Shown here piece by piece: positions 1 to 64,000 of a DNA stretch of 64,000 nt. The stretch's first letter is position 1, and every line of letters begins with the position of its first letter. The stretch spans positions 496,001-560,000 of the forward strand of contig NZ_CP048914.1 of assembly GCF_014023125.1 (NCBI RefSeq), read 5' to 3'. The notes under the pieces are model-generated. The model searched no databases. It worked only from the letters and a program-made list of their open reading frames with translations, and was not told the origin of the DNA. The translations under genes were made by a program, and so were the position numbers. The DNA is from Candidatus Xianfuyuplasma coldseepsis. Lineage in GTDB: Bacteria > Bacillota_I > Bacilli_A > Izemoplasmatales > Izemoplasmataceae.

Positions 1-882
1 CAAATTATTTTATTTGCGATACCGCTAGGGATTAGTGCTGGAGCAATTGACATGTCCTTGAATCACTATATTGCTGTCCACTTTAAGGCAAGTCATATGA
101 GTTACTTACATTCTTTTTATGGTCTTGGTGTAACATTCGGCCCTCTGATAATGGCAAAAACATTAGAAAACAACTCCTGGCGAAATGGATATATTGTTGT
201 TGGTATCTTATTGCTTGTAATTGCTGTTGCGATGCTACTATCATTTCCCTTTTGGGATGAGGAGACAAAGGAACATCGAGATGAGCATCATACACACCAT
301 TCACTAAAGAGTATTCTTCAAACCAAAGGTGTTAAACATAGTTTAGCCATATTTCTAATTTATGTTCATATTGAATCCTTGCTTGGTGTCTTCATCGCCA
401 GTTATGTATACGAAATCAAAGGATTCTCCTATTCGGAAGCTGCTCTTGCTACAATGTCTTATTTCCTTGCTCTAACACTAGGACGAATCATGAGTGGAAT
501 TCTATCAGATAAACTACATCCGAACATCTTAATTATCAGTGGTGAAATTGTTATGTTACTAGGTAGTTTGTTGTTACTTCTACCACTAAACAATATCTAT
601 TTAATCTATCTGTTTGTTGGATTAATTGGACTAGGTTCTGGACCTGTGTTCCCAAATATGATGCATATGAATCCTTCCAATTTCGATAAGCAGAAAATGA
701 GTAAAATTATGAGTCTACAGATGGTAATCGGATACCTAGGTTTCGGCCTTATAACACCTTTAATGGGGCAAGTATTTGATCTAGTATCGATAAATATTTA
801 TCCTTATATTACAACAATCATGTCATTTGTACTACTGATTATTACCGTTCAACTGATCCAGTTCAAATTACATATCAAATAA
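1..882 (+). CDS. MFS transporter, C-terminal part (cut by left window edge)
   Basis: The reading frame is open from base 1, so the true start lies outside the window; the first in-frame ATG at 52 is internal. The visible part is about 293 residues with roughly eight hydrophobic segments. It reads into a major facilitator superfamily pattern: a GISAGAID stretch, then SFYGLGVTFGPLI, a central acidic/His-rich cytoplasmic loop (DEHHTHHS), and a second half with GRIMSGILSDKL and GLGSGPVFPNMM motifs. This resembles the sugar/drug branch of the family. The substrate cannot be told. It ends at a hairpin shared with the convergent giant gene. Confidence 0.85.
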   Translation, partial: QIILFAIPLGISAGAIDMSLNHYIAVHFKASHMSYLHSFYGLGVTFGPLIMAKTLENNSWRNGYIVVGILLLVIAVAMLLSFPFWDEETKEHRDEHHTHHSLKSILQTKGVKHSLAIFLIYVHIESLLGVFIASYVYEIKGFSYSEAALATMSYFLALTLGRIMSGILSDKLHPNILIISGEIVMLLGSLLLLLPLNNIYLIYLFVGLIGLGSGPVFPNMMHMNPSNFDKQKMSKIMSLQMVIGYLGFGLITPLMGQVFDLVSINIYPYITTIMSFVLLIITVQLIQFKLHIK

Positions 883-913
883 AAAAGGTAGCAGAAATTC
901 TGCTACCTTTTAT
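883..913. terminator. Bidirectional hairpin terminator
   Basis: A stem of about 13 bp (GGTAGCAGAA paired with TTCTGCTACC, extended by A/T pairs) has a tiny loop and T runs on both strands. It lies between the convergent MFS gene and the giant repeat gene, so it can serve both. Confidence 0.85.
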
Positions 914-917
914 GTTA

Positions 918-3900
918 TTAAGGTGTTAAGTAATCGTGTTGTACAATATCAATAAATGTCTGAGTAATGAACAATACATCGGTTCCTGGTTCATAATCTT
1001 CTGGTACTAAAGCTCTAAATGGATTCACTGCAAAACCAGTTGCAAGTGCATAAACTTCATCATATAAAGTAAATCTGGCAATCATTGAATCAGCAATGGT
1101 TCCTTCACTACCACTAGCACCTAAGATTGTTGCTAAGGAGAAGCTTGCACTGGCAAAGTCTCCTTGTCCGAGTGCTGTAACAGCATCCATCAATGCGATA
1201 ATTTCAGTTGCTTTGGTAACCGTCATTCCGTAGAGAGTCTCTTCTGCTTGATCTGGTATTAAGAGCGCTCCACCTTCACTTACGGTGTTTCCACGTAAGA
1301 TGTTATCAATGGTTGCGTGCATTGATCCAGATTCGAACAATGGTGTTTTGTCCGCCATACCAGTAACAAAGCTACTGCTTACACTACCACCAAAGTCGGA
1401 GAATCCGAGCAATTCCAGGGTATCGAGTAAGGCCAGTAATTCGTCTTTCTCAATTTGGGTTGCAGGTATGGTTGCTACGGCAATGGCTTCACGTAAGGCA
1501 AGTGGTACAATCAATGTTGCTGCTCCGACGGTTGCCGTTGTTTCATCTTGAGCAACATTCAATATACTATCAGAAATGGTTGCTTGTAACGAGGCACTGA
1601 GTAAGACCGTTTCAAACTCTGCGTTAAATACGGTTGCGAGGTCAAATGTCATACTACCGAAGTTGGTTAATTGCATTTCATTTAGACCTTCTACAATATA
1701 TTCCATCTCTTGTTCATCAATGTATTCTACACCATCTGCATGGATACCTAAACGTACTGGATCTAGTGTATTCACGTTGATATCTGGTACGATTAGTGCT
1801 CCACCGGTATCTAGTAGTTTACTAGACAGGGTTGCTTGGAAACTATAACTTTTAAGTAATAAATCAATATGGGTAAAGAAATCAGCAATTTGTAAGTCGG
1901 TATTGAAACTATTCATATCGCTTCCTGGAGGTAAGATTGTATTGAATACGTCAATCAAACTTTTCACTTCGGCTTTGATAATGAATTCAGTACCACTAAC
2001 GGTTTTACGTACTTCATCTCCGGGATCTTCATTTCCAGGCATATAATGAGGTACGATTAAAATGTTGGACGCAAATCCGGTTAAAATATCGGAAATCGTC
2101 GCATGAACTGCGGCACTGGCAAGTACAGCATCTTGATTGGCTTCTAAAGCAAGATTGGTTAAATCAATGCTACCAGTAAAGTCATCAACGTTTCCTAAAC
2201 CAAGTTTTTCAAATGCAATGATTAATGCATCCAATTCATTCACAGTTAAGTACTCCGTATAATCTGGGTTGCCAAATGTTCCGACTTCAACTCGTACTGC
2301 GGTTCCATCTACATCGGCATCTGGAATGATTAAGGTTCCTTCAATTTCAATCAACTGTTTCGAAATCGTTGCTTGCATGATTGAGGATTCTAATAAGGCA
2401 ATACGATTTGCTTCGACGAAGAAGGTATTTAAATCAACGTTTCCGCTGAAGCTTGAAATATTAGATCCTGGAGGCAAGATTAAGGCAATGGCTTGAACCA
2501 AATCAGCAAGTTCAGAAGCTAAGATGTATACATCATCCGTTCCTTCTAGTTCATCACCAACAGATAGTTGTAATAAGGTTGAACCATCTTGTTTGTACAT
2601 TGGTACGATAATTGTATCTGCCGTAGTTCCGACAAGATCGAGAACTTGTTCGGAAACAGTTGCTTGAATCATTGCCGAGGCAAATACGGTATTGGCATTG
2701 GTACCTTGACCTAATAATGAGATGTCGACACTATCAGCACTAAAGCCAGCGATATCGCCACCTAAATCAAGAACATTCAGTGCATCGATTAATGCACTTA
2801 TCTCAGATAGTAATACATATTCGGTTTCGGTTTCACCAGTACCTACGGTATAACGTACGAGAGTACTGTCATCTTCTTTAACAAATGGCAGGCGAATGGT
2901 TCCACCAGTATCTAAATCAATTAATTGTTTTGAGATCGTTGCTTGGATGGTTGAACTACCTAGTAAGATAGCTTTGTTCCCGCCACTTGATGCAGAGGCA
3001 ATATCGACATTACCATCAAATGTTGTGATATCTTGATCGAGTAAACCTAGAACTTCCATCGAATCAAATAGAGCGCGGATTTCAGCTTCTTTAATTAGTT
3101 CAACAGCATTTTCACCTGTTCCCACAGTTACGCGAACAGTGGTGACTCCATCTTCTTCATAATATGGAACGACAATCGCAGTTAAATCAATCATTTGTTT
3201 GGAGATGGTTGCTTGTAAGGTTGCACTCGATAGAATGATGTCACGATTCGTTGGATCGGATACAGCACTCATGTCCACTGATCCATCAAAGGCGGTAATG
3301 TCTTGATCGAGTAATCCAAGAACTTCCATCGAATCAAATAGAGCGCGAATTTCGGTTTCTTTGATTAATTCAACAGTGGTTTCACCGGTACCAACAAGTA
3401 CACGAACTGGTGTCGTTCCATCTTCTCTAAATTGAGGTACAACGATAGCAGCTAAATCAATCATTTGTTTCGAAATCGTTGCTTGAATAATCGTACTGGA
3501 TAATAATGTTTCGCGTTTAATTGGATCGGATACGGCTGTCATATCCACAGAACCATCAAATGCGGTAATATCTGTATCTAGTAAGCCGAGTGCTTCCATC
3601 GAATCAAATAAGGTTTCAATTTCACTTTGGACGATGTATTCTGAATTGGTTCCATCTTCCACACTTCCAACAGGTTTACGAACAGGAGTTGAGTTATCTT
3701 CTTGGAACTCTGGAACAATGATTGCTTCCAAATCAATCATTTGTTGTGAAATCGTTGATTTGATCGTTGAGCTCGCTAGTAATGCTGCTCGTTTCACCGG
3801 ATCCGATACACTTGACATATCGAATGTTCCATCAAACTGATCAATGTCAATATCCAATAATCCTAACGCTTCTAAAGCATCAATCAAGGCACGGATTTCG

Positions 3901-6900
3901 GTTTCTTTAATGTATTCTGAGTTGGTTCCATCTTCCGTGTTACCTACTGTAACGCGTACTAAAGTAACACCGTCTTCTTCATAATATGGAACGGCAATTG
4001 CCCCAAGTTCGAACATTTGTTTTGAGATTGTTGCTTGGATTGTAGAGCTTGCAAGCATTGCATTTAAGTTATCAGGATCGGCAATAACATCCAATCCGAT
4101 GTTCGGATCGAATTCCGATAGGTTGCTTGTTACACCTAGGATTTCAAGGACATCAAGCATTGCTCGTATTTCCGATTCTTTTATGTATTCGGTATCTTGT
4201 GTATCGTCAATACCATTACCAGATAAAATACGAATTTCGGTTGTTCCGTTTTCAGCGAAATAGGGAACGGCAACAGCATCGAGTTCAAAGAGTTGTTTCG
4301 AAACAGTTGCTTGAATCGTTGCACTACTGAGTAAGATGTCCACATTTCCTTCGGTTCCAAGAACGGCACCGATATCCACATTACCATCAAATTCGGTTAA
4401 GTTGGATGCGATATCAAGGATATCTAATACATCGAGCATCGCTCGAATTTCATCTTGTTTAATATATTCTGTATCTTGGGTATCATCTATTCCATTACCA
4501 ACGACAACGCGTACGGCAGTACCATTTTCAGCAAAATATGGCACGGCTAAAGCTCCGGATTCTTGTAAGTCCAGTAGTTGTTTCGAGACCGTTGCTTGAA
4601 TCGTTGCACTAGCTAGTAATGTATCGACATTTCCTTCACCACTTAGGATCGCACCAATATCCACGTTACCATCAAAACTATCCAAGTTGGATGTAATATC
4701 AAGGATATCCAATACGTCGATCATGGCTTCAATTTCCGATTTGATAATGATCTCTGTTTCAAATCCAACTGGTCCAATCATTTTACGAACTTCGGTTGTT
4801 CCATCTTCAGCAAAGTATGGGACTGCAACGGCTCCACCTTCTTCTAAGTTGAAGAGCTGTTGGGAGATGGTTGCGTGCAAGGTTGCCGAATTGAGTAACT
4901 TCGGTACATTGTTGGTGGCATCAGCAAAGACGCTTTCCATGTTCAAGTCGCCACCAAATTCATTAATATCAGTAATACCAAATATCTCGACAGCTTCTAA
5001 TACCGCTTGGATTTCACTCTTAACGATATATTCTGTGTCGGTTTCTAGGAGTGGATCCCCAACCATAACGCGGATTGGATTTCCATCTTCATCTTCATAT
5101 GGTACCGTAACGGCTTCTTCACCAAGACCAAGAACTTGATTAGAAATGGTTGCTTGTAAAATACTGGATTCAAGAATCGTTCCAGAGTTAGCAATAATTT
5201 CACCTAAGTTGAGGGCATCAACGTCTTCAAAGTCTTGAATATTGATGACCATAATCGCTTGTAATACATTATTTAATTCGGTGATTGAAATGTAATTCAT
5301 TTCATCCGTATCGTCATATACTAAGATTTGTGTAGTATCATCTTCCGCGTAATACGGAATCGACATAACCCCAGTATCACCGGTTAAGTCCAATAAGGTT
5401 TGCGTTAATGTTGCATGTAAAATTCTCGATGCAAACAAAGTATCTGTTTTGGTTGTATCCAACACCGTTTCATCTTCAACAGTTGCTAAGGTTTGAACAA
5501 TGGTTGGATCTATATCAATGTTTTCAAGATCGGTAAATTCGAGTAATCCGACCGCTTTAAAGATGCGACGAATTTCTTCTTTACTAACCACATCTACATC
5601 AAGGGAATCTACCTGGATCGTTGCTAAAGCGCTGTTTGGAACCGTAAGAACTTCTCCTCCTTGATCGAGGATCAATTGGCCAACAGTTGCGCCAATGATA
5701 TCGGATGTCGTTAATGTATCGATCGAGGTATCACTTAAGTTAAAGGCTTTGGCGATATCGATCATATCACAATCCAAATCATCTTCATCACAAGCGAGTT
5801 CATCGGCTACAACGCGAGCACTTGTGGCAACAGCTTTCATTTCAACAGCAGTAATGTATCCGTTAATGTCTAGTACACTATCAGGGATAACGAGTGGTGT
5901 GCTACCCAAATCAGCTTCTAATAAGAAGTTGGAGATAGTCGCTACCAAGACCCCGGATTCAAAGATGGTGTCAATCGTGTCATCATCCAAATCAGCTAAC
6001 ATATCAAGACTTAAGTTGTTTAAATCAAATCCAGCACTTACTTCGACAATGCTTCCAAGAGCGGTTAAAATATTACGTAGTTCCCCGGCATTGACAACAG
6101 TTTCTCCGTCAAGGACATCGTACCACTCGGTTCCATCGGGAACGATGATGTATTGATCGAGACCTTCAATCCCAGCTGCTCCACTAAAGACATTTACCAT
6201 TGCTCTGGTAACAATTGCAGAATCGAGTAAGACCGTAAAGTCTAATCCAGACATTGCCGTTAACAGATTCATCGGATCATCCATGCTTAAATCAGCCATT
6301 GTTAAGCCAGTATTTAATACGGCTCCAGCAACAGCTCCAAAGGCTCTGAATTCATCTTCCCACACCAAATCTTCTGGTACGGTAATAATCGCTTGAATTT
6401 GTTCGCCAGCTTGTTCTAGTAATGGTTCTATCGCAATGTATGCTCCGAGAGTAACGAGTTCCGAATCCGCTAACGAATCGAATAAACTCTCTACTTCATC
6501 CCCATCTAAGGTGATGGTTTCTAAGTCGGCTCCTTCGGTTAAAATACCAGCGGTATTCACCAAATCAAATCCGACGGAAGCGACCGCTCCTAGGCTTTGT
6601 AACTCCGCTGACCAATCAAGGGCGTAGAGTTCATCAATTGGAATATCAATCGGTACATCAATTAGTTCACTTCCAGCTTCAATCGCCACTGGCAACATGG
6701 TTGTTATAAGGCGACTATCGGATAGTGTGGTAAACAACAACTCAATCTCTTCAGCAGTAATATCTGCTAAATCGTTGGTGGCAGCATATTCACTATTCAT
6801 AAATACCGCTGCTGTATCACTTAACACATCGAGCTCCTGGCGAAGCATAATGCGTTCTTCTTCAAATGTAAACGATAAGACACTATCAAATAAATAGAGA

Positions 6901-7946
6901 TGAAGTGCAACATCGCCATCGTAATCTTCTGATGTATAGGTTATCGTTGATGCATTCGTAACAAATACATTGTTATTAAATGCTTCAATTAAATCCCGTG
7001 CCATATCTAGTTGGCTTTCCATTCCAGCAGGAACTTGGAAACCAGTTGCTAGTACGGAGGGTTCCCCAATCATCGTTGGTAATGGTTGATTAGCTAAATA
7101 AATTCGTTCGATATCTTGGTGCGATACCGTCGGTGGGTCTTCAGGGAAGACCGTCATCATGCTATCCATGATATTGATTAAACCACCAAGTAAAATCAAT
7201 GTTACAAATGCTGTAACGGTTCCTTTTGCGGCACCAAAAATGGCCCCAAAGAATGGTTTGCGGCTTGGTTTTTCCAGATATTTAATCAATTCACTATTGC
7301 TAAAGACATCATTTTTCTTGCGTCGTTTTTTCTCCCGTTTCTTTTCAATTTTCGCGAGTTCACGACGTTCTTTTCGAGACATTTTTTTATACTCCATTCG
7401 GAGTTCTTTTCGCATTCGTTTAATATCTCGTTTTTTCAGACGTTGTTTTTTCACTTGTCGTTTTGCATGTTTATAGTTGTCCATCGCTTGATTATGGCTA
7501 AAGAATAACAAGCGAATAATCATAAAGATAAACTTGAAAATCAATTGTCCTACGGTGAAGTAAATAACCGTGTAGACAAGTTTAACAACAAACAAAGCAA
7601 TCCCGGTTACAAAGGATGCGAAGTGCGCATTGTCCATTGCTCCCGCATACTCTGCTGGTAAGTATGTATCCACCATAGTGGAGACTCCTCCACCCAATGT
7701 CGTTTCTCCTGCTAACTCTGGTACGGCTCCACTAAGCTGCTGGAATAGTTGAGGAATCGGTAATTCCCATAACGCATTCACAACTTGATCGATGGTAAGA
7801 AAAAAGAGGCCGTAGAAAAGGACTGTTACTACTAACGAGTACAGTGATTTTCGTAGTCCTCTAATATAACCAATGATGAAGCCAAGACCGATAATTGCAA
7901 AAAATGCAACATTTAGATACAGTTCATAGTCTAAGTTCTGTGGCAT
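918..7946 (-). CDS. Giant CvpA-anchored repeat surface protein (2342 aa)
   Basis: Seen: residues 12-28 and 37-55 are membrane segments joined by a short basic loop (GYIRGLRKS), as in CvpA (colicin V production) proteins. A third segment lies at about 108-150, then a very basic stretch (160-212, rich in K and R), and a fourth segment at about 235-260. The remaining 2080 residues are acidic, soluble and built from repeats. About 17 units of 90-95 residues span residues 670-2215, each with a helix-like E-I-x-x-L-x-D-x-L-x-x-L-G motif, an ATISKQ-like motif and a hydrophobic I-V-V-P-Y strand. More degenerate units start near 395. Positive-inside topology puts the repeats outside the cell. The start is supported by GAGAGGATGATAAT before ATG. 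There is no LPXTG, signal peptidase site or catalytic motif. CvpA proteins are usually only 160-200 residues. Function unknown; an adhesin, stalk or surface-layer role is inference. Confidence 0.85.
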   Translation of the reverse strand: MPQNLDYELYLNVAFFAIIGLGFIIGYIRGLRKSLYSLVVTVLFYGLFFLTIDQVVNALWELPIPQLFQQLSGAVPELAGETTLGGGVSTMVDTYLPAEYAGAMDNAHFASFVTGIALFVVKLVYTVIYFTVGQLIFKFIFMIIRLLFFSHNQAMDNYKHAKRQVKKQRLKKRDIKRMRKELRMEYKKMSRKERRELAKIEKKREKKRRKKNDVFSNSELIKYLEKPSRKPFFGAIFGAAKGTVTAFVTLILLGGLINIMDSMMTVFPEDPPTVSHQDIERIYLANQPLPTMIGEPSVLATGFQVPAGMESQLDMARDLIEAFNNNVFVTNASTITYTSEDYDGDVALHLYLFDSVLSFTFEEERIMLRQELDVLSDTAAVFMNSEYAATNDLADITAEEIELLFTTLSDSRLITTMLPVAIEAGSELIDVPIDIPIDELYALDWSAELQSLGAVASVGFDLVNTAGILTEGADLETITLDGDEVESLFDSLADSELVTLGAYIAIEPLLEQAGEQIQAIITVPEDLVWEDEFRAFGAVAGAVLNTGLTMADLSMDDPMNLLTAMSGLDFTVLLDSAIVTRAMVNVFSGAAGIEGLDQYIIVPDGTEWYDVLDGETVVNAGELRNILTALGSIVEVSAGFDLNNLSLDMLADLDDDTIDTIFESGVLVATISNFLLEADLGSTPLVIPDSVLDINGYITAVEMKAVATSARVVADELACDEDDLDCDMIDIAKAFNLSDTSIDTLTTSDIIGATVGQLILDQGGEVLTVPNSALATIQVDSLDVDVVSKEEIRRIFKAVGLLEFTDLENIDIDPTIVQTLATVEDETVLDTTKTDTLFASRILHATLTQTLLDLTGDTGVMSIPYYAEDDTTQILVYDDTDEMNYISITELNNVLQAIMVINIQDFEDVDALNLGEIIANSGTILESSILQATISNQVLGLGEEAVTVPYEDEDGNPIRVMVGDPLLETDTEYIVKSEIQAVLEAVEIFGITDINEFGGDLNMESVFADATNNVPKLLNSATLHATISQQLFNLEEGGAVAVPYFAEDGTTEVRKMIGPVGFETEIIIKSEIEAMIDVLDILDITSNLDSFDGNVDIGAILSGEGNVDTLLASATIQATVSKQLLDLQESGALAVPYFAENGTAVRVVVGNGIDDTQDTEYIKQDEIRAMLDVLDILDIASNLTEFDGNVDIGAVLGTEGNVDILLSSATIQATVSKQLFELDAVAVPYFAENGTTEIRILSGNGIDDTQDTEYIKESEIRAMLDVLEILGVTSNLSEFDPNIGLDVIADPDNLNAMLASSTIQATISKQMFELGAIAVPYYEEDGVTLVRVTVGNTEDGTNSEYIKETEIRALIDALEALGLLDIDIDQFDGTFDMSSVSDPVKRAALLASSTIKSTISQQMIDLEAIIVPEFQEDNSTPVRKPVGSVEDGTNSEYIVQSEIETLFDSMEALGLLDTDITAFDGSVDMTAVSDPIKRETLLSSTIIQATISKQMIDLAAIVVPQFREDGTTPVRVLVGTGETTVELIKETEIRALFDSMEVLGLLDQDITAFDGSVDMSAVSDPTNRDIILSSATLQATISKQMIDLTAIVVPYYEEDGVTTVRVTVGTGENAVELIKEAEIRALFDSMEVLGLLDQDITTFDGNVDIASASSGGNKAILLGSSTIQATISKQLIDLDTGGTIRLPFVKEDDSTLVRYTVGTGETETEYVLLSEISALIDALNVLDLGGDIAGFSADSVDISLLGQGTNANTVFASAMIQATVSEQVLDLVGTTADTIIVPMYKQDGSTLLQLSVGDELEGTDDVYILASELADLVQAIALILPPGSNISSFSGNVDLNTFFVEANRIALLESSIMQATISKQLIEIEGTLIIPDADVDGTAVRVEVGTFGNPDYTEYLTVNELDALIIAFEKLGLGNVDDFTGSIDLTNLALEANQDAVLASAAVHATISDILTGFASNILIVPHYMPGNEDPGDEVRKTVSGTEFIIKAEVKSLIDVFNTILPPGSDMNSFNTDLQIADFFTHIDLLLKSYSFQATLSSKLLDTGGALIVPDINVNTLDPVRLGIHADGVEYIDEQEMEYIVEGLNEMQLTNFGSMTFDLATVFNAEFETVLLSASLQATISDSILNVAQDETTATVGAATLIVPLALREAIAVATIPATQIEKDELLALLDTLELLGFSDFGGSVSSSFVTGMADKTPLFESGSMHATIDNILRGNTVSEGGALLIPDQAEETLYGMTVTKATEIIALMDAVTALGQGDFASASFSLATILGASGSEGTIADSMIARFTLYDEVYALATGFAVNPFRALVPEDYEPGTDVLFITQTFIDIVQHDYLTP
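950..5950 (-). repeat. Tandem protein repeat array inside the giant gene
   Basis: Each unit of about 270-285 bp encodes 90-95 residues. The ATIS/ATVS core recurs about 17 times (for example near 5940, 4870, 4580, 4300, 3480, 3210, 2940, 2360, 1580 and 1310). Central units are also alike at the DNA level: about 50 bases around 3030-3085 and 3299-3354 are nearly identical and lie 270 bp apart. Outer units have diverged at the DNA level but keep the protein pattern. Confidence 0.85.
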
Positions 7947-8000
7947 ATTATCATCCTCTCATTCGAAGAAAAATGGTCTATGTATTTATCTATATTTACA

Positions 8001-8006
8001 ATTATA
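8001..8006 (-). promoter_or_regulatory. Probable -10 box of the giant gene
   Basis: TATAAT on the minus strand lies 55-60 bases upstream of the giant gene start. No good -35 box is evident, as the upstream bases belong to the preceding terminator. Confidence 0.45.
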
Positions 8007-8018
8007 TCAAATCGTTGA

Positions 8019-8054
8019 AAAATAGGCGTGAAAAAGTTGTGAATTCACGCTATT
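8019..8054 (-). terminator. Terminator after GMP reductase gene
   Basis: On the minus strand, AATAGCGTGAA pairs with TTCACGCCTATT (one bulged C) and is followed by a T run. It starts at the stop codon of the GMP reductase gene and overlaps the upstream promoter region of the giant gene. Confidence 0.7.
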
Positions 8055-9123
8055 CAACAAAGACATCATTAAATTGTTTTGTGACACGGACAAAGGTGGT
8101 ACATTTGGATAGTTGTTTCAAGGTAGGAGCACCGACATAAGTACAGGTAGAACGGAGTCCACCAAGGATATTTTTTACCGTTTTAGCAAGTGGTCCCCGA
8201 TAGGGTATACGGACAGTTCGACCTTCACTGCTTCGGTAATCGGCAACTCCACCATGATGTTTGTCCATTGCGGTATCACTACTCATGCCATAGAATTCCA
8301 CAAACTGGCGTTTGTCATATTCGGGGCGATTCAACTCTTCATTAAATAATCCAGTTAAGTAAGTCTCGGTAATGATTTTACCGCCACCCTCATCATGACC
8401 CGCGAGCATTCCCCCAAGCATGACAAAGTCTGCCCCTGCACCAAAGGCTTTCGCAACATCACCAGGAGAGGTACAGCCACCATCGGCGATGATGTGAGCA
8501 CCAAGTCCATGTGCCGCATCGGCACATTCCATAATTGCACTGAGTTGGGGATACCCCACACCCGTTTGAATCCGCGTGGTACAGACCGATCCCGGACCAA
8601 TACCAACTTTGATAATATCGGCACCACGTAAAATTAACTCTTGCGTCATATCGGCGGTCACAACATTCCCAGCAATGATCGTATGTTTTGGAAATTCTTT
8701 ACGGACTTTGGATACAAAGTCGCCAAAGGCTTCACTATAGCCGTTGGCCACATCGATACAAATAAATTGAAAGTTGGGATTCTCCCGAAGGATTTGTTGC
8801 AAACGACTATAATCCTTCTTCCCGATCCCAGTGCTTATCGCAAAATAATCTGGATTGAGTTGTTGATGTTGAAAATCGTCAATGTTATAGCTCTTTACCA
8901 AGCAGGTAAACAACTTGAATTTCTCCATTTCTTTGGCGACACCGAAGGTTCCAACACCATCCATGTTCGCTCCCATAATCGGGATTCCATTCCATTCTTT
9001 ATTACTGTATTTGAAATGATAGGTTCGATCCAAACTCACATTTTTTCGACTCGATAAGTTTGATCGTTTGGGACGAATCAATACATCTTTAAAATCCAAT
9101 TTAATATCGCTTTCCATTCTCAT
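8050..9123 (-). CDS. guaC: GMP reductase
   Basis: A 357-residue IMPDH/GMPR family (beta/alpha)8-barrel enzyme that converts GMP to IMP with NADPH in purine salvage. The [14 protein letters not shown]-terminus, [12 protein letters not shown], the [11 protein letters not shown] loop with the catalytic Cys, IIADGG, and [16 protein letters not shown] are all present. There is no CBS domain pair, which separates it from IMP dehydrogenase. An ATG at 9144 lies upstream in frame, but AGAGGTGG sits correctly before the ATG at 9123, which I choose. A TATAAT box on the minus strand lies at about 9155. The gene appears to be transcribed alone. Confidence 0.92.
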
Positions 9124-9189
9124 TTTGAAGCCACCTCTTTCCATCTAGTTCCATTATATCAAATCGATGGTAAAATAATACATTACAAT

Positions 9190-9218
9190 AAAAAAAGACT
9201 ACGAAAAAAGTAGTCTTT
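9190..9218 (-). terminator. Terminator after small split-barrel gene
   Basis: AAAGACTAC and GTAGTCTTT form a 9-bp stem; the minus-strand transcript ends in a U run. The stem touches the stop codon of the 101-residue gene. Confidence 0.8.
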
Positions 9219-9522
9219 ACTTTGCAAACTTCAGAACACAGAGTTCTTCGGTTCCATCGAGAAAGTACGCATTGTTGGTTTCAATCATATAATTGTAGAC
9301 ACTCATGACGTATTCATCATCGGTGACAACCTCTATCTTTACTGGTGCAAAGTTATTGGTTGAAATATCAAATGTAACATCTAACGATCCGTTTTGTTCA
9401 ATGTAGGCCACTTTCTTTGATTCATATTTCGACATAACGACGACATCTCCATTAAAGACGACATAATGCATTAATCCTCGTTCATCATCATGGCGATATT
9501 TCACTAACGCTTTTTTATTCAT
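9217..9522 (-). CDS. Small PNPOx-like split-barrel protein (101 aa)
   Basis: I do not recognise a named family with certainty. The pattern GDVVVMSKYESKKVAYIEQNG followed by LDVTFD is like the core of pyridoxamine-5'-phosphate oxidase-like flavin split barrels, where a strand, a KV-x-x-I helix and a TFD strand occur in this order. A paralogue of almost equal length lies at 28549-28851: shared features are KxRH-(D/E), (H/F)Y-V/D-VF-GD, LD-(V/I)-TFD, E-Y-V-x-(S/A)-VY, TNNA and LCVLKF at the C-terminus. No membrane segment or signal. A GGAGG site precedes the ATG. Flavin or heme binding is inference. Confidence 0.6.
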   Translation of the reverse strand: MNKKALVKYRHDDERGLMHYVVFNGDVVVMSKYESKKVAYIEQNGSLDVTFDISTNNFAPVKIEVVTDDEYVMSVYNYMIETNNAYFLDGTEELCVLKFAK

Positions 9523-9630
9523 TGTGATCCTCCTTGGGTTCTTCTATATTTATTATATCAAGAATATTTCCATATCTCATTCAAAATACAATGGATTTTA
9601 TAAAAAGCACAAAATAATTTACAATATATC

Positions 9631-9659
9631 TTGATTTTATCTCTTTATTATTGTAATAT
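9631..9659 (+). promoter_or_regulatory. Promoter of the arsR-permease-thioredoxin operon
   Basis: TTGATT at 9631-9636 and TAATAT at 9654-9659 are separated by 17 bases. The AT-rich, partly palindromic segment TATGCGTATATATGTATA at about 9665-9682 lies between the expected transcription start and the GGAGG site, a position where an ArsR-family repressor could bind; the operator role is inference. Confidence 0.6.
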
Positions 9660-9697
9660 ACCTTTATGCGTATATATGTATATAGGAGGGTCATTCA

Positions 9698-10033
9698 ATG
9701 GATATAACAACGGTATTTCAATTATTAAGTGATGAGACAAGACTGCGGATATTACTACTGTTGCTGCATCAAGATCTCTGTGTCTGTGAGTTGACGGAGA
9801 TTATGAAGGAATCACAACCTAAAATCTCGAAACATATGGCAAAACTACGAACCCATAAATTGGTTCTCGCCAATCGCAACGAACAATACATTTACTATTC
9901 GCTGAATCCCGACAATGAACTATTGATCAACCAGTTACAACTACTGCAACCTTCACTACAAGATCAAGAACCTTATCAGTCGGATTTAAACGTACTACAA
10001 ACAATCACTGAATTCGTTTGCACGAGAGGATAG
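9698..10033 (+). CDS. arsR: ArsR/SmtB-family metalloid-sensing repressor
   Basis: A 111-residue winged-helix protein. The N-terminal helix has LSDETRLRILLLL, followed by LCVCEL, the ELCVCDL-type As(III)/Sb(III) thiolate motif of classical ArsR, then SQPKISKHMAKL, the recognition helix, and a YYSLNP wing. Known family role: it represses its own operon until arsenite or antimonite binds the cysteines. Its place as first gene, ahead of a permease and a redox protein, fits autoregulation. A strong AGGAGG precedes the ATG. Confidence 0.88.
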   Translation: MDITTVFQLLSDETRLRILLLLLHQDLCVCELTEIMKESQPKISKHMAKLRTHKLVLANRNEQYIYYSLNPDNELLINQLQLLQPSLQDQEPYQSDLNVLQTITEFVCTRG

Positions 10034-10038
10034 TCATC

Positions 10039-11040
10039 ATGTTTGACACATTTAATAATATATTCTTGAAAATGACATGGTTATCGAACTTCTTTGATGT
10101 TGTTGTATATCAATGGTTTGGTTTACAAGAAGGCTCATTAGTTGGTCGGATAATTCAATTCTTCCTGTACGATGTCGTAAAGATTTTCATTCTTCTCACG
10201 ATATTAATCTTCCTCGTATCCCTAATTCAAAGTTACTTCACCCCAGAGAGAACAACGGTAATCCTACAAAAATACAAAGGAATCAAAGGAAACATCACGG
10301 GAGCATTGCTTGGTACATTAACACCATTTTGTAGTTGTTCTAGTATCCCAATATTCATTGGATTTACGAGAGCTGGATTACCCCTTGGAATTACCTTCAG
10401 TTTCTTAATATCATCACCGCTAGTAGACCTTGCATCGTTTATCATATTACTGTCTGCGCTCGGTTGGGAGATTGCTGTAATCTATGTTATCGTTGGTATA
10501 GTTCTCGCCGTAATTGGTGGTATGATTATCGATAAGAATCATATGGAAGAATACATCGCTGATTACTTGCGAAATGCCAGACATGTAGACCCACTACTTG
10601 CTGAATCGATGACGTGGAACGACCGCTTCCATTTTGCACTAGATCAAGTCAAAGACATCATCAAGCGAGTCTGGTTATACATTATCATTGGCGTATTAAT
10701 CGGAGCTTCGATTCACAACTTAGAAGCGTTAAGCGACTTTGTCAAAATCGTACTCGGTAATCAAAATCCATTTAGCGTCATTATTGCGACGGTATTAGGT
10801 GTTCCAATGTATGCCGACATCTTTGGTACCATCCCAGTTGCCGAGGCATTATTTGCTCAAGGTATTGGAGCAGGAACGATTTTGTCTTATATGATGGCTG
10901 TTACGACCTTGTCGATCCCATCGATGATTTTGCTAAAACAAGTACTAAAACCAAAACTATTAACAATGTTTATTATTATTGTTACCATCGGTATAATCAT
11001 TATCGGTTATATCTTTAATATACTATACTATTTTATGTAG
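10039..11040 (+). CDS. ArsP/YraQ-family permease
   Basis: A 333-residue integral membrane protein with about eight to nine hydrophobic segments. It has the hallmark TPFCSCSSIPIF motif (Cys cluster) followed by GFTRAGLPLGITFSFLISSPLVD, typical of the permease family that includes ArsP (methylarsenite efflux) and YraQ. A second copy of the inverted half is seen as GVPMYADIFGTIPVAEAL. A TTG lies upstream in frame at 10018, but GAGAGG places the start at the ATG at 10039, just after the arsR stop. Export of trivalent organoarsenicals or another soft-metal species is inferred from the family and the ArsR neighbour. Confidence 0.85.
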   Translation: MFDTFNNIFLKMTWLSNFFDVVVYQWFGLQEGSLVGRIIQFFLYDVVKIFILLTILIFLVSLIQSYFTPERTTVILQKYKGIKGNITGALLGTLTPFCSCSSIPIFIGFTRAGLPLGITFSFLISSPLVDLASFIILLSALGWEIAVIYVIVGIVLAVIGGMIIDKNHMEEYIADYLRNARHVDPLLAESMTWNDRFHFALDQVKDIIKRVWLYIIIGVLIGASIHNLEALSDFVKIVLGNQNPFSVIIATVLGVPMYADIFGTIPVAEALFAQGIGAGTILSYMMAVTTLSIPSMILLKQVLKPKLLTMFIIIVTIGIIIIGYIFNILYYFM

Positions 11041-11048
11041 GAGGAACT

Positions 11049-11282
11049 ATGAATATTAAAATTCTAGGGAGTGGTTGTCCCAACTGTAAACGTCTAGAAC
11101 AACATGTTCGTGAAGCGTTAGTGAAACTTGATTTGAGCGCTGAGGTTGAAAAAGTAACTGATTACAAAGACATGATGGTGTATAATATCATGTCAACTCC
11201 AGGACTTGTCATCGATGAAAAACTCGTGAGTTCGGGACGTGTATTAAAAGTACAAGAAGTGATGGAATTACTCCAAAAGTAA
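11049..11282 (+). CDS. Small thioredoxin-fold redox protein (CxxC)
   Basis: A 77-residue protein with GSGCPNCKRLEQ near the N-terminus (Cys10 and Cys13), then a thioredoxin-like pattern ending in MSTPGLVIDEKLVSSGRV, where the Thr-Pro is the cis-proline loop. It fits the 'redox-active disulfide protein 2' / Thioredoxin_3 group. It lies 8 bases after the permease with AGGAGG overlapping the gap, so it is the third gene of the arsR operon. Such proteins often accompany this permease family; a role in passing or reducing thiol-bound metalloid is inference. Confidence 0.85.
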   Translation: MNIKILGSGCPNCKRLEQHVREALVKLDLSAEVEKVTDYKDMMVYNIMSTPGLVIDEKLVSSGRVLKVQEVMELLQK

Positions 11283-11308
11283 AGACATGCGATTGCATGT
11301 CTTTCTTC
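11281..11308. terminator. Bidirectional terminator between ars operon and amt
   Basis: AAAGACATGC pairs with GCATGTCTTT around a GATT loop. T-rich tracts flank it on both strands; it serves the convergent thioredoxin-like and ammonium transporter genes. Confidence 0.85.
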
Positions 11309-11309
11309 T

Positions 11310-12560
11310 TTATTCTGTAACGATATCTTTTTTATATTCAAAGTCGGGATAAGAACTTTCTAATCCATGTTCTAACAAATCAAGACCGGTAAGTTCTTCC
11401 TCTTTTGACACCCGTAAACCAAGGACTATATCAATGGTTTTAAATAGGATAAACGATGTTGATAACGTCCATCCAGCTACAGCAACAACACCGAGAGCTT
11501 GAACTCCTAAAAGAGCAAAACTTCCGGAGGCAAGCAAGCCACCTTCTGTCGCAAATACACCAACAAGTAGCGTACCTGTTGCACCACATAATCCATGAAC
11601 GGCAACGGCACCAACCGGGTCATCAACATGTAATGTACGTTCGACAAGCTCCGATCCATACACAATAACAATTCCGGCAATTAATCCAATTCCTAACGCT
11701 CCTACTGTAGATACGGCGTCGGTACCTGCGGTTATTGCAACCAAACCACCAAGCGCACCATTTAATGTCATACCGACATCGGGTTTACCATCTTTAACCC
11801 ACGTTATAAACATTGCCGAAATCGCACCTGCTGCCGCAGCTAAATTGGTTGTCATAAAGATGAGTGCGATTGCTTCGACATCTTGGCCACTTAATGTGGA
11901 TCCAGGATTAAATCCAAACCAACCAAACCACAAGATGAATACACCAAGTGCACCTAGTGTTAGGCTGTGTCCGTTTAGTTTGTTCGAGGATCCATCTTGA
12001 TTGTACTTACCAATCCGGGGACCTAAAATGAAGGCACCCATTAACGCAGCCCAACCACCGACGCTGTGAACAACGGTGGATCCTGCAAAATCATGAAATC
12101 CTAACTCACTCAACCAGCCACCACCCCAAACCCAGTGTCCAACAACTGGATAAATAACAAGGGTAATGACAAAACTAAATACCAAATACGAAGCAAACTT
12201 CGTCCGTTCTGCCATTGCACCGGATACAATCGTCGCGGCCGTCGCAGCAAATACCGTTTGGAAAATCATAAAGGCATGTTGGGGAATGGTTAATCCAAGA
12301 TGTTCATACAAGTCATTTGAGAACAAATGGATTTCACCAAACAGTCCACCGATGCTATCACCAAACATAATACTAAATCCAAAAACAAAATAGATAACGG
12401 ATCCCACTGCGAAATCCATCATATTTTTCATGATGATATTACCAGCATTCTTTGCCCGGGTAAATCCCGTTTCCACCATCGCGAAACCTGCTTGCATAAA
12501 GAACACAAGCGCTGTAGCAACCAATACCCACATGGTATCTATTGCAACTCCATAATCCAT
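11310..12560 (-). CDS. amt: Ammonium transporter Amt
   Basis: A 416-residue Amt/Rh-family channel with about eleven membrane segments. Visible family motifs are FFMQAGFAMVETGFTRAKN, DFAVGSVIYFVFGF, GDSIGG, FAGSTVVHSVGGWAAL, LGALGVFILWFGWFGFNPGS and the second pore histidine in AVAVHGLCGATGTLLVG. It moves ammonium across the membrane when nitrogen is short. AAAGGAGG precedes the ATG. No glnK/glnB gene adjoins it, which is unusual for amt. Its leader contains a complete intrinsic terminator (see 12604-12640), so its expression may be controlled by premature termination. Confidence 0.95.
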   Translation of the reverse strand: MDYGVAIDTMWVLVATALVFFMQAGFAMVETGFTRAKNAGNIIMKNMMDFAVGSVIYFVFGFSIMFGDSIGGLFGEIHLFSNDLYEHLGLTIPQHAFMIFQTVFAATAATIVSGAMAERTKFASYLVFSFVITLVIYPVVGHWVWGGGWLSELGFHDFAGSTVVHSVGGWAALMGAFILGPRIGKYNQDGSSNKLNGHSLTLGALGVFILWFGWFGFNPGSTLSGQDVEAIALIFMTTNLAAAAGAISAMFITWVKDGKPDVGMTLNGALGGLVAITAGTDAVSTVGALGIGLIAGIVIVYGSELVERTLHVDDPVGAVAVHGLCGATGTLLVGVFATEGGLLASGSFALLGVQALGVVAVAGWTLSTSFILFKTIDIVLGLRVSKEEELTGLDLLEHGLESSYPDFEYKKDIVTE

Positions 12561-12603
12561 TAATCTTCCTCCTTTTAATTGAAGGTTTATGTCACAACAA
12601 ACA

Positions 12604-12640
12604 ATAAAAAAGGCGTCGACGAAAACTCGTCAACACCTTT
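12604..12640 (-). promoter_or_regulatory. Intrinsic terminator inside the amt leader (candidate attenuator)
   Basis: Minus-strand RNA forms a 14-bp stem (AAAGGUGUUGACGA with UCGUCGACGCCUUU) with a short loop and a run of six or more U. Two positions pair only as G-U on this strand and would mismatch on the plus strand, so it is built for the amt direction. It lies between the amt promoter at 12698-12726 and the amt start. It could instead end transcripts from the cupin gene; both roles are possible. Confidence 0.6.
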
Positions 12641-12697
12641 GTCGTTATCTGTTATTTTTGTGCTTGCTGTACAATAAACCTAGTTGTTTATGGTTTC

Positions 12698-12726
12698 ATT
12701 ATACGGTCAAAGAAATCCTGTATCAA
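12698..12726 (-). promoter_or_regulatory. Promoter of amt
   Basis: On the minus strand TTGATA (12726-12721) and TATAAT (12703-12698) are 17 bases apart, a near-consensus promoter. It predicts a leader of about 130 nucleotides before amt. Confidence 0.8.
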
Positions 12727-12761
12727 TAGTTTTTTTGATGTAAACGTTTTAAGAGAATCTC

Positions 12762-13109
12762 TTACTTGTGCCCTTCTTCTGGTACAATACAGATAAATTT
12801 AAGTGGTTTTTCACCAACATTTTTAAATTGATGAATCGTATCGGAGGGTACATATGCGTATGATCCACTCGTGATTTGATACTCCTGATGATCAATCATG
12901 AGCGACCCAACGCCATCAATAATATAATTAATATGGGGCCAGGGATGTTGGTGTTTCGGTGTGTATCCATCAATTCCTACTTCAAACACTCGCATGACAT
13001 GACCGTCCCAACCTTCTTTGGGGGAGACGAGTACCTTCATCATGACGTCTTGGACTTGTGAAGATTCAATTACTTTTCCGTCTAATTTCTCAAGATGTCC
13101 TACTATCAT
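12762..13109 (-). CDS. Cupin-domain protein
   Basis: A 115-residue single-domain Cupin_2 protein. The first motif reads G-Y-T-P-x-H-x-H-P-W-P-H with an Asp near the usual Glu position, and the second motif has G-S-Y-A-Y-V-P-x-x-x-x-H. These His residues would bind a divalent metal. The actual ligand or reaction cannot be told. GAAAGGATGA precedes the ATG. It has no terminator of its own before the amt promoter, so some read-through toward amt is possible. Confidence 0.85.
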   Translation of the reverse strand: MIVGHLEKLDGKVIESSQVQDVMMKVLVSPKEGWDGHVMRVFEVGIDGYTPKHQHPWPHINYIIDGVGSLMIDHQEYQITSGSYAYVPSDTIHQFKNVGEKPLKFICIVPEEGHK

Positions 13110-13150
13110 CGTATCATCCTTTCTATTCTACATTCAGTATACCATAATCG

Positions 13151-13180
13151 AAAAAAAGCGGAATGCACTGTGCATTCCGT
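13151..13180 (-). terminator. Terminator after 179-aa membrane protein gene
   Basis: CGGAATGCA and TGCATTCCG form a stem with a three-base loop; on the minus strand it is followed by seven T. Confidence 0.85.
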
Positions 13181-13186
13181 TTCTTG

Positions 13187-13726
13187 TTATTCCGCTTCTT
13201 TTTGTTCTTCTTCTAGTTCTTCTTCAGCGATATCTTCTTCGACAGGTGCTGCTTCAACTGGTGTTTCTTCTTTTGGTTTTTCACCCAACGTCTTTTCTAA
13301 GAAAGCTCCTGCTTTACCAACGTATTTGCATACTACCGCAGTACCTTTTTCGGTCGTAGATGGTAGAAATACAGCAAGTACGTAGATGACTAATGCAAGG
13401 ATTTCAAGATAGAATCCCAGTGATAAAGTAACCGACATATCTCCGGTTGCCCACCAGATTAACGAGAGTAAGATGGCCATAAAGATGGCAACAACAAACC
13501 GTGCAATCTTTTGTAATGAAGGTCGATAATGAAGTGAAAATAGTCCGAATAAAACAACTGCTGCAATAACGAGTTTAAAGATCCATGCACCACCAAAGTA
13601 ATTAATGGTTACCGCAAAATAAATGGTTCCAGATAGCGTTTGTCCTTCTCCTTCAAACAATGGAAAGAACATAAAAATATAGAACAATACCAATGAATAA
13701 GTTGCTAACTTTTTACTTGTGTTCAT
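13187..13726 (-). CDS. Membrane protein with acidic C-terminal tail, unknown function
   Basis: I do not recognise this 179-residue protein. It has four to five hydrophobic segments: a first at about 8-25, then a loop, then segments near 48-63, 75-97 and 105-122. The last 30 residues are dominated by Glu, Ala, Pro and Val (EETPVEAAPVEEDIAEEE) and would be a disordered cytoplasmic tail. AGGAGG precedes the ATG. It stands alone with its own strong terminator. Confidence 0.7.
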   Translation of the reverse strand: MNTSKKLATYSLVLFYIFMFFPLFEGEGQTLSGTIYFAVTINYFGGAWIFKLVIAAVVLFGLFSLHYRPSLQKIARFVVAIFMAILLSLIWWATGDMSVTLSLGFYLEILALVIYVLAVFLPSTTEKGTAVVCKYVGKAGAFLEKTLGEKPKEETPVEAAPVEEDIAEEELEEEQKEAE

Positions 13727-13808
13727 ACCTATCCTCCTAATTATATCTAATTCTATAATAGTATACTAGTAGTTAGTGTGTAAAGTATAATTTAGAATTT
13801 CCTCCAAA

Positions 13809-13834
13809 TAAAAAAGGATGATAATCATCCTTTT
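13809..13834 (-). terminator. Terminator overlapping the stop of the YwaF-like gene
   Basis: AAAAGGATGA pairs with TCATCCTTTT around a three-base loop; the stem contains the last codons and the TGA stop of the minus-strand gene, and is followed by a T run. Confidence 0.75.
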
Positions 13835-14586
13835 AGTTCATGTTGTAATATAATTCCATTGTCAAATCGTATCTTACCAAGGGCTGCGTAGTTGATAATA
13901 TAGATGGTATATACGTATAAGACAGCAAGAACAAACATAATATACACCTGGGGAATTCCAAAGATACTGAGATTGATTGGACCGTTTAGAAACAAGTAAT
14001 CTACATAGCGATTCGTTAGTAGTTCTTGCAACACTTCTACGTTAAATAATACAAGAAGTAAACCGACTAAACTGTACCAGGATTTTCGGAGATTTAGTTC
14101 ATGGGTTCTGGTTGCCAAAAAGACAATCGGTACAATGAATATGAAGTAATGCGATAGTAAACTTTCAAAGATTTGCAAGGTTAAGAAGCGATCGTTAAAT
14201 ACACCTTCTGGTACAACAAACATTAAAATCGCTCCACTCATACCAGTAATTAAGAAGAAATCGCGTCCTTTTTGGATATTGAAAATTAAGTATAATGATA
14301 AGAATACTGTATTTACGTTACAGAGATAAAATGGCCAGAATGCTTCCATAAATGGTTTTCCCTGATAGACATCCACACCACGCCTTACGATATAAAATAG
14401 GAGGGTAATCCACGCTAAGATTTTGGCGTCACGAATGATACGTTCTTTGGGCTTTGATAAATATACTAAAATCAAAATGGGAATGGACGCAACCATGAGA
14501 GCTATGGAACCGATATGCACGAGTCCATAAGCAAAATCACCGGGCTCAAAGCCGGTCAGCATAAACTGTTCGATGGTGTGAATCAT
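13825..14586 (-). CDS. TIGR02206/YwaF-like integral membrane protein
   Basis: A 253-residue protein with seven hydrophobic segments. The FWPFYLCNVNTV segment, the PEGVFNDR loop and LLSHYFIFIVPI match the pattern of the TIGR02206 (YwaF/TMEM164-like) membrane family, whose function is not known to me. A GGGGGTG site stands before the ATG, and a TATAAT box sits about 30 bases upstream, so it is probably transcribed from its own promoter and also by read-through from the NAD operon. Confidence 0.6.
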   Translation of the reverse strand: MIHTIEQFMLTGFEPGDFAYGLVHIGSIALMVASIPILILVYLSKPKERIIRDAKILAWITLLFYIVRRGVDVYQGKPFMEAFWPFYLCNVNTVFLSLYLIFNIQKGRDFFLITGMSGAILMFVVPEGVFNDRFLTLQIFESLLSHYFIFIVPIVFLATRTHELNLRKSWYSLVGLLLVLFNVEVLQELLTNRYVDYLFLNGPINLSIFGIPQVYIMFVLAVLYVYTIYIINYAALGKIRFDNGIILQHELKG

Positions 14587-14660
14587 TTGTGCACCCCCTT
14601 ACGAAATTACTGTCTTATTATACCAGTGAAACAAGGAAATGTAAATACAAGAATCGGGTT

Positions 14661-15275
14661 CTATCGTTTCAATATAACCCGAGCTAATGATGCTTCTACA
14701 TTGCGGATATTTAGTGGTAAACAAATCATCTCATACGTACCAGGTTCAATATCTTTTAATCGTAATCCTTCAATAATAACGATATTGTTTGACAACAGAA
14801 TTTTGTGGGTCGGATGTCCCTCTTGAGCTCGCTCAATACCGAGTCCATCCGTTCCTACACCACGTATCTTTTTCTCTTGTAGATAACGTGCGCCATCTTC
14901 AGTTAAGTAGGTGAAATCAAACAAGAACGATTCAGAGAAACTATTTTTTGTTTTGAATAACAGGAAATCACCTTTGTTTATATCATATTGTTGCAAATCC
15001 TGTTTGGTAATAGCTTCTTTGTTTGCCGTAAAATCAAGTACGATACACTTACCTAGCAGTACATCTAGGTTTTCCTTATTGGATGTTGCACCGTTCTCAA
15101 TCATATGTAATGGATAATCTACATGGGTTCCGGTATGAAGATTTAAGGTTACATTGGTTTCGTGGTAGTTGTCGGTTTCATGTGATGCAATTGTTGTAAA
15201 TGTCGGTTTCTTGATGTCAGCATTTTTGTATACTTGAATGGTTTCATCAATCGGATACGAAACATCATAAATCAT
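14661..15275 (-). CDS. Cyclase family protein (kynurenine formamidase-like)
   Basis: A 204-residue metal-dependent hydrolase of the cyclase/KynB family. It shows the NLHTGTHVDYPLHM signature (HxGTHxDxPxH), which holds the metal ligands, and a later GVGTDGLGIE segment followed by HKILLSNNIVIIEGL. A TTG lies one codon before the ATG at 15275; AAGGAGTG supports the ATG. It overlaps the zwf stop by 11 bases, so it is the last gene of the pncA-pncB-zwf operon. The family includes formamidases and other amide or lactone hydrolases; kynurenine is doubtful here as no tryptophan genes are nearby. Confidence 0.8.
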   Translation of the reverse strand: MIYDVSYPIDETIQVYKNADIKKPTFTTIASHETDNYHETNVTLNLHTGTHVDYPLHMIENGATSNKENLDVLLGKCIVLDFTANKEAITKQDLQQYDINKGDFLLFKTKNSFSESFLFDFTYLTEDGARYLQEKKIRGVGTDGLGIERAQEGHPTHKILLSNNIVIIEGLRLKDIEPGTYEMICLPLNIRNVEASLARVILKR

Positions 15276-16635
15276 CAATATTCACTCCTTTTTCACGCTT
15301 GATTTGGAACACCAAATCGGCGTAGTTTTCGTAGATACTTGGTGCTTCACTGATATTTTTGATGCCATCAAAGATAGTCCATGTTGCTTCAATTTCATCC
15401 CATCTAGTAAAGAGTGTTTTTTGTTGTTTTGATAGGTCTAACAGTAGTTTTTCATATGCTTCCGGACTATTTTTAAGGGCTAAACAAGAATGACAATAGT
15501 CTAGTGCCGCAGTAGTAATGTAATTTTCTAATCCAGGTTGTTTCACATTAAAATGGAATTCAACACCTTCGTCGGGAGCAACTTTGATAATCAATTTATT
15601 TTGATTTTCATGGGCATTTGGATAGAGTGCTAATAGTGAGTCATCATCTTTAAAATTGATGATGATTTCCGACCGTTTTTGATCGAGTTTTTTACCCGTC
15701 ACAAAATAGATTGGAACGCCTTCCCATTTAGGCTGATCAATCCGTGCCTCTAAATATACAAAGGTTTCCGTGTTACTATTTGGATCAATCTTCTCGGTAT
15801 CCGTGTAGCCCTTGTATTGGCCACGAAAAATAGAATCCTTGACAATTTTCAGATCATTAAAAATCGTAATTTTTTGATCCTTTATGTCTTCGCTGTCAAA
15901 TGTTTTTGGTTTACTCATTGTCGTAACAGCTAGCATTTGCAATAAATGGGATTGAAACATATCCTTAAGTGCGCCGATGGTGTCATAGTAATTCCCACGA
16001 GATAATACTCCTTCGGTTTCTTTGGCCATGATGACAATATTGCGAATGGTCTTATTGTTCCAGGTATGTTCAAAGATACGGTTACCAAAGCGAACAACCA
16101 AAATGTTTTGAATCATTTCCTTACCGAGGTAATGATCAATCCGATAAATTTGTTCCTCATCTAAATAGTTCCACAGTAGTTGATTGATTTCTTTTGCAGT
16201 GGCCAAATCTTCCCCAAATGGCTTTTCAAAGACCACGCGATGATTCGCGTTACCTTGCTTTACTACAGTGGATGTTGATAGATGTGCAGCAATGACAGGA
16301 AACAACTTGGGTGGAACAGCGAGATAAATCATTCGTGTATCCATTTGATGGTCGTCCAATAACGTTGAAAAGGATGCATAATCATCAGATTGATTAACAT
16401 CCATTTTTACGTATTCGATATAAGGAGACAAAAAGTCCCAATCGAGTGGTTCTGTCACTTGCTCTTTTGCTTGATCAATATAGTCTTTTGAATTGTAATC
16501 TCGACGACCTATAGCGTAGATTTTACATTCATTGGTCAACTCTTCATGTACAAGTAACTGATAAAGCGCAGGTAAGAGCTTTTTATACATTAAATTTCCC
16601 GTTGAACCAAATACAACAATCGCAGTTTGCGGCAT
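15265..16635 (-). CDS. zwf: Glucose-6-phosphate 1-dehydrogenase
   Basis: A 456-residue enzyme that oxidises glucose 6-phosphate with NADP+ to 6-phosphogluconolactone, opening the pentose phosphate pathway. The N-terminal Rossmann motif is FGSTGNLMYKKLLPALYQL (family GASGDLxxRKL; Asp is replaced by Asn here), VFEKPFGEDL follows, and the active-site RIDHYLGKE is intact. It starts 4 bases after pncB. Its pairing with the NAD salvage genes couples supply of the cofactor to production of NADPH. Confidence 0.93.
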   Translation of the reverse strand: MPQTAIVVFGSTGNLMYKKLLPALYQLLVHEELTNECKIYAIGRRDYNSKDYIDQAKEQVTEPLDWDFLSPYIEYVKMDVNQSDDYASFSTLLDDHQMDTRMIYLAVPPKLFPVIAAHLSTSTVVKQGNANHRVVFEKPFGEDLATAKEINQLLWNYLDEEQIYRIDHYLGKEMIQNILVVRFGNRIFEHTWNNKTIRNIVIMAKETEGVLSRGNYYDTIGALKDMFQSHLLQMLAVTTMSKPKTFDSEDIKDQKITIFNDLKIVKDSIFRGQYKGYTDTEKIDPNSNTETFVYLEARIDQPKWEGVPIYFVTGKKLDQKRSEIIINFKDDDSLLALYPNAHENQNKLIIKVAPDEGVEFHFNVKQPGLENYITTAALDYCHSCLALKNSPEAYEKLLLDLSKQQKTLFTRWDEIEATWTIFDGIKNISEAPSIYENYADLVFQIKREKGVNIDDL

Positions 16636-16639
16636 GGAA

Positions 16640-18082
16640 TCACCCTTTCTTGATTGCTGATTGAATCATTTTTTGTTTTAAGTCATATAATGGTTTTGAT
16701 AAGTCTACATAATATTTGTGGGGATATTCAAAACGTTTAACTTCATCCCACAGTTTTTCTTTTTGATCTTTCGCGTAGGTAATGATTTCATCCAGTTCCG
16801 GTTGATCGTAAACGAGTTTTCCATTTCTGAAAATGGGTTGCAACATCGGTACTAGTTCGTAAGTATCAAATGTTTTGGATTTCCAAGGATGTTTTGGATC
16901 GAAAATGGTCAACGGTTTTGATGTATCGATTACTTCATCGTGTAACGTGATTAAATCGGCTTCGAATTTTCCGTTTTCATCAACGATTCGATAGACGTTT
17001 TTATAATGGGGTGTCGTTATTTTATCGACGTTTTCACTGATTTTAATTGTTGGTTGAATAGTCCCGTTTTTCGATATTGCTGCAAGTTTATATACGGCAC
17101 CAAAAACAGGATCACTTTTTGCAGTAATTAACCGTTCACCAACCCCGAAAATATCGATTGGTGCACCTTGATTCAAGAGATCCTTGATTAAGTATTCATC
17201 CAGCGCATTACTGACAACGATATGACAATTTTCCAGTCCGGCATCGTCCAACATCTTACGCGCTTTTTTGGTTAAGTACGTTAGATCCCCAGAATCGATT
17301 CGAATTGAATAGTGATTGACACCTTTGGGTACCAACAATTCTTTAATAACTTTGATGGCGTTTGGTATCCCACTTTTCAGCGTATCATACGTGTCTACGA
17401 GTAAGGTGCAGTTGGTCGGATAAATTTCGGCATAGGTTTTAAACGCTTCATACTCGGTATCAAATAATTGGACCCAGGAATGGGCCATTGTACCAAGGGC
17501 CTTCACACCGTATAACTGATCCGCTAAAACATTACTAGTCGCGTCGATTCCACCAATGGACGCCGCCCGTGCACCTAGAACACTACTGGATGCACCATGT
17601 GCTCGTCGTGCTCCCATCTCTAAGACTAAACGGTGTTTGGCAGATTGTTTGATACGTGAGGCTTTTGTAGCAATCAGACTTTGATGGTTTACTACTTGCA
17701 AAAGATAGGTTTCCAGTAGTTGTGCCTCAATAATTGGTGCTTTAACGGTGATAATCGGTTCATAGGGAAACATGACGCTTCCTTCTAAGAAGGATTCGAC
17801 ATCTCCGGTGAATCGGAGGTTTCTTAGGTATTCCAAAAAGTCATCTGAAAACATATCACGGTTCCGTAAATATTCGATGTCTTCGTCGACAAAACGAAAG
17901 TTTTCAATGTGTTGAATAATCGATTCTAGTCCCGCAAAAATACTATATCCACCATTGTCTGGATTATCACGGAAGAACAAATCAAAACACACCATTTCAT
18001 CTTTACGACAGCTTTTATAGTAGCCGTATGCCATGGTGAGTTCATAAAAATCAGTAAGCATTGTTAACTGTAATGATTTCAT
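16640..18082 (-). CDS. pncB: Nicotinate phosphoribosyltransferase
   Basis: A 480-residue NAPRTase that joins nicotinate to PRPP to give nicotinate mononucleotide. Motifs include the N-terminal MLTDFYELTMAYGYY, the LEMGARRAHG stretch, GGIDATSNVLA, GTMAHSWVQ, LVDTYDTLKSG, RIDSGDL, and FGVGERLITA. Its ATG overlaps the pncA stop as ATGA, so translation is coupled. It forms the step after nicotinamidase in the Preiss-Handler route. Confidence 0.95.
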   Translation of the reverse strand: MKSLQLTMLTDFYELTMAYGYYKSCRKDEMVCFDLFFRDNPDNGGYSIFAGLESIIQHIENFRFVDEDIEYLRNRDMFSDDFLEYLRNLRFTGDVESFLEGSVMFPYEPIITVKAPIIEAQLLETYLLQVVNHQSLIATKASRIKQSAKHRLVLEMGARRAHGASSSVLGARAASIGGIDATSNVLADQLYGVKALGTMAHSWVQLFDTEYEAFKTYAEIYPTNCTLLVDTYDTLKSGIPNAIKVIKELLVPKGVNHYSIRIDSGDLTYLTKKARKMLDDAGLENCHIVVSNALDEYLIKDLLNQGAPIDIFGVGERLITAKSDPVFGAVYKLAAISKNGTIQPTIKISENVDKITTPHYKNVYRIVDENGKFEADLITLHDEVIDTSKPLTIFDPKHPWKSKTFDTYELVPMLQPIFRNGKLVYDQPELDEIITYAKDQKEKLWDEVKRFEYPHKYYVDLSKPLYDLKQKMIQSAIKKG

Positions 18083-18606
18083 CGATTGATTACCTCTACG
18101 TGAATTCCTTCTAGGATATTGAGTGCTTGTTCATGTAAGTTGGAATCAAAGCTTGCGGTTGCTTGTGCATCGACAACAATGTGGGCATTGGGTAGTGCAC
18201 TTTTGGCAATGACAGCATTGCTCAGAACACAGATATTGGAAACGAGTCCACATAGTTCAATAACCTCATAGTCCTTGGTTGCTAGATAGTTACCAAGTTC
18301 TAATGACGGAAAACTATATTTAATAAATTCGACATCGGTGTTTTCCCGTAATGCATCCACATCTTCTTGCAATGCATGACCGGTTGTTCCTTCTACGCAA
18401 TGAATGACTGGTAGGTGTTGTCCTTCTTCCGTATCCAAGTAGTCCTCGGTATGGGTGTCTTTTGTAAAGATGACATCCCCTCCGTCTTGTTTTACTTGAG
18501 TAATCTTGTTAATGATGGCGTCTTTGATATTAAGGGCACCATCAAAACCAAGGGCACCATCAATAAAATCGTTTTGATAGTCGACAACAATTAAGCATTT
18601 GTTCAT
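18079..18606 (-). CDS. pncA: Nicotinamidase
   Basis: A 175-residue isochorismatase-fold amidohydrolase converting nicotinamide to nicotinate. VVDYQNDFIDGALGF carries the catalytic Asp and metal-site context, FTKDTHTEDY gives the His ligands, HCVEGTTGH follows, and GLVSNICVLSNAV carries the nucleophilic Cys. First gene of a four-gene minus-strand operon (pncA, pncB, zwf, cyclase). A TATAAT box on the minus strand lies at 18630-18625. Confidence 0.93.
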   Translation of the reverse strand: MNKCLIVVDYQNDFIDGALGFDGALNIKDAIINKITQVKQDGGDVIFTKDTHTEDYLDTEEGQHLPVIHCVEGTTGHALQEDVDALRENTDVEFIKYSFPSLELGNYLATKDYEVIELCGLVSNICVLSNAVIAKSALPNAHIVVDAQATASFDSNLHEQALNILEGIHVEVINR

Positions 18607-18673
18607 GGTATCACCTCGCTTCTTATTATACCACTTTCTCGAAAAATTCAGCGAATAAGTGCAAAACTAGTGA

Positions 18674-18679
18674 TATAAT
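18674..18679 (+). promoter_or_regulatory. -10 box of the GH13/GPH operon
   Basis: TATAAT lies 28 bases before the GH13 start with AGGGAGG between. No clear -35 is seen. The pncA -10 box faces away at 18625-18630, so this is a compact divergent promoter region. Confidence 0.6.
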
Positions 18680-18706
18680 AGAACATGAGTATAAGGGAGG
18701 TATATT

Positions 18707-20317
18707 ATGGGACATTGGTGGCAAGAACAAACCGTTTATCAAGTCTATCCTCGTAGTTTCAACGATAGCAATCACGATGGCATGGGGGACATCCCTGGAA
18801 TCATCGAGAAACTCGATTATTTGACAGCCCTGGGGATTGGTGTATTATGGTTATCGCCAGTATACAAATCGCCACAGAAAGACAATGGATATGACATAGC
18901 TGATTATAAAGATATTGATCCATTATTTGGAACAATGGCGGATATGGATCAATTAATCGTCGAAGCAGAAAAACGTGGTATCAAAATTGTTATGGATCTG
19001 GTCATTAACCATAATAGTGATCAACACGAATGGTTTCAAAAAAGTCGACAGCGAATTGATCCATACACCGATTATTACATTTGGCGAGATGGTAAAGATG
19101 GTGGTCCTCCAAACAATTGGACATCGTTCTTTGCCGGAGAAGCATGGCAATATGATGACATGAGAAAGCAATATTATCTTCATCTATTCGCGACTGAACA
19201 ACCTGATTTAAACTATCATAATAAAGCCGTTATTGAAGAAGTAAAAGACATCATAAAATGTTGGTTGGATCGCGGTGTTCACGGCTTCCGTTGTGACGTG
19301 ATTAATATCATTTTCAAATCATCACTAGAAGACGGAAAACGACAATTGGTCTTAAAAGGATTGGAACACTATCTATCCCAAGAAGGAAATCACGAGATTC
19401 TTCAAGAACTTCGGCGTGATGTCTTGGATCACTACGATTGTTTCACCGTGGGAGAAACCGTCCTTGTAACACCAAAAATGGCGCGAGACTTATGTGATCC
19501 CTCTCGCAAGGAACTCGATATGATTTTCTCGTTTGAACACATGGAGGCAGATCAATACTTCGTTAAGTGGTTTAAACGTAAATTCCAGAAAAAAGTATTC
19601 TTTGAAACCCTATCAAAATGGCAAAAGGAACTTCATTGGAATGCGAATTATTTTGAAAACCATGATCAACTGCGTAGTGTTAGTCGCTTTGGTGATGATA
19701 CACGTTATTGGATGGAATCCGCAACGATGCTCGCTACCTTATTATTCTCCTTAAAAGGAACACCGTTTATCTATCAAGGTCAAGAAATCGGTATGACAAA
19801 TTTTGATTTTCAATCCATGGACGATATTCAAGATGTGGAAAGTCACAATGTCTATCGATTCCTCGGACGATTTCATCTTCCTAAATGGTTGCGATGGCGG
19901 ATGATCTTCAAATCATCCCGTGATAATGTTCGTACGCCAATGCAGTGGAGTGATTCGGAATACGGCGGTTTTTCAACTGTACAACCGTGGTTGAAAGTAA
20001 ACAGCAATTATCACACAATCAATGTTGCAAATCAGTTTCATCAAGAAGGCACTATCTGGTCGTACTATCAAACACTGATTCATCTTAGAAATAATGATCA
20101 AACGTTGATATATGGTGACTTTGAGAAGATGTATATCGATAAACACGTCTTCATCTTCCGTCGTTACGATGAACAAGAAGCCTATATTATAGCCGTTAAT
20201 TTTAGTACTAAAAAACGGACCATCTCCTACCGCGGAGATGTTCTGATTAGCAATTACAATACCACTCGCTTTAATGGTGTTTTACAACCATACGAAGCCA
20301 TCATTCTGAAAGGATAA
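18707..20317 (+). CDS. GH13 alpha-glucosidase (oligo-1,6-glucosidase-like)
   Basis: A 536-residue cytosolic glycoside hydrolase of the alpha-amylase clan, with no signal peptide. It shows VYQVYPRSFNDSN-DG-GDIPGI at the N-terminus, VMDLVINHNSDQH, GFRCDVINI with the nucleophile Asp at about 197, FTVGETV with the acid/base Glu at about 250, and FENHDQLR with the third acid Asp at about 320. The length and PRSFNDSNHDGMGDI pattern are those of oligo-1,6-glucosidase, alpha-glucosidase or trehalose-6-phosphate hydrolase. With a cation symporter rather than a PTS gene next to it, unphosphorylated alpha-glucosides are the more likely substrate. Confidence 0.9.
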   Translation: MGHWWQEQTVYQVYPRSFNDSNHDGMGDIPGIIEKLDYLTALGIGVLWLSPVYKSPQKDNGYDIADYKDIDPLFGTMADMDQLIVEAEKRGIKIVMDLVINHNSDQHEWFQKSRQRIDPYTDYYIWRDGKDGGPPNNWTSFFAGEAWQYDDMRKQYYLHLFATEQPDLNYHNKAVIEEVKDIIKCWLDRGVHGFRCDVINIIFKSSLEDGKRQLVLKGLEHYLSQEGNHEILQELRRDVLDHYDCFTVGETVLVTPKMARDLCDPSRKELDMIFSFEHMEADQYFVKWFKRKFQKKVFFETLSKWQKELHWNANYFENHDQLRSVSRFGDDTRYWMESATMLATLLFSLKGTPFIYQGQEIGMTNFDFQSMDDIQDVESHNVYRFLGRFHLPKWLRWRMIFKSSRDNVRTPMQWSDSEYGGFSTVQPWLKVNSNYHTINVANQFHQEGTIWSYYQTLIHLRNNDQTLIYGDFEKMYIDKHVFIFRRYDEQEAYIIAVNFSTKKRTISYRGDVLISNYNTTRFNGVLQPYEAIILKG

Positions 20318-20321
20318 CCCT

Positions 20322-21737
20322 ATGAACAATCACTTGAAACGCAATATTTTTACCTTTGGTTTTGGAACCATTGGCCGGGATATGCTATATTCCCTTGTCA
20401 GTATGTATTTAATTGTCTACTTAACAGAAGTTTTAACATTAAGCAATGCCACCATGTGGTGGATAACCTTTATCATCGTTGGTGCCCGTGTCTTTGATGC
20501 CGTCAACGACCCCATTATGGGAACCATCGTTGATAATACCAAATCACGATGGGGAAAATTCAAACCATGGATTGCATTTGGTGCTTTGACATCCGGGTTG
20601 TTTACCATTCTCCTCTTCACGGATTTCGGTTTAACAAACGGTGCCTTTATCGCATTGTTTGCTTTGGTCTATGTCGGATGGGGTGTCGCGTTTACGACCA
20701 ATGACATCTCCTATTGGGCGATGTTGCCATCGCTTAGTGTATCGCAACGAGATCGTGGTAAAATGATGGGTGTCGCTCGGATTTTTGCCAACATTGGACT
20801 CTTTAGCGTTGTCGTGGGAATCGTACCGATTACCAAAGCTTTGGAAGCTACAACCGGTAGTATGACCCAAGCATATTTCATTTTTACCATTGCGATTGTC
20901 GCGATTATGTGGGTTGGCCAATCGGTCACGTTATTTGGTGTTAAAGAACCAAAAGGATTGTTTGTTGAACAGGAGAAAACAACGTTATCTGGATTGCTTC
21001 ATACCTTGCGTAATAACGATCAACTTCTTGCCTTAGCCATTGCGATGTCAGTATTTATGATTGGGTATGTCACAACCACATCCTTTGGATTATACTATTT
21101 CATCTACGCCTTTGAAGATGAAGGGATGTATTCGATCTTCGCCCTTGTCCTTGGTGTTTCGCAACTCGGTACCCTTGCCTTATTCCCATTAATCAGTAAA
21201 CGATTTACCCGAGGACAATTATTTACCTTTGGTACGATATTCGTCTTTATTGGATACATCATCTTCTACTTCGCACCAATGAATATGTTGGTAATTGGTC
21301 CCGCCGGTTTATTCCTCTTTATCGGCCAAGCATTGATTCAGGTATTGATGTATTTATTCCTGGCTGACTGTATTGAGTACGGCCAATGGAAACTCGGACG
21401 ACGCAATGAAGGAATCACCTTCAGTGTCCAACCATTTATTAATAAAATTGGTGGTGCAATCGCCACCGGTATTGTTGGTGCAGTGGCGATCATATCGGGA
21501 ATTAATGATGCGGATGGTGATCCCAGTTTATTGCCTGCTGGTGGTGTCGAACTGTTAAAGGCATCGATGTTGATTCTTCCCCTACTGTTAATTATTGCAA
21601 GTTACATCATCTATCGTAAGCTATTTAAAATTGATGAAAAATTCTATGCGACGATGATTAAAGATTTAAAAGATCGTGGTGAACTAAACCTTTCCGATGA
21701 TGACGCAGAGCGAGTTATCGAAGACAAATTTATTTAA
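20322..21737 (+). CDS. GPH-family sugar:cation symporter (MelB-like)
   Basis: A 471-residue, twelve-segment transporter of the glycoside-pentoside-hexuronide family. FGFGTIGRDMLYSLVSMYLIVYLTE at the start, ARVFDAVNDPIMGTIVDNT with the Asp residues used for cation binding, and SRWGKFKPWI are typical. It starts 4 bases after the GH13 gene, so the two form an uptake-plus-hydrolysis pair for an oligosaccharide. It uses Na+ or H+ as coupling ion by family knowledge. Confidence 0.92.
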   Translation: MNNHLKRNIFTFGFGTIGRDMLYSLVSMYLIVYLTEVLTLSNATMWWITFIIVGARVFDAVNDPIMGTIVDNTKSRWGKFKPWIAFGALTSGLFTILLFTDFGLTNGAFIALFALVYVGWGVAFTTNDISYWAMLPSLSVSQRDRGKMMGVARIFANIGLFSVVVGIVPITKALEATTGSMTQAYFIFTIAIVAIMWVGQSVTLFGVKEPKGLFVEQEKTTLSGLLHTLRNNDQLLALAIAMSVFMIGYVTTTSFGLYYFIYAFEDEGMYSIFALVLGVSQLGTLALFPLISKRFTRGQLFTFGTIFVFIGYIIFYFAPMNMLVIGPAGLFLFIGQALIQVLMYLFLADCIEYGQWKLGRRNEGITFSVQPFINKIGGAIATGIVGAVAIISGINDADGDPSLLPAGGVELLKASMLILPLLLIIASYIIYRKLFKIDEKFYATMIKDLKDRGELNLSDDDAERVIEDKFI

Positions 21738-21762
21738 AAAAAGCAGCTTCGGCTGCTTTTTC
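21736..21762. terminator. UUCG-loop bidirectional terminator
   Basis: AAAAAGCAGC pairs with GCTGCTTTTT around TTCG, with T tracts on both strands. It separates the convergent symporter and uppP genes. Confidence 0.9.
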
Positions 21763-22582
21763 ATTGGAATAAGAAATAGATAACAACCAGAACTCCAAGG
21801 ACAATTCGGTAGTATCCAAAGACTTTGAAATCATGGTTTTTGATATAACCAAGAAGGAACTTGATGGCAATGATGGAAACGATAAATGCGGTAACCATTC
21901 CAATGGCTAGTGTAACGATTTCAACTCCGGTAAAGTTAAATCCAAACTTGTACAACTTTAAGAAGCTTGCACCAAACATCACTGGGATGGATAGGAAGAA
22001 TGAAAACTCTGCGGCGACAACCCGACTACCACCAAGAATAATCCCACCAAGGATGGTGGCACCACTGCGTGATGTCCCTGGGATTAGAGATAGGACTTGA
22101 AACAGTCCAATCAAGAATGCAGTTTTATAGGATAAATCTTTCATCGATGTAATCGTTTGTTCTTTGGTTTGATGCGTGGTCTCGATGACAATAAATAATG
22201 CCCCATAAAGAATCAAGGTAATTGCGACAGTTATATAATTATATAGATGATCATTTAACCAGTCGTCAAATAATAACCCTAGTACAGCAGCAGGAATAAC
22301 CCCAACGATAACTTTAAACCACGTGTCAAACGTTTGTTTCTTCTCAGAAGTAGATTTCTTGGCACTGAATGGATTTAAGCGCTCAAAATAGAGCACAACT
22401 ACAGCAAGAATTGCACCTAGTTGAATCACAACCAAGAACATCTCTTTAAACGCATCAGAGGCTTGGAGTTGAATCCACTCATCGAGCAATATCATATGGC
22501 CGGTACTACTGATTGGTAACCATTCTGTAATTCCTTCAACAATACCTAGAAGGATGGTTTTTAACAGTTCAATAAATTCCAT
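21761..22582 (-). CDS. uppP: Undecaprenyl-diphosphatase
   Basis: A 273-residue BacA/UppP membrane phosphatase that recycles undecaprenyl diphosphate. [20 protein letters not shown] carries the catalytic Glu/Ser region and [19 protein letters not shown] the Arg-containing second motif. It is 9 bases downstream of the exonuclease III gene, so it is probably cotranscribed. Its presence means the cell still makes an undecaprenyl-linked polymer (peptidoglycan or another surface glycan). Confidence 0.95.
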
Positions 22583-22591
22583 AGCAACTCC

Positions 22592-23344
22592 TTACAGATC
22601 AATGTGTAGTAACACGGGACAATGATCACTACCAAGAACGTGATCGAGAATGATACTATCCTGAACATAGGGGACTAATCGATTGGATACAACAAAATAA
22701 TCAATCCGCCACCCAACATTTTTCTCACGAGATTTAAACATGTAACTCCACCACGAGTATTGTTCTTTTGTTGGATATAGATGACGGAAAGTATCAGTAA
22801 ATCCGGCATCGAGTAGTTCGTTGAATTTGCCCCGTTCTTCATCGGTAAATCCAGCGTTTCCAATGTTGGATTTATCGTTTTTTAAATCAATTTCATTATG
22901 GGCAACATTTAAGTCCCCACAAAGAATGACAGGTTTTGACTGTGAAAGTTCCACGTAATAGGCACGGACACGATCTTCATACGTCATCCGATAGGGAATC
23001 CGGGATAAATCACGTTTGACATTGGGGACATAGGTATTCACCAGATAAAAGGAATCGTATTCTAAGGTGATGATTCGACCTTCGTCATTATAGGCCCCAT
23101 CATTCAATCCATATTGGACGTGCAAGGGTTCGTGTTTGGTGTAGATCAACGTACCTGAGTACCCTTTACGATCTGCATCATTCCAAAATTCATGATAACC
23201 CTCAAAGGCAAACTCTTTCTGATGTTGTTGCATTTTTGTTTCTTGAAGACATACGAAATCCGCATCCTGTTCTTCAAAGAAAGATGCAAATCCTTTTTTC
23301 ATACAAGCTCGAAGGCCATTTACATTCCATGAAATAAATTTCAT
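22592..23344 (-). CDS. xth: Exodeoxyribonuclease III
   Basis: A 250-residue EEP-family AP endonuclease/3' exonuclease for base excision repair. Motifs are ISWNVNGLRACMKKGF, the catalytic VCLQETKMQ, CGDLNVAHNEIDLKN, GFTDTFRHLYP, YSWWSYM and the terminal GSDHCPV. GGAGGTGG precedes the ATG and a TATAAT box on the minus strand lies at 23366-23371, right after the selO stop, so it has its own promoter. Confidence 0.95.
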   Translation of the reverse strand: MKFISWNVNGLRACMKKGFASFFEEQDADFVCLQETKMQQHQKEFAFEGYHEFWNDADRKGYSGTLIYTKHEPLHVQYGLNDGAYNDEGRIITLEYDSFYLVNTYVPNVKRDLSRIPYRMTYEDRVRAYYVELSQSKPVILCGDLNVAHNEIDLKNDKSNIGNAGFTDEERGKFNELLDAGFTDTFRHLYPTKEQYSWWSYMFKSREKNVGWRIDYFVVSNRLVPYVQDSIILDHVLGSDHCPVLLHIDL

Positions 23345-23377
23345 ACAGCCACCTCCATGGTGTCTATTATATCATAA

Positions 23378-24775
23378 TTACGTTCCACAATACGTAACAA
23401 ATCGTTCTTTGTTTGGATTTGGTTCTTGAAACTTGGGATTCACATCACGGTCATAATTATAGGGGTCTTTGTATACATCGATTAACGTTCTAAACAATTC
23501 ATCATTGTCATCAAACGCAGCTTGTTCAATCGCTTGCAATACGAGATGATTACGGGGAATAACGACGGGATTTACTTGTTTCATGATGTCATGTTTGGGT
23601 TCTCGTTTGATCCATTTATCATGAAAGAGGGTCCACTCCACCATCGAAAACGGTAGCGAATCATAGTCATTGCAGGTTAACTGATAAAATGTATTGGTAT
23701 AATCTACTTTATTTCGTTGCATCAGTTCCAACAGTTCATCGATCAGCTTTTTATCACTCTCTTGCATCGGAACTAATCCTAATTTCTTGGCCATATGTTC
23801 ATAGTAGTATTGCGTATATAACATCTCAAATTCTGCGAGGGATTGATTGAGTAAATCAATTGCATTTGATTCATCTGGATCAATTAATGTTACCATTGCT
23901 GCAGCTAGTTTTGATAGGTTCCACGAGGTAATGTAGGGTTGTTTTTGATAGGAATAACGACCATTTCGATCAATCGATGAAAATGTTAATGATGGATCAT
24001 ACTCATCCAAAAAAGCACAGGGACCATAATCAATCGTTTCTCCTGATAACAGAACGTTATCGGTATTTAATACCCCATGGACAAATCCGAGAGACTGCCA
24101 TTTCGCAACGAGTTCTGCTTGACGTTTGACAACCTGATCAAACAAGGCTAGATACAGTTTGTTCGAGTTCTTTATCTCAGGATAAAGGCGATCAATAGCA
24201 TAATCGAGAAGCGACTGTAGAATCGTGGGTTCTTGGAGAGCACGTGCATACTCCACGGTACCGACACGAATGTGTGATTTTCCGATACGAATCAACATTG
24301 AACCATCTTGAGGTATGTCACGATATACAGTTTGATTGGTATCTAAAACAGCAAACGGACGTGTGGTCGGAACACCGAGTTGATACAAGGCTTCACTCAT
24401 AAGATATTCTTTTAACGAGGACAACATGGTCGCATATCCATCGCCACGACGTGAGAATGGGGTTGGTCCAGATCCTTTGACGTGAACATCATAGCGTTGA
24501 TTCTGATGATGTAATTCACCAAGCATCATCGCTCGACCATCTCCAAGCATAGTAAAGTGACCATACTGATGTCCGGCATAAGCCATGGCAAAAAGATCGT
24601 CATGGTTCCCATTTATAATCATCATATCGTCTTCTTGTAAGAGGATGTTAAAATCATTAACAACCGCATCATTTAAATAGCGAATTGCATACTGTGTCGT
24701 CTGTGATTTTTCCAACCGTGCATACAAACTATGTGGCAGTTCCAAATAACTGTGTTTAGAATATAATTTTCCCAT
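23378..24775 (-). CDS. selO: SelO-family protein AMPylator
   Basis: A 465-residue pseudokinase-fold protein of the SelO/YdiU (UPF0061) family, which transfers AMP from ATP to Ser/Thr/Tyr of target proteins. The family's MAYAGHQYGHF, LGDGRAMMLGE, DVHVKGSGPTPFSRRGDGYATM, RIGKSHIRVGT, GFVHGVLNTDN and IDYGPCAFLDEY motifs are all visible, including the ATP-site Lys and metal-binding Asn/Asp. It ends FVTYCGT, keeping a C-terminal Cys as in bacterial SelO. GGAGG lies 5 bases from the preceding terminator. Confidence 0.93.
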   Translation of the reverse strand: MGKLYSKHSYLELPHSLYARLEKSQTTQYAIRYLNDAVVNDFNILLQEDDMMIINGNHDDLFAMAYAGHQYGHFTMLGDGRAMMLGELHHQNQRYDVHVKGSGPTPFSRRGDGYATMLSSLKEYLMSEALYQLGVPTTRPFAVLDTNQTVYRDIPQDGSMLIRIGKSHIRVGTVEYARALQEPTILQSLLDYAIDRLYPEIKNSNKLYLALFDQVVKRQAELVAKWQSLGFVHGVLNTDNVLLSGETIDYGPCAFLDEYDPSLTFSSIDRNGRYSYQKQPYITSWNLSKLAAAMVTLIDPDESNAIDLLNQSLAEFEMLYTQYYYEHMAKKLGLVPMQESDKKLIDELLELMQRNKVDYTNTFYQLTCNDYDSLPFSMVEWTLFHDKWIKREPKHDIMKQVNPVVIPRNHLVLQAIEQAAFDDNDELFRTLIDVYKDPYNYDRDVNPKFQEPNPNKERFVTYCGT

Positions 24776-24787
24776 GGTTCCTCCTGT

Positions 24788-24814
24788 TAAAAAACGCCTA
24801 CATTTAGGCGTTTA
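24788..24814 (-). terminator. Terminator after GltD-like gene
   Basis: AAACGCCTA and TAGGCGTTT form a 9-bp stem around CATT; the minus-strand transcript ends in a U run. The stem includes the stop codon. Confidence 0.8.
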
Positions 24815-25756
24815 TTGTAAGTATCGTTCAATTGCAAGTGCAGCCATTTTTCCTTCACCGATGGCCCATTTAATTAAGCTTTGGCCACGGCGTGCATCAC
24901 CGCAAATAAAGATGTTTTCTTTGTTGGTTGTAAAGACGTCGGTATCTTTATTGTGAACACTGCGGTCCAGTTCCACATCAAATGCGTCAAGTGCTTCTTC
25001 TAAGGGACCTAAAAACCCGATGGCGACAAATACTAAGTCCGCTTCCATTTCTCCATTGAGATTATTGAATTCAATCTTCGTTCCATTCTCATCACGAACA
25101 AAATCAACTTGATCGGTGACAACCTTGGCAACACAACCTTCTCCATCGCAATCAATGAACTTAACGGCGGTTTTTTGGTATAAACGAATTTCATCTTCGT
25201 CAAAATCGTACGAGTTCTTTTTCCGTGGTTGATCTTTGGGGCTAATCTCTAATTGTCGTACGGATTTTGCGCCTTGACTGAGCGCTGTAGCAACACAATC
25301 ATTTGCAGTATCTCCACCACCAATGATGACAACATTTTTTCCTTTGGCATCGATTTTGAGTGGGGATCCATCTAGAAGATGTTTCGTATTGTCGGTTAGA
25401 TACTCCATTGCGAAAAAGATATTGCTGAGTTGTCGTCCATCAATGCTGATGTCGCGTGCTTTTTCGGCACCGGTTGCTAATAATACAGCATCGTACTCGC
25501 TTGATATTGTATTGGCGACATCTTCTTTGGTGACGTTGGTATTCAAGATGAACTCGACACCGAGATCTTGTAAAATTTGAGCTTTCTTTAAGACGTTGTT
25601 TTTATTTAATTTCATTTGTGGGATTCCATACATTAGTATTCCACCAGGACGATCATGTTTTTCATACATTGTGACGTTGTACCCATCACTTGCTAACACT
25701 TGGGCTGCTGCCATCCCTGAAGGACCGGTTCCAATAATTGCGATACGTTTGCTCAT
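24812..25756 (-). CDS. GltD-like FAD/NAD(P)H oxidoreductase without N-terminal Fe-S domain
   Basis: A 314-residue protein that begins at the FAD Rossmann motif IAIIGTGPSGMAAAQVL, followed by YEKHDRPGGILMYGIPQMKL, LATGAEKARD, a second Rossmann motif VVIIGGGDTANDCVATAL, and ENIFICGDARRGQSLIKWAIGEGK for FAD. This is the flavin half of the glutamate synthase small subunit / NfnL family. Those proteins are normally about 470-490 residues with about 140 residues of N-terminal Fe-S-binding domain, which is absent. An ATG lies upstream at 25867, but those residues are not family-like, and GGAAGGAA supports the start at 25756. No gltB is in the window. Electron partner unknown. Confidence 0.8.
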   Translation of the reverse strand: MSKRIAIIGTGPSGMAAAQVLASDGYNVTMYEKHDRPGGILMYGIPQMKLNKNNVLKKAQILQDLGVEFILNTNVTKEDVANTISSEYDAVLLATGAEKARDISIDGRQLSNIFFAMEYLTDNTKHLLDGSPLKIDAKGKNVVIIGGGDTANDCVATALSQGAKSVRQLEISPKDQPRKKNSYDFDEDEIRLYQKTAVKFIDCDGEGCVAKVVTDQVDFVRDENGTKIEFNNLNGEMEADLVFVAIGFLGPLEEALDAFDVELDRSVHNKDTDVFTTNKENIFICGDARRGQSLIKWAIGEGKMAALAIERYLQ

Positions 25757-25831
25757 AGTTATTTCCTTCCTAATTATAAAGTTCCTAAATAACATCGTTA
25801 TTATATCACTTTTATCTATACAATACAAATG

Positions 25832-25958
25832 ACATTGTAACATTTTTATGTTTTTGTTTGCATACATACAAGTGTGTGAATTTCATTGCAAGTCATCGCA
25901 TTATTTATGTAGTTTAATCAAAATCGATTGCATTTAAATTTGTACATTGTAAAATGTA
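25832..25958. promoter_or_regulatory. Repeated ACATTGTAA element between divergent genes
   Basis: ACATTGTAA occurs at 25832-25840 and at 25944-25952. The second copy sits inside a near-palindrome, TACATTGTAAAATGTA at 25943-25958, about 30 bases before the lipoprotein start. The first lies upstream of the GltD-like gene. A shared regulator site is inference. I see no gene in this 232-base gap. Confidence 0.3.
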
Positions 25959-25988
25959 AGTGTGAAGAAATTGATTAGGAGGTTCTCT

Positions 25989-28442
25989 ATGAGACGACTA
26001 TTAATAGCAGTACTTGGATTGTTATTTCTTACCGGTTGTAACGCCTTAAATGAAGGTAAGATAGTAATTCCAGAATACTGTAGTGAAGGCTTCCACTTAG
26101 TGGGAGATTTATGTGTGGAAAATGATGATACCACACCTACAGAAGCACAATTTACAAGCAGTGACGACTTAATGAGTTTAGTCGCTGATTTCAATGAACG
26201 GTATGACAGCGCATCGCCATTCATCGCGACCCGTGGAGGTTGGGTTGATATGGAATTCGATGCTACTGCAGAAGACGCACCGACTGCTACCAATGATGAA
26301 CAAGGCAGTGATGATTATTCGGAAACCAATAATCAAGTTGAAGGTGTCGATGAAATGGACAATGTATTAACCGATGGAAAATACTTGTACATTACCAATT
26401 ATAATAAGGTTCAAATTGTTCTTGCCTATACGATAGAATCGGGTATCAACAATATGGCCTTGGTGGAAGAAATCACCTTTGATGAATTACAAGGAGATCA
26501 CGATTACTTCTACTTCACCGGACTCTATGTGGATGAGGAACGTCTATTAATTGTTGGCCATTCATACGATTATGCGTGTGACGTCTACTATGATGAAAAG
26601 ATCGATGAAGAAGGTGATGTGACTACTGAAGATGATATCTATTATCAAGAATGTTGGTATTATCGCAGTACGACAACAACACATGTATTTGAATATGACA
26701 AAGCGGATTTCTCACTAGTAAACGAATACCAAATGAGCGGATATTTTGTTGGTTCTCGTAAAATTGATGATAACATGTACTTCGTTACCAATGAATACAT
26801 CCCATTCTACCTAGCTGAAACCGATGAAAACTTTGATTTGGATCAATATTTACCATCGTATAACGTCAATGGTCAAGATGTATTCTTAGACTATGAAGAT
26901 ATTCTATATATGGATGGTACCCAACCATACAACTTCACCAGTTTCTTTGGAATTAATTTAGAAACCAAAGAAGTATCTACGGAAGTCGTTCTTGGTGAAG
27001 GTGGATACAACATGTATGTCTCTACCAATAATATTTATTTCACAGGTACTTCTTGGAATTTCAATATGGATGTATTGGTAGCTGTTGAAGAAGCTGTTGA
27101 GGCAGATGATGAAGAAGCCTTGGATGAGATTGATGATAATCCTTATGAAATCAGTACTAGCATTATGAAGTTATCAATTAATGATGGAATTGTTGATTTT
27201 GTAGCAGAAACCAGTGTTCCCGGTTCTGGATTGGATCAATTTGCCTTTGATGAACACAATGGATATTTACGCCTCGTAACCACCGAATTTAACTGGTGGT
27301 GGGGATGGTGGATGGAAGATGCTACCGAAAATGAAATCAACAACCGCCTCTATGTCCTCGATGAAGACTTGAATGTTGTCAGTACCTTAGAAGGTATTGG
27401 CAAGCCTGGAGAAAGCGTTCAAAGCGTTCGCTTCGTTGGTGATTATGCCTATGTTGTTACCTTCTTACGGACCGACCCATTCTATGTCATTGACTTAAGT
27501 GATCCAGCAAACCCTGTTAAATTAAGTGAACTTATCATACCTGGATTTAGTGATTACCTACAACCCATCAATGAAGATTACATCTTAGGTATTGGATATG
27601 GTGATAACGATGGTGGAACCAATGGATTAAAAATCTCATTGTATGATGTATCCGATAAAACAGAAGCTGTTGTAGCAAGTGAACTTATCTATCCATACTC
27701 TGATAATTCATATATGTGGACAAGCACCTTATACAACCACAAAGATTTAGTTGTATCGGTCGATAAAGGAATCATCGCACTGCCATACAACCGTTATGAA
27801 TATGGTAGTACCGAAGACAATTGGTGGTATCGTTATAACACCGGTGTCCTCGTGTTAAACTTGGACATTGAAGACGGTGAAATCAGTGAACGTGGTTGGG
27901 TCGAACACAGTGAATCCAACAGTTATGATACCTATGTATATAAATCCAAATTCATCAGTGATTACCTATTTACCATCAGTTCCAAATTTGTTATGGTATC
28001 ACTCTTAGATGATCCGGAAACGATTCTCAATCAAGTTCAGATCGGTGAAAGTCGTGAGTACGATTATCCCGATGAAGAAGTCGAACCTGTTGATCCTGAA
28101 GTTGTCGATCCCGATACCGAAACGGGAACTGGTGATGCAACCGAAACAATCTACAGCGATTTCGTTCATGTATACAGTTGGGATGAAGCACTTCATATGG
28201 GGGAACATGAATACTTCGTATACGTATACAGTCCCACTTGTAGTGCATGTATAGAACTGGAAGAAATCATGCTTGAGTTTGTTCAAAGTAGTGACATTGA
28301 AGTCATCTTCTTGAACATTGGTGATGTGGACAATCTTGATGATTATCCATATGATGCATATCCATTATTGGCTCGCGTCAATCAAATGGATGTATTCGAA
28401 GAGTACTTAGGCAGCGATGAGATTTTTGGTTTTATTCAGTAA
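25989..28442 (+). CDS. Lipoprotein with beta-propeller domain and C-terminal thioredoxin-like domain
   Basis: An 817-residue secreted lipoprotein: the signal peptide RRLLIAVLGLLFLTGC ends in a lipobox Cys near residue 17. The central 600 residues match the secreted beta-propeller family (PF09826 type), opening with TNNQVEGVDEMDNVLTDGKYLYI, and contain many YxxTG and WxWW turns. An acidic linker (VEPVDPEVVDPDTETG) leads to a last domain of about 90 residues with YVYSPTCSACIELEE (Cys751 and Cys754), DIEVIFLNIGDV and a YPLLARV cis-Pro segment, which is thioredoxin-like. TAGGAGG fixes the start at 25989, nine codons inside a longer frame. A role in extracytoplasmic thiol chemistry is inference. 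Confidence 0.85.
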   Translation: MRRLLIAVLGLLFLTGCNALNEGKIVIPEYCSEGFHLVGDLCVENDDTTPTEAQFTSSDDLMSLVADFNERYDSASPFIATRGGWVDMEFDATAEDAPTATNDEQGSDDYSETNNQVEGVDEMDNVLTDGKYLYITNYNKVQIVLAYTIESGINNMALVEEITFDELQGDHDYFYFTGLYVDEERLLIVGHSYDYACDVYYDEKIDEEGDVTTEDDIYYQECWYYRSTTTTHVFEYDKADFSLVNEYQMSGYFVGSRKIDDNMYFVTNEYIPFYLAETDENFDLDQYLPSYNVNGQDVFLDYEDILYMDGTQPYNFTSFFGINLETKEVSTEVVLGEGGYNMYVSTNNIYFTGTSWNFNMDVLVAVEEAVEADDEEALDEIDDNPYEISTSIMKLSINDGIVDFVAETSVPGSGLDQFAFDEHNGYLRLVTTEFNWWWGWWMEDATENEINNRLYVLDEDLNVVSTLEGIGKPGESVQSVRFVGDYAYVVTFLRTDPFYVIDLSDPANPVKLSELIIPGFSDYLQPINEDYILGIGYGDNDGGTNGLKISLYDVSDKTEAVVASELIYPYSDNSYMWTSTLYNHKDLVVSVDKGIIALPYNRYEYGSTEDNWWYRYNTGVLVLNLDIEDGEISERGWVEHSESNSYDTYVYKSKFISDYLFTISSKFVMVSLLDDPETILNQVQIGESREYDYPDEEVEPVDPEVVDPDTETGTGDATETIYSDFVHVYSWDEALHMGEHEYFVYVYSPTCSACIELEEIMLEFVQSSDIEVIFLNIGDVDNLDDYPYDAYPLLARVNQMDVFEEYLGSDEIFGFIQ

Positions 28443-28445
28443 TTA

Positions 28446-28473
28446 CAAAAAGCCTTGCAAAAGGCTTTTTTTA
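28446..28473 (+). terminator. Terminator after beta-propeller lipoprotein
   Basis: AAAAGCCTT pairs with AAGGCTTTT around GCAA, followed by seven T. Confidence 0.88.
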
Positions 28474-28548
28474 TGGAATTGTTGTATTGCGATACACATT
28501 TCTTAAAAATATATTATAATAGAACTAGTAAACCATAAGGAGAGACTG

Positions 28549-28851
28549 ATGAGTGATAAATTAATTAAGTTCCGACATGAAAACGCAAAAGGGGTATTTC
28601 ATTACGATGTATTCGAAGGTGATTTTGTGGCTTTATCAAAAACCGATACTGGAAAAATCAAGTACATTAAAGAACATGGAGCACTCGACATAACATTTGA
28701 TATGGAAGACGATACCTATGACATTATGGCGGTGGATGTTATAGAAGATAAAGAGTACGTCCAAGCCGTATATGATCACTTCATGAAAACCAACAATGCC
28801 TGGTTTACCGATGGTATTGATGGACTGTGTGTCTTAAAATTTCACAAATGA
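28549..28851 (+). CDS. Small PNPOx-like split-barrel protein, paralogue of 9217-9522
   Basis: A 100-residue protein sharing with the 9217 gene the order K-x-RH, HYDVFEGD, a LSKTDTGKIKYIKEHG helix, LDITFD, EYVQAVY, TNNAWF and a terminal LCVLKFHK. The strand-helix-TFD pattern suggests a minimal pyridoxamine-5'-phosphate oxidase-like split barrel; cofactor unknown. It has its own TATAAT box, AAGGAGAG site and terminator, so it is a single-gene unit. The two copies are well diverged, so this is an old duplication. Confidence 0.6.
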   Translation: MSDKLIKFRHENAKGVFHYDVFEGDFVALSKTDTGKIKYIKEHGALDITFDMEDDTYDIMAVDVIEDKEYVQAVYDHFMKTNNAWFTDGIDGLCVLKFHK

Positions 28852-28881
28852 AAAAGATTGGAATAGTCCAATCTTTTTTTC
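28851..28881. terminator. Bidirectional terminator
   Basis: AAAGATTGGA and TCCAATCTTT form a 10-bp stem around ATAG with T runs on both sides; it lies between the convergent split-barrel and ABC exporter genes. Confidence 0.88.
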
Positions 28882-28882
28882 A

Positions 28883-31135
28883 TTAATCAACGCGTAATGC
28901 TTCAACAGGATCTTTCTTCGCCGCGATTCGGCTTGGAATAAATCCACCGATAAACGTAAGAATTGTCGATGCAATTACTAATAGAATAAGATGCAACACA
29001 TTTACTTGGGCTACATTAGCAAGGGATTCATCGTAGTTTACCGCAATCGAGTTGATCGGGAAGGTTAGGACAAAGGTAATCGCAATACCAAGCAATCCAG
29101 CAAAAGCACCAATAATGACACTTTCTGCATTAAAGACACGACTGATGTCTTTTTTACGTCCACCTAGAGAACGGATAATCCCAATTTCTTTGGTTCGTTC
29201 GAGAACACTGATGTAAATGATAACCCCGATCATGACACTACTAACAACAAGGGAAATCGAGGCAAACGCGGTTAGAACAACACTCACGGAAGTGATTAAT
29301 GTTCCGAGGGTTTCACCGATTGCTTCAGCAAGATCGGTTTCAAAGATTTTATCATCGACATCTTTGCCTTCGTTGTAAACGGCAATATGATTCTTAATCG
29401 CTTCTTTGTGTTCGACACTATCGGTATATATTTGAATCAAGAACGGATTGGAGGTGTTACATCCTAAGAAGGATAGTAGCATCTCTTTTTGTTCTTCGGT
29501 GACATTGGTTAAGTCAAAAATACTGGTATCGCTGTTTAATTGGGTTGTACATATGGTTGAACCAGCATTGGCCTGCAGAAGTGTTGTTTTTAACTCGTAC
29601 AAGTATTTGATACCACCATTGCTGTACTGAACCGTATCTCCAGTTGCTTCCACCAACCCAACTATCGTGACGGTAACGCCGTTATCGGCTACGGTTTCTA
29701 GTTCGCCGTAGTTGGGTAAGAAGATCCCACCTTGTTCAATATATAAATCGTCATTTAAGGCGACATATAATTCTTTTCCAAGGACATCTTCATAGTAAAG
29801 AGTTTCTGTGGAATCATATCCCAGTGCTTCAATGACTTCTTTTTCAACGACATTCCACTCATCCATTTGCAGAACAACCTCATATTGATTTTGCGGTAGA
29901 GTTCCTGCTTTAACGGTATAATACTCACCTAGTTCCTCTTCAGGAACAATAAAGGTACTAAATCCTAAGTCTTGGAGTTCAACAATCTCAGGAACCCCAT
30001 CTCGTTCTGTAATCAAGGTAGGTGTGTATCCATATTCAAAATGCATATTGGTGTATACGTCTTCATTGAGTAATGCCAGATGATTTAAGAAGTTTTCGGT
30101 AAACAAGTTGGTATGCACAGCCATATCGGGATCATATACAACAATTTCATTCTCTTCGGCTCCCTCAGGAATATAGGAGGTCGCTCCTGCTCGATCAAAG
30201 CCGATCTGCATTTCTTCACGGCCAATCAGAATTGGTAAGCCAACCAATTGATCCTGTTCGACTTCATCCAGTTGACGACTAAATCCATTGGAGATGGACA
30301 ACACCAGACCAACCCCAATAATCCCAATGCTTGACGCTAGTGCGGTAATCGTCGTACGGAATTTTTTGGTGCGGAGATTGTTAAAGGATAACTTTAGAGC
30401 CGTCCAGAAGTTCATTGCCGTTTTATTGGGTTCATACCCTTCATTTTTATCCGCTTCAACGGTTGAACCAGTGTCATGAACAATTTCTCCATCTTTTAAT
30501 TCAATCGTGCGTGATGCATATTCGTCCGCATACATGCGTGCATGAGTAACCATGATGATGAGTTTATCTTTTCCGACTTCTTTGATTAGATTGAGAATCT
30601 CATGGGCTGTCGATGAATCAAGGGCACCCGTAGGTTCATCGGCTAAAATAATATCGGGATCGTTTAACAACGCACGCGCAATCGCAACTCGTTGTTTTTC
30701 ACCACCGGATAATTTGGTTGGGGATTTGTGGATTTGATTTTCTAGACCAACTCGTTTTAGAACTTTAATCGCCCGTTCTTTTCGTTCTTTTGGTGCGACA
30801 CCGGATAATGTCATACCAAGTTCGACGTTATCTAAAACGCTTAAATGATTGATTAAGTTGTAGCTTTGAAAGACAAACCCAATCGAGTTGTTTCGATACG
30901 CATCCCAATCTTTTTCTTTAAAATCTCTCGTGGATGTTCCATTAATGATTAAATCACCGCTGGTGTATCGATCGAGCCCACCAACAATGTTTAGCGTAGT
31001 TGTTTTACCACATCCAGATGGACCTAGTATTGCAACAAATTCTCCTTTATGGAGTTCCATATTTACTTTATTTAAAGCACGAAATTGGCGATCGCCAACA
31101 GGATAGTCTTTAATAATATCTTTTAATACAAGCAT
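28883..31135 (-). CDS. MacB-like ABC transporter, fused ATPase and permease
   Basis: A 750-residue fusion. Residues 1-230 are a MacB/LolD-type ATPase with Walker A GPSGCGKTT, signature LSGGEKQRVAIARALL, Walker B IILADEPTGALD and the H-loop MVTHAR. A membrane segment at about 262-285 (ASSIGIIGVGLVLSISNGF) opens the permease, an extracytoplasmic domain of about 300 residues follows, and three membrane segments with the FtsX motif ERTKEIGIIRSLGGRKKDI end it. The family exports peptides, lipids or drugs by mechanotransmission. No partner adaptor or two-component genes adjoin it, so the substrate is unknown. Confidence 0.92.
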   Translation of the reverse strand: MLVLKDIIKDYPVGDRQFRALNKVNMELHKGEFVAILGPSGCGKTTTLNIVGGLDRYTSGDLIINGTSTRDFKEKDWDAYRNNSIGFVFQSYNLINHLSVLDNVELGMTLSGVAPKERKERAIKVLKRVGLENQIHKSPTKLSGGEKQRVAIARALLNDPDIILADEPTGALDSSTAHEILNLIKEVGKDKLIIMVTHARMYADEYASRTIELKDGEIVHDTGSTVEADKNEGYEPNKTAMNFWTALKLSFNNLRTKKFRTTITALASSIGIIGVGLVLSISNGFSRQLDEVEQDQLVGLPILIGREEMQIGFDRAGATSYIPEGAEENEIVVYDPDMAVHTNLFTENFLNHLALLNEDVYTNMHFEYGYTPTLITERDGVPEIVELQDLGFSTFIVPEEELGEYYTVKAGTLPQNQYEVVLQMDEWNVVEKEVIEALGYDSTETLYYEDVLGKELYVALNDDLYIEQGGIFLPNYGELETVADNGVTVTIVGLVEATGDTVQYSNGGIKYLYELKTTLLQANAGSTICTTQLNSDTSIFDLTNVTEEQKEMLLSFLGCNTSNPFLIQIYTDSVEHKEAIKNHIAVYNEGKDVDDKIFETDLAEAIGETLGTLITSVSVVLTAFASISLVVSSVMIGVIIYISVLERTKEIGIIRSLGGRKKDISRVFNAESVIIGAFAGLLGIAITFVLTFPINSIAVNYDESLANVAQVNVLHLILLVIASTILTFIGGFIPSRIAAKKDPVEALRVD

Positions 31136-31270
31136 TGTATCACCTCGTCAATATTATATACTACGAACTCCGTTTTTTTGAGTAGTTCGCTCGGAACATT
31201 TCCGTTTTTCATATTTTTTGATATAATACAAGAGATAGCTTTACTACAAATCATATAAATAGGTGATTCG

Positions 31271-32128
31271 ATGTCGAAAAAACGCTCATTATACGTAACC
31301 ACTCTTATCTATTCAATTGTCTTAATTGCAGGGCTGTATAGTTACTTACTGGCACGCTCCGTTACGTCGGTTCTCTATGCGACATTGATAGCGGATGTGG
31401 TGATGACGACCTTGATTTTTGTCGCCAGTATCGGGTTTAATAATTCCAGTTTGTACGATCCCTATTGGAGTGTCATTCCCGTGTTTATCGTCGTACTGTG
31501 GATGAGAGAACTCCATCACATGATGTGGATCGACTGGGTGTTATTTACCAGTGTGTTTGTTTGGGCAATACGACTTACGATGAACTGGATTACCGATTTC
31601 AAGGGATACAACCATGAAGATTTCCGATATGTGGACTTTCGTAAACAGTTCCCCAAAATTTATTGGCTTGTCAGCTATTTTGGGATTCATCTATTTCCTA
31701 CGGTGATTGTGTTTATTTCATTGTATCCATTATATTTTATTTGGACAAATACGATAAATTCTCCCATGTATGTGTATATCGGTGCACTGATTATGATTGG
31801 TGGTGCGATGATTAGTTATGTCGCGGATCATCAACGACGAATCCACAAATTGCAACATCCGAATCAATCGATTAGAACCGGGTTATGGCAATACTCGCGA
31901 CATCCAAATTACTTTGGTGAAGTGTTCTTCTGGTTTGGTATTTATATCAGTAGCGTTAGTGTCGGTGTTGCCTTATCACCGATCGTTGGATTTGTGAGCA
32001 TGGTGGCGTTGTTCAATTTTTACAGTGTCCCCAAAATGGAGGATAAGTTATTACAAAATAAAACCGATTATCAACTTGTAATCGATACGGTACCACGATT
32101 CTTTTTCCGCAAACCAAAGGCAGACTAA
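31271..32128 (+). CDS. DUF1295-family membrane enzyme (steroid 5-alpha-reductase-like fold)
   Basis: A 285-residue protein with about seven membrane segments. The C-terminal RTGLWQYSRHPNYFGEVFFWFGIYI pattern is the hallmark of DUF1295 / isoprenylcysteine methyltransferase-like and steroid reductase-like proteins, where it binds the cofactor; YEDFRYVDFRK-type residues occur at the centre. Substrate unknown, presumably a lipid. It is divergent from the ABC exporter and has its own AGGTGA site. Confidence 0.85.
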   Translation: MSKKRSLYVTTLIYSIVLIAGLYSYLLARSVTSVLYATLIADVVMTTLIFVASIGFNNSSLYDPYWSVIPVFIVVLWMRELHHMMWIDWVLFTSVFVWAIRLTMNWITDFKGYNHEDFRYVDFRKQFPKIYWLVSYFGIHLFPTVIVFISLYPLYFIWTNTINSPMYVYIGALIMIGGAMISYVADHQRRIHKLQHPNQSIRTGLWQYSRHPNYFGEVFFWFGIYISSVSVGVALSPIVGFVSMVALFNFYSVPKMEDKLLQNKTDYQLVIDTVPRFFFRKPKAD

Positions 32129-32147
32129 CGCGTCTGCCTTTTTTTTA
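32116..32147 (+). terminator. Terminator whose stem begins inside the DUF1295 gene
   Basis: AAAGGCAGAC (last codons of the gene) pairs with GTCTGCCTTT after it; the TAA stop is in the loop, and eight T follow. Confidence 0.85.
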
Positions 32148-32414
32148 AAATATTCGAATCTGGAAGTTGTTGTATTCCTTACTATAGGTGACATCTTCTT
32201 CTTGGAGTTGTTCGATGTATCCTGGAGTTCTTGTTTTGAGATTCATAATGAATTGTTTTAGAGATTGCTCATCTCCTTGGATCAAACATTCAACGGACCC
32301 ATCGGCTTTGTTTTTGACATAGCCAAACAGTCCCATTTGTTTCGCTATTCGCGATACGCTATAGCGCATCCCAACACCTTGGACACGTCCTTTTAAAATT
32401 AATCGTTTTGTCAT
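32145..32414 (-). CDS. acyP: Acylphosphatase
   Basis: An 89-residue acylphosphatase that hydrolyses carboxyl-phosphate bonds. LKGRVQGVGMRYSVSRIAKQMGLFGYVKNKADGSVE contains the phosphate loop (GRVQGVGMR) with the essential Arg and the conserved Asn of the VKN strand. A start at 32441 is possible, but its extra nine codons contain the AAGGAG site used by the ATG at 32414. Confidence 0.93.
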   Translation of the reverse strand: MTKRLILKGRVQGVGMRYSVSRIAKQMGLFGYVKNKADGSVECLIQGDEQSLKQFIMNLKTRTPGYIEQLQEEDVTYSKEYNNFQIRIF

Positions 32415-32496
32415 CCGTGTATTCACTCCTTTATCGTTCAACTTAATTATACATCATTTGGCTGTATTTTTGATATACTATAATAGAGGTGATGTT

Positions 32497-33528
32497 ATGA
32501 GAGTTGCAATATATGGTGCGGGTGCAATGGGTACCGTGCTCGGTGCCTTTATAACAAAGGCTGGTTATGAGGTTGATTTAATAAACCGTAACAAGGATCA
32601 TGTTCGCGGATTACAAGAACATGGCGCACAGATTCAAGGAACCTTATCGATGTCCCAAGACGTTACCGCCCTATTACCTGAAGAAATGACTGGTCTTTAT
32701 GATGTTATTTTGTTGATGACTAAACAACGTCATAATCAAGAGATTGTAACATTCTTACAACCGTATTTAGCACAAGATGGTGTGCTCTGCACGCTTCAAA
32801 ATGGAATTCCAGAGCCACTGATTGCGTCGATTATTGGAGACGAACGAACCATCGGTGCAACGATGAGTTGGGGAGCCACATTCATTGGGGGTGGTGTCGT
32901 TGAACTTACGACTGAACCATCTCGGGAAACCTTGACATTTAGTATTGGTTCCTACAGTGATAAAAGACCACAACATTTTGATTATGTCGTGACGTTGTTA
33001 CATACGATGGGCCATGTAACCATCGAAGACAATTTCATTGGTGCACGCTGGTCGAAATTGTTGATCAATGCTGCCTATAGTGGTCTCAGTGTTGTAACTG
33101 GAGCGACGTTTGGTGAGTTAAACAAGAATCGTACCACAAGAACAATTGCGTTAGGTGCAATGAAAGAATGCATCGATGTCGCCAAAGCGAGTAATCTCAT
33201 GATTGAACCATTGCAAGGGAAAGATGTTGTGAAGTTGATGGATTATAATAATCCGTTTAAGAAACAATTTAGCTTATTTCTCCTACCCATCGCAATGCGC
33301 AAACATAAGAACATTAAATCGAGTATGTTGCGAGATTTAGCACGTGGGTACACAACGGAAATCGATGCGATTAACGGTGTCGTTTGTGATGCAGGGGATC
33401 AAGTTGGTATTGAAACACCTATTAATGATTTAATCGTATCTATTGTCCATGAGATTGAGACGAACAAACGAGCATCATCTTGGGACAATATCAAAGATTT
33501 TGATATGATGAATATGAAAGGAGCATGA
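32497..33528 (+). CDS. Ketopantoate reductase family dehydrogenase (PanE/ApbA)
   Basis: A 343-residue NADPH-dependent dehydrogenase. The N-terminal Rossmann motif VAIYGAGAMGTVLGAFI is followed by a family LMTKQ segment and LQNGIPEP; the C-terminal helical domain has ARWSKLLINAAYSGLSVVTG with the catalytic Lys and a RGYTTEIDAINGVV stretch. It may reduce 2-dehydropantoate for CoA synthesis, but other ApbA family members act on different 2-oxo acids and no pantothenate genes are nearby. AGAGGTGATGTT fixes the start; a TATAAT box is at 32479-32484. Confidence 0.85.
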   Translation: MRVAIYGAGAMGTVLGAFITKAGYEVDLINRNKDHVRGLQEHGAQIQGTLSMSQDVTALLPEEMTGLYDVILLMTKQRHNQEIVTFLQPYLAQDGVLCTLQNGIPEPLIASIIGDERTIGATMSWGATFIGGGVVELTTEPSRETLTFSIGSYSDKRPQHFDYVVTLLHTMGHVTIEDNFIGARWSKLLINAAYSGLSVVTGATFGELNKNRTTRTIALGAMKECIDVAKASNLMIEPLQGKDVVKLMDYNNPFKKQFSLFLLPIAMRKHKNIKSSMLRDLARGYTTEIDAINGVVCDAGDQVGIETPINDLIVSIVHEIETNKRASSWDNIKDFDMMNMKGA

Positions 33529-33530
33529 TT

Positions 33531-33752
33531 ATGTTTAAAAAAGACAAATTATCCGTATTGGCATGGATTGTATTAATTATTGCCTTGTCTATTCCCGTAT
33601 TTAATATTATCTTTGCCGTATATCTATTCATTCGTCGGCGTACGAGTGAAACCGTCAAGAACTTCTTTGTGGCCTATTTAATTCTTTGGGTACTCGCATG
33701 GATTGGATTATTTGCCGGAGCATTTGAAAATATGCAAGGACTCTTCGGATAA
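33531..33752 (+). CDS. Small two-segment membrane protein, unknown function
   Basis: A 73-residue protein with two membrane segments (about 8-30 and 43-65) joined by a basic RRRTSETVKN loop, and a short acidic end. AAGGAG is best spaced for the ATG at 33531; an ATG two codons earlier overlaps the upstream stop as ATGA. It is cotranscribed with the PanE-family gene. I do not recognise the family. Confidence 0.65.
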   Translation: MFKKDKLSVLAWIVLIIALSIPVFNIIFAVYLFIRRRTSETVKNFFVAYLILWVLAWIGLFAGAFENMQGLFG

Positions 33753-33776
33753 ACACGGAATCTCCGTGTTTTTTTA
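33750..33776 (+). terminator. Terminator after the PanE/small membrane protein unit
   Basis: AAACACGGA and TCCGTGTTT form a stem with a three-base loop, followed by a run of T. Confidence 0.88.
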
Positions 33777-33840
33777 TGCTTTTGAATATGATAAAATATA
33801 CATAAAGAGACCTACTAATTTAGTACACAAGGAGAACCCA

Positions 33841-35223
33841 ATGAACGACGCCTTAGTGATTCAAAAGAAAGTATTTATCAGTGCGATTGTGATATTAGTC
33901 GTATTATTGATTGGAACTGGGATTATTACATACTTTATCCCAAGTGGTAGTTACCGGTATGAACTCATAGATGGTGTTAAAACGATTATCCCTGGTACGT
34001 TTCAATATACCGATACCGGAAATATCGCTTTTTGGCGTATTTTTACGGCACCATTTGAAGTCCTTGGCGCAGAAGGCAATGTCATCATTATAGCGATTAT
34101 TGTATTTCTCCTGATTATTGGTGGTAGTATTACCGTTTTGAACAAGGTTGGAATTATTGAGCATATTATCTATAAAATCATTGATACATTTCAAGATAAA
34201 AAATACGTTTTACTGTCTGTTATCACATTGATATTCATGTCGATTGGGGCATTCATTGGTGTCTTTGAGGAAATCGTACCATTGGTTCCGATCATGATTG
34301 TTCTGAGTAAGAAATTAGGATGGGACACAAAGATCGGACTAGGGATGAGTATTTTGGCAACGGGATTTGGATTTAGTGCGGCCGTTACCAATCCATTTAC
34401 GATTGGTGTAGCCCAGGAACTTGCAGGATTACCAATCTTCAGTGGGTTTTTGTACCGATTGGTAATATTCTTCATTGTCTATGGACTCCTTATTGGTTTT
34501 TTATTGGTTCATGCAAAACGGATTGATCAAACGGTGAACGAAGAGATTTCAACAGAACATACAGTTCCAAACAAACGAGCGTTGTTGTGGGTATTCCTAT
34601 GGTTGGGAATCATGATTATAAGTATTGTTGTTTCTCCCTTTGTTGCATTCTTACAAGACTACAATTTAGTATTAATTGCCCTCTATTTTCTAATTGCTGG
34701 TATCGGGGTTGTATTACTTGGTTTTGAGGACAAAAAAGTAGGGTTTAAAGCGTATTTAAATGGGTCATTATCCATGGCTCCAGGAGTCATCTTAATTCTA
34801 CTAGCTACTGGCGTTAAACACATTATTACTATAAGTGGTGTGATGGATACGATCCTATATAATTTGGTTGTCGTAGTGGAAAACGATCCTAAGTTTATCG
34901 TGTTATCGGGAGCATACTTATTTACGTTATTGGTGAACTTCTTTATAGGAAGTGGAAGTGCCAAGGCATTTTTGATTATTCCAATATTGAATCCACTACT
35001 GGACTTATCTGCAATTCCGAGGCAACTAGGGGTACTGGCGTTTCAACTTGGGGATGGGTTTAGCAACCTATTTTATCCGACAAATGCGGTACTATTGGTG
35101 TCGTTAGGGTTGGCTAATTTCAGTTATGTGAAATGGTTCAAATGGACCGTAATTCTTCAAGTTATTATTGTTGTCCTATCCCTACTATTTCTGTGGATTG
35201 GACTAGAGATTGGATATACCTAA
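33841..35223 (+). CDS. YfcC/DcuC-type carrier
   Basis: A 460-residue membrane carrier with about twelve segments in the C4-dicarboxylate anaerobic carrier/YfcC superfamily. Visible marks are ITYFIPSGSYRYE after the first segment, the GAFIGVFEEIVPLVPIM segment, GFGFSAAVTNPFTIGVAQELAGLP, and GSGSAKAFLIIPILNPL. YfcC-like carriers are usually annotated as amino acid or dicarboxylate transporters; substrate unknown. The start at 33841 has AAGGAG, while an ATG at 33703 lies inside the previous gene. Confidence 0.85.
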   Translation: MNDALVIQKKVFISAIVILVVLLIGTGIITYFIPSGSYRYELIDGVKTIIPGTFQYTDTGNIAFWRIFTAPFEVLGAEGNVIIIAIIVFLLIIGGSITVLNKVGIIEHIIYKIIDTFQDKKYVLLSVITLIFMSIGAFIGVFEEIVPLVPIMIVLSKKLGWDTKIGLGMSILATGFGFSAAVTNPFTIGVAQELAGLPIFSGFLYRLVIFFIVYGLLIGFLLVHAKRIDQTVNEEISTEHTVPNKRALLWVFLWLGIMIISIVVSPFVAFLQDYNLVLIALYFLIAGIGVVLLGFEDKKVGFKAYLNGSLSMAPGVILILLATGVKHIITISGVMDTILYNLVVVVENDPKFIVLSGAYLFTLLVNFFIGSGSAKAFLIIPILNPLLDLSAIPRQLGVLAFQLGDGFSNLFYPTNAVLLVSLGLANFSYVKWFKWTVILQVIIVVLSLLFLWIGLEIGYT

Positions 35224-35240
35224 TCCTATTAATCTTTTTC

Positions 35241-35275
35241 GTGATGCAGTGGTTTCGTACTGTATCACTTTTTGA
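35241..35275 (+). terminator. Terminator after YfcC-type gene
   Basis: GTGATGCAGT pairs with ACTGTATCAC (one G-U) and is followed by five T. Confidence 0.75.
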
Positions 35276-35291
35276 TAGAACGTGGATATGA

Positions 35292-35297
35292 TATAAT
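35292..35297 (+). promoter_or_regulatory. -10 box of the Mrp/Mbh-like operon
   Basis: TATAAT sits 38 bases before the mnhE start. The -35 region is ambiguous (TTGATA at 35272-35277 is only 14 bases away). Confidence 0.5.
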
Positions 35298-35334
35298 ATT
35301 CTTGATTATAATTACTATAAATTAGGAGTGGTTC

Positions 35335-35847
35335 ATGATGTGGTCGTATATCAAATTACGCTATAAACTATTTGTGGTCCTGTTACTGTTTTGGTTTCTT
35401 CTTCAACTGAATGTTCGATTGGAAACCATCCTCTTAGGAGTGCTTGTCAGTGCTTTTATTACTGTTAGTAGCTATAATGTGCTATATGATGAACAGGGGT
35501 ATCGGTATCATGGGATTCGATTTGGAGCGTTGGTTCGATATATTGTCATGTTATTTATTGAGATCTATCGAGCTGGTTTTCGTTATATAACCAATCTACT
35601 ATTTCGACATTATGAACCCGTTGTATTTACCATGCATCTTGATGTCGATGATCCGGTATTACTTAGTATCATTGCCAACTCGATTACATTAACGCCAGGA
35701 ACCATCTCGATTGAAGTCGATACGATACACTATATGATCACGGTCATGACGATGGCCAAAAAAGGAACATCGATTAAAGAACTGGAACAACCGATTCACG
35801 ATAAGTTTGAAAAACTTCTGAAACCAAAGGAGGGTTCAAACGTATGA
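35335..35847 (+). CDS. mnhE: Na+/H+ antiporter subunit E (MrpE/MnhE/MbhA)
   Basis: A 170-residue MrpE-family protein: two or three N-terminal membrane segments, then NSITLTPGTISIEVD, the family signature, and a soluble C-terminus. It is the first gene of a seven-gene operon. TAGGAGTGG precedes the ATG. In Mrp complexes this subunit supports assembly of the ion-translocating core. Confidence 0.92.
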   Translation: MMWSYIKLRYKLFVVLLLFWFLLQLNVRLETILLGVLVSAFITVSSYNVLYDEQGYRYHGIRFGALVRYIVMLFIEIYRAGFRYITNLLFRHYEPVVFTMHLDVDDPVLLSIIANSITLTPGTISIEVDTIHYMITVMTMAKKGTSIKELEQPIHDKFEKLLKPKEGSNV

Positions 35848-36122
35848 ATGAAATCATAGATGTCATGTTACTGTTAACACTTTGTGTTCTTGTATTGGCT
35901 ATCTTTGCTAGTTTTATCCGTCTAATTATTGGTCCGACGATTTGGGATCGGATTTTGATGGTGAATCTGATTAGTGTCAAAGTGGTCTTATTCGTTGCGA
36001 TTTATGCCATTTATTTAGATAGTACTTTAATGTTGGATATTGCGATTAGTTATGGTGTTATTGGGTATTTAACCATCACCCTTCTATCCAAATATATCAT
36101 GACAGGAGGGCGTGAACGATGA
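35844..36122 (+). CDS. mnhF: Na+/H+ antiporter subunit F (MrpF/MbhB)
   Basis: A 92-residue protein with three membrane segments. The ASFIRLIIGPTIWDRILMVNLISVK stretch is the MrpF hallmark (R-x-x-x-G-P-x-x-x-D-R). Its ATG overlaps the mnhE stop (ATGA), showing coupled translation. Confidence 0.92.
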   Translation: MNEIIDVMLLLTLCVLVLAIFASFIRLIIGPTIWDRILMVNLISVKVVLFVAIYAIYLDSTLMLDIAISYGVIGYLTITLLSKYIMTGGRER

Positions 36123-36469
36123 CCATTATTCAAGGTGTTTTAATAATAATCTTATTAGTGTTGTCGTGGGGTTTCATCGTCTTTGGCATGGTTTCGGTTT
36201 TTAAATTAAAAAATCTATATACACGAATACTATCTGCAGCGACCATTGATAGCATGGCAAGTTTAACGATTTTAATCGCTTTACTCGTAGCAGGAATCAC
36301 GGAGTATGAGTTTGTGATACGGTTGCTGCTCTTAATTGGCTTCTTACTAATTACGAATCCAATCAGCTCCCATGTAAATATTCGTAGCGCTTATATTACC
36401 GGATATGATGTGCAATCACTACAAAAACATGGCGACAACATAACGGTGGGTGATGTCGATGGATTCTAG
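36119..36469 (+). CDS. mnhG: Na+/H+ antiporter subunit G (MrpG/MbhC)
   Basis: A 116-residue MrpG-family membrane protein: three segments, with FGMVSVFKLKNLYTRILSAATIDS in place of the family's R-x-PD-x-Y-x-R-x-H-A loop, then LLLIGFLLITNPISSH. ATGA overlap with the stop of mnhF. The last 25 residues form a polar tail that overlaps the next start. Confidence 0.9.
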   Translation: MTIIQGVLIIILLVLSWGFIVFGMVSVFKLKNLYTRILSAATIDSMASLTILIALLVAGITEYEFVIRLLLLIGFLLITNPISSHVNIRSAYITGYDVQSLQKHGDNITVGDVDGF

Positions 36470-37040
36470 TGTCATGATCCAATGGATTGCCTATGCACTC
36501 CAGGCCATTCTTATTGTCCTTGCGATTGCGATTGTACTACATAAAAACAATGGTACAATCATCATATTAATCGCTTCTTTCAGTTTGGTAACAGCCAGTT
36601 TATATATCATTAATAAAGCGCCTGATGTAGCAATTGCAGAGATTGCGATAGGGAGTGCAATCATTCCATTAATTTATGTAATAAGCATTTCAAGACAACG
36701 CGAGTTTATTGTCCTTGATAAGACGATGGACGATTTTATTATCACCGATGATCAGTTGTCTGGGATCGGGTATGTTCTCTTACATCGATTAACCGATTTC
36801 TATCATTTGGAGTTAAATATTACCAATGATTCGGGATTGTGTTATTTGGATGAGCATATGGATAAAGTGGTCTGTGAGCAGACCAATGTTGATATGATTG
36901 TATCAAAAGATGAGGTGACGGGAGAGTATATTTTCAAAGGAAAAAAATCCAGTGTTCTCATGCGGCGTTTAGAGACCATTGTACAACCATTTGACAAGAT
37001 AAGGGTCGAACTGTTTGAGGATGGTGATTTTGGTGATTAA
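36459..37040 (+). CDS. MbhD-like (DUF4040) antiporter subunit with soluble C-terminal extension
   Basis: A 193-residue protein. The first about 85 residues have three membrane segments and the INKAPDVAIAEIAIGSAIIPLIYV motif of MbhD/DUF4040, the piece that in ordinary Mrp complexes is the C-terminal part of MrpA. About 105 further residues are soluble (HRLTDFYHLELNITND, DVTGEYIFKGKK-like, VQPFDKIRVELFEDGD) and match nothing I know; MbhD itself is about 95 residues. GGTGGG before the ATG at 36459 favours this start; GTG and ATG codons lie just upstream. It overlaps the mnhG stop. Confidence 0.8.
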   Translation: MDSSVMIQWIAYALQAILIVLAIAIVLHKNNGTIIILIASFSLVTASLYIINKAPDVAIAEIAIGSAIIPLIYVISISRQREFIVLDKTMDDFIITDDQLSGIGYVLLHRLTDFYHLELNITNDSGLCYLDEHMDKVVCEQTNVDMIVSKDEVTGEYIFKGKKSSVLMRRLETIVQPFDKIRVELFEDGDFGD

Positions 37041-37725
37041 AAAAGGATACATCCTTCTATTATTGGTATTTATTCTAACGATGTTTATAATGGTAGCAAC
37101 GGATTTAGAACGTTTATACAATTCATTTGGTCGTCAATATTTTGAAAATAATGGTTTTTTCGAAACCGGATCGCGCAACCTTGTAACAGCAATCTATCTA
37201 GACTATCGTTTAATTGACAGCATCTTTGAAGCGGGTATATTATTGATTGCTGTAGCAGGAATAATCTGGATCAGTAAGCACGATTTATCGGAGAAGAATG
37301 TGGAGTTTATGATTGATCGGTTTAAAACTCCTGATTTGTTTATTACCTTTAGTCGAATTGTATACCCGTTGATGTTACTATTTGGATTTTATGTCATTAT
37401 CAATGGGCATGTATCTCCTGGCGGAGGATTTCAAGGTGGGGCCATTGTCGCAACTGGAATCTTGATCCTCTACTACATTAATAGCGATCGCGAGACAAAC
37501 ATCAAACAAATTGTTACAATTGAAAAATTGGTGTACTTCTTAATTATCCTCGTGGCTTCACTTAGTCTTTTTACCAAAGGTGTGCCATTTACTAATTTCA
37601 TTCCCATCAGTCGTGGTACAGAGATACAGTCATTGTATCTAATTGTATTAAATGTATTGATTGGGTTTAAAGTCGCTCTCGGTCTTTGGACGATTTTTAC
37701 AGCATTTTTAAGGGAGGGACGATAA
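37021..37725 (+). CDS. mnhB: Fused MbhE-MrpB (MbhE+MbhF) antiporter subunit
   Basis: A 234-residue protein. The first half (to about residue 90) has one segment, then RNLVTAIYLDYRLIDSIFEAGILLIAVAGI, the MbhE pattern (in MrpA it is the last part). The second half is MrpB: RIVYPLMLLFGFYVIINGHVSPGGGFQGGAIVATGI and a terminal GFKVALGLW. Start codon choice is uncertain: ATG at 37021, or GTG/TTG codons up to 37033, all inside the end of the previous gene. Confidence 0.85.
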   Translation: MVILVIKKGYILLLLVFILTMFIMVATDLERLYNSFGRQYFENNGFFETGSRNLVTAIYLDYRLIDSIFEAGILLIAVAGIIWISKHDLSEKNVEFMIDRFKTPDLFITFSRIVYPLMLLFGFYVIINGHVSPGGGFQGGAIVATGILILYYINSDRETNIKQIVTIEKLVYFLIILVASLSLFTKGVPFTNFIPISRGTEIQSLYLIVLNVLIGFKVALGLWTIFTAFLREGR

Positions 37726-37726
37726 T

Positions 37727-38062
37727 ATGAATCCAATCCTTACATTTGTGGTTGTCCTAGTAGGTTTTTATGGATTATCCACTAGTAAAAACATTATCAA
37801 AAGTATTTTTTCGGTCACGATTATTGAATCGGGAATTATTTTGTTATTTCTCAATATAGGTAATTTGAATGGTGGAACAATTCCGATTATTACCGATACA
37901 ACAACGACGATTGTGGATCCGTTACCGCAAGCATTAATGATTACCACAATTGTCATTGGGTCGACAGTTACCGCGTTAGCCTTGATGCTGTCAATTAAGG
38001 TTTTTCATCAATACGGTACCTTAGATTGGGCGATTGTATTACGCCGGAAGGACGGTGAATAA
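37727..38062 (+). CDS. mnhC: Na+/H+ antiporter subunit C (MrpC/NuoK-like, MbhG)
   Basis: A 111-residue NuoK-like protein of three membrane segments with GGTIPI, then DPLPQALMITTIVIGSTVTALALML, the MrpC signature with DPLPQALxLTAIVI. GGGAGGG precedes the ATG, which is 2 bases after the stop of the previous gene. Confidence 0.93.
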   Translation: MNPILTFVVVLVGFYGLSTSKNIIKSIFSVTIIESGIILLFLNIGNLNGGTIPIITDTTTTIVDPLPQALMITTIVIGSTVTALALMLSIKVFHQYGTLDWAIVLRRKDGE

Positions 38063-38063
38063 G

Positions 38064-39677
38064 ATGTTGTATGTTCCCGTTTATCTTGTGTTTATTCCGA
38101 TTATAAGCTCGATGATTATCTTTATTTTTAGACAAAAAGCGATATTGTCATTAGCGTTCGTGGCTCAAAGTGTGATGTCTGTTCTAGCAATCTTGTACTT
38201 TGTTCAATATCAAGATGATCTCTCGCAAACGATGTTTACTTTTGGAAACTGGAATCCAATGATCGGCATTGGATTTGTCAATGATTCGATTAGTATGCTG
38301 TTTGTCTTTTTGACGATCTTTATGTGGTGGATGATACTGCTATATACCTTCCATTACCATAACGATCATCGCAATTTCTTGTTTTTCTTGTTATTCTTAG
38401 AGGGGATTTTCCTAGGACTACTCCAAACCAATGATTTGTTTAACATGTTTGTTTTCATTGAATTAATCACAATTATTGTGACGATTTTAGTTGCCTATGA
38501 AAAAGCCGGAAACAGTTTCCGTGCAGCCATTTACTATCTACTGATTAACACCGCTGGGATTTTGTCTTTTCTACTTGGTATCATCCTCATTTACTATTCG
38601 TTTGGTAACATCAATATCACGATTGTAACTTCAATGATGAGCAACGCATCGTTGTCTGATACCTTAACGGTTCGTTTTGCATTTGTGTTGATTATCACGA
38701 GTATTTCTGTGAAATCGGCAATGTTTCCCTTATTCACATGGCTACCCCGAGCTCATGCGGTGGCAAAAAGTGGTGTATCTGCACTACTAAGTGGTATCGT
38801 TGTTAAAGGGGGACTATATGTTTTAATTCGAATGACAATCCTATTTCAACCTGCAGGATATAATATGGATATCATTATTCTCGGTTTAGGTCTGACAACC
38901 GCACTCGTTGGTGTTATATTTGCGATGACGCAAACGGACATTAAACAGATTCTAGCATTTCATACTGTTAGCCAAATTGGAATTATGGTCATTGGAATAT
39001 CGTTTTTAAATGGTGACGGATTTTATGGAGGTGTCCTTCATATTGTCAATCATGCTCTGTTTAAAAGTCTTCTATTCCTTGGGGCTGGTGTCATTATCCA
39101 TAGGTATAAAACGAAAAAGATTCATGATATCCGAGGTGTTTTTAAAACCATGCCACTCCTTAGCATCTTAATGATCATTGGGATGCTATCGATTACGGGT
39201 GCGCCACTATTCAATGGTTTTATCAGTAAATCCATTATTAAGTATGATCTACCACCCTATGCGTACTGGATCTTACAACTTGTGAATCTTGGTACTGCGA
39301 CAAGTTTTGTCAAATTAAGCCAAATCTTTTTTGGACCGAAGGAAACACTAGAATCAAAGGGTACCGTTTTAGAGTATATACCAATGATTCTATTAGCGGG
39401 ATCTTCGATTGTTTTAGGAACGATGCACACCCCAATAATGAACGTTCTACTCAATGTTGATCTATCTTATTACAAGAGTTTCTCCATGCAGTATTTGGGA
39501 GAATATTTGGTTACAATAGCCCTTGGCTATGTTGTGTATCGTTTTATCATTAACACCTATCATAATGCCGTACGAAAAGTACGGGAGTTTATTATATCCT
39601 TTGAAACGGCTAATATTTTATTTCTTAGTTTTCTCAGTGTTATGATCATCTTTTTTGTGCTACTTCCAACATTGTAA
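38064..39677 (+). CDS. mnhD: Na+/H+ antiporter subunit D (MrpD/NuoN-like, MbhH)
   Basis: A 537-residue antiporter-like subunit with about fourteen segments. FVFIELITIIVTILVAYEK carries the conserved membrane Glu, and KSAMFPLFTWLPRAHAVAKSGVSALLSGIVVKGGLYV carries the conserved Lys, with LAFHTVSQIGIMVIG and HIVNHALFKSLLFLGAG following. It is the only large antiporter-type subunit in the operon; the NuoL-like MrpA N-terminal part is absent. The start at 38064 follows the mnhC stop by one base. Confidence 0.93.
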   Translation: MLYVPVYLVFIPIISSMIIFIFRQKAILSLAFVAQSVMSVLAILYFVQYQDDLSQTMFTFGNWNPMIGIGFVNDSISMLFVFLTIFMWWMILLYTFHYHNDHRNFLFFLLFLEGIFLGLLQTNDLFNMFVFIELITIIVTILVAYEKAGNSFRAAIYYLLINTAGILSFLLGIILIYYSFGNINITIVTSMMSNASLSDTLTVRFAFVLIITSISVKSAMFPLFTWLPRAHAVAKSGVSALLSGIVVKGGLYVLIRMTILFQPAGYNMDIIILGLGLTTALVGVIFAMTQTDIKQILAFHTVSQIGIMVIGISFLNGDGFYGGVLHIVNHALFKSLLFLGAGVIIHRYKTKKIHDIRGVFKTMPLLSILMIIGMLSITGAPLFNGFISKSIIKYDLPPYAYWILQLVNLGTATSFVKLSQIFFGPKETLESKGTVLEYIPMILLAGSSIVLGTMHTPIMNVLLNVDLSYYKSFSMQYLGEYLVTIALGYVVYRFIINTYHNAVRKVREFIISFETANILFLSFLSVMIIFFVLLPTL

Positions 39678-39809
39678 CACTACATAAATCAATCCTTTTT
39701 TTCTTGAAACGACAGGTGTAAAAAATATTAAAATATAGGTTGAAGAAGTCTAACTACGAGATGTAATAAATCCTTTCAAACTCTTCAATTTATGGTATAA
39801 TATGATGTA

Positions 39810-39886
39810 CGGAACGTAGCTTAGCTTGGTAGAGCGCTTGGCTGGGGGCCAAGAGGTCGCAGGTTCAAATCCTGTCGTTCCGACCA
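39810..39886 (+). tRNA. tRNA-Pro (anticodon GGG)
   Basis: A full cloverleaf: acceptor stem CGGAACG with CGTTCCG, D stem GCTT with GAGC, anticodon stem CTTGG with CCAAG and loop CTGGGGG giving anticodon GGG, T arm with TTCAAAT, discriminator A and an encoded CCA. A TATAAT box at 39796-39801 lies just upstream. The 130 bases between mnhD and this gene show nothing else I can support. Confidence 0.96.
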
Positions 39887-39897
39887 TTTGATGATAC

Positions 39898-39926
39898 CAG
39901 TAGACGATTATCGTCTACTTTTTTTA
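39898..39926 (+). terminator. Terminator after tRNA-Pro
   Basis: AGTAGACGA pairs with TCGTCTACT across a three-base loop, followed by seven T. Confidence 0.88.
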
Positions 39927-39984
39927 TGCGAATATGGTAAATCAAAAATATCAGGAGTATACTAGAGGTGTAGGAGGTGTTTAT

Positions 39985-40593
39985 ATGAAAAAGATTCTGA
40001 CATCTTTGGTCGTACTCCTTCTTCTTAGCGCGTGCAAACCAAGTCCTGAAGATTATCTCCCCTATAAAGATATTGAGGTGGATGGATACGCGATTTACAC
40101 ACTCGATCAAGGGGGTCTCTTTTGCAACAGTGAATATGCAGATATTTACTACAGTGGTCCGGTGTATAATTATGGATTCACCTTTACTGCGTGTAGTCAT
40201 GATATGAACTACTTTATTAAAGTGAATGATGAGTTTATGTTTCTTGGTGAAGCCATTAACCAAGACATTGTATCACTGGATTCACTCCTGCCTTACCTTG
40301 AGGAAATTCCTCGCGAATCCGAAGAATTTGAAAGTGATGAGGCGGATTACTATTGGTTGGACTTTCATATTAATCACGAAGTTGTCTATGCTTATGCCGG
40401 TGGCGAGTGTGATCAAGCGGGTTCGGAAATCTTTGAGATCAATGGAACGACGTATTCTTATCATGCGACGGGTTGTCTCAAAGATCATATCTTGTATATG
40501 AAAGATGAAGGAATGTATATTCCAGTAGCAACCTTGTTAGCAAATGGTACCATTGATGGAGAATATCTGATACCCTTACTCGATGAAGAATGA
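39985..40593 (+). CDS. Lipoprotein, unknown function (202 aa)
   Basis: A signal peptide of about 16 residues (KKILTSLVVLLLLSAC) ends in a lipobox Cys. The mature part is acidic, with three more Cys-containing segments (LFCNSEYA, TACSHDMN, GECDQAG, TGCLKDH), which could form disulfides, and a TYSYHATGC stretch. TAGGAGGTG supports the ATG at 39985 rather than an earlier one. I do not recognise the family. Confidence 0.75.
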   Translation: MKKILTSLVVLLLLSACKPSPEDYLPYKDIEVDGYAIYTLDQGGLFCNSEYADIYYSGPVYNYGFTFTACSHDMNYFIKVNDEFMFLGEAINQDIVSLDSLLPYLEEIPRESEEFESDEADYYWLDFHINHEVVYAYAGGECDQAGSEIFEINGTTYSYHATGCLKDHILYMKDEGMYIPVATLLANGTIDGEYLIPLLDEE

Positions 40594-40618
40594 AAAAAAG
40601 TCCAAATTGGACTTTTTA
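40593..40618. terminator. Bidirectional terminator
   Basis: AAAAAGTCCAA pairs with TTGGACTTTTT, between the convergent lipoprotein and yjbQ genes. Confidence 0.85.
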
Positions 40619-41011
40619 ATTTGATATAATTTCAACAACTAGATTGCGGGTACGAGGACCGTCAAATTCACAAAAATAAATTCCTTGCCACATCCCTAAA
40701 ACTAACTCGTTTTGATGAACGAGAATCGTTTGATCAACCCCTACTAAAGAGGATTTGATATGGGCGTCGCTGTTTCCTTCTAGATGACGAAACTGTTTCA
40801 TATTGGGAATGATGGTTTCAAGTCCATTAAGCATATCACTCTTTACCGTTGGGTCGGCATTTTCATTGATGGTGATGGCTGCGGTTGTATGTGGTACAAA
40901 CAATACGACGATGCCTTCTTGAATAGCACTTTCTCGTACTAGCTTACGGATATCACTTGTGACATTAATCATTTGATTTTTCTTGTTTGTACGTACTTGT
41001 ATCGTTGTCAT
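40616..41011 (-). CDS. YjbQ/UPF0047 family protein
   Basis: A 131-residue protein of the YjbQ family, sometimes annotated 'secondary thiamine-phosphate synthase'. VLFVPHTTAAITINENADPTVKSDM carries the metal-site His and Glu/Asp, RHLEGNSDAHIKSSLVG follows, and LGMWQGIYFCEFDGPRTR ends it, all typical. Physiological role uncertain. AAGGAGG precedes the ATG, and the ATG overlaps the YcaQ-like stop (ATGA), so the two genes are coupled. Confidence 0.92.
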   Translation of the reverse strand: MTTIQVRTNKKNQMINVTSDIRKLVRESAIQEGIVVLFVPHTTAAITINENADPTVKSDMLNGLETIIPNMKQFRHLEGNSDAHIKSSLVGVDQTILVHQNELVLGMWQGIYFCEFDGPRTRNLVVEIISN

Positions 41012-42177
41012 GGGGATAATACCTCCTTCGGATAATCGATGGATGAAGCCCCGAGGTACGTTGCAAATCGCTGGAGTGCTTCACCCAATAATTGTGTTAG
41101 ATCATTGGTAACCTCAATTCCTTCTTCCCATTGAATCGAGAGAATCGATAAAGGTTTATTCGACTTGTATTTGTTAAATTCAATACGGCCGATAAACCGA
41201 TGGCCGCGGATGATTGGGAGAACATAATATCCCCATTTGCGCTTAGCCTTTGGTGTATAGACTTCCCAAATATAGTCGAAATCAAAGAGATCGAGAATTA
41301 TGGATCGATCCCATATAAGGTTGTCAAGCGGGGCAATAAAGGCAATGGAATCATGTAATTTTATCGGGATATCCAGTGCATCTTTGGGGATGTAGAAGAT
41401 ATCTTTCAATCCTTCAATATGTACTTCTATAATTTTATTTTTTTGTAATAGTCGTTTTAAGGAGGCAGTTCGCTTGGATTTGTTCTTAATATATAATCCA
41501 CTTAAATGATATCCACTTTTATTACGAATAATTCCAGAAGACTGAATGCGTCGAAGAAGGTAAAAGTCTGTGGCTTCTTCCTCAGAATTAAATGGATCCT
41601 CCTCGATAATATTGGGATAGATTTGTTCCATCACTTGATATCGTTTTTGGGTATTCTTTCGACTATGAACTCCGATTTTTCCTTGGTGGAATAAATGATC
41701 AATAGCAACCGTTGACGTTTTTGTTTTACTCCAATAATATGAGATGTGATCACCAAGATGAATATCCTTCGATAAAATTGGGCCGTTTTGTTGAATGATG
41801 TGATAGACTTCATCGGTAATTTGATGGACATCAAAATCGAAGTACTTTTGGAGTCCCTTTGCATTTTGTCGTGCACGATAGTCGCGAACACGCGTGAAAT
41901 GAGGTATGTATTTCGATTCATAGATACACATTTGTTTTTCCCATCCATCCACTAAATAACGATCTTGATATAATGCGTCGGATAATTGATTTTTGGTAAA
42001 CCCCTGTATCCGCGATTGCAGTACTAGTTCAGGATTGGTGCCTACAACATTCAATGGATCAAACTGAATGCATTGTAATCGCTCAAAAACACCTTGTAAG
42101 GTGAACGAGTCAGGTGTGTTTATATTGTGGTAGTTTATTACGTATTGTTGTGCTTCATCTTTTGTCCATTGGATCAT
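41008..42177 (-). CDS. YcaQ/AlkX-family winged-helix DNA glycosylase
   Basis: A 389-residue protein of the HTH_42 family, whose known members (YcaQ/AlkX, AlkZ) remove crosslinked or alkylated bases from DNA. The N-terminal LQCIQFDPLNVVG holds the Gln-hydrophobic-Asp motif typical of the YcaQ branch, VDGWEKQMCIYESKYIPHFTRVRDYR follows, and the C-terminus has FIAPLDNLIWDRSIILDLFDFDYIWEVYTP with GYYVLPIIRGHRFIGRIE. It is first in a two-gene unit with the YjbQ gene. DNA crosslink repair is inferred from the family. Confidence 0.88.
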   Translation of the reverse strand: MIQWTKDEAQQYVINYHNINTPDSFTLQGVFERLQCIQFDPLNVVGTNPELVLQSRIQGFTKNQLSDALYQDRYLVDGWEKQMCIYESKYIPHFTRVRDYRARQNAKGLQKYFDFDVHQITDEVYHIIQQNGPILSKDIHLGDHISYYWSKTKTSTVAIDHLFHQGKIGVHSRKNTQKRYQVMEQIYPNIIEEDPFNSEEEATDFYLLRRIQSSGIIRNKSGYHLSGLYIKNKSKRTASLKRLLQKNKIIEVHIEGLKDIFYIPKDALDIPIKLHDSIAFIAPLDNLIWDRSIILDLFDFDYIWEVYTPKAKRKWGYYVLPIIRGHRFIGRIEFNKYKSNKPLSILSIQWEEGIEVTNDLTQLLGEALQRFATYLGASSIDYPKEVLSP

Positions 42178-42308
42178 CAGCTGTCCTCCTCAATTACCTT
42201 CATTATATCATAGGTTTTCCCGACTTTATGATGGTTTTTGTGAGGAAATATGATAGACTATATTTGAGTAATACACTGTGATAACAAAACGAATTAGGAG
42301 GAATGACA

Positions 42309-44705
42309 ATGTCTCAAAAAGCTCGTGATTTGGTTCAACAAATGACATTGGAAGAAAAAGCTTCATTATTGTCGGGACAAGACTTTTGGTATTTGGAATC
42401 GATTGAGCGATTAGGCCTACCATCGATTATGGTGACAGATGGTCCCCATGGACTTCGCAAACAAGCTGGCAACGTCGATATGGTTGGTCTTCAAAATAGT
42501 GTTCCGGCGACTTGTTATCCTACTGCTTCACTGTTAGCCAGTACGTGGGATGTTGATCTGTTAACCTCTTTAGGAGAACATCTTGGTGATGAGTGCTTAA
42601 GCGAGAAGGTATCGGTATTGCTTGGTCCTGGAGTAAACATCAAACGGCATCCCCTTTGTGGTCGTAATTTTGAATATTTTAGTGAGGATCCAGTACTATC
42701 AGGAGAACTCGCAGCTGCCTTTATCAACGGGGTTCAATCAAAAGGGATTGGAACATCACTAAAACATTTTGTTGCCAATAATCAAGAGACGATGCGGATG
42801 GCCATTGATACCATTGTTGATGAGCGAACACTAAAAGAACTCTATTTACGGAGTTTTGAAATTGCAGTAAAGAAAGCTCAACCTTGGACGGTAATGAACT
42901 CGTACAATAAAGTGAATGGCCTCTATATGAGTGAACATCCTACTCTTCTTAATCACACATTGAAAAACAAATGGAAACATACGGGGTTGGTTGTCACCGA
43001 CTGGGGCGCTTGTAATAATCGAGTTAAAGGTATTATCGCGGGACAAGATTTAGAAATGCCAGGTAGTTTAGGAATCAACAACAAAAAAGTAATCGCTGCG
43101 GTCCAAAACGGTGAGTTAGAAGAGTCGATTGTGGACCAACGAGTCGAACGTATTGTCGATTTAATTTTACAAGCTAAAGAGACGTTAGAGAAACCATCAT
43201 TTTCATACGATAAAGACAAACATCACGACTTTGCTAGACATGTTGCTACACAAGGAATTGTCCTCTTGAAAAATACTGGTGTTTTACCACTTGATAGTAC
43301 ACAAAGAATCGCGTTGATTGGTGGTTTTGCTGAACATCCGCGCTATCAAGGATCCGGAAGTTCATTGATTAATCCGACAATCGTGAGCACTGCGAAAGAA
43401 GCGTTTGAGCAACGTCTTGGAGACCGTTTGTTGTATGCAAAGGGATATGATGTAGCGACGGATCAAATTGATAATACTCTTATCCAAACAGCTGTTGAAG
43501 TTGCCAAACAAGCAGATGTTGTTGTGATTATGGCTGGATTAACCGATGCCTATGAGAGCGAAGGTTTTGATCGTGATCACCTTCATCTTCCGATGAATCA
43601 CAATGCGCTGATTGATGCAATCACCGAGGTGCATGATCAGGTAATCGTAACCCTATCAAATGGTTCTCCTGTCACAATGCCTTGGAAGGATAATGTCCAA
43701 GCAATTGTGGAACAATATCTCAGTGGCCAAGCCAGTGGTGAGGCAATTGCTAATATTTTGTTTGGAGAAGTGAATCCCAGTGGAAAACTTGCTGAAACGT
43801 TCCCCAATACATTATCGGAGTTTCCTTCAAACCAACATTTTCCTGGGCAAGGTCGGCAAGTTCAATATCGAGAAGGACTGTATGTTGGCTATCGTGCGTA
43901 CGATTCGATGACTATTGAGCCCTTATTCCCCTTCGGCTTTGGTTTAAGTTATACGACATTTGATTATTCCAATGGACAAGTGGAATCAACAAAAGATACC
44001 ATTACCGTTCAGATTGACGTAACGAATAGTGGTAGTGTCCTTGGTAAAGAAATCGTGCAAGTATACGTCAAAAAGAAAAACAGTGTCGTGTATCGTCCCG
44101 AAAAAGAATTAAAAGGATTCACAAAGATCGAATTACAACCAGGTGAAACCCAAACAGTCACCGTTACGATCCCATTGTTTACATTAAAGATTTTCAATGA
44201 GACAAGTCATAAGTTAGAAGCGGGAGCTTATCATATTTTAGTGGGTGCAAGCAGTCGTGATATCCGGTATTCGACAACCATAAACATCGTATCCGATGAT
44301 ATCATTAATCACGATAATGTGGATGCATATACCAACATTTCAAGTACATTTGAGCCATCCTTGGATTCCTTTGAAGAATTGCTGGGGCATTCCGTACCAC
44401 CAATCCAACCAACAACACCGTATCATATCAATAGTACCGTTGGTGAAGTCAAAAATACATTTATCGGTAAACAACTGCATAAAATCATCCAAAAAAACCT
44501 CGGAGATATAATGGGTGGAGATGGTAGTGGTGATGATATGCATCAAGGCTCCAAGCGTATGATAGAGAAAATGGTTGATGAAATTCCATTACGTGGACTG
44601 ATGATGTTCAGCCAGGGTAAATTATCGGAAGGCCGGATGTATGGGATGATTGAAATGATGAATAAAAAGTATCTAAAAGGTCTATTTCATATCATAAAAG
44701 GGTAA
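42309..44705 (+). CDS. GH3 beta-glucosidase
   Basis: A 798-residue cytosolic glycoside hydrolase family 3 enzyme (no signal peptide). The N-terminal barrel has VTDGPHGLRKQ, LGPGVNIKRHPLCGRNFEYFSEDP, KHFVANNQE and VVTDWGA, where the Asp at about 231 is the nucleophile. The second domain has GIVLLKNTGVLPL and a GFDRDHLHLP loop; a fibronectin-III-like domain (SGSVLGKEIVQVYV, RPEKELKGF) follows, then a helical tail of about 110 residues ending in KKYLKGLFHIIKG. AGGAGG is too close to the ATG at 42303, so the ATG at 42309 is chosen. It likely cleaves short beta-glucosides such as those released by the GH16 enzyme. Confidence 0.93.
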   Translation: MSQKARDLVQQMTLEEKASLLSGQDFWYLESIERLGLPSIMVTDGPHGLRKQAGNVDMVGLQNSVPATCYPTASLLASTWDVDLLTSLGEHLGDECLSEKVSVLLGPGVNIKRHPLCGRNFEYFSEDPVLSGELAAAFINGVQSKGIGTSLKHFVANNQETMRMAIDTIVDERTLKELYLRSFEIAVKKAQPWTVMNSYNKVNGLYMSEHPTLLNHTLKNKWKHTGLVVTDWGACNNRVKGIIAGQDLEMPGSLGINNKKVIAAVQNGELEESIVDQRVERIVDLILQAKETLEKPSFSYDKDKHHDFARHVATQGIVLLKNTGVLPLDSTQRIALIGGFAEHPRYQGSGSSLINPTIVSTAKEAFEQRLGDRLLYAKGYDVATDQIDNTLIQTAVEVAKQADVVVIMAGLTDAYESEGFDRDHLHLPMNHNALIDAITEVHDQVIVTLSNGSPVTMPWKDNVQAIVEQYLSGQASGEAIANILFGEVNPSGKLAETFPNTLSEFPSNQHFPGQGRQVQYREGLYVGYRAYDSMTIEPLFPFGFGLSYTTFDYSNGQVESTKDTITVQIDVTNSGSVLGKEIVQVYVKKKNSVVYRPEKELKGFTKIELQPGETQTVTVTIPLFTLKIFNETSHKLEAGAYHILVGASSRDIRYSTTINIVSDDIINHDNVDAYTNISSTFEPSLDSFEELLGHSVPPIQPTTPYHINSTVGEVKNTFIGKQLHKIIQKNLGDIMGGDGSGDDMHQGSKRMIEKMVDEIPLRGLMMFSQGKLSEGRMYGMIEMMNKKYLKGLFHIIKG

Positions 44706-44735
44706 CAAAAAAACAGCGAACGCTGTTTTTTTTCG
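44706..44735. terminator. Terminator between GH3 and deoxynucleoside kinase genes
   Basis: AAAACAGCG and CGCTGTTTT form a stem with an AA loop and long T runs on both strands. Confidence 0.88.
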
Positions 44736-44743
44736 GTTTCGTA

Positions 44744-45382
44744 TTACTTAATTTCAGCTAATAATTCCTTAGGAATGGTATTATAGAATGCTTCGATTTC
44801 TTGAACCACTCGATCGAACTCTTCTTTGACATAGACATCATCCATACGAAGATATAAGATCTTCTCTTTTGGTACTTGGTAGTTCTTGAAAATGCGATCC
44901 AATACGTCATAATAATTCCGGTAATGGAAGGTTAAATATTCCTGTTGGTCTTTTTCAATGTCACGACCACGCTTACGAACGTTTTCGAATAACTTATCTT
45001 CTTCATTGACTAAGACTAGGTGAATGTCAACATCCGGTAGGCGTTTTAAATGCTCATCAGCAATCGCATAGGTAAGTGCAACTTCATAAGCCGACATAAT
45101 ACCCTCTAAACGTAATAATTCGGTAAACACCAAGTTGGAAAACAATGTCGAATCAAAGACACACTTTTGCTCATGTCGTGATTTCCACATCAATAAGAAT
45201 AATGAGGAATAAAATGCATTTTGACTTAATAAGGCAAATGTTTCTTTATCTTCATAAAAGAGTGGTAGAAACTCATTGTTCTCGACAGGTTCTTCAATAA
45301 GTGGTACCTGATAATGTTCTGAAAGTAGTTTTGCTAAGGTTGATTTTCCTGAACCAATGGGTCCAATAATTCCGATTCTCAT
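44744..45382 (-). CDS. Deoxynucleoside kinase (dAK/dGK family)
   Basis: A 212-residue P-loop kinase that phosphorylates deoxynucleosides. IGIIGPIGSGKSTLAKLL is the P-loop, IEEPVENNEFLPLFY contacts the base, FDSTLFSNLVF is the DRS-like motif (here DST), and KRGRDIEKDQQEYL is the LID/Arg region. This family is typical of Mollicutes and other Bacillota that rely on salvage. A TATAAT-like box and AAGGAG precede the start. Confidence 0.92.
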   Translation of the reverse strand: MRIGIIGPIGSGKSTLAKLLSEHYQVPLIEEPVENNEFLPLFYEDKETFALLSQNAFYSSLFLLMWKSRHEQKCVFDSTLFSNLVFTELLRLEGIMSAYEVALTYAIADEHLKRLPDVDIHLVLVNEEDKLFENVRKRGRDIEKDQQEYLTFHYRNYYDVLDRIFKNYQVPKEKILYLRMDDVYVKEEFDRVVQEIEAFYNTIPKELLAEIK

Positions 45383-45467
45383 AGTGGTCTCCTTATATGC
45401 TTTATATTAGAATTATACAGAGTTTTACGAGACAAGTAAATACCCGCTTATAAAAACACTGAATCTA

Positions 45468-46238
45468 TTATTCTTCTTGGGACAATGCGATGGCGATATC
45501 GATAATAATCTGATTAATAGTATCCTTTATCATTTGGCGGTCTTGACGAAATCCCGACCATCCTTGTTGTTTGACAATGTCCGAAAAGTACAGGACTTGA
45601 GCAAATGGTAATTGATAGTACCTACAGACAGCGGCCATACTGGCACATTCCATTTCGACAGCTACGGCACCTTGTTCTTGACGAATCTCCATCCGACTAG
45701 GTGTCTCACGATAGAACGCATCTGTTGTCCATGTGATTCCCTCGATATATTGCAGTTGTCGTTTACGTAATTCTTGTTCAATATGTTGGGTTAAGTTCGT
45801 ATCCGTTGCTACATATAAACTCGGTTCAAGATAATGATACGATAATCCTTCGTCACGAATCGCTTGGTTGACAAGGAGAAAGTTGCTCGCATCAATATCA
45901 CCGATTAAGCCACTACTTCCACAAGCGATAAATCGTTTGATACCAAAGGCGATCAATTCTTCAATCAACCCTCCAGCAGCAGGTCCTCCAAGTGGAGAAA
46001 AAGCCAAGACGATTTGATTGTCATAGACATATTGGGGGACAACTGTCGATGCGCCAATGAAATTGAACAATACGGTCGATTTTTCCAATAAATCCGGGTG
46101 AGGATGGTGATCAAAAAAGATGACCGAGGTGGTGATGTGTGACGGTAGTTTCTCAACGTCCTTTAACGCATCTTTTGCTTGAATAATACCGTCTTCTTGC
46201 AATCCATTTATCTCGGTTATTGGGGTCTTCTTATTCAT
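45468..46238 (-). CDS. Nucleoside phosphorylase family protein
   Basis: A 256-residue PNP_UDP_1-family protein. FSPLGGPAAGGLIEELIAFGIKRFIACGSSGLIGD matches the phosphate-binding and GxxGxL core, VAVEMECASMAAVCRYYQL is the ribose-binding Met-Glu motif, and LYFSDIVKQQGW replaces the usual (S/T)D base-site loop. It probably splits purine or pyrimidine nucleosides; the base specificity cannot be told. It overlaps the P-loop protein upstream by 8 bases. Confidence 0.85.
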   Translation of the reverse strand: MNKKTPITEINGLQEDGIIQAKDALKDVEKLPSHITTSVIFFDHHPHPDLLEKSTVLFNFIGASTVVPQYVYDNQIVLAFSPLGGPAAGGLIEELIAFGIKRFIACGSSGLIGDIDASNFLLVNQAIRDEGLSYHYLEPSLYVATDTNLTQHIEQELRKRQLQYIEGITWTTDAFYRETPSRMEIRQEQGAVAVEMECASMAAVCRYYQLPFAQVLYFSDIVKQQGWSGFRQDRQMIKDTINQIIIDIAIALSQEE

Positions 46239-47079
46239 TGGTTTCCTCCTTTTGAATCATCTCGGTAAAAACACGATCATAATCCTCTTCTGGTTCAAAT
46301 ACATGTGAATCAACTGGTAAATCATCTAAGATAGAACATTCCGTTTCTTGACGATACGTACCATAGCGAATCATTCCTTCTATTCCAGTAAATTGGAGTT
46401 CTTCTGCGTATTTCGTCGTATCTAAATAACGAATGACATTGTCAATCCAGTCACGGTATAGATCGGGTTGATCGCTTCGTCGTTCTTCAATGATGCGATG
46501 AAACGTCCGCTCTATATTGTTTTGTTTGATATAGTAGATAACGGGTTTTTGGTTGTTGATTTGTTGTAATAATGTCTCAATATACTGATACATATCATGA
46601 TAAGATGCATTATGATTTAAAACTAATTCAGTGATGTGATTTTGCAGTAGAATACACTCGAAAATATAAAGCTTCCTCGGATCAAAATGGAGATTGAAAT
46701 AGGACCACCGTTTGATGTGGACATCTAAGAATCGTTGAAGATCGGTATAACGATAGACTTCAAATTGCTCCATGTAATCATAAAATTCTTGTGTTACAGA
46801 TGGGTGAGAAACCCTTGTATAGGCACTGATGTACTTCCCATCTTCAATCGAGGTCACACTACGTAAGGCCTCTTCTATATTGGGAAACCGTTGTATGATT
46901 TCATCGAATTGATCCTTTGTACAATAACTACACCAAGCTAAGTCAATTGGATGTAAATCACCTTCATTAAAGAGCGCAACATCCACACCTTGTTGTTCAT
47001 AATGTTTTTTGAGTCGTCTCGCAAACGTCGTCTTCCCACTTCCAGGTAACCCTTCGATGAATAGAATATTATGCTTCAT
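46231..47079 (-). CDS. P-loop nucleotide-binding protein, kinase-like, function unknown
   Basis: A 282-residue protein with LFIEGLPGSGKTTFARRLKKHY (Walker A) at the N-terminus, followed by ALFNEGDLHPIDLAWCSYC, and a DPRKLYIFECILLQNHITE stretch that may hold the Walker B acid. This looks like a small-molecule kinase. I cannot name the substrate. The start at 47079 follows AAGGGAG and overlaps the CPBP gene by 11 bases; a longer frame starts at 47163 but its residues are hydrophobic and out of character. Confidence 0.7.
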   Translation of the reverse strand: MKHNILFIEGLPGSGKTTFARRLKKHYEQQGVDVALFNEGDLHPIDLAWCSYCTKDQFDEIIQRFPNIEEALRSVTSIEDGKYISAYTRVSHPSVTQEFYDYMEQFEVYRYTDLQRFLDVHIKRWSYFNLHFDPRKLYIFECILLQNHITELVLNHNASYHDMYQYIETLLQQINNQKPVIYYIKQNNIERTFHRIIEERRSDQPDLYRDWIDNVIRYLDTTKYAEELQFTGIEGMIRYGTYRQETECSILDDLPVDSHVFEPEEDYDRVFTEMIQKEETNE

Positions 47080-47872
47080 TGGTAAACTCCCTTGGGGTGT
47101 ATAGGTCTTCCATCTCTTGTGGATCAATGGATAAATACACGCGAATATAATACAAAATGACAATTAGAGCGAGAACTGTAGTTATGATGATCGTCAGAAT
47201 ATCAAATTGATGTACCACAGTTCCAACCGACATAAAGAACAGTCCCGCGATATTATAGATGGTATGAAGTAAAACGCTATACCAGAGGTTATGCGTTTTT
47301 AGAAAGACTACCGCAAACAGCATCCCCATTAAGAAGGAATAGCCCACTTGAAGTAGTGTTTGACCTACCGATGCACCAGCAAATAAGTTCACAAGATGGA
47401 CGACACCAAATAACATAGAAGAACCAATTATCGCATATAAAATCCCTTTTTGAGAGTGTTCAAACCGTTGTAATAATACCATCAGTAATGCTCCACGAAA
47501 GATTACTTCCTCAAAGAAACCAATGCTGACACAACTTACTAAAAACAATAGGATATAACCTGTTGATTCCGTAATTTCTGTACGTCCCGATATCGTAGCA
47601 ATAATCGGAAAATTATTGATAGCTACTAGTAATCCTGGGATCAAGACAAGCAGTTGTGCTCTTGTTGTTTTAGCGAATTGAAATAGATGCTTATACCCTA
47701 GTGATATCAATACTAAAACGAATACAAAACCACCTAAAAAACGCATGATTGTATCTTCAATCAAGACGGTTTTGGCAACGGAACTGGAAAACGGAATCTC
47801 GGTAAATTGGAGAACTCCCATCAGTACAATAATCATTGCTATAAGGATGGTGATGCGATTCATTCTATTCAT
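47069..47872 (-). CDS. CPBP-family intramembrane metalloprotease
   Basis: A 267-residue protein with about eight membrane segments. FFEEVIFRGALL is the EExxxR motif, SMLFGVVHLVN is the FxxxH motif, and SVLLHTIYNIAG is the final HxxxN motif; together these are the Rce1/CPBP active site. Family members process prenylated proteins or bacteriocin-related peptides and some act in phage defence. GGAGTATTG precedes the ATG. It leads a three-gene unit with the P-loop protein and the phosphorylase. Confidence 0.9.
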   Translation of the reverse strand: MNRMNRITILIAMIIVLMGVLQFTEIPFSSSVAKTVLIEDTIMRFLGGFVFVLVLISLGYKHLFQFAKTTRAQLLVLIPGLLVAINNFPIIATISGRTEITESTGYILLFLVSCVSIGFFEEVIFRGALLMVLLQRFEHSQKGILYAIIGSSMLFGVVHLVNLFAGASVGQTLLQVGYSFLMGMLFAVVFLKTHNLWYSVLLHTIYNIAGLFFMSVGTVVHQFDILTIIITTVLALIVILYYIRVYLSIDPQEMEDLYTPREFTNEA

Positions 47873-47937
47873 ATCAATACTCCTAACAGTAGTACTATAT
47901 TCAATTATACCGTATCATCCAATGAAAATATAGGTGA

Positions 47938-47967
47938 TAAAAAAAGATGTTCAGCGAACATCTTTTA
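47938..47967 (-). terminator. Terminator after lgt-like gene
   Basis: AAAAGATGTTC pairs with GAACATCTTTT around AGC; a T run follows on the minus strand. It isolates lgt from the CPBP operon. Confidence 0.85.
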
Positions 47968-48754
47968 TTTGAAGGGATTGTTTTTGTTTATGATGGTATA
48001 TTAAGTATACACCAAACAATAACATCAATAAACTCATGAATTGAGACGGCGTTGGGAAAATGTTGTATTGTGTTTCATATAAAGGAAGTAATACACCACG
48101 TTCGTCACCACGAATAAACTCTACTATAATCCGCCAGATTCCATATCCAATGAGGTATACTTCAACTTCACGATTCTTAAATGATTGAACATAATGTAAT
48201 GCCCCAAATAGAATAAACAAGAAGGCAGACTCAAACAACTGCGTTGGATAAACTGCTGCATCAGGATATAAGTCGTGCGCATGGCCATGGGGGAAAATTA
48301 CACCCAAGAACGATTCTGTGGGAACACCAAAACAACAACCGGCAAAGAAACAGCCTATGCGTCCAAATGCATGAGCTAGAACAACCCCGGTGATAATGGT
48401 ATTAAGAATCGAACGTAAATCCTTTTTCTCATAGGGATAGAAGTATTTGTATAGTAACAAGAAGGTCGCAATTCCACCGAACAGACCCCCTAAGAACGTA
48501 ATCGATCCAAAGGCAAGTTCACCTTCTGCGAGTGAATGGAACACTCCATCAAATACATACGATGAAAACAATGCAACGATTAAACTGATCGCAATCAGTA
48601 ATAATAATCGATTGGTTTCTTGATGGGAATACCCATCGCGTTTTTCAAATCTTGGAATGATATACAAAAACATAAACAAAATACCAACCATAATCATGAC
48701 GTCATATAGAGGTATCGTATAACCGAAGATATCGGGTAGTAAAAATGGATACAT
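47951..48754 (-). CDS. Lgt-family prolipoprotein diacylglyceryl transferase
   Basis: A 267-residue membrane protein with seven segments. AFGRIGCFFAGCCFGVPTE replaces the usual GRIGNFINGE signature, and YPTQLFESAFLFILF and GYGIWRIIVEFIRGDERG are the other Lgt motifs. Lgt adds diacylglycerol to the lipobox Cys; four lipoproteins in this window need it. The Cys-rich version GRIGCFFAGCCFG is a known divergent group, so it may be a paralogue with another substrate. AAGGAGATG sets the start at 48754. Confidence 0.8.
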   Translation of the reverse strand: MYPFLLPDIFGYTIPLYDVMIMVGILFMFLYIIPRFEKRDGYSHQETNRLLLLIAISLIVALFSSYVFDGVFHSLAEGELAFGSITFLGGLFGGIATFLLLYKYFYPYEKKDLRSILNTIITGVVLAHAFGRIGCFFAGCCFGVPTESFLGVIFPHGHAHDLYPDAAVYPTQLFESAFLFILFGALHYVQSFKNREVEVYLIGYGIWRIIVEFIRGDERGVLLPLYETQYNIFPTPSQFMSLLMLLFGVYLIYHHKQKQSLQIKDVR

Positions 48755-48845
48755 GTCATCATCTCCTTGTATCGAAATTATACCATAGAATGTCCAGTAT
48801 TTAAGCGAAGTTTTCAATTAGGAAGATAGATTTTTAAAAAAATAT

Positions 48846-48885
48846 GTAAAGTTTACTTGACTTTTAGTATATTTTATTTTACACT
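48846..48885 (+). promoter_or_regulatory. Promoter with adjoining palindrome before the DUF2178-like/XRE pair
   Basis: TTGACT (48857-48862) and TACACT (48880-48885) are 17 bases apart. The palindrome GTAAAGTTTAC at 48846-48856 abuts the -35 box and could bind the XRE regulator encoded downstream; that is inference. Confidence 0.45.
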
Positions 48886-48929
48886 ATGTATGTAGAACTT
48901 GACACAAACAACAATAAGGAGGTATTACC

Positions 48930-49409
48930 ATGTCAATTCAAGAAAAACGTGTATTAGCAAACTTGCTTAGCACGATAGTTATTACAACCATTTTTGCAAT
49001 TATTGTCTATAACCGATATATGGATTTGGAGTCCACTACCGAAAGTGTAATGAAATTTTGGGCAACGGCACTTCTACTCTTTATCCCTGCCAGCATTACC
49101 GCTCGGATTATAGTAATGATTCTATTTAGTATCGGAAATGAAATTGCTGGAGAGATAAAGAAAGAACTCACTGGTGAAGACACCGATAAGAATGATTTGC
49201 ATATAATGGATGAACGCGATAAAGTCATTGATTTACTTGCTACAAGAATCTCATTAGTTGGTTTTAGCGCTGGATTCATTATCGCGCTTGCAACGCAAGT
49301 AATGGACTACTCTGTCACCGTGTTCTTTGTCACAATGTTAATTGCTGGATTCGCAAGTGATGTCTTGGCAGAACTATATAAAATAAGTAAGTATCGGGGA
49401 TGGTTATAG
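48930..49409 (+). CDS. Membrane protein of the DUF2178-like type paired with an XRE regulator
   Basis: A 159-residue protein with four membrane segments (two at about 9-27 and 42-66, two at about 108-125 and 130-147) flanking a polar loop holding HIMDERDKVIDLLATR, the D-E-R-D motif seen in DUF2178-like proteins that sit next to a small HTH regulator. Function unknown. The last 10 bases overlap the next gene. Confidence 0.65.
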   Translation: MSIQEKRVLANLLSTIVITTIFAIIVYNRYMDLESTTESVMKFWATALLLFIPASITARIIVMILFSIGNEIAGEIKKELTGEDTDKNDLHIMDERDKVIDLLATRISLVGFSAGFIIALATQVMDYSVTVFFVTMLIAGFASDVLAELYKISKYRGWL

Positions 49410-49624
49410 TGACGAAATACGTGGTCCAAAATAAGGTGCGAGAACTGCGATTCTTTCATGGCGAAATGTCCCAAAAGACACTAGCAGAGACCGTTGGTGT
49501 ATCACGACAAACCATTGTTGCCATTGAAAAAGGGAAGTATTCGCCAACTCTAGAACTAGCCTTTCGAATTGCGATGGCATTTGACAAACGTGTTGATGAA
49601 GTCTTCTATATGGAGAAAGCATAG
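49400..49624 (+). CDS. XRE/Cro-type helix-turn-helix regulator
   Basis: A 74-residue DNA-binding protein: KVRELRFFHGEMSQKTLAETVGVSRQTIVAIEKGKYSPTLELAFRIAMAF is an HTH_3 domain, with the last residues DEVFYMEK typical of the small regulators paired with a membrane protein. The start may be ATG at 49400 or GTG at 49409; both are in frame. It overlaps the upstream gene, so they act as a pair. Confidence 0.88.
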   Translation: MVIVTKYVVQNKVRELRFFHGEMSQKTLAETVGVSRQTIVAIEKGKYSPTLELAFRIAMAFDKRVDEVFYMEKA

Positions 49625-49654
49625 TAAAAGAGCAGAAATTTTCTGCTCTTTTTA
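49625..49654. terminator. Bidirectional terminator
   Basis: AAAGAGCAGAA pairs with TTCTGCTCTTT; it lies between the convergent XRE and lipoprotein genes. Confidence 0.85.
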
Positions 49655-50278
49655 ATTTAAATAATCGTCTGGAATATAGAAATTTGTTTTACCAATTTCA
49701 GCGTAGAAGTACTCCGTCAAAACGACTTCCTTACCATCTGCAAACGTAAATTCTACTGCGTGATCGATATAGCCATCATTATCGATCCGTACTTTTATAT
49801 ACAAGTTATCATTAGTCAATGCTTGAACAACTTGGTAATCTCCTTCAATCGTTGTATTCTCGATATCGTAATAGTTTTCAAGGTTTGATAGCAATCGCAA
49901 GTACAGTCCGTAATCAATCGCACCGGCATAATTAATATCTCCTTGATATTCCCATGTATCATCGGATGAATTATAGGTATATCGGCCACCGACGTTTGGA
50001 TTGCCTGCATAATATTGAAGATAGGTTTCGGTTGTCGTTGTTTCATTATTCATTTCAATGTACACACCATAATCACTAAATGCGTAGTTATACGTGATTA
50101 CATACCCACTAGACGGATCCAAAAACAATAAATCATATCGTACATATTGGCTCGTTCCATTGGTATATCCATAAGACTGATCAATCACAGTTTGCAAGTC
50201 CCACTTTTCCGCATTATAGCGACATGATGAAAGAAATAATACAAGAACAATGGTAACAGCTAACATGACTTTTTTCAT
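49652..50278 (-). CDS. Lipoprotein, unknown function (208 aa)
   Basis: A signal peptide of about 18 residues (KKVMLAVTIVLVLFLSSC) ends in the lipobox Cys. The mature part is Tyr- and Asn-rich, acidic, mostly beta-strand-like, with NTTIEGDYQVVQALTND and EFTFADGKEVVLTEYF; it may be a small LolA/YdaD-like or DUF-type domain but I cannot name it. GAGGAAGTG precedes the ATG. Confidence 0.75.
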   Translation of the reverse strand: MKKVMLAVTIVLVLFLSSCRYNAEKWDLQTVIDQSYGYTNGTSQYVRYDLLFLDPSSGYVITYNYAFSDYGVYIEMNNETTTTETYLQYYAGNPNVGGRYTYNSSDDTWEYQGDINYAGAIDYGLYLRLLSNLENYYDIENTTIEGDYQVVQALTNDNLYIKVRIDNDGYIDHAVEFTFADGKEVVLTEYFYAEIGKTNFYIPDDYLN

Positions 50279-50406
50279 ACAATCACTTCCTCAGTATATG
50301 ATTATATCACAAACAATTCTATTTCGAAAAATCAAATCCATGATTTGTGAAAATTATGTGGGTCTCTTTTCATGAATTTGGTATACTATGTACAAGGAGT
50401 GATTCG

Positions 50407-51363
50407 ATGATTACTAGCGGTACGTTATACATTCGCACGAAAGATTCAGTAGAACATACTCAGTATGGATATCGTGACATCGCCAACAACATACCCATAA
50501 ATGAAACGACACGCTTTCCAACGGCCTCAGCAGGAAAGGTGTTTGTTGCTGTAGGCATTTTACAGTTGATTGAACGAGGAAAATGTCGACTTGATTCGAC
50601 ACTTCAAGAACTGCTTGATATTCCCCTAGGAAAGATTGATCCCGATGTTACCATTTATCATCTACTTACGCACACATCTGGTGTTCCCGATTACTGTGAT
50701 GAGAGTAAGTTTCCCAATTATGCGGATTTGTGGAAAGACTATCCCAACTATAAAATTCGACACAACAATGACCTGCTTCCACTTTTCATTCATGAAGAGA
50801 TGATGTATCCCAAGGGAGAACGATTCCAATATAACAATTCTGCTTTTGTCTTACTCGCTTCCATTATCGAGGCTTTAACAGATATGCCGTTTGATTGCTA
50901 TCTACAGCAGTATATTTTCAAACCACTTAATATGACAGATACAGGATACTTCGAACTTGATCGGTTACCTGAGAATTGTACCTATGGTTATATCCTTGAT
51001 GAAGAAACCAATGAATATTATACAAACATCTACAGTATTGATGTCAAAGGTACTGGTGCGGGTGGTGCTTTTACAAATGCACTGGATATTGCGAAGTTCT
51101 GGGATGGATTACTATCACATAAATTACTTTCAGAAGACATGACAAAAACGATGCTTCATAAAGAACAAGACGCAGGTAACTGGGGATATGGCCTCGGCAT
51201 TTGGCTAGATACGAACAACCAACCTTGTTTTACCGGAGAAGACCCCGGAGTGACATTTATCACAGGATATGATCGAATAAACAATCGGTTGATTACAATT
51301 ATATCCAACAAAGGAGAAGACGTATTTTCACTCTTTTCAAGCCTACAAAAAAAAGACCAATGA
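50407..51363 (+). CDS. Serine hydrolase, beta-lactamase/class C PBP family
   Basis: A 318-residue cytosolic-looking protein. FPTASAGKVFVAVGILQLIE carries the SxxK motif (SAGK), FQYNNSAFVLLASIIE carries YxN, and a C-terminal DPGVTFITGYDR segment could hold the third motif. No signal peptide is visible. Family members hydrolyse esters, lactams or D-amino acid peptides; the role is unknown. AAGGAGTGA fixes the start at 50407; a longer frame begins at 50347. Confidence 0.88.
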   Translation: MITSGTLYIRTKDSVEHTQYGYRDIANNIPINETTRFPTASAGKVFVAVGILQLIERGKCRLDSTLQELLDIPLGKIDPDVTIYHLLTHTSGVPDYCDESKFPNYADLWKDYPNYKIRHNNDLLPLFIHEEMMYPKGERFQYNNSAFVLLASIIEALTDMPFDCYLQQYIFKPLNMTDTGYFELDRLPENCTYGYILDEETNEYYTNIYSIDVKGTGAGGAFTNALDIAKFWDGLLSHKLLSEDMTKTMLHKEQDAGNWGYGLGIWLDTNNQPCFTGEDPGVTFITGYDRINNRLITIISNKGEDVFSLFSSLQKKDQ

Positions 51364-51376
51364 TGGTCTTTTTGTT
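51349..51376. terminator. Bidirectional terminator
   Basis: AAAAGACCA pairs with TGGTCTTTT around ATGA, with T tracts. It ends both the serine hydrolase and the heliorhodopsin transcripts. Confidence 0.85.
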
Positions 51377-51389
51377 TGCAGTGTATTTC

Positions 51390-52187
51390 TTATGGTTGCA
51401 ATGCACCAACAAGAACGAGCCATGCTAGTACCGATTTAGCGACTAAGCTTAGAACGATATATCCACGTTCTCCGTAGAGATAATTGGCGAACTTACCTTT
51501 TTGTAAGTACTGCATAATCATGTTGATTGGGAAGCTGTTAAACGCTACAAAGTAGGTTCCAACTATCGCCCATACAAACCATGGTGTTGCTTCATTAACT
51601 TCGGATGATGCCCCAGATAGATACAGGATAATGGCGATCCATGGAGCAAGTCCAGCAAAACTACCCCATATAAATGGTCCCCAGTTGACATTGGTTTTTT
51701 CTTTACCAGAGTTTAATAACTCCATGTCCAGTCCAAACAAGTTCATGGATGCATTAACGATAAAGATCAAGACCAAGGATGCTACGTCGTAAATTCCGAA
51801 TAGATACGCGATTAAGACGATCATGACACTTGAACTAAGTGCATATTCGAACCAACGGAAACGGTTAATTCCTTTTTCCAAGTCAGCATTGTAAATGTCA
51901 TTGGTTTTCTTTGGTAACGAGATAATCGCATGCGCAATCGCTGAAATTAATAAGAACGATGCCACAAGTACAAAGAATGGTACTTCAAATAATACTTTGC
52001 TCGCTGATTCCAACTCTTGTGTTGTAAAATTGAAATCTAAGAAATTTTGTGTAATCGTAAGTTTAAAATCCCCAAATGCACTAACCGTTAATCCAAGGAT
52101 AATCATCAATAATCCTTGTACAAGGTGTAATCCCCCCATAATCATGTTAAAGCGTTTTAATGAGGAGGCTGATACTTCTTTTGTCAT
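51390..52187 (-). CDS. Heliorhodopsin
   Basis: A 265-residue, seven-segment retinal protein. RWFEYALSSSVMIVLIA places the Schiff-base counter-ion Glu at 114, and GERGYIVLSLVAKSVLAW places the retinal Lys at 251. GGLHLVQ (His21) and AIAHAIIS (His86) match the two cytoplasm-side His of the type member 48C12, and NASMNLFG and FNSF are also family features. Heliorhodopsins have the N-terminus inside, show a slow photocycle and pump no ions; they are thought to act as light sensors or regulators. AAAGGAGAATT precedes the ATG, and a TATAAT box on the minus strand lies at 52225-52220. No carotenoid or retinal genes are in the window, so retinal must come from elsewhere in the genome or the surroundings. 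Confidence 0.95.
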   Translation of the reverse strand: MTKEVSASSLKRFNMIMGGLHLVQGLLMIILGLTVSAFGDFKLTITQNFLDFNFTTQELESASKVLFEVPFFVLVASFLLISAIAHAIISLPKKTNDIYNADLEKGINRFRWFEYALSSSVMIVLIAYLFGIYDVASLVLIFIVNASMNLFGLDMELLNSGKEKTNVNWGPFIWGSFAGLAPWIAIILYLSGASSEVNEATPWFVWAIVGTYFVAFNSFPINMIMQYLQKGKFANYLYGERGYIVLSLVAKSVLAWLVLVGALQP

Positions 52188-52264
52188 ATTTAATTCTCCT
52201 TTAAATTTATTTCAATAATATTATATCGTAATTTTTATAAATATAGAACTAAAACGCAATCATT

Positions 52265-53464
52265 TCAGGACTCTTTTACACGCAATATCATTGGAAATAA
52301 CAGAGCAGGTACTAATAGAAGCAATGCCGTAAATAAATACATTCCTTCTATTCCTACAAGGAACGTAGCGCCAACCATTAACGCACCACTTAGTAATTGG
52401 CCAATCGCATCCAATTGTCCGAACCCCGAAAGAACAGTGGCTTTAATACGAGATGGTGTTGAGCGAATTAATATCGTATTGAGTAAGGGGTAAGTTGCTT
52501 CACGATTGATGGTAAAGAACATAAAACTAACGACAGCAATGTATTCAAATGGTAAAAAAGCAAAGAGTACGATTCCAACAATCATCATAATTGTAAAATT
52601 GAGGGCCCATAGTACGACATGATGACCTTTTGTAATGTATTTCTTAACAACATGTAAAACCACATATCCGATAATCGCAATTATCGCATTAATTATAGAT
52701 AAGATCCAGATTGGCGCAATATCAAAGTAATCGCGCATATTCAAATTGTTCAAAATATACCGTTCATGGGTCCGATCAATACCTTCGCTATATAGTCCAA
52801 GAAATAACATAATCACAACCATTATTTTTAAAACCTTATTTGTGCGAACGTGGGATAAAGCATGACCTAGTTGTGAAAAATATAGAGTCCAGAGTGGCTC
52901 ATGGTGGGGATGTTTGACAAAGTGTTCTTCGTTCATTAAAGCAATCGCAAAAAGTCCCATAAAGATGAATAATCCTCCAGCAAATGCAATCGCTAGTCGA
53001 ATGTCAAACATTCCAATAACGGCTGCTAAGACAATCCCAAGGACACTAAACAATTTATGCATTTGAGCTCCGGAAATCAATGTTTGTTCAATGTTTTGAT
53101 TCCCTGTTTCATCACTAATCCAAGAATCCAACGCACCACTGATAAAGGTATATCCTAACCCCCATATGATTTGCGATAATACAATCACAAGGAAAAATGT
53201 CGTAAGGATCTCAACAAAGAACCCTAGACCAATGATAAATAATCCGATGATTATACTTAACCGTCTACTTTTCAAATCGGCGACAACTCCCGTTGGTACT
53301 TCAAACAAAAAGATAGCGATTTCTAATGCACTACCTACTAAAATCAGCTGGTAGATTTCTAGATTCGCCACATCAATTCGATAGATGGCCGTAGCCATGA
53401 ATGACATGTTAAATGCGAGTCCCATGACACTACGGAGAATTATATATAGTTTTTTGGTATTCAT
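52265..53464 (-). CDS. MFS transporter
   Basis: A 399-residue, twelve-segment major facilitator. LFEVPTGVVADLKSRRLSIIIGLFIIGLGF is the motif A region (G-x-x-x-D-x-x-x-R-R), and WGLGYTFISGALDSWISDE follows, which places it among drug/antibiotic-like exporters of Bacillota. It is 77 bases upstream of the heliorhodopsin gene on the same strand, and 24 bases downstream of a small membrane protein gene; no terminator is seen between them. Substrate unknown. Confidence 0.85.
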   Translation of the reverse strand: MNTKKLYIILRSVMGLAFNMSFMATAIYRIDVANLEIYQLILVGSALEIAIFLFEVPTGVVADLKSRRLSIIIGLFIIGLGFFVEILTTFFLVIVLSQIIWGLGYTFISGALDSWISDETGNQNIEQTLISGAQMHKLFSVLGIVLAAVIGMFDIRLAIAFAGGLFIFMGLFAIALMNEEHFVKHPHHEPLWTLYFSQLGHALSHVRTNKVLKIMVVIMLFLGLYSEGIDRTHERYILNNLNMRDYFDIAPIWILSIINAIIAIIGYVVLHVVKKYITKGHHVVLWALNFTIMMIVGIVLFAFLPFEYIAVVSFMFFTINREATYPLLNTILIRSTPSRIKATVLSGFGQLDAIGQLLSGALMVGATFLVGIEGMYLFTALLLLVPALLFPMILRVKES

Positions 53465-53488
53465 AGGTGAACCTACATTCTTTCTTTG

Positions 53489-53902
53489 TTATCGTATTAA
53501 CGACAACCCTAAAATGGTAAAAATTACTACGGTGAATACATGGATGACTGCAAGTCCCCGTTTTGGAACTTCTTTTTTACTGAACTTAGTAATGATGATC
53601 TCAACGAACATCATTATGAGGGCAAACACTGGAAGCAAATACAAGCGGTTCGCATCACTTGTTGTCATTAATGTCCCCCAATAGGAAAAGTAGGTAAACA
53701 CTTCTACAACCGTAATAATCAGCATGGCAAGCATATATCGTAATCGTTCTATAAGCATGTCCTTTGGCATAAATAAATGAATCACACCTAGGATGATTGG
53801 TGTTAATCCAAGCGATAAAAAAATCAAATATCCATCTAGTGCAAGTATAACTGATACGGTCGTAATCAACCAAAAGCTACCGCGTAAGATCCATTGTTTC
53901 AT
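53489..53902 (-). CDS. Small membrane protein (137 aa), unknown function
   Basis: Four hydrophobic segments (about 8-26, 28-46, 56-76 and 88-108, plus the C-terminal GLAVIHVFTVVIFTILG). I do not recognise a family. GGGGGATTC precedes the ATG. The 24-base gap to the MFS gene suggests the order membrane protein, MFS, heliorhodopsin in one transcript. Confidence 0.65.
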   Translation of the reverse strand: MKQWILRGSFWLITTVSVILALDGYLIFLSLGLTPIILGVIHLFMPKDMLIERLRYMLAMLIITVVEVFTYFSYWGTLMTTSDANRLYLLPVFALIMMFVEIIITKFSKKEVPKRGLAVIHVFTVVIFTILGLSLIR

Positions 53903-53962
53903 TGAGAATCCCCCATTCTTGAAAATCTACTATAAGTATACCAAACAATGTCCAAATATCCC

Positions 53963-53990
53963 AATAAAAAAAGCCCTAACGGGCTTATTT
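53963..53990 (-). terminator. Terminator after TrkH/KtrB-family gene
   Basis: On the minus strand AAGCCC pairs with GGGCTT around GTTA, followed by a run of T. Confidence 0.8.
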
Positions 53991-55339
53991 TAACCAATCA
54001 TAATTTCTTCATCAGGGTAGGATATCGCAGTCGTTACCTGACGGCGTTGGGCAAGTGCCATAAATAAGGTTAACGGGCCAATCCGACCAACAAACATCGT
54101 AATTGTAATGACAAGTTTACCAACTACACTAAGTTGTGTTGTAATACCTAGTGATAACCCAACGGTACCAAAGGCACTGATGGCTTCAAAGACAATGACT
54201 TGCAAAGGCGCATCTTCGGTAATCGATAGAATGAAGATTACGGTGATTACCCATAACATTGCTAACGTAATAATCGCAAGTGATTTATTGACTAAATCAC
54301 GAGGTAACTTACGATTGAAACTCTCGGTTTCTTTACGTCCTTTTAAGGTTGACACAATCGAGGCCACAATGACACCAACGGTGGTAACTTTAACCCCACC
54401 AGCGGTACCAGCTGTACCCGCTCCGATAAACATGAAGATCATCGTCATGACAATCGTACCAAGCATTAGTTTATCCATCGGTAATGTATTAAAACCTGCA
54501 GTACGTGGGGTAACAGAGTGGAAGAATCCACTAAGTAATTTACCACCAATGGATAAATTACCCATGGTTTCAGGGTTGTTGAATTCGAGTGCTAGAACAA
54601 TGATGTATCCAAGAACCAATAAGAACGCCGTCATACTTATGGCAATCTTAGAATGCAAACTAAGTCGTTTCAAGCTTTTCTTTTCCAGTAGTTCGAAGAT
54701 GACAACAAAACCAAGCCCACCAATTATAATCAACATCGCGACGGTTAATGTAACAACTGGATCATTGACAAACGGTGTTAAACTTTGAAAATTACCAATC
54801 AAATCAAAACCAGCATTACAAAAGGCACTAACACTGTGAAAGACACTGAGCCAAATACCTTGGCCAACGCCATAAATAGGGATAAACCTTGTCGCTAAGA
54901 TGATTGCACCAATTCCCTCAACAACAAACGTCATGATTAAGATGTATCTTGCTAAACGAACAACACCACCAACCGTGATTTTATTCATTGCTTCTTGCAT
55001 CACCACGCGTTGACGGAAGGTAATACGGCGCCCAATAATAAGGGCAAACAGGGTTCCCATGGTAATGATACCAAGACCCCCAATTTGAATTAATATTAAG
55101 ATGACAACATGACCGAATGTGGTCCAATGTGTCAGCGTATCAACAACGACTAACCCTGTAACAGCAACGGAACTTGCAGCGGTAAATAAAGCATTTACAA
55201 AACCGACACTATCACCAGATTTACTGGCGAACGGTAAGTTCAACAACAATGCCCCAATCAAGATTACCAATGCAAATCCAAGCACTAATATCTCAGCGGT
55301 TGTCAAATGGATTTGTCGAAATTTACGAACTGCATTCAT
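53990..55339 (-). CDS. ktrB: TrkH/KtrB-family potassium transporter subunit
   Basis: A 449-residue membrane subunit with four M1-P-M2 repeats. Selectivity-filter-like turns are seen as AASSVAVTGLVVVDT, SAFCNAGFDLIG, SVTPRTAGFNTLPM and AFGTVGLSLGITT, and GAGTAGTAGGVKVTT provides the intramembrane loop. It takes up K+ with a regulatory RCK subunit (KtrA/TrkA), which is not in this window. An ATG lies upstream at 55408, but AGAAAGGGA fits the start at 55339. Confidence 0.92.
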   Translation of the reverse strand: MNAVRKFRQIHLTTAEILVLGFALVILIGALLLNLPFASKSGDSVGFVNALFTAASSVAVTGLVVVDTLTHWTTFGHVVILILIQIGGLGIITMGTLFALIIGRRITFRQRVVMQEAMNKITVGGVVRLARYILIMTFVVEGIGAIILATRFIPIYGVGQGIWLSVFHSVSAFCNAGFDLIGNFQSLTPFVNDPVVTLTVAMLIIIGGLGFVVIFELLEKKSLKRLSLHSKIAISMTAFLLVLGYIIVLALEFNNPETMGNLSIGGKLLSGFFHSVTPRTAGFNTLPMDKLMLGTIVMTMIFMFIGAGTAGTAGGVKVTTVGVIVASIVSTLKGRKETESFNRKLPRDLVNKSLAIITLAMLWVITVIFILSITEDAPLQVIVFEAISAFGTVGLSLGITTQLSVVGKLVITITMFVGRIGPLTLFMALAQRRQVTTAISYPDEEIMIG

Positions 55340-55437
55340 AATATGTCCCTTTCTCCCTGTTATTACATAACACACGCAAATTATACTGTTTTTATGGGCG
55401 TTTGTCAAAACTGTTTATAACAACTTGACACGATCCT

Positions 55438-56124
55438 CTACATCATGGATTCATGTTGTAAAATGGATTCCAACTCATAAACGGTATTGATTTGAGGATG
55501 ATTAAAGGTGTTTTGCCGTATACCGGTCAAACAGACGTAATTCAGTCGTTCCATATCACTCTGTTTGGATAATGCGTTGATATATCGTTGATTTTCGGAA
55601 AGTGGACTTAAAAAACTACGTCGTTTTAGGTAACGAACATTGCCATATTGTTTCCGTCTTTTTGAAACGATATACCATGAATCACTTCTCGAATCGGCTT
55701 CTAAACGACCGAAGATATCACGAACGATGATGTGGTAGATTTTGGTATCGAAAGTAATAATAATGCTTTTTGTTTTGGTATCGTACTGATTTTCATTCCC
55801 ATATCGTTTTAAACGATCATAAACGTATGCAAGATCCAGATAACCATGGAAGAAAGCTTCGTGTAATGGTATGTTGGATTCGCGGTAAAACACAGATGTT
55901 ACATAGCGATAGCCAACAAACAAGTAATATCCTACAATCAGTATGACGATTATAACAGCAATCACTTGAATAAAATTAATGATGATAAACAGTGGTACTA
56001 GATAGGTATCATAATCTGATAAATATCGAATGATCATTGCTTTGCTAAATGAAAGCACAAAAAAAAGAACGACAATTTGAAGTAAGGTTTTATTGAAAAA
56101 GTAAAATCGAGTGTTCTTAGTCAT
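55438..56124 (-). CDS. Two-segment membrane protein with a divergent NERD-like domain
   Basis: A 228-residue protein with two N-terminal membrane segments (about 12-32 and 38-68), then a soluble domain. The order IITFDTKIYHIIVRDIFGRLEADSRSDSWYIV, SPLSENQRYINALSK, and the hydrophobic end INTVYELESIL resembles NERD (nuclease-related) domains, where NP-x-x-Q-N-x-x-H-x-x-AL follows the (D/E)-x-K strand. The usual catalytic Lys of that strand is Arg here and the preceding Asp is shifted, so it may be inactive. AAAGGGGAT fixes the start at 56124. Low to moderate certainty on the family. Confidence 0.55.
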   Translation of the reverse strand: MTKNTRFYFFNKTLLQIVVLFFVLSFSKAMIIRYLSDYDTYLVPLFIIINFIQVIAVIIVILIVGYYLFVGYRYVTSVFYRESNIPLHEAFFHGYLDLAYVYDRLKRYGNENQYDTKTKSIIITFDTKIYHIIVRDIFGRLEADSRSDSWYIVSKRRKQYGNVRYLKRRSFLSPLSENQRYINALSKQSDMERLNYVCLTGIRQNTFNHPQINTVYELESILQHESMM

Positions 56125-56170
56125 TGTTTTATCCCCTTTATATAATGTCAACATCATTATACCATAGTGA

Positions 56171-56206
56171 AAATAAAAGTACTACCCTTAATAAGGTAGT
56201 ACTTGA
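56171..56206 (-). terminator. Terminator after GH16 gene
   Basis: AAGTACTACC and GGTAGTACTT form a 10-bp stem; on the minus strand a T-rich tract follows. Confidence 0.75.
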
Positions 56207-56224
56207 AATAGCTATTTTTAGCGA

Positions 56225-57352
56225 TTAATCAGTATATTGATAGACTCTTACATAATCAATAAACATTTGAACTGGTTCATCGAATAGTGAATCTGGAGGT
56301 AAGATATGATTATCAAAATGACCACCCACTGCAAGATTTAAAATCATAAAGAAATCTTGATTAAAGGGTGCTGGGAACTCGTTTCCTTCAGAGTACCACT
56401 CCGTTGCAGTCCATACTAGGGTATCATCAATATACCAACTGATGGACTCTGAAGTCCATTCGACAGCATAGACATGGAATGTATCAATTCCTTCGCCTTG
56501 TGGCAAGTCATGATGTCCACTTTGATACACATTATTTGGCCATGATCCACCATAGTGGATAGCTCCTGAAGCGTCATACGGTAAACGACCTTTGGCTTCC
56601 ATGATATCAATTTCACCACTACGGGCCCAACCACCATAGACGTTGTCTTCTGGCATCATCCAAAATGCCGGCCAAAGTCCATTGCCTAAAGGAAGTTTGA
56701 TTCTCGCTTCAAAACGTCCATAAGTTTGGGCAAAGCGATCTTTTGTAACCAACTTAGATGAGGTATACGGAACGCCACCGAAGTCTTCTAATTTGGCTTC
56801 AATGACTAAGAATCCATCTTCCACCAAACTATTTTCTTCACGGTAGTATTGTTTTTCACTATTTCCCCATCCAGGGATGCCATATTCAGCTCCATTACCT
56901 TCTTGGTAATCCCATTTGTCCAAGTCGATCCCTTGGGCATTTGTATTCGTAGCATCGAGAAAATCATCACAGAATGTTAAGGTATATCCTTCTTTTTCTA
57001 CATCACACATGCTAGCTAATTCGGTGACAACTAAGTTCCGCTCAAATGTCGCTTGATTCCCATCACTGTCTTTAACAAAATACTTCACAACAAAGGTTCC
57101 TTCTGTTGTAAGTGAGGCATTACTTAATGGAAGTTCCGTTAGGTTAGTGATACTAATATCTTGTGTTAAATCACCATCTTCTGTATCGGTAACTGTAAGT
57201 CCTTGAAATAAGTTGATTGAGTCATTTACAAGACCACTCAAATCACCAGTACTTTCAAATACAGGAGTATCGCCTTTATCCGTTTCTTCTTGTGGTTCAC
57301 ATGCCGAAAGTGTGATTACAACAACCATCAACATAAGTAGTAGTTTCTTCAT
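56225..57352 (-). CDS. GH16 beta-glucanase lipoprotein
   Basis: A 375-residue exported lipoprotein: signal peptide KKLLLMLMVVVITLSAC with lipobox Cys near residue 17, an Ig-like/cadherin-like domain (about 35-110, TVTDTEDGDLTQDIS and YFVKDSDGNQATFERN), and a GH16 domain from about 125. SGEIDIMEAKG holds the catalytic residues Glu247, Asp249 and Glu252, with GLWPAFWMMP, YGRFEARIKLP and FFMILNLAVGGHF around. Such enzymes cut beta-1,3- or mixed beta-1,3/1,4-glucans such as laminarin. GGAGGATAAT gives the start at 57352; a TTG lies four codons earlier. Controlled by a LacI-type palindrome just upstream. Confidence 0.93.
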   Translation of the reverse strand: MKKLLLMLMVVVITLSACEPQEETDKGDTPVFESTGDLSGLVNDSINLFQGLTVTDTEDGDLTQDISITNLTELPLSNASLTTEGTFVVKYFVKDSDGNQATFERNLVVTELASMCDVEKEGYTLTFCDDFLDATNTNAQGIDLDKWDYQEGNGAEYGIPGWGNSEKQYYREENSLVEDGFLVIEAKLEDFGGVPYTSSKLVTKDRFAQTYGRFEARIKLPLGNGLWPAFWMMPEDNVYGGWARSGEIDIMEAKGRLPYDASGAIHYGGSWPNNVYQSGHHDLPQGEGIDTFHVYAVEWTSESISWYIDDTLVWTATEWYSEGNEFPAPFNQDFFMILNLAVGGHFDNHILPPDSLFDEPVQMFIDYVRVYQYTD

Positions 57353-57374
57353 ATTATCCTCCAAATATCGTATT

Positions 57375-57392
57375 GTCGAAATCGTTTTCGAC
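57375..57392. promoter_or_regulatory. LacI-family-type operator before the GH16 gene
   Basis: GTCGAAATCGTTTTCGAC is an 18-bp palindrome with a central CG and one mismatch, the usual form of a LacI-family operator. It lies between the -10 box and the GGAGG of the GH16 gene. A half-site, GTCGAAAACC, is at 57441-57450, upstream of the -35 box, so looping or cooperative binding is possible. The regulator is not in the window. Confidence 0.65.
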
Positions 57393-57403
57393 TTACCACC
57401 TTT

Positions 57404-57431
57404 ATTATATCAAATCTACTAATATAGTCAA
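57404..57431 (-). promoter_or_regulatory. Promoter of the GH16 gene
   Basis: On the minus strand TTGACT (57431-57426) and TATAAT (57409-57404) are 16 bases apart. Confidence 0.75.
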
Positions 57432-57476
57432 CGAAAGCCTGTCGAAAACCATGTAAGTTAAGTGGAATTGGATTAT

Positions 57477-58148
57477 TTAGAATCCTCTTGTTTGCCCTCG
57501 GTATGGTGGTTTCTTACCACTGATAAATTCATCAACACCGGGTCCACCTAATCGATGTAATGTTGTCACTCCATATACATAACTAATCACAAGAACAATG
57601 ATTAGTACAGGATATCCCATGATTACATTGGCAATAATCAAATCATCGACAGATTGTTGGGTGTATAGATACAACTCAACACTTAATCGAATGATAAAAA
57701 AGCCTAACCAGAATATGGTGACGTGAGTATAGGCTGGTTTTACATCATCGCGGAAGAACCACTTGAGATCCCATCCCCTGGTAATATGAGATACCCATAT
57801 AGCAAGGGGCTTGCCGAGAATTAACGAACCTGTAGTGATGATAATTAGTGTTGCAGTACCTATAATATCTGGAATAAAGAAGTTTGAGGCATTGTTATTG
57901 ATGTAAGCAAACCCAATCGCAAGAATTACTGCTACTAATCCCCCAAATGCATACCATTTATTCTCGTTCTTGTACAATCGAAGACCAAGAAAAACGATGC
58001 TTAACAGTAACGAGCCCACCAAAGCCACGAGTAAAGAACCAAACGTATAGAGCCCATAAAATAATACTGGTGGAGCTAAAATATCCAGTGTTTTTCCAGT
58101 TAGGACAAGGGCCAACTCCTCATAGATTTCGTTGAGAAATGATTTCAT
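57477..58148 (-). CDS. DUF3159-like membrane protein
   Basis: A 223-residue protein with about six or seven membrane segments. TGKTLDILAPPVLFYGLYTFGSL, FGGLVAVILAIGFAYI, FFIPDIIGTATLIIITTGSLILGKPLAIWVSHI and AYTHVTIFWLGFFIIRLSVELYLY follow the DUF3159 pattern known mainly from Actinobacteria. Function unknown. ATG codons at 58151 and 58148 are both possible; AGGTGAT favours the second. Confidence 0.65.
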   Translation of the reverse strand: MKSFLNEIYEELALVLTGKTLDILAPPVLFYGLYTFGSLLVALVGSLLLSIVFLGLRLYKNENKWYAFGGLVAVILAIGFAYINNNASNFFIPDIIGTATLIIITTGSLILGKPLAIWVSHITRGWDLKWFFRDDVKPAYTHVTIFWLGFFIIRLSVELYLYTQQSVDDLIIANVIMGYPVLIIVLVISYVYGVTTLHRLGGPGVDEFISGKKPPYRGQTRGF

Positions 58149-58291
58149 CATATCACCTTATTTAAACAGATATCTATATTCTATCATAGGTCTATAACCT
58201 CAACTATTCTTATACTCAATACGATCGGTTAATATAATTGAAGTTCAATCTTAAGAGGAGTATACTATAAGTAGAAAATGAAGGTGATTTT

Positions 58292-59527
58292 ATGCTATTA
58301 ATTAGTGTTCCTACCGATTCCTATGCGATGCTAATTCTGAATGTAGGAGTTGTCTTGTTACTTGGTTTGATTTTCGGTCGTTTGGCAGAGAAAATACATT
58401 TACCGGATATTACAGGATATTTAGTTGCTGGACTGTTACTTGGACCTATCAGTGGATTTTTGACGACAACAGAACTGTCTCACATGAGTATTATCAGTAA
58501 TCTTGCATTAGGTTTTATCGCGTTTCAAGTAGGAAATGAACTGTGGTTAGGTAAATTAAAAAAATCTGGAAAACGGATTGTGATTATAACCACCATTCAG
58601 GCATTGTTCACGACATTAGTTGTCAGTTTAATGTTGTTACTGGTTACCGATCCCAGTACCGCCATGATCCTCGGTGCGATCGCTGCAGCAACGGCACCAG
58701 CTCCGATTATGATGTTGATAAATAAATATCGTACAAAAGGACCCCTAACCTCAACCATAGTTCCGATTGTCGGTCTGGACGATGCGGTTGGTGTTATCGT
58801 CTTTGGTGTACTATTATCTCTAGGAGTTGCACTAGCAGGACAAAATGCATCGAGTCTAACGGTCTTGAACGTCATCGGTGAACCGTTGATGGAAATCGGA
58901 TTAAGTATTGTGTTTGGTAGTGTGATTGGTGTGATTGCCGGTGTTGCTACCAGAACCATTACAAAGAATCAAGAAGCTCAAGTGAAACAACTAGATTTGA
59001 TTATAATCACCGTTTTTATTACCGTTGGTATTGCGATGTTGTTTGACGCATCCCCGATTCTAACACCCATGATTGCCGGTGCATTTGTGACTAATCTAAT
59101 CAATAAGGATAGCTATATTTTAGAAGAGGAAACGATTCGGTTTTTTATTCCACCAATTATGATTTTATTCTTTACCCTAAGTGGGGCTCAATTATCATTC
59201 TCTGTACTGGCTACAATTGGAGTTATCGGTGTTGTCTATATTATTGGTCGCACTATTGGTAAGTTTGGTGGATCTTATATTGGTAGTACTGTGGTTGCTA
59301 CAGAACCAACAGTTAAAAAGTATTTGGGCTTTGCCATGTTACCACAGTCCGGTGTAGCCATTGGATTATCGATGGCGGCCTATCATGCATTGATTGATGT
59401 CAATCCTGATATGGCAGCATCGATCCAAAATATAACCCTGGCCAGTGTTCTTGTATTTGCACTAACAGGTCCAATACTTGTACGAATGGCGTTTAAACAA
59501 GCAAATGAAATGACCATTGAAGAGTAA
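58292..59527 (+). CDS. CPA2-family cation:proton antiporter (Kef/NapA-type)
   Basis: A 411-residue antiporter with about twelve segments. LAEKIHLPDITGYLVAGLLLGP near the start, ATAAPAPIMMLI, IVGLDDAVGVIVFG with the membrane Asp pair, and LPQSGVAIGLSMAAYH are family marks. It lacks the RCK (TrkA_N) domain of KefB/C, so it is a short CPA2 member that would exchange Na+ or K+ for H+. AAGGTGA precedes the ATG. Confidence 0.9.
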   Translation: MLLISVPTDSYAMLILNVGVVLLLGLIFGRLAEKIHLPDITGYLVAGLLLGPISGFLTTTELSHMSIISNLALGFIAFQVGNELWLGKLKKSGKRIVIITTIQALFTTLVVSLMLLLVTDPSTAMILGAIAAATAPAPIMMLINKYRTKGPLTSTIVPIVGLDDAVGVIVFGVLLSLGVALAGQNASSLTVLNVIGEPLMEIGLSIVFGSVIGVIAGVATRTITKNQEAQVKQLDLIIITVFITVGIAMLFDASPILTPMIAGAFVTNLINKDSYILEEETIRFFIPPIMILFFTLSGAQLSFSVLATIGVIGVVYIIGRTIGKFGGSYIGSTVVATEPTVKKYLGFAMLPQSGVAIGLSMAAYHALIDVNPDMAASIQNITLASVLVFALTGPILVRMAFKQANEMTIEE

Positions 59528-59533
59528 AACCAT

Positions 59534-59567
59534 CACACCATCTCCAATATTTGAGATGGTGTTTTTA
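59534..59567 (+). terminator. Terminator after CPA2 antiporter
   Basis: ACACCATCTC pairs with GAGATGGTGT across an eight-base loop, followed by five T. Confidence 0.85.
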
Positions 59568-59604
59568 TATGTGATATAATAAACAAGTATGAAGGAGTGA
59601 TTTG

Positions 59605-60906
59605 ATGATTGGTATAGTATTGTTAATCATAGGGTTAACGGGTGTTAACGGATTTTTTGCTGCATCCGAGATGGCGTTGGTTTCGATTAGTCCTAGCCAA
59701 CTCTATAAAATGAAGCGACAAGGTGTAAAACACATAGATTCATTGGAACTAGTAACGAAAGATTCTACACGATACTTGTCCACAATCCAAGTGGCAATTA
59801 CGTTCGCGGGATTCTTATCCAGTGCATTTGCTGGAAGTTCTCTCAGTGGTCGTTTCGTCACATGGTTCTCAACGCTTGGAATTACCGTATCAAACGAAGT
59901 AATGGTGGTTGTTATCACCTTGATTTTATCGTATTTTATACTTGTATTTGGGGAACTGGTTCCCAAACGGATTGCCCTTGCCAAATCTAAATCCTTTGCC
60001 TTATTTAGTGCTCCGATTATTAAATATGTTATGATGTTGCTTCGCCCCTTTGTCTGGTTATTGTCCTTGTCTACATCGTTTGTTTTACGGCTCTTTGGCT
60101 TTGCTAAAAAAACATCCACAACGCCAATTACCGAAGCGGATGTAAAAGAAATGATTGTATATGGACATATTAAAGGGTTGTACCCATCAGAAGAAAAAGT
60201 AATGTTGGAACGAATCTTTCAACTCGATGACTTAACTGCAGGTATGATAATGACACCTATGCAAGAAATAGTATCGCTAGATTTGGATGATTTATCGGAT
60301 GAAGCAGTTAGTACTGTTGTATCATCACGCTTTTCACGTATTCCCGTGTTTAAAGGGAATAAAACGGCAATTCAAGGATATCTTCTTGTCAAAGATATCT
60401 TGTTACGATTGGATGATCAAAAACTAGAAGAAATTGAGTTAAAACCACACATTAGACAACCTCTAATCATTGATAAAAACGTAACCATAAATATCCTATT
60501 ATCGCAAATGCGAGATTTATCGATTCATATGGCCTTCATTGTCAATAAAGATGGACTAACGATCGGTATCGTTACCCTAGAAGACATTATGGAAGAAATT
60601 GTTGGGAATATCTATGATGAACACGACGATGACCATTTAAAAGAAACCTATCAAGAGCGTCTTACGTACATTATTGAGGGATCAATGACATTGGGTGAGG
60701 TCGAACATAAGATTGGTCATACGATTGGTGTGTCATCTCCAAAAACATCTAGAATATCGCAACTTATCAAAGACTCTTTAGGCTTTCTTCCTGAGCAAGG
60801 AGAGACTGCGAAGGTGCAATTTCCTCACGGTACATTTGAAGTTTTACGTGTGCAAAATATGGACATAACTCAAGTTCGATTGATCGTTCAATCATCAGAA
60901 GCATAA
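59605..60906 (+). CDS. CNNM/CorC-type membrane protein with CBS pair
   Basis: A 433-residue protein: an N-terminal DUF21 membrane domain (about 1-190; GVNGFFAASEMALVSISPSQL, TIQVAITFAGFLSSAFAGSSL, VFGELVPKRIALAKS), a pair of CBS domains (about 205-335; GMIMTPMQEIVSLD, FSRIPVFKGNKTAIQGYLLVKDIL, GIVTLEDIMEEIVGNIYDEHDDD) and a C-terminal CorC_HlyC domain. The family (TlyC, CorC, YhdP) exports Mg2+ or Na+ and binds ATP/Mg2+ in the CBS pair. GAAGGAGTG favours the ATG at 59605 over a TTG just before. Confidence 0.92.
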   Translation: MIGIVLLIIGLTGVNGFFAASEMALVSISPSQLYKMKRQGVKHIDSLELVTKDSTRYLSTIQVAITFAGFLSSAFAGSSLSGRFVTWFSTLGITVSNEVMVVVITLILSYFILVFGELVPKRIALAKSKSFALFSAPIIKYVMMLLRPFVWLLSLSTSFVLRLFGFAKKTSTTPITEADVKEMIVYGHIKGLYPSEEKVMLERIFQLDDLTAGMIMTPMQEIVSLDLDDLSDEAVSTVVSSRFSRIPVFKGNKTAIQGYLLVKDILLRLDDQKLEEIELKPHIRQPLIIDKNVTINILLSQMRDLSIHMAFIVNKDGLTIGIVTLEDIMEEIVGNIYDEHDDDHLKETYQERLTYIIEGSMTLGEVEHKIGHTIGVSSPKTSRISQLIKDSLGFLPEQGETAKVQFPHGTFEVLRVQNMDITQVRLIVQSSEA

Positions 60907-60965
60907 CACATCATCTTTGATGCAAAAAATCAATAATTTTACTTCTGTAAGATGATCGTAATATG

Positions 60966-60971
60966 CTATAA
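60966..60971 (+). promoter_or_regulatory. -10 box before the twin small membrane genes
   Basis: TATAAT lies about 26-35 bases before the GTG start candidates of the first small gene. Confidence 0.5.
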
Positions 60972-61000
60972 TAAAGATTGATAAAAGGGGCGTGAAGGTC

Positions 61001-61216
61001 GTGAAAGTAATACTAATTGTCTATGCTGTTATCAGCATTATTATCCAACTACTTGTTGGTGAATTGACAGGATTGGGACAAGGAAGTCTTGGTTTATTAA
61101 CATTTCTCTTTCTTGTTGAAATCGATCCCCGTTTTCGTTTCCGTTTCATAATTCCCAATATCAAAGAACGACGTATTCAAGATCAAACAAAGGAGACAAC
61201 TCATGAACAAAGTTAA
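61001..61216 (+). CDS. Small membrane protein, twin copy 1
   Basis: A protein of about 71 residues with two hydrophobic segments flanking GELTGLGQGSLGLLTFLFLVEIDPRF, and a basic/polar tail. GTG codons at 60992 and 61001 are both in frame; AAAAGGGG is better spaced for 61001, but this is uncertain. It overlaps copy 2 by 14 bases. Function unknown. Confidence 0.65.
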   Translation: MKVILIVYAVISIIIQLLVGELTGLGQGSLGLLTFLFLVEIDPRFRFRFIIPNIKERRIQDQTKETTHEQS

Positions 61217-61385
61217 AATTGTACTATACGCTTTAATCGCAATCGGATTTCAAGTTGGACTCGGATACCTGACTGGAAAAGGACAGGGTGGTATTGGGAT
61301 GCTAACGTTCTTGATTATTATGGAGTTGGATCCAAACTATAGTTTTACCTATTTACTGGAACATAAAGATAAAAATAAGAAATGA
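61203..61385 (+). CDS. Small membrane protein, twin copy 2
   Basis: A 60-residue paralogue of the upstream protein: GYLTGKGQGGIGMLTFLIIMELDPNY aligns with GELTGLGQGSLGLLTFLFLVEIDPRF, and both start with a hydrophobic helix. AAAGGAGACAAC lies before the ATG. The pair looks like a local duplication and may form a heterodimer; no family recognised. Confidence 0.7.
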   Translation: MNKVKIVLYALIAIGFQVGLGYLTGKGQGGIGMLTFLIIMELDPNYSFTYLLEHKDKNKK

Positions 61386-61410
61386 ACCACTGCTGGTTCA
61401 TTTTTATTTT
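61383..61410 (+). terminator. Terminator after the twin small genes
   Basis: TGAACCA pairs with TGGTTCA around CTGC, followed by a T-rich tract. Confidence 0.75.
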
Positions 61411-61467
61411 ATGATAGTAAATCCCCTGTGGTATAATATAACATAGATAATTTGTAAAGGTGATACT

Positions 61468-64000
61468 ATGCCCACAAAAAGAACTCTAAACGAGCAAAAT
61501 TCAGTAAAATTCTTTAACACTTCCATCAATACGATGGATGATGGTGTTGGGATTCTACAAATAAACCGTCAATCAAACATGGTTATGTTTGATTTTAATG
61601 CGGTTCTTTTGTTTCGTTTTGATGGGTTGTATGCCGACGTTGAGTATGCTGTTCATCACAATAATATTCCTCGTGATTTTCAACAAATTCTACAAAAGAT
61701 ATTAACATCAACGTTACATCGAGAGTTTAATGTCGAATATTCTCATATAATTGAAGATGTGGACTATCAATTCAACATCAAACCAGAACAAACAAATGAA
61801 GATATGATAACTTGTACTGTGTTTTGTTACAACAAGTTACTAGAAACCGAAGAACACATTGATATGTTTGGTGATGTTGTTGGATCTGGATTAAGTATGT
61901 TTGCCGGTTCGACCTGGTGGCATGATTATGACAAAGGATCTGAATACTTCTACTCCTCGGATGTTAGTCCGAAGATTCTTGGTATCCCTCTAGCAACTAA
62001 CAAAATGTATCAAGTCTCTGAATTTGGAAATGTACGTGATAAAGGACGGATTGTCTCGGAATTGTATGATGAAAGCATTGAACATGAAATTATGGCATTC
62101 CGTAATCTTCGCGACAATAAAACCGACTATTTCGCAGCGCGAACTCCCGTAGTAACAAAGGACGATAAAATTGTATGGGTTGAAGCATATGGGAAATGCT
62201 TATTACGATATCCCGATGGCACTCCTCGCTTTGTCATTGCAATCGATATTTACCTCACCGATATTTATGAAGAAAAAATTCAACTCGAACTGATTACTAG
62301 TTTAATTGATAAAGGTTTAATCAATTCAAACGTTGGTATTTGGTATCATCAGCGTCACTATTTGGAAGGAAAATATTACTTCACAAAATCCTATCAAACA
62401 CTCATGTCTAGTGAACGAACGTATAAAGATGAAACGATAACTGATATCTTAGATGATCAAATCAAACGAATGAAGGCTGATGGTCGAGGATATGAGAAAT
62501 ATCTCCATGAGTTCCGATCTCTTCATAACAGCATCTATATGGACGGAATTGACAAATATAAAATTGTTATTCCAAACTATAAGGATGCCAACACATTTAA
62601 CTGGATTGAAATCCGTGGTACGGTCATTGAACGGGATGACGAGGGACATGTATTATTATTTGTTGGTGTCAATGTTGATGTCACAGAGTCCTTTCTTCGC
62701 AATCGCGAACTAGAACGACTGCGAATCATGAATGAACGGTTAACACTAGCAGAGAATTTAGCCGTGCAAACTCGAGGATTAATGGTATGGTATCATGAAA
62801 TTGAGCCGAGTCAATTTAACCAAAGGATTTATGGAAACGAAATGTTTCAACGACAACTGGGCGTGAAACGAACGGATGATGGCAACATCGACTTACATCA
62901 GCTTTGGCATACGCTTCTGAATGATAGTCCAGAAGCGATTCAAATGAATCAAGAACTCAAACAACGTTTTAATGACATCTATCGCAATAAGATTTCATCA
63001 TTTCAAAATATTGTTGCCAAACATAAAAACATGGATACAGGTGAAATCAAATATATTGAACACTCTTGTGAAATTGCAGAATATCATACCGATGGCAGTA
63101 TAAAACTCCTCGGTGGAATTCTTCTTGATGTCACAAAACAAGTACTAAATCAGCAGCGGATTCAATATCTTGCCGATTACGATACGCTAAGTGATTTATA
63201 CAATCGTAATTACTTTGAGCGATACATTGATGAACGTTTACCCGATACGTACTCCATCTTGATTTTTGACTTGGATGGGTTGAAATTAATCAATGATGCG
63301 TTTGGTCACATCGAAGGTGATCGAATCATCAAACAACTAGCACAATTCTTAAAAAACACATTCTCTGATGCGTTGTTTATTGCACGTATCGGCGGAGACG
63401 AATTTGCCGTACTTACGGAGGATGTCGATTTTGATCGTGTTACCGATAAAGCCAATCAACTAGAAGCGGCGATTGATGCGTTTAATAATGAGTCCGATAT
63501 TGAAATGAATGTCAGTAAGGGTGGAAAACAAGTCATCAACAATGACCTGACTTTCGAAAGAGCTTTTATTCAAGCTGAGAATATTATGTATCGGCGCAAA
63601 TTAAACAATCGATCATCCCGCAAATCCAAAGTATTGGAATCCTTGATGGAAACCTTAAATGGTATCACCGGTGAAACCAAGGAGCACTGTGAACGAGTCA
63701 GCACCTTAGCGGAACAAACAATGCGTGGATTACATCGTATACGTTCGAGTGAGATTGAAGATATTAATTTACTGGGTATGGTACACGATATCGGTAAAAT
63801 CACAATCCCTGATGGATTATTAAATAAACCAGGCAAATTAACAGACAGTGAATTTGAAATCGTGAAAAAGCACTCGGAAGCGGGGTACAAAATCATACGT
63901 AATATAACGTCAAGTGATGACGTTTGTGATGGCGTATTGTTCCATCATGAACGATTTGATGGTGGTGGCTATCCCCAAGGTTTAAAGGGCGAAGATATTC
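61468..64000 (+). CDS. PAS-GGDEF-HD-GYP cyclic-di-GMP protein (cut by right window edge)
   Basis: The frame is open from the ATG at 61468 (AAAGGTGAT upstream) to the window end, 844 codons. It has no membrane segment. Three to four PAS-like modules precede the output: markers are STWWHDYDKG near 155, VGIWYHQRHY near 290 and LMVWYHEIEP near 440, each ending in a (V/L)-x-x-(V/I)-D-(V/I)-T-like strand. Then comes a diguanylate cyclase domain starting YDTLSDLYNRNYFERY, with IGGDEFAV at about 641-648, and an HD-GYP phosphodiesterase domain with HDIGK at 773-777 and HHERFDGGGYP at 826-836. Both active-site motifs look intact, so it may both make and break cyclic-di-GMP. The last HD-GYP residues lie outside the window. 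Confidence 0.92.
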   Translation, partial: MPTKRTLNEQNSVKFFNTSINTMDDGVGILQINRQSNMVMFDFNAVLLFRFDGLYADVEYAVHHNNIPRDFQQILQKILTSTLHREFNVEYSHIIEDVDYQFNIKPEQTNEDMITCTVFCYNKLLETEEHIDMFGDVVGSGLSMFAGSTWWHDYDKGSEYFYSSDVSPKILGIPLATNKMYQVSEFGNVRDKGRIVSELYDESIEHEIMAFRNLRDNKTDYFAARTPVVTKDDKIVWVEAYGKCLLRYPDGTPRFVIAIDIYLTDIYEEKIQLELITSLIDKGLINSNVGIWYHQRHYLEGKYYFTKSYQTLMSSERTYKDETITDILDDQIKRMKADGRGYEKYLHEFRSLHNSIYMDGIDKYKIVIPNYKDANTFNWIEIRGTVIERDDEGHVLLFVGVNVDVTESFLRNRELERLRIMNERLTLAENLAVQTRGLMVWYHEIEPSQFNQRIYGNEMFQRQLGVKRTDDGNIDLHQLWHTLLNDSPEAIQMNQELKQRFNDIYRNKISSFQNIVAKHKNMDTGEIKYIEHSCEIAEYHTDGSIKLLGGILLDVTKQVLNQQRIQYLADYDTLSDLYNRNYFERYIDERLPDTYSILIFDLDGLKLINDAFGHIEGDRIIKQLAQFLKNTFSDALFIARIGGDEFAVLTEDVDFDRVTDKANQLEAAIDAFNNESDIEMNVSKGGKQVINNDLTFERAFIQAENIMYRRKLNNRSSRKSKVLESLMETLNGITGETKEHCERVSTLAEQTMRGLHRIRSSEIEDINLLGMVHDIGKITIPDGLLNKPGKLTDSEFEIVKKHSEAGYKIIRNITSSDDVCDGVLFHHERFDGGGYPQGLKGEDI

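Follow-up and report, generated by a model that had tools for sequence, protein, structure and literature searches.

Candidatus Xianfuyuplasma coldseepsis zrk13 is a wall-less anaerobe brought into culture from a deep-sea cold seep in the South China Sea (PMC8397711), with RNA-seq data deposited under PRJNA664657, PRJNA669477 and PRJNA669478. Its genome (G000 among the genomes compared) is a single contig of 1,958,905 bp, from which a stretch of 64,000 nucleotides was analysed, here termed the window. On the minus strand of the window, a TrkH gene (53990-55408) is followed by genes for a 137-residue membrane protein (53489..53902), a 399-residue MFS transporter (52265..53464) and a 265-residue heliorhodopsin (HeR; 51390..52187), beyond which lies a convergent serine-hydrolase gene. 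The gaps are 24 bp between the 137-residue protein and MFS genes, and 77 bp between the MFS and HeR genes, and a terminator scan found no terminator-like site between the three. The open reading frames thus stand as the first-pass annotation had described them, as three codirectional, closely spaced genes. A hairpin, AAAAGACC-AATGAT-GGTCTTTT, lies between the convergent HeR and serine-hydrolase genes (51350..51374, assigned to neither strand); it was missed by the terminator scan, and is probably a two-way terminator, judging by its sequence. At the other end, a consensus match (TTGGGA-18-TATACT, 53935..53964, minus strand) provides a predicted promoter for the 137-residue protein and MFS genes, which are probably cotranscribed.

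The HeR is real and intact, and an ordinary member of a known family. It matches the full Pfam PF18761 profile (E 2.5e-91, 305.8 bits against a cut-off of 26.7) and the full NCBIfam HeR equivalog NF038020 (287.8 bits, cut-off 100), and the sequences of solved heliorhodopsins match it at E ~1e-49. Relative to 48C12 (PDB 6su3, 6uh3) and TaHeR it shows full-length homology with all key residues aligned, while it comes from a different organism and gene setting and is clearly divergent in sequence. The counterion Glu114 (helix C), the retinal Lys251 (helix G), His21 and His86 correspond to Glu107, Lys241, His23 and His80 of 48C12, and are invariant in all 70 aligned HeRs, while the pocket residues His23, His80 and Ser237 are represented by H21, H86 and S247. 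The earlier identification of a genuine HeR, including the alignment of Lys251 with the retinal lysine on which it had been staked, is therefore upheld. An inverted topology, with the N-terminus inside, is expected from the family assignment. Between zrk13 and its sister species (G002) pN is 0.09 and synonymous sites are saturated, so that dN/dS indicates purifying selection in a qualitative sense only.

The comparison set comprised 101 genomes (zrk13 and 100 relatives), 60 of which carry HeR; the occurrence of HeR in such a bacterium, previously regarded as notable, is nothing out of the ordinary among these relatives. The HeR tree places zrk13 as sister to G002 (support 100/98), with genera g7 and g17 next. 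Genome G007 has three HeR paralogues (loci L081, C2:56000-72275, and L112, C2:22000-36000; L080 of G022 is listed alongside), two of which are ~4 kb apart, separated by polyprenyl-synthase-like and RNA-methyltransferase-like genes, while the third belongs to a divergent clade and is ~47% identical to the zrk13 HeR. Another HeR of this divergent clade (locus L150, G031 C109, 1406-4503) adjoins a short-chain dehydrogenase-like gene, and is divergently oriented to a second, non-class-II gene of the photolyase/cryptochrome type.

HeR function is still debated, and proposals for partner proteins rest largely on single operons. The MFS and 137-residue proteins had been put forward as partner candidates on the basis of a possible operon. 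The layout stands, but the three-gene order proved unique to zrk13, an outcome that the annotation had itself named as refuting the idea. No relative of the 137-residue protein was found in the 100 other genomes. The MFS transporter is of the drug-efflux type (its closest models are Tet(40) and TetA(P), with scores far under their cut-offs) and is a lineage-specific neighbour: orthologues with 44-61% identity occur in eight relatives, and one with 33% in a ninth, all away from HeR (as in G002, G052, G056, G071, G081, G007, G022 and G034), and none was found in any other HeR locus searched. The MFS genes of three of these genomes (G052, G056 and G071) have a homologue of the window's antiporter gene (58292) in their vicinity, and that of G002 has homologues of two other window genes (47069 and 47951) close by. 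Since such neighbours are kept, the zrk13 MFS gene may occupy its ancestral neighbourhood, with HeR the newcomer. Both proteins are consequently rejected as conserved partners, and the position of the MFS gene next to HeR in zrk13 is most likely incidental.

Neighbours of HeR differ widely among genera, and two others were considered. A gene for a 107-residue membrane protein (cluster 12) immediately precedes HeR in four of the five closest relatives (G002, G023, G033 and G019); it was rejected as a general partner, occurring in 29 of the 101 genomes, and zrk13 has a 56% homologue away from HeR (C1:474395). Glutathione peroxidase, which published surveys also report near HeR, lies beside it in G002 and G019 but is weakly co-distributed, and was likewise set aside.

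Judging by its upstream motif, the HeR gene has a promoter of its own, situated within the 77-bp gap. The minus-strand features of the gap comprise a ribosome-binding site, AAAGGAG (52196..52202), a -10 box, TATAAT (52220..52225), 38 nt before the ATG, and an upstream element, TTGCGTTT (52252..52259), which immediately follows the MFS stop codon and whose start is 34 nt ahead of the -10 box, giving the layout TTGCGTTT-N23-CGATATAAT. An exact TATAAT occurs at -28 to -60 in 32 of 63 HeR upstream regions, against 4.8 +/- 2.0 expected, regardless of the upstream gene. Aligned on this box, HeR promoters usually carry a TG separated from it by one base and lack a TTG at -35; often there is also a GC-containing element at constant spacing, its GC dinucleotide falling at -32 relative to the box. 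The position of the element is shared by G002 and many HeR promoters, as well as by promoters of genes for the membrane protein DUF2177. In G002, where the genes upstream of HeR encode a glutathione peroxidase and the 107-residue protein, the GC overlaps the stop codon of an upstream gene unrelated to MFS, indicating that the promoter travels with HeR. By comparison, zrk13 promoters of the ordinary kind show a TTG-like -35 region and a slight rise in GC at -32 (6/139 and 10/159), and the element was accordingly dismissed as a general promoter feature of this genome. Upstream of HeR at four loci from several genera (L059, L060, L067 and L068), the GC element is directly repeated (GAGCA/AAGCA) at a spacing of ~11 bp, reminiscent of MerR/CarH-type operators.

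The same architecture, consisting of an upstream element of the WWGC(A/G)T type, ~23 nt, and TGnTATAAT with no -35 box, is found in DUF2177 promoters across the family, and in front of a zrk13 operon encoding DUF1295, a class II photolyase and DUF523/DUF1722 (genome positions 1,256,776-1,259,730; DUF1295-phr below), where the spacing from element to -10 box is near-identical to that of the HeR promoter. Promoters that depend on an activator typically combine an extended -10 box, the lack of a -35 box and an upstream element at a set distance. A motif matrix trained on the HeR upstream regions of other genomes was used to scan 1,211 zrk13 open reading frames, covering 1.315 of 1.959 Mb (67%); the DUF2177 gene (1,090,056-1,090,454) ranked 3rd, the DUF1295-phr operon 4th and the left-out HeR 28th, although the composite motif is only moderately specific, many unrelated zrk13 genes scoring equally high. 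The scan gave no HeR-type site for the MFS gene. Among relatives, 13 of 24 stand-alone DUF2177 upstream regions exceeded the 95% threshold, as did 26 of 561 control genes (p 1e-10). When -10 boxes were picked blind to the GC element, a GC at -34 to -31 was present in 26/44 HeR, 14/21 DUF2177 and 21/108 control promoters. Few photolyase genes carry the motif (in G012 and G011, and in G019 and G056 at operons headed by FakA/DegV), and most class II phr genes in other genera of the zrk13 family (f1) have no element directly upstream, operon starts being resolved only in part; the photolyase part of the regulon is therefore well supported only in zrk13 and some relatives.

The promoter architecture common to HeR, DUF2177 and DUF1295-phr suggests a common, putative activator. 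A regular-expression search for MerR/B12-type proteins, over 67% of the zrk13 genome, gave no convincing candidate. Genes resembling those for superoxide dismutase, UvrB and DNA ligase (C1:483199, 629186 and 764239, outside the window), named from their N-termini only, are in the top 25 of the 1,211 for a HeR-type promoter and possibly reflect a wider light/DNA-damage regulon, as a lead rather than a result. A nicotinamidase-like gene in the window (18079-18606) is also a good match, at rank 24.

Photolyase is a strictly light-using enzyme, and the distribution of HeR follows that of photolyase. Among f1 genomes at least 80% complete, 28 have both HeR and photolyase (PF00875), nine have neither, and none is discordant (37/37 agree); the agreement extends to every genus of mixed content, namely g1 (two with, two without), g7 (one and five) and g14 (five and one). 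Over all 101 genomes, 51 have both, nine HeR only, nine photolyase only and 32 neither (p 1.7e-10), while glutathione peroxidase, as a control, gives a much weaker association in the same f1 set (p 0.08); as the genomes are related, such p-values overstate independence. DUF2177 also associates with HeR (45 both, 15 HeR only, seven DUF2177 only, 34 neither). Elsewhere in the order and class, beyond f1, the match is loose (18 both, eight HeR only, five photolyase only, 21 neither), confining the strict rule to the zrk13 family.

Physical proximity reinforces this pattern. At 13 loci, belonging to several genera, photolyase and HeR are no more than ~6 kb apart; in Hujiaoplasma nucleasis zrk29 (G052; 1,808,583 bp) HeR is divergent from a FakA/DegV-type gene that leads photolyase-DUF2177 genes, and in G099 the order is DUF1295-DUF2177-HeR-phr. 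In zrk13, the photolyase (C1:1257521-1258765) is identified as class II by matches to TIGR00591 (E 1.2e-109, below the model's own cut-off) and to solved class II photolyases (E ~1e-69). It shares the genome with HeR and not the operon, being ~709 kb away. For Trichococcus, experiments both in vitro and in vivo have shown that HeR binds a class II CPD photolyase and stimulates it, with ~three-fold better repair (PMC9769723). The Trichococcus flocculiformis pair, TfHeR-TfPHR, resembles that of zrk13 as a Firmicute-lineage HeR tied to a class II photolyase, with the genes adjacent in zrk13 relatives; it differs in being encoded in one operon, whereas in zrk13 the two are linked by co-inheritance and promoter motif. 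DUF2177 and photolyase are also among ten listed groups of HeR operon neighbours (PMC11109279), and they recur with HeR in the Izemoplasmatales, where the link is additionally in trans, through promoter motif and phyletic pattern.

The check for Blh and carotenoid genes proposed in the first-pass annotation came back empty, a profile search of zrk13 giving no match to BCD/Blh, RPE65 or SQS_PSY. The latter (the phytoene/squalene synthase family) occurs in 26 of the 101 genomes, and BCD or RPE65 exceeds the cut-off in none, although the BCD search was blank in 14 control genomes too, leaving its sensitivity without a positive control. Either retinal is lacking, or it comes from scavenging or from an enzyme that escapes recognition; in zrk13 it is presumably obtained from outside.

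Taken together, these observations favour, with moderate confidence, an ordinary HeR with its own promoter, co-regulated with a photorepair module (photolyase and DUF2177) that is scattered over the zrk13 chromosome. Light, or a linked stress, would switch on the module (HeR, DUF2177 and the DUF1295-phr operon); on absorbing visible light, HeR would then change at its cytoplasmic face and in this state stimulate photolyase, as in Trichococcus, or act through DUF2177. Light regulation and physical contact between HeR and photolyase are inferred steps in this scheme, and the failure to find a retinal-forming enzyme, together with the deep-sea sediment host, counts against it. A bolder form, in which the Izemoplasmatales possess a dedicated light/photorepair regulon, with an activator on the GC element upstream of the extended -10 box and HeR as the obligate partner of photolyase and DUF2177, working in deep-sea sediment bacteria unable to make retinal, is tentative and on balance doubtful.

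Alternatively, HeR and photolyase may be co-inherited only because lineages exposed to light retain both and dark ones lose both, with no regulatory or physical link, a possible if not a likely account. It would explain the co-distribution without any mechanism, and fits the looser match outside f1 and the wide variation of HeR neighbours between genera, but leaves aside the unusual promoter common to HeR, DUF2177 and the zrk13 phr operon, the repeated placement of HeR beside photolyase, and the retention of both genes by the deep-sea isolates zrk13 and zrk29. A light-independent role for HeR, for example in sensing membrane stress or redox state, with either no retinal or a scavenged chromophore, is unlikely: the missing BCD/Blh, RPE65 and phytoene synthase matches, the deep-sea habitat, and glutathione peroxidase beside HeR in some relatives and in published surveys are in keeping with it, against which all 70 of 70 HeRs keep the retinal lysine, the counterion and the pocket residues unchanged, and HeR distribution follows photolyase. 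Very unlikely is cotranscription of HeR with the MFS and 137-residue genes, with HeR regulating the transporter by light in the manner of OcHeR, which controls the ABC multidrug exporter OmrDE in a light-dependent fashion (PMC11109279). The zrk13 arrangement is similar in having a HeR gene near a drug-efflux-type transporter gene on the same strand, with short gaps and no terminator found, and MFS orthologues occur in nine HeR-positive genomes and one HeR-negative genome. It differs in that the transporter is of the MFS rather than the ABC type and the adjacency is confined to zrk13, with other genes upstream of HeR in the sister species and a HeR promoter motif that begins where the MFS gene ends.

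The binding of HeR to photolyase is already published for Trichococcus, while the family-wide co-inheritance and common promoter appear to be new; a literature search on Izemoplasma and rhodopsin turned up only work on a Chloroflexota bacterium. For zrk13, a misleading partner candidate, the MFS transporter, has now been removed, and the question is raised of where 60 genomes that carry HeR, but no recognised oxygenase for forming retinal, obtain their retinal. The significance of the preferred, photorepair reading lies in an all-or-none co-inheritance of HeR and photolyase across a whole family, coupled with a common promoter type, in a group that includes two cultured, sequenced strains (zrk13 and zrk29) with deposited RNA-seq, making the hypothesis that HeR is a helper of photorepair directly testable.
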